Shown here one piece after another: positions 1 through 22,273 of a stretch of 22,273 nucleotides of DNA (the first letter of the stretch is position 1; each line of letters begins with the position of its first letter). The notes under the pieces were generated by a model, which searched no databases, had not been told where the DNA came from, and saw only the letters and a list, made by a program, of their open reading frames with translations. The stretch lies in IMG/VR virus record IMGVR_UViG_3300038706_000036, positions 1-22,273 of that record. One strand, 5' to 3'. Made by a program: the position numbers and the translations under genes. Source of the DNA: a virus.

Positions 1-231
1 TCGTGGGCGAATTTGAATTTCCCAATTAGGATTACCTAGTTCAAAATGAAGTCCGGTAGGAACTGTTGTATGCCCCGTTGGTAGAAGTCTAAGAGGACTA
101 GGTATGCACGCACGCAGATCAAATCCTGCGTCATAGGGAAATTGCTGCATTAAGTCCCATTTAATATTTAGTCTTTTTTCTAAATCCTTGGCTTCTAACG
201 TTTTTTGTATATTAACTTCTAAGTTAGACAT
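1..231 (-). CDS. dut: dUTPase, N-terminal part (runs off the window)
   Basis: dUTPase hydrolyses dUTP to dUMP and pyrophosphate, keeping uracil out of DNA and feeding dTMP synthesis. Only the first 77 codons are present and the gene continues beyond base 1. After about 32 leader residues comes YDAGFDLRA (33-41), which is trimeric dUTPase motif 1. VPTGL (57-61) follows, and the visible part ends in QIRPR (73-77), the start of motif 2 (family pattern QxRPRSG). The ATG at 231-229 overlaps the last 8 bases of the upstream exonuclease gene, so the two are probably co-translated. The motif match makes the family call firm; completeness and the C-terminal motif 5 cannot be judged here. Confidence 0.9.
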   Translation of the reverse strand, partial: MSNLEVNIQKTLEAKDLEKRLNIKWDLMQQFPYDAGFDLRACIPSPLRLLPTGHTTVPTGLHFELGNPNWEIQIRPR

Positions 232-1072
232 ACTGGTTAAGTCCTTTCCAAACTTCGTTGCCTTCTTTGCCTGCTTCAATTGCTTGACGATTGTACTTTG
301 TTAAATTAATCATTCTTTCATTTCGTAAAAGTAATTCTTTACTTTGATTTAGGTTTTTAATATATTGGCTTCGCCCTTTTAAAGGTAATGCCTTTAATAA
401 AGGCTCTAGTTCATGGTATTTAAGAGCAAGTGTTTGTGCTCTTTTTGGCCCGATTCCAGGTACTCCATCAATAGCATCACTTTTATCTCCTTCAAGATAG
501 CGAGAAAGTAAATACTCGGAAGGAGTAGTTCCAAAATTTTCTAATAAGTAATCAGTGTTAACTTCTCTTCGAGAAAAAATATTAAATATGCTTACATTAT
601 CTTTTAATAATTGGTATAAGTCTCGGTCACTTGAGATAATCCACGTATGCTCATAATTGCCTGACAATTTTATAGTAAAAAAAGTCATTAAATCATCTGC
701 TTCTACTCCTCGATACTTGTGTTTATCATAAGGTAAATCTTCATAAATAGCATTTAAACAATCAAAAAATTCTTGGTATTTCTTTAACTCATCTTCATCT
801 TTTGGTTTTTTACGAGTGCTTTTATAACCGTCTGCTAACTCTATTCGGTAATAACTTTTTCCAAAATCAAAACAAATAATAATTTTATCTGCTTTATAGC
901 TTTTGCCTAAACTTTCGATGGTTCGGTGGTAGTCTTCTTCAAAATGATTGTAATTTTTTCTTTGTATCCAGCGATACGCTAAATTATTACCATCAATAAT
1001 AAGAAGATTATTTTTTTCTCCTAGTTGATCTTGCACAGCGGCAAGATCATTCCATCCTTTTATATCAGTCAT
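224..1072 (-). CDS. 5'-3' exonuclease / flap endonuclease (Pol I N-domain type)
   Basis: This 282-residue protein belongs to the family of the Pol I 5'-nuclease domain and T5 D15, metal-dependent enzymes that remove RNA primers and 5' flaps. Visible motifs are LLIIDGNN (23-30) with metal ligand D27, FDFG with D69, the basic arch segment GYKSTRKK (82-89), GVEADDL (122-128), SSDRDL (147-152), and the helix-3-turn-helix DNA clamp with GDKSDAIDGVPGIGPKRA (195-212). Since this phage's family-A polymerase (14336-16579) has no 5' nuclease domain, this separate gene probably supplies that activity. It has its own sigma70-like promoter (1098-1126), and an AAAGG ribosome-binding site sits 11 bases before the ATG inside an inverted repeat. 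It overlaps dut by 8 bases. Confidence 0.92.
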   Translation of the reverse strand: MTDIKGWNDLAAVQDQLGEKNNLLIIDGNNLAYRWIQRKNYNHFEEDYHRTIESLGKSYKADKIIICFDFGKSYYRIELADGYKSTRKKPKDEDELKKYQEFFDCLNAIYEDLPYDKHKYRGVEADDLMTFFTIKLSGNYEHTWIISSDRDLYQLLKDNVSIFNIFSRREVNTDYLLENFGTTPSEYLLSRYLEGDKSDAIDGVPGIGPKRAQTLALKYHELEPLLKALPLKGRSQYIKNLNQSKELLLRNERMINLTKYNRQAIEAGKEGNEVWKGLNQYV

Positions 1073-1076
1073 TATG

Positions 1077-1126
1077 TTGATAACCTTTCATTTTTGTATT
1101 ATAGCATTTTTTAAAGGTTTTATCAA
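1077..1126 (-). promoter_or_regulatory. Inverted repeat that could occlude the exonuclease ribosome-binding site
   Basis: On the plus strand TTGATAACCTTT (1077-1088) and AAAGGTTTTATCAA (1113-1126) are complementary over 12 bp apart from a two-base bulge, with 24 bases between them. On the transcribed strand the 5' arm contains the -35 box and the 3' arm contains the AAAGG ribosome-binding site, ending 4 bases before the ATG. RNA reading through from upstream can form the hairpin and bury the site. RNA starting at the local promoter (about 1091) lacks the 5' arm. The repeat is seen directly; the switching role is inference. T4 lysozyme gene e is a known case of early-transcript ribosome-site occlusion. 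Confidence 0.6.
1098..1126 (-). promoter_or_regulatory. Sigma70-like promoter of the exonuclease-dut genes
   Basis: On the minus strand the -35 box TTGATA (1126-1121) and the -10 box TATAAT (1103-1098) are separated by 17 bases. A TG dinucleotide placed as in extended -10 promoters precedes the -10 box (TGCTATAAT). The predicted start is near 1091, giving a leader of about 19 bases with AAAGG 11 bases before the ATG at 1072. It lies in the largest non-coding gap of the window (1073-1200). Confidence 0.8.
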
Positions 1127-1200
1127 GATTCATTTAACGAATTAATCTTATAAGGTATTTAGTTTTTTCATTTTTTTTGCAATAGTTTCCATTAAAAAAT

Positions 1201-1644
1201 TTATACTAAAGCTTTGATTCTTTCTACAAGTCTATTGGCTCTGTTTGTGACTTGGCGGTACCAACGAGAATCTATCATCTCATCAGCAGCTTTGTTCCAA
1301 TCTCTTGAGTCTACACCTGCCTTCATACCTTTAAACTTACTAAATCTAGTATAACCAAGATTAAACATCATATTAGCAATAACTAATTGTGCTTCTTCGG
1401 GTAAGTCATAAAAGTCATCATAAAGCTTAACGCAGTCTTTTAAAACTATCTCAATATCTGTCTCAAAAACTGCACGACTTCTCCATTCGGGAACAAGAGT
1501 ACCTACTTCTTGACCATATTCCCTATCATTTTTAGTTATCAAATGACCAATGCCAAAAGTTGGATATCCCAGGTGATCTTTATATATCGAATTGATCACG
1601 CCTTCGTCGTATTCTAAATCTCTTCTTAATTTCTCTATGTTCAT
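1201..1644 (-). CDS. T4-type lysozyme (endolysin, glycoside hydrolase 24)
   Basis: This 147-residue muramidase hydrolyses the MurNAc-GlcNAc bond of peptidoglycan to release progeny. It aligns along its whole length with T4 lysozyme (164 residues). The catalytic triad is E14 (in YDEG), D23 (in IYKDH) and T29 (in YPTFGIGH, 27-34). The C-terminal SRWYRQVTNRANRLV matches the T4 segment SRWYNQTPNRAKRV. There is no signal peptide or membrane segment, so export would need a holin, and none is visible here. A good ribosome-binding site (AGAGGTGG) precedes the ATG. It sits among nucleotide-metabolism genes, and a 128-base gap with a new promoter follows it. Confidence 0.93.
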   Translation of the reverse strand: MNIEKLRRDLEYDEGVINSIYKDHLGYPTFGIGHLITKNDREYGQEVGTLVPEWRSRAVFETDIEIVLKDCVKLYDDFYDLPEEAQLVIANMMFNLGYTRFSKFKGMKAGVDSRDWNKAADEMIDSRWYRQVTNRANRLVERIKALV

Positions 1645-1667
1645 TTTTCCACCTCTATGTTTGAGTT

Positions 1668-2294
1668 TTAATAATCAAATACTTCCATACTAATTCCTTT
1701 GCCTATAGTGTCACCTCCCATAGTATTGTCAAGACTATGGTTGTCGTAGGCGGTACAATAAACTATCTCATCCCCAATAGGACACTCTGTAACCATAAAC
1801 TCTAGTTTATTAAAATCAAATTTTTCATTGTCTGGTAACTCAAGAATAGTGTGAAAGAAAAGACCTTTTTCTATGCTCATACCCTGAAAAATATAGTTAT
1901 GTCCGTCATAAGTGGCATAGTCATCTAAATCAATTGACTTTGTAGTACATAAGTTTTGACCTTCTTTGAGTAATGGTTGTAACTCTGTGTTTTCAACAAC
2001 ATCTTTTAAACGCGCGTTTGATTTGTTTACTTCGTTAATTTCAATATAAGCACTACCGAGGTCAGCCCCATTTTCGTGTATAATATCATCTAGATCATGC
2101 CAATAACCTAAGAAGCGAGGGTCTTTATCATCGTGTATTAAATTTTCTTTTGTTTCGTCGTAGGGATCATAAAAAACGTGATGAGAAAGTGTTTCTTCGT
2201 TTTGTTCAACCCAAAACTCGTATTGTTCTTTAGTTACTTTTCCGTTAACTAACTCTCCGCCGTAGCCGTTAATTTTTATTTCGTAGTATTTCAT
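1668..2294 (-). CDS. Hypothetical, strongly acidic protein
   Basis: I do not recognise a family for this 208-residue protein. About 43 residues are Asp or Glu against about 16 Lys or Arg, so the net charge is near -27. It has no membrane segment or signal peptide. It starts MKYYEIKINGYGGELVNG. I chose the ATG at 2294 over the one at 2324 because it forms an ATGA overlap with the stop of the upstream nuclease gene, the same junction type used repeatedly in this genome. Such charge could fit a DNA-mimic or nuclease-modulating protein, but nothing in the sequence proves that. Confidence 0.7.
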   Translation of the reverse strand: MKYYEIKINGYGGELVNGKVTKEQYEFWVEQNEETLSHHVFYDPYDETKENLIHDDKDPRFLGYWHDLDDIIHENGADLGSAYIEINEVNKSNARLKDVVENTELQPLLKEGQNLCTTKSIDLDDYATYDGHNYIFQGMSIEKGLFFHTILELPDNEKFDFNKLEFMVTECPIGDEIVYCTAYDNHSLDNTMGGDTIGKGISMEVFDY

Positions 2295-2734
2295 GCCAGG
2301 GTCTCTCTGTATTTGGTAATCCAATCGGTTAAAATTCCCATGTAAAAATGGTGGTCAAAACAGTTAACTTCTATTTGATGTTTTAATTTTATATCATCAT
2401 TCCAGCATATATAGTCTTTAGATCTGTTCCACCGATAGATTAGTAGTGGCTTTTTTTTCATTACTTTTGCTTCTCGTTGGGTTTGATTCCAAAACTTATA
2501 TAAATCAGAAGATTTTGCAGTTAATAAATTATTCCAGTTTACTTCTTTGTAGTGTTTGCACTCAATACAATAAGGCCACCCAGCAGTATCAAACGGAGTC
2601 CAAAGATCGCCTTTTAGATACTCCAATGATCCACTGAGTGGCATCCTTTTAAATTCAATTTTTAGTTCGTTTGTTAATAAATCTCGTATTTTTGCTTCGT
2701 AAGCAGAACCTTTAATTTTACTTGGGTTTCCCAT
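2291..2734 (-). CDS. PDDEXK-fold nuclease, Hjc/Holliday-junction-resolvase-like
   Basis: This 147-residue protein has the layout of small archaeal-type Hjc resolvases and related PDDEXK nucleases. It opens KIKGSAYEAKIRDLL (7-20) with a possible metal ligand E13, then RMPLSGS (30-36), KGDLW with D43, and IECKHY (57-62) giving the E58-x-K60 core. A later QTQREAK (86-92) segment probably completes the active site. In a phage with SbcC/SbcD, UvsW-like helicase and SSB, the likely role is cleavage of branched recombination intermediates. The fold call is solid; the exact substrate is inferred. The gene overlaps glutaredoxin by 17 bases at its start, and a consensus promoter inside glutaredoxin lies just upstream. 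Confidence 0.72.
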   Translation of the reverse strand: MGNPSKIKGSAYEAKIRDLLTNELKIEFKRMPLSGSLEYLKGDLWTPFDTAGWPYCIECKHYKEVNWNNLLTAKSSDLYKFWNQTQREAKVMKKKPLLIYRWNRSKDYICWNDDIKLKHQIEVNCFDHHFYMGILTDWITKYRETLA

Positions 2735-2972
2735 TGTTTTGCTCTTTTTTCTTAAAATATTCTACAAGAGCATTATACCCTGGAATATGGGTTCCGTCAA
2801 GAACTATTTGGGGTACACTTTTAAAGGAAGTTCCAATCTCCCCAAAAGCTTTTTGTAAAGAAATATCTACATCAATGATTAATTCTTCGTATGAAACTCC
2901 TTTTTTTTGAAGGAGTTTCTTTGCCATCTCACAATAGGGACAGAGAATTTTACTATAAACTATAGCTCTCAT
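2718..2972 (-). CDS. Glutaredoxin
   Basis: This 84-residue thioredoxin-fold protein carries the classical dithiol site CPYC (C11-C14), the cis-proline loop KSVPQIVLDG (51-60, P54) and the glutathione-binding-type segment GTHIPGYNAL (60-69). It would reduce disulfides using glutathione. It stands two genes downstream of the class II ribonucleotide reductase, so re-reduction of that enzyme's active-site or C-terminal cysteines is the obvious role; L. leichmannii-type reductases normally use thioredoxin, so the pairing is inferred. Length and motifs match phage and bacterial monomeric glutaredoxins. Confidence 0.93.
   Translation of the reverse strand: MRAIVYSKILCPYCEMAKKLLQKKGVSYEELIIDVDISLQKAFGEIGTSFKSVPQIVLDGTHIPGYNALVEYFKKKEQNNGKPK
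2772..2800 (-). promoter_or_regulatory. Sigma70-like promoter inside the glutaredoxin gene
   Basis: On the minus strand TTGACG (2800-2795) is followed after exactly 17 bases by a perfect TATAAT (2777-2772). The predicted start is near 2765, about 30 bases before the ATG of the Hjc-like nuclease gene (2734). It could therefore drive nuclease, acidic protein and lysozyme separately from the RNR-cupin-glutaredoxin run. It is read from consensus only, and the bases also encode glutaredoxin residues. Confidence 0.6.
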
Positions 2973-2973
2973 T

Positions 2974-3321
2974 TTAATGTGTCCTTTTACCTTCGAAAAC
3001 GCAAATAAATTCTAAAGATCCTTTTTCGGTATTATAGACTTTATGAAAATCATTATCTTCAATTAATACTACGCTTCCAGCATGAATTTTTTCAGTACTT
3101 GTTTTTCCGTTTTGTTCAATTTCCATTTTTCCTGATCCTAAAATAAAAATATAAACTTCTTCTTGTCCTTTATGTCTATGCCCAGTAGTATTTTGATGAC
3201 CTTGAAGAACCGTAGTGCTTACTACTAAGTGGTTTAATTGTGTATTATCAAGTACTTTATATCGCTCATCTTCCTTAACTACTTCTCCTATTGAGTCCCA
3301 ACTGTCATAAAAATGCGCCAT
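2974..3321 (-). CDS. Small cupin-domain protein
   Basis: This 115-residue single-domain cupin has a first motif GHRHKGQEEVYIFILGSG (47-64) with metal ligands H48, H50 and E54 or E55, and a second motif AGSVVLIEDNDFHKV (81-95) with H93. It is therefore probably a metal-binding beta-barrel; cupins span enzymes, sugar-binding proteins and regulators, so the substrate is unknown. The start is the ATG at 3321 because a GAGG ribosome-binding site lies 6 bases upstream, overlapping the end of the reductase gene; longer in-frame starts would run far into that gene. Its place between ribonucleotide reductase and glutaredoxin suggests a link to deoxynucleotide supply or redox state, but that is context only. 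Confidence 0.85.
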   Translation of the reverse strand: MAHFYDSWDSIGEVVKEDERYKVLDNTQLNHLVVSTTVLQGHQNTTGHRHKGQEEVYIFILGSGKMEIEQNGKTSTEKIHAGSVVLIEDNDFHKVYNTEKGSLEFICVFEGKRTH

Positions 3322-3322
3322 T

Positions 3323-5446
3323 TTAAACCTCACACCCATCAGAATCACAGAATTTATTAGCATCAGCATCTTCTCCTTCGGTATTAAGAGAAGAAAAATC
3401 TAATGGTTGTAGTTGGTTCTCGTATTCTTCTATTTCTTTTCTGGGTGCACTAATGTAAGGAGCTTGAGCGTAACCGTGTTCTGCTAACGGTAGTAGCGAA
3501 ACTCCTTTTAGTCGAGAGTCGAAACAGCTTAAAGCTCTAGCAATTTGGTCAGCTTCTGAAGGTTTAAAAGTAATTGTAATAGAGACCTGGTTATCAGCCC
3601 AATAATATTGTAAATCAGTTGCGTTAGTGAATTGTTCCCAAATTGAAATATCATGTTTAGAAATGGTTTGTGGATGGTGAAGAACTGGAAAGTACACTAC
3701 TCTTGTTCTAATTGGGTCAGAAGCTGCTGGCTCTATTTTATACCTAGCTTGTTCTAAAATTTTAATTAACGGTGAGATGGTAGCCAATCTTACTGTTCGA
3801 TAGTACGCATCAGATTCAGCATAATGAATTCCTGGTAACGCGCCTGCTACTAAACTTACGGTTCCTGATGGTTTAACTGATGTTGTTTTTCTGGACAGAG
3901 GAACCCCCATCCATTCAGAATATTTTCTATCAATGTATTGAATATAAGTATATGCTTGGTCACAGAATTTGTCTAGATATTGACGGCGACTAAATTTTTG
4001 GATTGCTTCTTGAATCCCACTTTGAGAACACCCAATTCTTCTATTGCGCTTAATAACATCATTAGTTTCGTTCCAATGAGTTGCCATTAACGTTACCGCT
4101 TTAGCATATAGGTAAGCAAACTTTAAAGTTCGTTGAAAGTCCCAGTAATCTTCGTGTTTAGCTGGAAAAGTTTCTACTAAACAACACAGTTCGTAAGTTT
4201 CTAAAGATTGTTCTAAGCACGGATTTCCACCTTTTACTCTTCTATCTTTCCAGTTAGCAGGGTCTTTCATTCGGCTATATTTTTGCATATTTTCTAGCCA
4301 AGCAAATCCTGGTTCTCCTGCTGTTGCTATGGACTTTTCTAATTCGGTGTAGTCTTGCCCGACACGCGCAAAAATGGAGTTATTAGAGGCCCAACGCCAT
4401 CCCCCAAATTTATATGCCCATTCTCGGTTTCCATATTTTTTAGCAATTTTTGGCCGCTCATCTCCTGATGAAGTATACGTTTCGTAATCATGTAAGGATT
4501 CTTCTTTTAGTTCTGTGGGTGCTATTGACCCTGTTTCTACGCCTGCAGTTTCCCAATTTTTCATTTTTTGGAATTCTTTATCACCTGGATCAGCAAACGC
4601 AATTTCAGCAGTTCTTCTAACATTACCAGCAATTACGATTTTACCAATAATATTAGCAATATCAACGATGTCAACAGAAGTTAAAAGTGAATTTTCGTGT
4701 TGAGCACGTTTCCGAAGAATATCTTTAATACCGTTAAACCCTTGTACTAAAGGTTCAGGGCCTGAAGCAACGCCACCAAATCCTAGTATCGGTGTCCCAT
4801 AGGGTCGGACTAGTGAAATATCAAGAGTAACTGGTAAGGAATCTTCATCTAAGTAAGAATCAATAATACAAGAAATAGCTTCGACCCAACCTTCTCTGCT
4901 ATCTTCTACTGTAACAAGTTCCGGCTCTCCTTGTGGTTCTGTAACCAAAATTTTACCTGCACCTTTAGTATCAAAACCTACTCCGACTCCTAACATTGAC
5001 ATGTCCATTAAAAAAGCGAAGGGCTTAGATAATTCTGCATCTATATCTTCAGTAGAAACAAAAGCACAATTATTTAAAGACGCTCCGCCTTTTTCCCAGA
5101 TAAAAGAAGTTCCCATCATCCACAATCCTCGTCCGGGGGGAAGCCATTTAAAAGCAAACATTCGTTCTGCCGCTTCTTGGGCTATTCTGTGAGCATGTTT
5201 TTCATTCCAAGTAACATGGCTTGATATAGAGTAGGTTTTAAGGATAGAAAAAACGCCTTCGATTACTCGAATGACGCAATCTGCCCATGATTCCAAACCA
5301 TTGTTTGACTTTTTACGAGCATACGATCTATAATATGTAAATTCTGATAAACCTTTAAACTCCCAATTAACAGGAGTATTTTGTAATTTTTCTTTAAATT
5401 CTCTTCTTAAATGAAATGCAATAGGAAATCTACCTGGTGCTAACAT
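3323..5446 (-). CDS. nrdJ: Class II (B12-dependent) ribonucleoside-triphosphate reductase
   Basis: This 707-residue enzyme reduces ribonucleoside triphosphates to deoxynucleotides using adenosylcobalamin. It matches the monomeric L. leichmannii RTPR type (739 residues). The redox cysteines are C127 (SLNNCAF) and C421, with the thiyl-radical cysteine C410 in NPCLEQSLETYELCC (408-422) plus N408 and E412. PSGTVSLVAGALPGIH (526-541) covers the substrate-phosphate loop region. The tail CDSDGC gives C700 and C705, equivalent to the C731/C736 shuttle pair. All five functional cysteines are thus present and the gene looks intact. An AGGAG site lies 11 bases before the ATG. It leads the RNR-cupin-glutaredoxin run. 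Independence from oxygen and from a separate radical subunit fits a compact phage, but the host must supply B12. Confidence 0.95.
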   Translation of the reverse strand: MLAPGRFPIAFHLRREFKEKLQNTPVNWEFKGLSEFTYYRSYARKKSNNGLESWADCVIRVIEGVFSILKTYSISSHVTWNEKHAHRIAQEAAERMFAFKWLPPGRGLWMMGTSFIWEKGGASLNNCAFVSTEDIDAELSKPFAFLMDMSMLGVGVGFDTKGAGKILVTEPQGEPELVTVEDSREGWVEAISCIIDSYLDEDSLPVTLDISLVRPYGTPILGFGGVASGPEPLVQGFNGIKDILRKRAQHENSLLTSVDIVDIANIIGKIVIAGNVRRTAEIAFADPGDKEFQKMKNWETAGVETGSIAPTELKEESLHDYETYTSSGDERPKIAKKYGNREWAYKFGGWRWASNNSIFARVGQDYTELEKSIATAGEPGFAWLENMQKYSRMKDPANWKDRRVKGGNPCLEQSLETYELCCLVETFPAKHEDYWDFQRTLKFAYLYAKAVTLMATHWNETNDVIKRNRRIGCSQSGIQEAIQKFSRRQYLDKFCDQAYTYIQYIDRKYSEWMGVPLSRKTTSVKPSGTVSLVAGALPGIHYAESDAYYRTVRLATISPLIKILEQARYKIEPAASDPIRTRVVYFPVLHHPQTISKHDISIWEQFTNATDLQYYWADNQVSITITFKPSEADQIARALSCFDSRLKGVSLLPLAEHGYAQAPYISAPRKEIEEYENQLQPLDFSSLNTEGEDADANKFCDSDGCEV

Positions 5447-5460
5447 TATCTTTTTTTCTC

Positions 5461-5474
5461 CTAATCTCGATTAG
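5461..5474 (-). promoter_or_regulatory. Short palindrome before the reductase ribosome-binding site
   Basis: CTAATCTCGATTAG has two 6-bp inverted arms around a central TC. It lies in the 43-base gap between the SbcC/gp46 stop (5490) and the reductase start (5446), directly upstream of the AGGAG ribosome-binding site. It could be a small operator. In RNA a two-base loop would be strained, so a DNA-binding role is likelier. No strong promoter was found in this gap; a weak TTGAAA-16-TAAACT pair is present. Confidence 0.3.
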
Positions 5475-5489
5475 TTTACTATTTTAGAC

Positions 5490-7328
5490 TCATCTTTCAA
5501 TAGTGCTGATATTGTTTTCTTTATAAATAGAAAGTTTGTCAATTAATGGGTGGGTAAAATCATGTGAAATAAGAAAAATATTTAAGTTTTCTTCGTTTTG
5601 AAGAAGTTCAATTAATTTTTCTTTACCTGCTTCATCTAAAACTCCTGTAATTTCATCTAAAAATAAGAGGTTAATATAATTTCCTCCAATTTTAGATAAA
5701 ATATTACGAATTGCTAATAAAATAGCAGTTTGAATTCTGCTAAATTCTCCACCTGACACTGTTTCAATAGGTGATTCTTGTCCATTATTAATAACAATAA
5801 TGTTTAGTTTTTCACCAGTTAAACGAAAAACAACTTGAAACTGTCCATCTGATAATTCTGATAAGTAGTTGTTAATGACAGTTTCGAGTTCTTTGGTTAA
5901 GTTTTCGAGTTTATATGCTACTATACCTGTAGTACTAAACGCTTTTCTTAGTATATTAAGATTTTTAATCTTTAATTTAAGATTTAGTATATCATTATTC
6001 AAGAGTTCTTGTCGAGCTAAAAAATATCGTTTTTGCTCAATTAGAGCATCTGTTTTAGTATTGTGAATTTTAATTTTTTCGTTGTGTTCGGTAGCGTCAT
6101 TTTTTCTTTTTTCTTGATCCCATAACTCAGTCTTTAAACTTTTGACTTCCTGTTTTAACTCATTAAAATCAGGATACTGATTTGGAATTGAAGAGTCGAT
6201 AAATTGACTTAGTTGTTCAAACTTTTCAATAGTTCTTTGATTGTTAGTCCAGTCTCTAAGTTTATTTTCGTAAATATTAAGTTTTTCTCTTAGAGAAGTT
6301 AACTCTAGATCTTTTTTAGTAATACTATTAACTGTAGTGTGCAGATCTTCTTCTAAATTATCTTGTAAAGTAATAGATTGAGAGTTATCTATGGCTTGTC
6401 CACAGGTATAACAAGTATTTGCTGTGTTAAGGTTGCCTATTGCATTAGTAATATTTCTACGGTTGATATTAAGTTCAGTTAATTCTTGTTTTAAGTTAGA
6501 GTATTGATCATCGAGTTGAAAGTTCCTGTCGGGTTCTCCCATAGAAATATCAAATTTAAGATTATTTCGTTCTTTAATATAAAGATTATTTTTATCAATC
6601 TTTTTACAAACAGTTTCGTATTCTATTATTTTGTTTTCTGCTTTAGCTAGTTCTTGTCGTTTTGTTTCGTCCACTGATGGAACATGGGTTAATTCTTTTT
6701 TATCTGCGATAACTGTGGTTACTAAAAAATCTTTAATACTTTTCATTTCTCCATCTAATTTGTAAAGTAGTTTTTCTGACTCTGATAGTTTTAGTTTTAT
6801 AACTTCACCAATATTTGGATACTTTTCTAAATTAAAAAGTTTAATTAAGAATTTTTTTCTGTTAGTATCGGTAGCTTTTAAGAATTCTAAAAGATCAGTA
6901 CTGCTTTGATAAGTTAATTGAGAAAATATTTCAAAATCAAGACCCAATATTTCTTGGATTTTTTTATAGGTATCTGGAATTTTATGTTCTGTTAAGTCGA
7001 TTACATTAGGACCGACTTGTTGATAGAATTTTACTTTACTTTGGTTTTTGGTTCTTTTAATTTCAACATTAAAAACTTTTTCGTTCACACTAAATTCGAG
7101 TTTTCCTGACCATGTATCTTTTTTAGAATATCGATTAAGAATATCTGCTTTTTTAATGCTTTTAATATTTTTACTGTATAAAAGTTCTTGTAATATAAGA
7201 GCAATGGTTGACTTTCCACTGCCGTTGGGGGCCGTCAGTTGGGTAATTCTGTTAGAGCTTAAATTTAGTTCGTTGGAATTTCCGTAACTAAACATATTAT
7301 TAATTGTGAGTTTATTAAGCTTAATCAT
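5490..7328 (-). CDS. sbcC: SbcC/Rad50-type recombination ATPase (T4 gp46-like)
   Basis: This 612-residue SMC-type ATPase partners the Mre11-like nuclease encoded just upstream; together they process DNA ends for recombination-dependent replication and host DNA breakdown. Walker A is APNGSGKST (33-41) and the Q-loop is at Q141. A central coiled-coil region runs from about 175 to 460, interrupted by a zinc hook CYTC (C306, C309). The ABC signature is VSGGE (524-528), Walker B is LLFLDE (554-559) and the H-loop is SHD (H589). It is intact and near T4 gp46 length (560), far shorter than E. coli SbcC (1048). Its ATG overlaps the sbcD stop as TAATG, indicating coupled translation of complex partners. 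Confidence 0.93.
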   Translation of the reverse strand: MIKLNKLTINNMFSYGNSNELNLSSNRITQLTAPNGSGKSTIALILQELLYSKNIKSIKKADILNRYSKKDTWSGKLEFSVNEKVFNVEIKRTKNQSKVKFYQQVGPNVIDLTEHKIPDTYKKIQEILGLDFEIFSQLTYQSSTDLLEFLKATDTNRKKFLIKLFNLEKYPNIGEVIKLKLSESEKLLYKLDGEMKSIKDFLVTTVIADKKELTHVPSVDETKRQELAKAENKIIEYETVCKKIDKNNLYIKERNNLKFDISMGEPDRNFQLDDQYSNLKQELTELNINRRNITNAIGNLNTANTCYTCGQAIDNSQSITLQDNLEEDLHTTVNSITKKDLELTSLREKLNIYENKLRDWTNNQRTIEKFEQLSQFIDSSIPNQYPDFNELKQEVKSLKTELWDQEKRKNDATEHNEKIKIHNTKTDALIEQKRYFLARQELLNNDILNLKLKIKNLNILRKAFSTTGIVAYKLENLTKELETVINNYLSELSDGQFQVVFRLTGEKLNIIVINNGQESPIETVSGGEFSRIQTAILLAIRNILSKIGGNYINLLFLDEITGVLDEAGKEKLIELLQNEENLNIFLISHDFTHPLIDKLSIYKENNISTIER

Positions 7329-8284
7329 TATATATTAAGTCCTTGAAACTCGTTTATTACACTGTCTGTATCTTCAACTTTTATATATTTTAGATAAGCT
7401 TTTAATTCTTCAATAAGAGTCATGTCTTTTAGTTGTAATTTGGAAGATTCTTCGGGTTTAAATGCAATTTTCTTATCTAATTGGTCGTGATTAGAAATTT
7501 TTGATAGTTCGTCTATGCTTCCTGTTACTTCATAAACTACATGGTGGTAAGTATCCTTAGTAATAGGATCTCCAGCTTTAATCGTTTTTCTGATTAATTT
7601 TGGAAGATTTAAGGGCTTAAACTGAACACTATAATCTTCTATATGGTTAAAATTTACAATGTTAATACCGTATTGTCGTGATTCATCGCGATCAAAGGAA
7701 ACATTTAAAGGACTTCCAGGATAGTATGCAGGATAGTCTAAGTACCGGTGGTTAAAATGTAAATCTCCTAAAAGTATTAATTTCCAAGGTCGAAGTTTTT
7801 CAAAATCATATTCGGGGGTTATGTGAGGAGGTACTTCTCCCCTAATGTGAGTAACTAATATATCATTTTTAATCGGTGTGGGTAAATTGTTTAGCTGCAT
7901 TTCTCCATATGGAAAAAATTGAAATCCTTGATTAAGAATTTCTTTATGCTTATTTTGTGTAATAATCTCTATATGGGGATTCTTAATGGCTTTATCTTCG
8001 TGAAAATGGGTAAAGAATGTTCGCCCTTTTTTGGTAGCTTCGTGATTGCCAGGAATAATATAGGTTGGAATAGATACAGAGTTAATGTATCTTAAAAATA
8101 AACAGATTTCGTCTGGTTCTGGTTTTTTATCAAAAATATCCCCTGCAATAATGTGAATATCACATTCTTTTTCAAATAATTCTAGTTTTTCATAAAACAA
8201 CCGAAATCTGTTGGCTTGCCATTGATTTGGTATTTTCTTTTTATGAAGAGCAATGTGCCAGTCGGCGGATAATAAGATTTTCAT
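7328..8284 (-). CDS. sbcD: SbcD/Mre11-type nuclease (T4 gp47-like)
   Basis: This 318-residue metallophosphoesterase has the Mre11 motif set: SADWH (6-10, ligands D8 and H10), AGDIFD (47-52, D49), PGNHE (78-82, N80 and H81), THIRGE (145-150, H146) and LGDLHFNH (172-179, H176). It provides the exo/endonuclease of the gp46/47 complex. I chose the ATG at 8284, giving MKILLSADWH, because family members begin almost at this first motif; the in-frame ATG at 8311 adds nine residues and runs into the upstream gene. The C-terminal third is presumably the capping and ATPase-contact region. The stop overlaps the sbcC start as TAATG. Confidence 0.93.
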   Translation of the reverse strand: MKILLSADWHIALHKKKIPNQWQANRFRLFYEKLELFEKECDIHIIAGDIFDKKPEPDEICLFLRYINSVSIPTYIIPGNHEATKKGRTFFTHFHEDKAIKNPHIEIITQNKHKEILNQGFQFFPYGEMQLNNLPTPIKNDILVTHIRGEVPPHITPEYDFEKLRPWKLILLGDLHFNHRYLDYPAYYPGSPLNVSFDRDESRQYGINIVNFNHIEDYSVQFKPLNLPKLIRKTIKAGDPITKDTYHHVVYEVTGSIDELSKISNHDQLDKKIAFKPEESSKLQLKDMTLIEELKAYLKYIKVEDTDSVINEFQGLNI

Positions 8285-8288
8285 TATT

Positions 8289-9020
8289 TTAAAATAACTT
8301 ACATTTTTCAAATTCTAATAGAAGCTTAGACGTGTCAAAATTTCCGTGTTCATGGGTAGAGTGATCGTGAACAAATCGATAACCTAAAAATTCTGGGTAA
8401 TCTTTCCAAAGTATTTCTAAGTTATTAGTATTAGGAAAATCAGTGTCGTTAGTCCAATACTTATTATTAATAAAGAAAGCGTTAACTCCATTACTGTAGA
8501 TTAATGAATAGTCATAGAAATTAGCTAACTGATGGAACGCTTTAAGGCTTGCGCCGTGGTAAATGTTGTAAGGACCTGCGTCCCAAAAATATGGGTCATA
8601 CTCTACAACTTGATCTCTTTTAACTCCTAAACAAGCATTGTACTCACATACAAATGCTCTAAGAGTGTAGGTATCTAGTACTCGTTGAAGTATATACCAA
8701 TCAACGCCGTCGATATCAAGAGAAAAGAAATCAAATTCTTGTGGGGTTTTGTATTCCCTAAGAATTTGAATAACATTTTCTTTCGTTATCATATGCTTTT
8801 TGAGGTTAATTAAAGGATTTTCATACTTAGCATCGATTTGTAGTCCTGTCCACCCTAAATTTTCTCTTAAATGGCGAGTATTACATTCGCTTCCGTCTTG
8901 GGTTCCTATTTCTACAAAGTACTTGTTTTGAGTTTGAATCTTACTAAAAATATATTCTGTGATTCCGTCTTCTCCGAATTGAGAAAACACCTTTTTTTGA
9001 TATTCTTCCAAGTTAGCCAT
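8289..9020 (-). CDS. FkbM-like SAM-dependent methyltransferase
   Basis: This 243-residue protein looks like a Rossmann-fold methyltransferase of the FkbM/Methyltransf_21 type. Motif I is FVEIGTQDG (35-43), an acidic residue follows the second strand in LQIDAK (D63), and LDIDGVDW (101-108) and VCEYN (124-128) fit the later core strands. Family members often methylate sugars or small metabolites. The gene directly follows a glycosyltransferase, with stop and start abutting as TAAATG, so the pair may modify a glycan, either on the host surface or on phage DNA or virions. The substrate is not visible in sequence. A TTGACA/GATAAT promoter about 150 bases upstream may add expression. Confidence 0.75.
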   Translation of the reverse strand: MANLEEYQKKVFSQFGEDGITEYIFSKIQTQNKYFVEIGTQDGSECNTRHLRENLGWTGLQIDAKYENPLINLKKHMITKENVIQILREYKTPQEFDFFSLDIDGVDWYILQRVLDTYTLRAFVCEYNACLGVKRDQVVEYDPYFWDAGPYNIYHGASLKAFHQLANFYDYSLIYSNGVNAFFINNKYWTNDTDFPNTNNLEILWKDYPEFLGYRFVHDHSTHEHGNFDTSKLLLEFEKCKLF

Positions 9021-9896
9021 TTACTTTGTAGCGTCCCAATTAAATATTTTATTAACATTTCCTTCAAATGTGTAGCTTCCGATATGGTTGAGTTTGGTGT
9101 TCGGGTCAAGCCAAATTTTTCCTCCAATTTTTTGCCATCTTCGACAAAAAGTATAGTCTTCTGATAGATACCTATTATCATCAGGATCGTGAATGGTGTC
9201 AAAGAAAGAATAACAATATTGGTTAAATTTAGGATCAATACTACTGTCATTAACATAATAAAGTTCAGGATATGCTTTAATCATTTTTTCCACTACACTG
9301 CGTTTCATTAACCAAAAACCTGTACTAGCATCTAAAACTTCAACAGCTCCTAAATCCACTCTTACTTGTTGTTTTTGTTGGTCAGCAAATTTTAAGTTAA
9401 TTGCGTAATCAACAGGAAGAGTTTTCTTAGGGTATGCTCCCGTAATTAAGTCTTTATCCATCGCAATCATTCTAATAACAGCTTCAGGATCAAATTCAAT
9501 ATCTGCGTCAATAAACATTAAGTGAGTACATTCTTTGGCTTCTAAAAACATTGCGTTTAGAATATTTCTAGCACGCGGTACTAAACTTTCGTTTCTTAAA
9601 GTAGTAATTCTAAAATTAACGTTGTATTTAATTAATTCTTGAGTAAGTCTAAACATACTCAAAAAATACTGGTCTGTAACAAGACCTCCATAACAAGGGG
9701 TAGCAAAGAAAACATTATTTTTTCTTACTACTTCCATATCAATGACTACTTGGTCACCCTCTACTTTTCTGAAGGCTCCTCCTGGGTGAGCTTGCGTTAC
9801 TTTGATAGGTGCAACATTAGGGGAGGCGCCAACCTCCCCTATTTGTTGAGCCTGATCAGTAGTTTTCACTAACTCATTAAGCTTATATTTTTTCAT
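9021..9896 (-). CDS. GT-A-fold glycosyltransferase (GT2-like)
   Basis: This 291-residue protein has an N-terminal tail of about 60 residues and then a GT-A domain. The domain starts NVFFATPCYGG (61-71); the metal and nucleotide-sugar motif DAD lies at 130-132 in MFIDADIEF. SEDYTFCRRW (245-254) carries the ED pair expected for a catalytic base, and H271 in NHIGSYTF is a plausible third metal ligand. It would transfer a sugar from a nucleotide donor; target and sugar are unknown. The gene sits between ssb and an FkbM-like methyltransferase, abutting both with TAAATG junctions. A strong GC-rich hairpin lies within the tail-coding part. Confidence 0.78.
   Translation of the reverse strand: MKKYKLNELVKTTDQAQQIGEVGASPNVAPIKVTQAHPGGAFRKVEGDQVVIDMEVVRKNNVFFATPCYGGLVTDQYFLSMFRLTQELIKYNVNFRITTLRNESLVPRARNILNAMFLEAKECTHLMFIDADIEFDPEAVIRMIAMDKDLITGAYPKKTLPVDYAINLKFADQQKQQVRVDLGAVEVLDASTGFWLMKRSVVEKMIKAYPELYYVNDSSIDPKFNQYCYSFFDTIHDPDDNRYLSEDYTFCRRWQKIGGKIWLDPNTKLNHIGSYTFEGNVNKIFNWDATK
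9174..9202 (-). promoter_or_regulatory. Sigma70-like promoter inside the glycosyltransferase gene
   Basis: On the minus strand a perfect TTGACA (9202-9197) is followed after 17 bases by GATAAT (9179-9174), one mismatch from TATAAT. The predicted start is near 9167, about 150 bases before the methyltransferase ATG (9020). It could drive the methyltransferase and the downstream sbcD-sbcC pair. It is read from consensus only. Confidence 0.5.
9818..9841 (-). promoter_or_regulatory. GC-rich 9-bp hairpin just downstream of ssb
   Basis: TAGGGGAGG (9818-9826) and CCTCCCCTA (9833-9841) pair perfectly around a six-base loop. It stands out in an AT-rich genome. It lies 56 to 79 bases beyond the ssb stop, inside the glycosyltransferase coding sequence. 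No U-run follows on the transcribed strand, so it is not a classical terminator. It may stabilise or define the 3' end of ssb mRNA, pause RNA polymerase or slow ribosomes. The stem is seen; the role is inference. Confidence 0.5.
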
Positions 9897-10553
9897 TTAG
9901 TCTAAGTCCTCGGCGTTTTCTTGAGGAACAAACTCATCACTAGTAGTTGATGCAAATAGCGCAGTATTTTCTAGCATCCATTTCTTTTGATCGTCATAGG
10001 TTTGTCGTTTAAAAATTCTGTGAAGATCAAAAAGATCTGCTTTCTGTTCTTCTTCAGTTAGCTCCGTGCTTGCTCGAGCTGGGAGACAGGTATATTTTAC
10101 GTTTTGAGGAAGCGGTCCTGTTTTTTCCTTTTTAACTGTAATGTCATACCCTGTTTTAGGATCGGCTGGATTTCCGTATTCTTTGTTTCCGGCAAAATCG
10201 ACAATTTGTCGATAGATAGTACTTTTAAGGTCAAAAATTTTAATTTGACCGTCACGCCTGTCTAATACATTACAGATATACGCAAATTGAGGTTTATCAC
10301 TAAAAACATCAGGTGGTAACTCTTTAAAAGGGTCTTCGTTAGAATCAATGAATTTTTCTTGCTCTCGAACAAAACGTAAACACTCTAGAGGCATTCGTTT
10401 TCCTTCGGTAGTAGTAATCCAGTAGACATATCGGGGCATTACTTCTCCGATTAATCTAATTTTTGTGTCGCCAATTGGAAGGCTAAGTCGTTTAATCTCA
10501 CGGCGTTCTCCTCCTCCTTGTTGAGGTACTTTAGCTTTGTCCCAAGCTATCAT
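9897..10553 (-). CDS. ssb: Single-stranded DNA-binding protein (gp32-like OB fold)
   Basis: This 218-residue protein coats ssDNA at replication forks and recombination intermediates. After a short basic N-terminus comes an OB-fold-like core with alternating strands and aromatic residues (IKRLSLPIGDTKIRLIGEV, 20-38; RYVYWITTTEGKRM, 41-54). The segment NPADPKTGYDITVKKEK (127-143) resembles the conserved stretch of phage gp32-like proteins. The C-terminus is acidic (PQENAEDLD), as in SSBs that recruit helicase, primase and nucleases by their tail. An AGGAG site 7 bases before the ATG is among the best in the window, consistent with high expression. No clear gp32-type zinc cluster is seen. A consensus promoter lies about 350 bases upstream. 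Confidence 0.8.
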   Translation of the reverse strand: MIAWDKAKVPQQGGGERREIKRLSLPIGDTKIRLIGEVMPRYVYWITTTEGKRMPLECLRFVREQEKFIDSNEDPFKELPPDVFSDKPQFAYICNVLDRRDGQIKIFDLKSTIYRQIVDFAGNKEYGNPADPKTGYDITVKKEKTGPLPQNVKYTCLPARASTELTEEEQKADLFDLHRIFKRQTYDDQKKWMLENTALFASTTSDEFVPQENAEDLD

Positions 10554-10563
10554 AGTATTTCTC

Positions 10564-10998
10564 CTATTTTTCTAAAGTGAATTCCAATATATCTGGTCGT
10601 TCTTTGACGAATGTATTTTTCCAATGTGCGGAAGATACATAGTTTTTTGGAATGTAGTGGTTGTGGTTAGCAATTGAACGTTTGCTTAGTATGTATAGAT
10701 ATTCCACTTTTAATACTGGATTTACAGTTGAAGTTAAAAAGCTTTTATTTTTAAAATAGCTTTGTATATCTTTACATTTGTAATTGTTAATAATCAGATG
10801 ATTTTTTAACGATTTTAATTGTTTAGTGCGAAAAAGACGGAAATTAATTTTATTAATATAAAGTTTTTTTATTAAGTGATTTCCCGACTTTGCAATAATA
10901 TTATTATATCCCATTGTAAGACCATATGTCAATATTAAGATTGATTCGGGTTCCCCATTACTTTGTGCCCATAGTTCTGTCCAATTAAAATAGTACAT
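10564..10998 (-). CDS. Hypothetical protein
   Basis: I do not recognise this 144-residue protein. It is basic, rich in Lys, Asn, Ile and Tyr, with no membrane segment, signal peptide or known nuclease motif. It fits exactly between purE and ssb with gaps of 5 and 10 bases. An AGGA ribosome-binding site overlapping the purE stop (TAGGA) precedes its ATG, which supports a real gene. A fully consensus promoter is embedded near its 5' end (10903-10932). Reading-frame integrity is the main support. Confidence 0.6.
   Translation of the reverse strand: MYYFNWTELWAQSNGEPESILILTYGLTMGYNNIIAKSGNHLIKKLYINKINFRLFRTKQLKSLKNHLIINNYKCKDIQSYFKNKSFLTSTVNPVLKVEYLYILSKRSIANHNHYIPKNYVSSAHWKNTFVKERPDILEFTLEK
10903..10932 (-). 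promoter_or_regulatory. Full-consensus sigma70 promoter ahead of ssb
   Basis: On the minus strand a perfect TTGACA (10932-10927) and a perfect TATAAT (10908-10903) are separated by 18 bases. The predicted start is near 10896, inside the hypothetical gene and about 340 bases before the ssb ATG. Both hexamers being perfect makes this the best promoter in the window. It probably boosts ssb, the glycosyltransferase and the methyltransferase independently of the pur genes. Confidence 0.7.
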
Positions 10999-11003
10999 TT
11001 TTC

Positions 11004-11417
11004 CTAAGGTATTCTATAGCTACCCTTGATTACACGTTCTGCAAATAATGCTGCATTAATTGCGCCGTGTTTTCCTATCGACATACATGCAACAGGTACA
11101 CCTTTAGGCATTTGTGATATGCTTAATAAACTATCTAATCCTAATAAGTCAGACTTCATTGGAACACCTATTACTGGTAAAGTCGTATATGCTGCAACTA
11201 CTCCAGGTAGTGCAGCAGACATGCCGGCGGCTGCGATAATTACTTTCATTCCCTTGCTAATCGCACCAGTAGTCCATTCTCTTACTTTTTCCGGTGTTCT
11301 ATGCGCAGACGCAACAATAGTCTCATTTGTAATATTTAATTCATCTAACTTATCTGAACAATGCGTCATCATTTCCAGATCAGACGCACTACCCATTATT
11401 ATTCCAACTTCGCTCAT
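11004..11417 (-). CDS. purE: PurE, N5-carboxyaminoimidazole ribonucleotide mutase
   Basis: PurE class I converts N5-CAIR to CAIR in de novo purine synthesis. This 137-residue protein has [12 protein letters not shown] (6-17), the phosphate-binding start, then SAHRTPE (37-43) with catalytic H39, and [20 protein letters not shown] (81-100), QMPKGVPVA (102-110) and the C-terminal helix segment NAALFAERV. The SAHR form (not SAHK) points to class I. Oddly, the loop usually read as AGGAAHLPG is AGMSAALPG (64-72), with His replaced by Ala69. It is shorter than E. coli PurE (169) at the C-terminus. An AAAGGG site lies 8 bases before the ATG. It ends the PRT-purS-microprotein-purE run. Confidence 0.93.
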
Positions 11418-11447
11418 CGTTTTTACCCTTTCTATTATATAAAATTT

Positions 11448-11558
11448 TTACATCCATGCTCCTTGAATAAGTTCTGGATTTGATAACTTAACAAAAAGTA
11501 GTGTCGCTAATGCAGACCCCAAAAGTGCAATTATCAACCATAGTATATCATCAAACAT
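11448..11558 (-). CDS. 36-residue single-pass membrane microprotein between purS and purE
   Basis: This short gene reads MFDDILWLIIALLGSALATL and continues to LIQGAWM. It has an acidic N-terminus (DD), one hydrophobic span at about 5-23 containing a GSALA small-residue patch, and a short polar C-terminus. An AGGAG ribosome-binding site 9 bases before the ATG overlaps the last codons of purS, and the start is only 6 bases beyond the purS stop. It fills most of the otherwise empty purS-purE gap. These points support a real coupled gene; the function is unknown. It might anchor a purine-enzyme cluster at the membrane or act on a host membrane protein, but that is speculation. Confidence 0.7.
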   Translation of the reverse strand: MFDDILWLIIALLGSALATLLFVKLSNPELIQGAWM

Positions 11559-11564
11559 CGATTT

Positions 11565-11789
11565 TTACTCCTCTTCTATAATATAATCTTCCATTACTGG
11601 ATTAGCTAACAACTTTTTACATAAACCCTCAACGTCTGTATCATCACTACACTCTATAAAATGACATTGACCAGAACGTATCTCTATAATTTCTCCTAAA
11701 CCAAAAGTATTACATGCACTTCTAATAGCTTCACCCTGATTATCCTTAATAGACTTCCGAAGAAAGGTTATTACTCTATACTTTTTCAT
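11565..11789 (-). CDS. purS: PurS, small subunit of FGAM synthase
   Basis: PurS bridges PurL and PurQ in the multi-subunit phosphoribosylformylglycinamidine synthase of bacteria and archaea that use small PurL. This 74-residue protein matches the family along its length (usual size about 80): YRVITFLRKSIKDNQGEAI (4-22), a central strand pair, and the diagnostic C-terminal LCKKLLANPVMEDYIIE (57-73; family pattern CxKLLANPVIEDY). PurL and PurQ are not in this window, so phage PurS presumably joins host partners or ones encoded elsewhere. It overlaps the upstream hypothetical gene by 14 bases and leads directly into the microprotein and purE. Confidence 0.93.
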   Translation of the reverse strand: MKKYRVITFLRKSIKDNQGEAIRSACNTFGLGEIIEIRSGQCHFIECSDDTDVEGLCKKLLANPVMEDYIIEEE

Positions 11790-12129
11790 GAAACATCACA
11801 GCTCCTAGAGCAGTTGCTGTACAGCAGCCTACTGTTTTACTAAGTTCGTTAAATCTTACAGTTATTTTACCTACTTTTGGATTCTCTAACCAGTTCTTAG
11901 CACTTTTAAATGAGTCAAAACCCATTACTGAAGTTCCCACTATTCCACACTTTTTTGTTTTTTCAGCGTGAAAGTAGTATTTATCTTTAAGATGAACATA
12001 CCATATTTTATTTTGTTTGTAAAGGTGTCCAATAACTACATCGTTTTTTTCATAGATAGGTCTGACTCCTTTTACTAACTCTTCTTCTGAGTACCAAGAA
12101 TAATTTGGGAGTTTGAGGTAAAAATTCAT
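11776..12129 (-). CDS. Hypothetical protein between PRT and purS
   Basis: I do not recognise this 117-residue protein. It has alternating aromatic and basic strands in its N-terminal half (IWYVHLKDKYYFHAEKTKK, 42-60) and a segment GFDSFKSAKNWLENP (70-84). A small-residue C-terminus with paired cysteines (TVGCCTATALGAVMF) closes it. There is no convincing signal peptide or membrane span. It starts with an ATGA overlap with the PRT stop and overlaps purS by 14 bases. It is locked into the purine cassette by coupled translation, which suggests, but does not prove, a related role. Confidence 0.65.
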   Translation of the reverse strand: MNFYLKLPNYSWYSEEELVKGVRPIYEKNDVVIGHLYKQNKIWYVHLKDKYYFHAEKTKKCGIVGTSVMGFDSFKSAKNWLENPKVGKITVRFNELSKTVGCCTATALGAVMFHEKV

Positions 12130-12515
12130 GATGTTGGCATCTGAAATAAAGGAGTTACCCAGTCAGGACAAGTAAAACGAGCAAATACCACCCACCCAAA
12201 AACGTTAGGAACAAAGCGGAAGCTTTTTTCATAGGATTTAGTTTTTTCCATAGAAGTTCCTGTTGTTAAAACATCATCTACAATAAGTATAGGGTCTTTA
12301 GGATTTTGTGTAGCATGATTATTTAAAATGCAGGCTAGTTTTGTTCCTCCTGTTGGAATTCCTACACATTTAAAGAACGATCGGTGTTCGTAACTTATTA
12401 TCATTTTAGCAATGCATTCCCATTCTGGGTCTGATAAAGCATCCATTTCGATTTTCCAAGTTAATGGTAAGCCAGCGTGAGATGTAAAGTTTATTGATTG
12501 AAATAGGTCTGTCAT
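12126..12515 (-). CDS. Type I phosphoribosyltransferase-like protein
   Basis: This 129-residue protein contains the PRPP-binding motif ILIVDDVLTTGTS (76-88) and the pyrophosphate-loop-like GIPTGGTKLA (52-61). FTSHAGLPLTWKIEMDAL (10-27) resembles orotate-phosphoribosyltransferase-like proteins. It would transfer phosphoribose from PRPP to a base. It is much shorter than host OPRTs (about 210), so salvage or regulatory use of PRPP is possible. I chose the ATG at 12515 because it forms an ATGA overlap with the helicase stop and has a GAGAGAAAGAA purine-rich site upstream; the ATG at 12542 would lie deep in the helicase gene. Confidence 0.78.
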   Translation of the reverse strand: MTDLFQSINFTSHAGLPLTWKIEMDALSDPEWECIAKMIISYEHRSFFKCVGIPTGGTKLACILNNHATQNPKDPILIVDDVLTTGTSMEKTKSYEKSFRFVPNVFGWVVFARFTCPDWVTPLFQMPTS

Positions 12516-13807
12516 ATTGTAAATTCTTTCTCTCGATACCATTTTAATCGGTTCATTTGTTGATTATGGACTATGGCCCCATTAAACTGAAAATCTCTAA
12601 TTACTGGATGTTTTTTTTCGGGATGTTGTCGTAATATTCTCCCGATTCGTTGTTCTAATTTAATGGGATTATTGCTTGGGCAGGTTAAGTAAAGTGTATC
12701 TAAACGATGACAACTAATTCCTTCATCAAAGATTTTAGTTGATAAGATAGCTTTATATTTTGTTCCTGCATTTTGAAGTATATCCTTTCTTTGTTCCTCT
12801 TTTGTTTCTCCAATTAAAAGCGCGCTTTTATTAATAAGCGTGTGTAATTTTTTCAACATCCCTACCCTATCTGATAAAATTAGGGGGCACCTTCCGTTGG
12901 CGATATCTCGGTTAGCAATTTCGCTAATTAAATTAATATATTCTGTTAGCTCTCCTAATTTAGTTAGTTGTTTACCCCAATCTTTTTTTGGATCAAATAC
13001 TGTAAATGGAATGTCTGTTATTACAAACTTTACGCTTGGATTTTCTTTTTTATTAGGATCTTCGGCACAAATTTTAAAAGGAGTAAAATAGTCAGATAGA
13101 ACAAGATGTTTGCCGTCTTTTCTTTTAGGAGTTGCTGTGATTGCAATTTTTATTTTACAATTAATGTTATTAAGGGCAGTAGAAAACATTTCTGCTGGAC
13201 ATAAGTGCGCTTCATCTACTATAACCATACTAAAAGTGTTGTTTAAATAAGGTAAGTTATTGTACACGCTTTTATAAATTCCAACTGTAAGTTCTTGAAT
13301 ATTGAACTCTCCGTCTCCAACAGTTCCTATAGGAGTGTTAGGAATTTGTTTTTTTAACTCTTCTTGCCATTGTTTAAACAATAGTTTGGTATGGACTAAA
13401 ATAAGGGTAGGTAAATGAGCTTTTGCAATAAGATGACACCCTACATAAGTCTTACCCCATCCACAAGGTGCTTGAAATAAACCACTGGTAATACGGTTTT
13501 TACGACTAAAAAATGCATCTGATACTTTTTGTTGTTCTGGTCTTAGCTTACCACTAAAATGAAACGGAATTTTCGCCTCTATAAATTGTCTGTTATCAGT
13601 ATACTTATCTATTTCGAGCTTATGGTAAGCGTTACTAGGAATAGTATAAAGCTCAGTTTCATAATCGTATTGAAACCACTCAAAAATATCTTTATCTAAT
13701 ATAGTCCGAAATCTCGATTCAAAAACTGCAGAATCATCTATATCTTTTTTATAGATATATATTTTATCCTGTAAAATAGCGTTTTTAACTTTAATTTTGG
13801 GTAGCAT
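12512..13807 (-). CDS. uvsW: SF2 DNA helicase, UvsW-like
   Basis: This 431-residue superfamily-2 helicase resembles T4 UvsW, which remodels stalled forks, unwinds branched DNA and R-loops, and helps shift origin- to recombination-dependent replication. LRPEQQKV (88-95) is the Q-motif region; Walker A is APCGWGKT (113-120), DEAH lies at 198-201 and motif III is ITATPKR (223-229). Motif V is STKIFDEGI (356-364) and motif VI QRIGRILR (386-393). The N-terminal 80 residues are presumably the substrate-recognition domain. It is intact and near the usual size (about 500), with coupled starts on both sides. Confidence 0.88.
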   Translation of the reverse strand: MLPKIKVKNAILQDKIYIYKKDIDDSAVFESRFRTILDKDIFEWFQYDYETELYTIPSNAYHKLEIDKYTDNRQFIEAKIPFHFSGKLRPEQQKVSDAFFSRKNRITSGLFQAPCGWGKTYVGCHLIAKAHLPTLILVHTKLLFKQWQEELKKQIPNTPIGTVGDGEFNIQELTVGIYKSVYNNLPYLNNTFSMVIVDEAHLCPAEMFSTALNNINCKIKIAITATPKRKDGKHLVLSDYFTPFKICAEDPNKKENPSVKFVITDIPFTVFDPKKDWGKQLTKLGELTEYINLISEIANRDIANGRCPLILSDRVGMLKKLHTLINKSALLIGETKEEQRKDILQNAGTKYKAILSTKIFDEGISCHRLDTLYLTCPSNNPIKLEQRIGRILRQHPEKKHPVIRDFQFNGAIVHNQQMNRLKWYREKEFTI

Positions 13808-13810
13808 TGT

Positions 13811-14335
13811 TTATAGGTTAACTTCAGTGATATAATCTTTTTCGTGAGTAAAATCTTTTATATACCAAGTATTGTCTACACTAACGAGTAGTGCGTATAA
13901 ATCTTTAGATTTAAAATTTTTAACAGGATGGGGTAATTCAAAAGGATAAGAAACTTTTTCAAGCCATAGTAATTGATCAGTTTTCTTTTCAACTCTAGCT
14001 ATTTTGGCTTTAAATTTTTCTTTTTTACTTAAATTAATATGTGATCCTTCTGAGTCTACTCCCCACTTCACTTTATCAATAGACTTAATTAACTGCGATA
14101 ATCTACTAAACGTAAAATCAAAAACAATTCGTGATTGCGGGTGCATTTTATCTAAGTTTAGTAATCTTTCGGGGTAGGTATTGTCATTTAAGTTAAAACC
14201 GTCAAGTACATAAATTTTTCCATTCTTAACTTTAGTTACTTTAATTTGTGAGTTCTTAGTGTCGTAATGAATACGGTAGGGCTTTGTTTTAAGTCCAAAA
14301 AATGGAAATCGAATACAACTAAATTTAGTATTCAT
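13811..14335 (-). CDS. Hypothetical protein between polymerase and UvsW-like helicase
   Basis: I do not recognise this 174-residue protein. It is basic, with a central KKEKFKAKIARVEKKTDQLL stretch that may be helical and an N-terminal half that looks strand-rich. No catalytic motif, signal peptide or membrane span is visible. The ATG abuts the polymerase stop (TAAATG) and only 3 bases separate its stop from the helicase start. Its place between two core replication genes suggests an accessory replication role, but this is context only. Confidence 0.65.
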   Translation of the reverse strand: MNTKFSCIRFPFFGLKTKPYRIHYDTKNSQIKVTKVKNGKIYVLDGFNLNDNTYPERLLNLDKMHPQSRIVFDFTFSRLSQLIKSIDKVKWGVDSEGSHINLSKKEKFKAKIARVEKKTDQLLWLEKVSYPFELPHPVKNFKSKDLYALLVSVDNTWYIKDFTHEKDYITEVNL

Positions 14336-16579
14336 TTATATGTCATATCTTTCTAATTCTCCCCAACTTGAACCGATTTCAAAATCTACACCTATTGGAC
14401 AGTTTGGAATTTCTATTCCTCGTGGAGTTTGCAAAAATTGTTTAACGTTTGTAACCCATTCCTCAACGTAGTTATCTTGAACTTCTGCAACAATAGAGTC
14501 ATGAACAACTGTAAAGGGAAGCATTACTTTTTGATACTTGTTTTTTTCTATCCAGTTAACTGTGTCAATTAATCCTAAAACATTAATATCGCTGGCAACA
14601 CTTTGAACTAAAAAGTTTACTCCACTTCTAACCGCATGTTGGGAAACTCCTTTATTGGGACTTCGACTTTCCGGCAGTCTGCGTTTGCGTCCAAAATAGC
14701 TATAAATATATGCGTGATTCTCAATAAATAAGTTAGATCGTTCAATCCATATTTTAAGAGCACTTGCTTCTCTAAAATATTTAGAAATAAACTGTCTTGC
14801 TTGCGGAAAGGATATATTAGCTGTTTGAGCTACTTTAGCTGGTCCTGCTTGATACATTATTCCAAAAGTAATTGCTTTTGCATATTGTCTTTGGTTAGGA
14901 AACTGAGTTTTTACCTTACTAATAGCACAAGGAAGATTAAAAATCTGTTTTGCTACATATGAATGAAAGTCGAGTTTATCAATAAAAGCTCGTTGTAGAA
15001 AGGTATCGTTACTTAGTGCGGCAGCATAATAAACTTCGGCTGTTTGAAGATCACACTGAATTATTTTACAGTTTTCTTTTGCTCTAAAAAGCTTTTTAAT
15101 GTCTTTATTATCTCTTGGTATATTCTGGTAATTTAAAGTACCTGAACTACTTAATCTTCCACTCGTAGTTCCGTGGACATTAAAAGATGAGCGTAGTCGT
15201 TTATCTCTATCTAAGCCTTCTAAAATATTTTTTATGTAGGTATTACTTAATTTGGTTTTTTCTCGCAAATCTAATATCGCTTCAGCTACAGGGTGTTTTA
15301 GTTCTGCTAAAACTTCTTTGTCAGTAGATTCAGCCCCAGTAGCGGTCTTTTTTGTCGATTTAAGCTTTAAGATATGAAAAAAAACTTCTCTTAGCTGAAC
15401 TGTACTGTTTGGGTTGAATGTTTTTTCATGTAAACGTTCGAACTCTTGTACACTTTCATCTAGAGAAATTTCATTAATACATTCTTCTATGTCAATTTCA
15501 TAATTATGTTGTAAATTTAATGCGTGATCAACACTAATTGGTCCTCCGTTGTATTCCAGTTTAGCTAACGCTAATGTTGCGGGTTTGAGAATGGTTTCAT
15601 AGAGTGTGTTGAATTTTTCATTTTCATTAACTAATGGGTAAAATTTGTTGTAGAGTTGAAATGTGCCATCAGCATCTTTACATGCATATGGAGCTAGTAT
15701 TTCTACAGGTAACATTCCGTAATTAAAATTTTCTAATTTTATTTTCTTTTTTCTGGCAAAAGCTTTTTTGTAGTCGTCTAACTCTTTTTCGTAGTCTCCT
15801 AGATCTGTAAATCTCATAGCTAATTTTTTTAAACCATGAGTTCCAACAGCTTCTTCTAAACAGTAGTGAAGCAACATAGTGTCTTCAAAGTGAGGAAACT
15901 CAAATCCAAATTCATATTCTAAAAAGCTCATGTCAAACTTGGAGTTATGGAATATACAAATTTTTTCTTTGAAAAGTTTATCAAGTTCTTCTATAAAGAT
16001 TTCTGCTACTTCTGCAGTTACGTATAATCCTTCGTGTTCTTGCGTGCTTAAAGCGATTCCTAGTACACTTCCTTTTCTAGGTGATAAGGAAGTTGTTTCA
16101 ATGTCAACAACGATTTTTGAACTGTTTTGAAGTATTACTAAATACTTTTTAAAATCTTCAGAGTTATCAATAGTTTTGTAGTTTTTGTCATGTTGTGTTG
16201 AATCTATTTCTCCTGTTATTACTTTTTCAATTTTAGAGAATGCTTTTTTAATTTCATCTTTGTATTGGGGTTTGAAAACTGTAAGATTAGGATGAATAAC
16301 AGGAATATAGCGTTTTTCTATAAAATGAGCGTTATATTTAGTAATCCCTGTTAACCCTGTAACATATTTTAATGCTTCAGCCCCTACAGGACAAATAACT
16401 TTATAATCAGTAAATACTGAAAAGTCTAGGTCTATATCTTTTTTAAGAATTTTTTCTTTTTCTTTAGAGCATAAAAAATGAACGTCATATGCTCCTATCT
16501 TTTTATCATATTCGGCTAACGTTCTAGTAGGATTGGTTTCTGATGCTGAAGCAAAAACAAAGGCGATTGAATTATTCAT
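14336..16579 (-). CDS. polA: Family-A DNA polymerase with 3'-5' exonuclease and UDG-like N-terminus
   Basis: This 747-residue replicative polymerase has three parts. Residues 1-120 resemble the C-terminal half of family-4 uracil-DNA glycosylases (VICPVGAEALKYV, 61-73; YIPVIHP, 91-97), as in SPO1-type polymerases. Residues 150-310 are a DEDDy exonuclease: VDIET (D159, E161), HNSKFD (D216), YACKD (Y298, D302). Residues 330-747 are the polymerase: SGRLSSS (473-479), motif A with D510 and E515, motif B RQYAKAITFGIMY (564-576, F572 at the Pol I F762 site), and motif C VVHDS (D694). In motif C the usual Glu of HDE is Ser695. No 5' nuclease domain is present. A TTGTCA/TATAAT promoter ends at the start codon. 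Confidence 0.93.
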   Translation of the reverse strand: MNNSIAFVFASASETNPTRTLAEYDKKIGAYDVHFLCSKEKEKILKKDIDLDFSVFTDYKVICPVGAEALKYVTGLTGITKYNAHFIEKRYIPVIHPNLTVFKPQYKDEIKKAFSKIEKVITGEIDSTQHDKNYKTIDNSEDFKKYLVILQNSSKIVVDIETTSLSPRKGSVLGIALSTQEHEGLYVTAEVAEIFIEELDKLFKEKICIFHNSKFDMSFLEYEFGFEFPHFEDTMLLHYCLEEAVGTHGLKKLAMRFTDLGDYEKELDDYKKAFARKKKIKLENFNYGMLPVEILAPYACKDADGTFQLYNKFYPLVNENEKFNTLYETILKPATLALAKLEYNGGPISVDHALNLQHNYEIDIEECINEISLDESVQEFERLHEKTFNPNSTVQLREVFFHILKLKSTKKTATGAESTDKEVLAELKHPVAEAILDLREKTKLSNTYIKNILEGLDRDKRLRSSFNVHGTTSGRLSSSGTLNYQNIPRDNKDIKKLFRAKENCKIIQCDLQTAEVYYAAALSNDTFLQRAFIDKLDFHSYVAKQIFNLPCAISKVKTQFPNQRQYAKAITFGIMYQAGPAKVAQTANISFPQARQFISKYFREASALKIWIERSNLFIENHAYIYSYFGRKRRLPESRSPNKGVSQHAVRSGVNFLVQSVASDINVLGLIDTVNWIEKNKYQKVMLPFTVVHDSIVAEVQDNYVEEWVTNVKQFLQTPRGIEIPNCPIGVDFEIGSSWGELERYDI

Positions 16580-16585
16580 ATTTTC

Positions 16586-16614
16586 ATTATACTCTTTTAG
16601 TTAGAATTTGACAA
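16586..16614 (-). promoter_or_regulatory. Sigma70-like promoter at the polymerase start (possibly leaderless)
   Basis: On the minus strand TTGTCA (16614-16609) and a perfect TATAAT (16591-16586) are separated by 17 bases. The predicted start lies about 7 bases beyond the -10 box, at or beside the A of the polymerase ATG (16579). The promoter overlaps the end of the primase gene. The resulting mRNA would have almost no leader and no ribosome-binding site; read-through mRNA would carry a weak AAGAG site. Confidence 0.65.
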
Positions 16615-17478
16615 GTAATATTTAATTTCATCTGGGCTTAAATCTCCTGGATCGTGATATTGAGCAAGTTGAATTATATTAGTTTGAAAGTCATTTTTTT
16701 CCAACAACCTTTTAATTTTTTTAGCAGCTAAAGACCCCGCCGAGTCTCCATCCATCATTATTTGAACTGAGGTTACTCCTAACTCGTCTAAAAGACGAAC
16801 TTTTTTTTCTCCGAAACTCTGAGTTCCAAAAGTGCATAGTGTATTGCGATAGCCGTGTTGCCATAAGTTTAGCATATCAAATAATCCTTCTACTATAATA
16901 ACTTCTGAAGTAGGAGCAAGTTTGTCTAAAGGAAATAATACATTTAATACAGAAGCACCTGCGGGTCTACGTAAGTACTTGGGTTTACTTTTTCCACCAA
17001 ATCTATGTCGAGCTTCAATAAATCTTAACTTGTGGAATTGGTAAATAGGAATACAAATGTAGTCGTTTAAACCGTATTCTTCAGTAAAAAATGTTTTAAA
17101 CTCTGTTATAGTCTTAGTTGAAATGTTTTTCCACATTCCTTTAGCTGTTTGGTACTTAGTGGGTAACTCTATGGTATTTTTTTCTAATAACTTTCTTATT
17201 TTGTGCTTAATTTTTTGTATCTTATAAGGCTGTTTGTTATCAAATGTTAGTTTAGTTTGAATTCCTATACTTTTAAGAAATTTTTCTTTTCCTCCACTGA
17301 ATCCACAACTCCAACAATGGAATATATTATTTTCTAGGTTATAACTTAGACTTGGATTCTCGTCCGTATGTGTGCCATGAGTGCATTTAATTAAAATTTC
17401 TACTGGATTATTGGTTTTTTTGTAAAAAACGTGTTTTTCTTCTAAAATTTCAGTTAAATTAGTCATTTTTATACACAT
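16597..17478 (-). CDS. DnaG-like primase (zinc finger plus TOPRIM)
   Basis: This 293-residue protein makes RNA primers for lagging-strand synthesis. A zinc-binding domain has C32, a histidine (H34 or H37), C55 and C58 (CWSC). A linker follows, and then the TOPRIM core has IIVEGLFD (194-201, E197) and MMDGDSAGS (241-249, D243 and D245). It is about half the size of bacterial DnaG and lacks a helicase domain, as in T4 gp61-like primases; the helicase is a separate gene (19947-21323). The start is uncertain: ATG at 17478 overlaps the upstream gene by 20 bases, ATG at 17466 (four residues shorter) by 8, and neither has a strong ribosome-binding site. Confidence 0.9.
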   Translation of the reverse strand: MCIKMTNLTEILEEKHVFYKKTNNPVEILIKCTHGTHTDENPSLSYNLENNIFHCWSCGFSGGKEKFLKSIGIQTKLTFDNKQPYKIQKIKHKIRKLLEKNTIELPTKYQTAKGMWKNISTKTITEFKTFFTEEYGLNDYICIPIYQFHKLRFIEARHRFGGKSKPKYLRRPAGASVLNVLFPLDKLAPTSEVIIVEGLFDMLNLWQHGYRNTLCTFGTQSFGEKKVRLLDELGVTSVQIMMDGDSAGSLAAKKIKRLLEKNDFQTNIIQLAQYHDPGDLSPDEIKYYLSNSN

Positions 17479-17743
17479 ATCTTGTATTGCAATATCCGCA
17501 ATTTACGAAACCTTCATCTCCCATTTCATAATAGACTATTGGATGATCATTATCGCATTTTATATATGGGTTATCTGTTTCAATTACCGCATTAGTATAA
17601 GAACTAGGGGTAAAATATTCTATTTCATAGTTTTCCATCTTTTTCTCATGTTTTTTCCAACGATATACTTCATACAAAACATACAAACCTATAACTATAA
17701 AAACCCCAAAAAAATCACTAAATGTCACTTTATTTAATCTCAC
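17459..17743 (-). CDS. Membrane-anchored zf-CHCC zinc-binding protein
   Basis: This 94-residue protein has an N-terminal hydrophobic span (FFGVFIVIGLYVLYEVYRW, 11-29) followed by KKHEKK, so the C-terminal domain should face the cytoplasm. That domain has the zf-CHCC pattern: C63, H67 with P68 (DHPIVYY) and C82-GY-C85 (CGYC), ending RYVY. The family includes the NDUFS6 subunit of complex I and small bacterial proteins, and a protein or RNA-binding role is plausible. The start is GTG at 17743 or a second GTG at 17728, just after the upstream stop; an internal ATG at 17638 would give a soluble zinc domain only. The membrane span is in frame and fills a gap that would otherwise be non-coding. Confidence 0.7.
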   Translation of the reverse strand: MRLNKVTFSDFFGVFIVIGLYVLYEVYRWKKHEKKMENYEIEYFTPSSYTNAVIETDNPYIKCDNDHPIVYYEMGDEGFVNCGYCNTRYVYKND

Positions 17744-18260
17744 AGCTATTGTCTTCTGGACAGCTAAGTAGGAGTAGATACAGAAACGGAAGTACGTCTG
17801 GATGTATTCTCCATTTCGTGTTTACACCATACGGTTCAGTATCACGACTTTTCTGTATCCAACCTTCTCCTTCTGTTTTTAGCTTTGGTTTATAATAAGG
17901 TGTCTTAGGAACTCTTTGAGCTCTCATAAGTTCAAACATGGTCATTAAGGATGCAGTTGTGTAAACACCCGGTATAGTGCTCTTGAAATCTATATAATTT
18001 CGTACATCATCTAGTCGTTTCCATTCTCCATCTTTCATCGAACATAGAATATAGAATCTATGTTTTCCTACTTCACCACGAACCATTCGTTCCCACCATA
18101 TTTTTCTTTTTTCGATATTTTTTAAGTGATTCTTTTCAAATAATTTTATAATACCGTCTGCGTTAAAGATAAGGTTTGATTGATCTTCCTTTGCATTGAT
18201 GTTATTAGAAGAAAGAATCAGAATAGTAACTGTAAGTATTTTAGTAATTTTTTTGTTCAT
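17730..18260 (-). CDS. Putative secreted or periplasmic protein
   Basis: I do not recognise the family of this 176-residue protein. The N-terminus looks like a signal peptide: MNKKITK is basic, ILTVTILILSS is hydrophobic, and INA before KEDQ (cut after about residue 23) suits signal peptidase I. The mature part is basic and aromatic (RKIWWERMVRGEVGKHRFYI, 52-71; GEGWIQK, 131-137), with cysteines at C73, C166 and C172 that could form disulfides. A phage-encoded periplasmic protein in a replication block suggests superinfection exclusion or envelope modification, but this is inference. It lies 4 bases downstream of the 2OG oxygenase and overlaps the zf-CHCC gene. Confidence 0.65.
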   Translation of the reverse strand: MNKKITKILTVTILILSSNNINAKEDQSNLIFNADGIIKLFEKNHLKNIEKRKIWWERMVRGEVGKHRFYILCSMKDGEWKRLDDVRNYIDFKSTIPGVYTTASLMTMFELMRAQRVPKTPYYKPKLKTEGEGWIQKSRDTEPYGVNTKWRIHPDVLPFLYLLLLSCPEDNSCEIK

Positions 18261-18264
18261 TGTT

Positions 18265-18885
18265 TTACCGAGTATTGCTGTAAAAGTGGGTAATGCAGTA
18301 CCTTCCTAATCCTGCTTTTTTCTTTTTTAAAGTTATGGGGTCTACTTGATGTTCATAAAAACCTGGAAACATTACCATACGGTTATATCTACATCTCACT
18401 TTTATATTACTGTCGGTGAAAGTGAGATTTCCCCCGCTAAACGCTTTTGGTTTTATGTATAACCATATTAAGGCTGTTACTTGTGCGCTATCGTAATGAG
18501 CATGGTAATGGTGATTGTTCTCATAATAACTAATTATCGTGTTATCTTTGTCGCAGGATTGCCAATTTCTGTACACAGGACTAGTTTTTTGAAATGCTTG
18601 TTTTATTTTATTAGAAAATATTTTTGGTTGCTGAAATCTTAAAATATAGCTTGTGTTTCTGCCTTTTTGGGTATAAACTTCATCTGGGTATAGTCTATAA
18701 CAATCGGCTTTAGAGTTACCTTCTTCGTCTTTTGCTGCTAGTCCTTCTGCTGCATTTGGCATTGTTTCATAATCAGTATAAAAACTTAATTCTTTCCAAA
18801 TTTTTTCTAGTTCTTTTTTAGTGTACCAATTGTCTACTAGGAGGAACGGAAATACGGGGTCTTTATTACATATTTTTATTTTCAT
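18265..18885 (-). CDS. 2OG-Fe(II) oxygenase, prolyl-4-hydroxylase-like
   Basis: This 206-residue double-stranded beta-helix enzyme has the full facial triad and 2-oxoglutarate anchor: HAHYDS with H130 and D132, FYEHQVDP with H179, and GLGRYCITHF with R195. FSGGNLTF (149-156) is typical of P4H-like enzymes. It would hydroxylate a protein residue or other substrate using O2, Fe(II) and 2-oxoglutarate. Similar genes are common in marine T4-like phages, where the targets are unknown. The start ATG overlaps the upstream small gene's stop as ATGA, with no clear ribosome-binding site, so it probably depends on translational coupling. Confidence 0.88.
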   Translation of the reverse strand: MKIKICNKDPVFPFLLVDNWYTKKELEKIWKELSFYTDYETMPNAAEGLAAKDEEGNSKADCYRLYPDEVYTQKGRNTSYILRFQQPKIFSNKIKQAFQKTSPVYRNWQSCDKDNTIISYYENNHHYHAHYDSAQVTALIWLYIKPKAFSGGNLTFTDSNIKVRCRYNRMVMFPGFYEHQVDPITLKKKKAGLGRYCITHFYSNTR

Positions 18886-19076
18886 ACGTTTAATACTTTT
18901 TTAATTATATTAAGTTGTTCTTGGAATATCTGTGCTGTCTTTTCCGCATCATAAGATACAAATGTATGTATTAGTAATCTTCCATCTCCAGGATTAGGAT
19001 GTGCATGTTTCATAATATGCTCTATACCTTTTTCCGCAAGTTTTTGTATTTTAATTAAGGTTTCCGTTTCATACAT
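18882..19076 (-). CDS. Small hypothetical protein, tandem paralogue copy 2
   Basis: This 64-residue helical protein starts MYETETLIKIQKLAEKGIEH and ends IFQEQLNIIKKVLNV. It shares its KLAEKG and QLNIIKKVL segments with the gene immediately upstream, so the two look like diverged tandem duplicates. The middle (MKHAHPNPGDGRLLIHTF) differs. No known domain was recognised. It overlaps the upstream copy by 8 bases and the oxygenase start by an ATGA junction. Confidence 0.65.
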   Translation of the reverse strand: MYETETLIKIQKLAEKGIEHIMKHAHPNPGDGRLLIHTFVSYDAEKTAQIFQEQLNIIKKVLNV

Positions 19077-19109
19077 CTTTTAATACCTTTTTAATAATAT
19101 TAAGTTGTT
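18891..19109 (-). repeat. Diverged direct repeat marking a gene duplication
   Basis: Bases 18891-18919 and 19081-19109 match at 27 of 29 positions, exactly 190 bases apart. Each encodes the C-terminal NIIKKVL region of one small gene. A second, weaker match covers the KLAEKG-coding parts near 19027 and 19178. The arrangement is best explained by duplication of a small gene followed by divergence of the middle. Confidence 0.7.
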
Positions 19110-19275
19110 GGTTAAAAATATCATTATATCCTCGATCAAAATTGTGATGTACTTCTCTTTGAGAATTAATAAATCCTTTTTCAGCAAGTTTTTCCGCTTT
19201 AAGTAGGGTTTTTAAAAATAAGTCTCTTTGACCGTGAGCATATTCCCAAGCATGCATTTTTTTAAATTTTGTCAT
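19069..19275 (-). CDS. Small hypothetical protein, tandem paralogue copy 1
   Basis: This 68-residue protein starts MTKFKKMHAWEYAHGQRDLF and ends IFNQQLNIIKKVLKDV. The AEKLAEKGF and QLNIIKKVL segments recur in the next gene downstream (18882-19076). It looks mostly helical and is rich in Lys, His and Asn. No family was recognised. I chose the ATG at 19275, which overlaps the upstream stop as TAATG; a TTG at 19290 would add five residues and is less likely. Confidence 0.65.
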   Translation of the reverse strand: MTKFKKMHAWEYAHGQRDLFLKTLLKAEKLAEKGFINSQREVHHNFDRGYNDIFNQQLNIIKKVLKDV

Positions 19276-19532
19276 TAGTACGTTTCCCAAGGGTTTGGAT
19301 ACTTTTTACGTATATAGTTCCACTCGTTTTCTTCTATACAGAAAAAAAAGTTTTTAGTTTTAAACGGTTTTTTTAGATAAGCTTCGTTTACGTTAGAGTT
19401 TAAATCCCAGTAATTTTCAAGCACGTATCGAGTACAAATACTATGGTTTTCAAATATGGGGCTAGGAAAATGAAACCAATCATTCCCGTCTCCTCCAGAC
19501 CAGATTGCAATAATAAGCCAAATTTCTTTCAT
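19275..19532 (-). CDS. Small hypothetical protein
   Basis: This 85-residue protein starts MKEIWLIIAIWSGGDGNDWF, a hydrophobic strand and a Gly-rich turn, and is rich in aromatic residues thereafter (NFFFCIEENEWNYIRKKYP, 61-79). Hydrophobicity of the start is too short and too lightly charged for a clear signal peptide. No family was recognised. The ATG at 19532 forms an ATGA overlap with the HIT stop and is preferred over a TTG at 19553. It is followed by the tandem paralogue pair. Confidence 0.62.
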   Translation of the reverse strand: MKEIWLIIAIWSGGDGNDWFHFPSPIFENHSICTRYVLENYWDLNSNVNEAYLKKPFKTKNFFFCIEENEWNYIRKKYPNPWETY

Positions 19533-19963
19533 AGTCCTAGTGCTTTTTTCCAAGAATAGTGTTCTGGGTGATTTTCGTAAGACATGGGTATTCTACCGCC
19601 TACTCTAGCTAATCGAACGCTTCCAATGTAAGGACCGTCACTATCGTCATAATGTCTGGGAATAAAATGAACATGCGGCCACATAATACTTTGCCCTCCT
19701 GCCACATACATATTAATACCTAAATGATATCCATCAATTTTTTTATTTTCTACTTGACTTTCTCCTTCTTCAAAAGCTTCTTCAAAAGCTTTACAGATAT
19801 AATAATCATATTTTTGTTTAGGAATAAATAAAAGATGATTTTCACATACTGGATATTTATCATAAAGAACTATACAGTATTCAGTTTTTTTAAAAATTCT
19901 GTTTTCTTCACGGGCGAAAGGCGTTTCGTTAAATGTTTTGTGTTGGTTAGTTTTTAAGGTCAT
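19529..19963 (-). CDS. HIT-family nucleotide hydrolase or transferase-like protein
   Basis: This 144-residue protein has the HIT layout. EYCIVLYDKYPVCENHLLFIPK (28-49) is the N-terminal strand pair with the N-HLL signature, and GGQSIMWPHVHFIPRH is the active-site loop. In the usual H-x-H-x-H triad the first His is Trp here (W-P-H-V-H), leaving the two following histidines, which include the one aligned with the nucleophile. HIT enzymes act on nucleoside phosphoramidates, AMP-lysine or dinucleoside polyphosphates. KAFEEAFEEGE contains a perfect 12-base tandem duplication in the gene (19765-19788). It overlaps the helicase gene by 17 bases. Confidence 0.85.
   Translation of the reverse strand: MTLKTNQHKTFNETPFAREENRIFKKTEYCIVLYDKYPVCENHLLFIPKQKYDYYICKAFEEAFEEGESQVENKKIDGYHLGINMYVAGGQSIMWPHVHFIPRHYDDSDGPYIGSVRLARVGGRIPMSYENHPEHYSWKKALGL
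19765..19788 (-). repeat. Perfect 12-base tandem duplication in the HIT gene
   Basis: CTTCTTCAAAAG occurs twice head to tail (plus-strand sequence). It encodes a repeated AFEE in the helix before the catalytic core, so the frame is kept. It looks like recent replication slippage. Confidence 0.75.
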
Positions 19964-21323
19964 TTTCTGATTCTGAGCCGTATTTGGCTACTCCTAGTGG
20001 TTTTTCATTAATTAACTGGCTATCTGTTGATATTACTTTAGTACATTCCCAATTCATTCCAATATCAAAGTTCATAGCTCGTCCATTTCTGATTTTAGTA
20101 GTATGAACTACGATACGATTGGCGTCGTCATCTGGATTAGGTGGAAAGAAATTAAATCCCCTATCTGCACTGTCTAATATGCCTTTTGCAAATCTTGCTT
20201 CCCCTCCTGCGTCAATTTGATACGGACTAAACATAGTTATATCATATTTTCTACTCATTAATTTTAATGATTCGGCAATTGCAATTTGAGATTTCCAGTC
20301 TTTTTGATCTTCGTACTTAACGATATTAATATAATCTACTACTCCCATTGTAAAATTATTGTATTTTGTATGAAACATATTACAATAATGGTCAATTCTA
20401 TTAATAGAAATTGCTGCATCATCTATAATAAAAAACCTACGATCTAACATTTTAGGTTTATTGATTTTAAATGATTCTTCAAAATGTTTAAAATTTAAAT
20501 CGTCTTTTAATTTTTTTAGTTTGTTATCTACAAATTCGCTTTTTTCATAGAAAGTTCTACATTTACTTTCTGCCATTTGAATTTTTTGTGTTGCTGATAA
20601 CCTATTTTTATAAATATCTAAAAAAGGTACATCACTAATGATACTTAAAAGTCTATCGTGAACTTCTTTATATCTCATTTCAATTGTAAAGAACGCAACT
20701 GTGTTTCCTTGCATAAATCTTTCAATAGCGCAATTTAGACTAATGATAGATTTTCCCGACCCACGTCTTCCTCCTAGTAAAACAAGTTCTTGAGTTGCAA
20801 ATCCGCCATTTACAGCATCGTACTCGGCACTTAAACCAGAGGGAAATAAACGAAAATCTTGAACTCCTGGGAAGAACTCTAAATCTGCAACATCATAAAG
20901 TTCGTCTGATGTTGGAATTGCGTTATTCATACTTAGTAAGTGATCTTGGAATTGATCAACTATTTCTATTTTTTCTAAGTCTTCTAAGTTATCAATAAAC
21001 TTATCTAAAAAAGAAATGGTTTCTTCTCTGATAAAATAGTCTTGAAGTTGGCTTACTAAAAAATCATCTTCTATATGAGGAACGTTATTGTCTTCACTTA
21101 GAATTTGAATTTCAAGGTATTCTTGAACTGCTTCATCTTTATTTAGCATTACCATTTCTTGAACAGATGGTAACTTTAAATGAGCTTTATAAAAATTTTC
21201 TATTTTTGAGTATAAAATAATATTAGTTCCACTAAAAAATTGAGGAACTAATTTTGTAAAAAAATCGTGATTTTGCGACTCAAGAAGTTTTCTTAGAGTA
21301 ACTTTTTGTAAGTCTAGTGCCAT
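19947..21323 (-). CDS. DnaB/gp41-like replicative DNA helicase
   Basis: This 458-residue hexameric fork helicase has an N-terminal helical domain (1-140) and a RecA-type motor. Walker A is LGGRRGSGKS (183-192), the catalytic Glu lies in FFTIEM (E215), Walker B in MGVVDY (D330), and SPYQIDAGGE (366-375) is the H3 region with Q369. KIRNG (410-414) carries the arginine-finger motif typical of DnaB. It should work with the primase at 16597-17478 and SSB. Residues 240-295, between the catalytic Glu and Walker B, are long and lysine-rich, perhaps an inserted hairpin. Its ATG overlaps the upstream stop as TAATG. Confidence 0.9.
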   Translation of the reverse strand: MALDLQKVTLRKLLESQNHDFFTKLVPQFFSGTNIILYSKIENFYKAHLKLPSVQEMVMLNKDEAVQEYLEIQILSEDNNVPHIEDDFLVSQLQDYFIREETISFLDKFIDNLEDLEKIEIVDQFQDHLLSMNNAIPTSDELYDVADLEFFPGVQDFRLFPSGLSAEYDAVNGGFATQELVLLGGRRGSGKSIISLNCAIERFMQGNTVAFFTIEMRYKEVHDRLLSIISDVPFLDIYKNRLSATQKIQMAESKCRTFYEKSEFVDNKLKKLKDDLNFKHFEESFKINKPKMLDRRFFIIDDAAISINRIDHYCNMFHTKYNNFTMGVVDYINIVKYEDQKDWKSQIAIAESLKLMSRKYDITMFSPYQIDAGGEARFAKGILDSADRGFNFFPPNPDDDANRIVVHTTKIRNGRAMNFDIGMNWECTKVISTDSQLINEKPLGVAKYGSESENDLKN

Positions 21324-22102
21324 TAATTACTGTTGCCGTTTACAACCGGAAAAAGTTGGTATCTGGGACGCTCGCTCCAGTGTCCCTGTTCTCCTAAAAC
21401 GTATAAGTCATAGGATTCTATTCCGTATTGAATAAGGTTATTTTGTTGTCTTTTAAGTTCTTGTTTTATAGCGTAAGACTTCCATGATTCTCCATTATCG
21501 TAATCCCAGTAAATATTCCAATGTACATCTTCTATTCCTTCGTAATCTTCGCCATACTTTTTTCTTGCTTTTTTAAGAGGCGGAAGTGCAACATATCGTG
21601 AGTGATAACTTTCACTATGATATTCTATCCATTTTTCATCGTATACATGCTTAATTATCCCAAACTCACTGGTTGGAGCAATAAATACTTTATCTTCGAT
21701 ATTAAATTTAATATCTAAATTCTGTTTGATATGACTTACATTTGCTTTTCCTTTCTTTTTTCTGGCGCGGAAAGGAACCCCGTTTTTTAATAAAACATTT
21801 TTGACTCGATATGAGGTTATATAAAGGTTTGTAGCAAGTGCGTTTAAACTGTTTCCGTTTTGATACTCGGAAATAATATGTTGTTCCGTATCTTCAGAAA
21901 TAGGCTTGGCTTGGGCTTCTTTTTTTAGTGTTTGGATTCTTTTTTCTTTTTCTTTAAATTCGGTAATAATGCTTTCTAGTCGTTTTGTATTATAAGCTAT
22001 TCCTAAATGTGTACAGATAGCTTTTTTCGTTTTATCTATTTTTAGCATCCAAATAGCTTGTCTAATTTTGGATTCAGGTATATCGTGTTTAATTTTTGTC
22101 AT
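21323..22102 (-). CDS. DNA-binding protein with two HTH segments
   Basis: This 259-residue protein is probably a regulator or replication-initiation factor. An N-terminal helical segment KTKKAICTHLGIAYNTKRLE (24-43) and a second one ISEYQNGNSLNALATNLYIT (77-96) followed by SYRVKNVLLKNGVPFRARKKKGK (97-119) look like helix-turn-helix units, the latter resembling resolvase or transposase HTHs. A short coiled coil (46-66) separates them. The C-terminal part contains a KOW/SH3-like strand pair (DKVFIAPTSEFGIIKHVYDE) and many aromatic residues. It is the first gene after a sigma70-like promoter, and its mRNA would have a leader of about 11 bases. An alternative GTG start lies at 22111. It is coupled to the helicase. 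Confidence 0.65.
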   Translation of the reverse strand: MTKIKHDIPESKIRQAIWMLKIDKTKKAICTHLGIAYNTKRLESIITEFKEKEKRIQTLKKEAQAKPISEDTEQHIISEYQNGNSLNALATNLYITSYRVKNVLLKNGVPFRARKKKGKANVSHIKQNLDIKFNIEDKVFIAPTSEFGIIKHVYDEKWIEYHSESYHSRYVALPPLKKARKKYGEDYEGIEDVHWNIYWDYDNGESWKSYAIKQELKRQQNNLIQYGIESYDLYVLGEQGHWSERPRYQLFPVVNGNSN

Positions 22103-22119
22103 ATTTTTCACTTATATAT

Positions 22120-22149
22120 ATTATATATTACAAAAGGAGGAGTAGTCAA
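22120..22149 (-). promoter_or_regulatory. Sigma70-like promoter of the HTH-helicase run
   Basis: On the minus strand TTGACT (22149-22144) and a perfect TATAAT (22125-22120) are 18 bases apart. The predicted start is near 22113. It follows the stop of the upstream gene by only 14 bases. The surrounding ATATAT sequence makes alternative -10 registers possible. Confidence 0.65.
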
Positions 22150-22162
22150 ATTAAATATGGTT

Positions 22163-22273
22163 TTAGCCGCTCTTATTTTTTAATTCTCGAATCCTATCTT
22201 GCATATACTTTTTGGCGCTAAGTAATTGGGCGTCTTCTGCTTCGCGGGTAGGATAGCCTCTATTATTTTTTTT
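22163..22273 (-). CDS. C-terminal end of an unknown gene (partial)
   Basis: The last 36 codons of a minus-strand frame end at a TAA (22165-22163). The peptide is highly charged and probably helical, with YPTREAEDAQLLSAKKYMQD at its centre and ending RELKNKSG. The gene begins outside the window, so its length and family are unknown. No terminator hairpin is visible between its stop and the next promoter. Confidence 0.6.
   Translation of the reverse strand, partial: KKNNRGYPTREAEDAQLLSAKKYMQDRIRELKNKSG

Follow-up and report, generated by a model that had tools for sequence, protein, structure and literature searches.

Shifting hairpins that may weave a flap-endonuclease promoter into a start-site RNA lock in a family of uncultured marine phages

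RNA that enters a gene from outside can fold back over its start site, as in the transposase mRNA of IS10/IS200, where RNA from outside promoters folds in this way and RNA from the internal promoter does not. These are mobile elements whose pairing arms come from their end sequences, and the function of the fold is protection from outside transcription. In phage T4, the leaders of gene e (lysozyme) and of soc, 49 and I-TevI act on long upstream transcripts, which hold both arms of a structure and hide the Shine-Dalgarno (SD) site or the AUG (PMC3014915). Transcripts that start from a promoter inside the structure are without its 5' arm, and gene e is present without the structure in Aeh1, 44RR, 25 and 31 (PMC3014915). 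The T4 structures involve late TATAAATA promoters and delay lysis or a homing nuclease.

The window considered here is the whole stretch of DNA that was analysed, a 22,273-base fragment of an uncultured marine phage taken from a virus record. Its genes, which lie on the minus strand, include those for a DNA polymerase, SbcC/D-like proteins, a DnaB-like helicase, a primase-like protein and a ribonucleotide reductase; the same phage has a glutaredoxin-like ORF and, by sequence inspection, a PurE-like ORF at 11004-11417. One gene encodes an exonuclease with both the N- and C-terminal domains (Pfam 5_3_exonuc_N, E 2e-19; 5_3_exonuc, E 4e-11), whose nearest cultured relatives, the flap endonucleases of T5-like phages, are 36-38% identical to it; on sequence grounds it can be placed with the T5 D15-type flap endonucleases. 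A search among cultured phages for nucleotide-level relatives found none. On the 5' side of the exonuclease gene lies a lysozyme gene (Pfam Phage_lysozyme, E 1.8e-08).

Between the two genes, TTGATA-aa-ACCTTT (1126-1113, minus strand) pairs with AAAGGTTATCAA (1088-1077) over 12 bp, with a two-base bulge (AA, 1120-1119) and a 24-base loop (1112-1089), precisely the repeat described in the first-pass annotation of the window. The sequence also bears out that annotation in setting the upstream arm on a -35 box and the downstream arm on the exonuclease ribosome-binding site: the box forms the outer half of the left arm, and the SD site is part of the inner half of the right arm (AAAGGT, 1088-1083, followed by TATCAA, 1082-1077), ahead of an ATG at 1072-1070 (Table 1). 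The promoter, TTGATA-17-TATAAT with a TG preceding the -10 box, matches 11 of 12 consensus positions. Such matches are common in this AT-rich DNA (83 promoter-like sites in the window at a loose threshold, against 78.5 expected), so the case for the promoter rests on its conservation in relatives and not on the match. Promoter and predicted start, the latter alternatively given as 1091-1092, both lie between the arms, so that only RNA initiated upstream should hold both of them, and RNA from the predicted local start would be without the upstream arm.

Table 1. Features of the exonuclease locus in window coordinates
Feature	Position	Strand	Basis
T5 D15-type flap endonuclease / 5'-3' exonuclease gene, 282 aa	224..1072	-	Pfam and protein identity
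Downstream hairpin arm AAAGGTTATCAA, with SD site AAAGG at 1088-1084	1077..1088	-	Sequence and folding
Predicted transcription start, in the loop	1091	-	Inferred from -10 position
Extended -10 element TGCTATAAT, within the loop	1098..1106	-	TGnTATWAT kept in nearest relatives
ACCTTT, inner half of the upstream arm, within the promoter spacer	1113..1118	-	Sequence and folding
-35 box TTGATA, doubling as the outer half of the upstream arm	1121..1126	-	Sequence and relatives
Co-directional lysozyme (endolysin) gene 5' of the exonuclease; candidate read-through source	1201..1644	-	Pfam

In having a promoter between the arms and an SD site predicted to be buried in read-through RNA, the locus resembles T4 gene e, and both are patchy among relatives. 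The window phage belongs to a different phage group, however, its arms vary from lineage to lineage, and it is known here from sequence and predicted folds. A late promoter of the T4 type (TATAAATA) was looked for inside the hairpin, and a sigma70-type extended -10 promoter was found in its place, driving a replication-type flap endonuclease; the hairpin is therefore likened to the T4 late examples in its working and is not classed as one of them. With IS10/IS200 it would share the fold-back of read-through RNA, and it differs from them in that they are mobile elements with end-sequence arms and a protective function.

Smaller features surround the hairpin. A second small hairpin (AAGATTAATT/AATGAATCTT, 1125-1149) abuts the -35 box and could compete with the main one, and a perfect 9-bp stem with a 6-base loop (TGATCTTGC/GCAAGATCA, 1026-1049), mismatched in relatives such as L009, lies early in the exonuclease coding sequence. 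The predicted local RNA starts with or near AUGAAAGGU (1091-1067), a possible 8-codon leader frame (MKGYQHND) that terminates over the exonuclease start; an ATGAARGGT core recurring in L009-L016 gives even shorter leader frames there.

The hairpin alone is predicted to fold at -7.4 kcal/mol at 37 C and -13.3 kcal/mol at 15 C. In a 260-nt read-through context, the predicted CCUUU/AAAGG pairing probability is about 1.0 from 4 to 37 C, which answers, by prediction, the concern that the structure might be unstable at the growth temperature of the host. The SD site is predicted to be unpaired with a probability of 0.00-0.02 over the same range in read-through RNA, and of about 0.6-0.7 in RNA from the local start, in agreement with the original proposal that read-through RNA hides the site and local RNA leaves it open. 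How unusual is such a fold? Its z-score against chance is -0.87 for a 101-nt segment and -2.2 for 81 nt (likewise 71 nt), and the SD site is buried equally well or better by 3 of 300 shuffled upstreams and 2 of 300 genomic stretches. Occlusion of the start region has p 0.015-0.03 (0.02-0.07 under other settings), the window taken alone spans p 0.01-0.07 overall, and the extra occlusion that upstream RNA brings to the exonuclease is the third highest among 29 window genes. Upstream sequence is predicted to occlude the SD region of the 9021-9896 gene most of all, and a strong 9-bp hairpin (TAGGGGAGG/CCTCCCCTA, 9818-9841) lies close to the start of that gene. The exonuclease hairpin is thus real and moderately unusual, and not overwhelming by itself. 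An AT-rich promoter beside an A/T-rich start region could yield a hairpin by coincidence, with only the promoter being conserved, and the window-only p of 0.015-0.07 precedes any correction for selection out of 22 kb. For the window alone chance is a serious rival.

The exact repeat is carried by three near-identical contigs and is absent from all other contigs of the IMG/VR collection. Across -248 to +244, counted from the start codon, two of the three are identical to the window, and an extra A at -106 is the sole difference in the third; being nearly identical to the window, these carriers cannot test conservation of the hairpin. The distribution does bear on the suggestion, also made at first pass, that the repeat is a DNA operator, at which a repressor or activator would bind over the promoter. 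The repeat does extend from the -35 box to about +15, as such a site might. Yet the window holds one exact copy, two-mismatch copies occur at the chance rate, the repeat is confined to the window lineage and absent from other promoters, and a 24-base gap with a bulge is unusual for the binding site of a dimer. With a single copy, and with arms, loop length and spacing that vary among relatives, an operator is highly improbable.

The nearest relatives outside this lineage (L009, L010, L011-L015 and L016; 77-78% protein identity) still have the extended -10 promoter, and the ATGAARGGT core at the start site is conserved in them. The window pairing was sought in all of them and is absent, and their SD sites are not buried: L010, L011-L015 and L016 have the promoter but no longer the complementarity of the arms, an outcome that the first-pass annotation had named as refuting its reading, and in L009 the SD site is not blocked. 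The start regions of L010, L011 and L016 are in fact more open than with most swapped upstreams. A 7-8 bp stem in L009 (TATTAGA/TCTAATA) was considered as a conserved stem and rejected; the predicted fold is a different one, and the SD site is not hidden by this stem. Promoters without the hairpin in the closest relatives speak for chance. In the tree, the window and these hairpin-less relatives fall together in a well-supported clade of 12 rows. The simplest reading of its hairpin is therefore a gain specific to the window lineage, repeated loss being the alternative. The gene preceding the exonuclease is itself swapped among close relatives as the endonuclease promoter stays: the window and L009 have a phage lysozyme in this place, L010/L011/L016 have an M15-like peptidase, and many others have a PDDEXK nuclease. 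The locus looks like a hot spot for endolysin replacement.

The wider family was collected by a profile search, which returned 80 relatives down to 55% identity, with more added by searches around the hairpin-bearing clades. A -35-like and a -10-like box precede the exonuclease gene in all 43 distinct upstream regions, with predicted leaders mostly of 14-27 nt. The spacing between boxes is 17 nt in 41 of the 43, a figure partly built in by a promoter caller that takes the best-scoring site, so that the stronger argument for a promoter is the way in which TTGC/TTGAC and TATNNT visibly line up among relatives. Preceding genes encode lysozyme, PDDEXK nuclease and, by sequence inspection only, M15-like peptidase, amidinotransferase-like and radical-SAM-like proteins, and in 42 of 43 relatives a co-directional gene terminates 30-164 nt ahead of the exonuclease ATG. 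Such proximity invites a model of translational coupling, whereby initiation is blocked by the hairpin unless it is opened by ribosomes finishing the gene before it, so that the nuclease would depend on translation of its neighbour. The upstream stop does lie 30-70 nt before the ATG, adjoining the left arm, in many relatives. Among cultured T5-like phages (Vibrio phage phi 3, Vibrio phage Skimmer, Aeromonas phage Akh-2), the D14-D15-dut cluster has a homologous flap endonuclease gene that is followed by a dUTPase gene and that begins in overlap with the stop of the gene before it; unlike the window, this cluster leaves no leader gap. In the window the lysozyme stop is 128 nt from the ATG. A ribosome terminating there would be about 75 nt away from the left arm, too distant to open it, and coupling leaves the promoter inside the hairpin unexplained. 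As a general account it is improbable, although it may contribute in relatives with an upstream stop near the left arm.

Strong hairpins that differ from that of the window occur at the same place in several lineages (L098/L103/L107, L115/L116/L128, L017, L090, L141 and L210). Their left arms lie in the spacer or the -10 box and their right arms on the SD site or the AUG, one or other of which they are predicted to bury. In L098, L103 and L107, CTGTATRTA pairs with TATATACAG around the -10 box (z -5.6, -2.2 and -4.3, respectively); L115 and L116, with which L128 is grouped, pair CUUCUGUA with UACAGGAG; L017 pairs UCUUUUGUUAU with AUAACAGGAGA; and in L141 it is the -10 box that pairs, with the AUG region as its partner (GTTATATTTAT/ATAAATATGAC). 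The stem of L098 is very long (-32 kcal/mol at 20 C, z -5.6) and might be read as a processing or stability element, for example one where an RNase III-type cut frees the SD site from read-through RNA. Most of the stems, that of the window included, are short with AT-rich loops, and an Rfam search of the window region gave no match; processing as the general role is barely likely at all. The exonuclease leaders of L154, L157 and L219 are apparent recombinants, joining an L141-group left part (TATATTTA) to an L101-group right part (TAACTATG), a combination that breaks one stem pair.

Since the arms may move, the measure compared across the family was the free-energy cost of opening the start region in read-through RNA. 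When each upstream was replaced by those of other family members, which keeps the promoter motifs, 11 of 43 own upstreams fell in the top 5%, against 1 of 35 promoter-bearing control genes. Single-linkage clustering of the upstreams at 60% identity lumped nearly everything, and clades of the protein tree were used instead. With one representative for each of 25 clades, which are not fully independent, a swap permutation showed that the own upstream occludes more (p 0.002 with the window; p 0.009 without it, the window having been chosen for its hairpin). Dinucleotide shuffles of the upstream, again without the window, gave Fisher p 6e-4 at 10 C and 4e-4 at 37 C, and 5e-4 and 2e-3 under two other definitions. 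Same-locus controls showed no excess, either at 35 promoter-bearing gene starts (p 0.99) or at 70 other gene starts (p 0.65). The signal is patchy, with about 6-8 of the 25 clades carrying occlusion and the others open.

Column-wise covariation of the arms, suggested as a check at first pass, showed no excess in two hairpin-bearing clades (alignments A5 and A6); an apparent A-U to G-C change in L128 was dropped as a candidate, since it relied on a shifted register. Pairing potential persists via shifted arms, not via matched base changes at fixed columns. The absence of covariation again favours chance, but an excess that holds across the family without the window, and is missing in control genes, speaks against it, and we regard coincidence as quite possible, if doubtful. 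The pattern fits selection on the outcome, namely a start site that is shut in read-through RNA and left open in RNA from the local promoter, while the arms themselves turn over rapidly. Of the idea of a promoter held within a hairpin, the class of mechanism thus gains support from other hairpins in the same place that are significant as a group, while the particular stem of the window is not conserved.

A model can be proposed in which the flap-endonuclease gene has a sigma70-type promoter to itself, with an extended -10 element and a very short leader. In the window lineage, promoter DNA would double as the code for the 5' arm of a hairpin that has the SD site as its 3' arm. Transcripts reading through from lysozyme and other upstream genes would fold and yield little exonuclease; RNA from the local promoter, without the 5' arm, would be translated, so that nuclease output would be tied to its own promoter. 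Relatives would reach the same effect through other hairpins, arising and vanishing repeatedly. A possible benefit is that nuclease dosage would follow the promoter's own timing. That a block of the gene e kind on read-through translation of the flap endonuclease has been repeatedly gained and lost seems to us evenly balanced between true and false. Our confidence falls just short of even for the broader statement that a large family of uncultured marine phages repeatedly evolves non-homologous hairpins weaving this promoter into a start-site RNA lock, with only own-promoter RNA translated, as a rapidly turning-over control selected for its effect and not its sequence. If it is true, such RNA controls can escape covariation searches because their arms turn over, and swapping or shuffling the promoter against the start site offers a simple statistical test for finding more of them. 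Promoter-embedded start-site hairpins would then be not a peculiarity of T4 but a solution that phages reinvent for a gene that sits in a dense co-directional cluster and yet must be expressed only from its own promoter.
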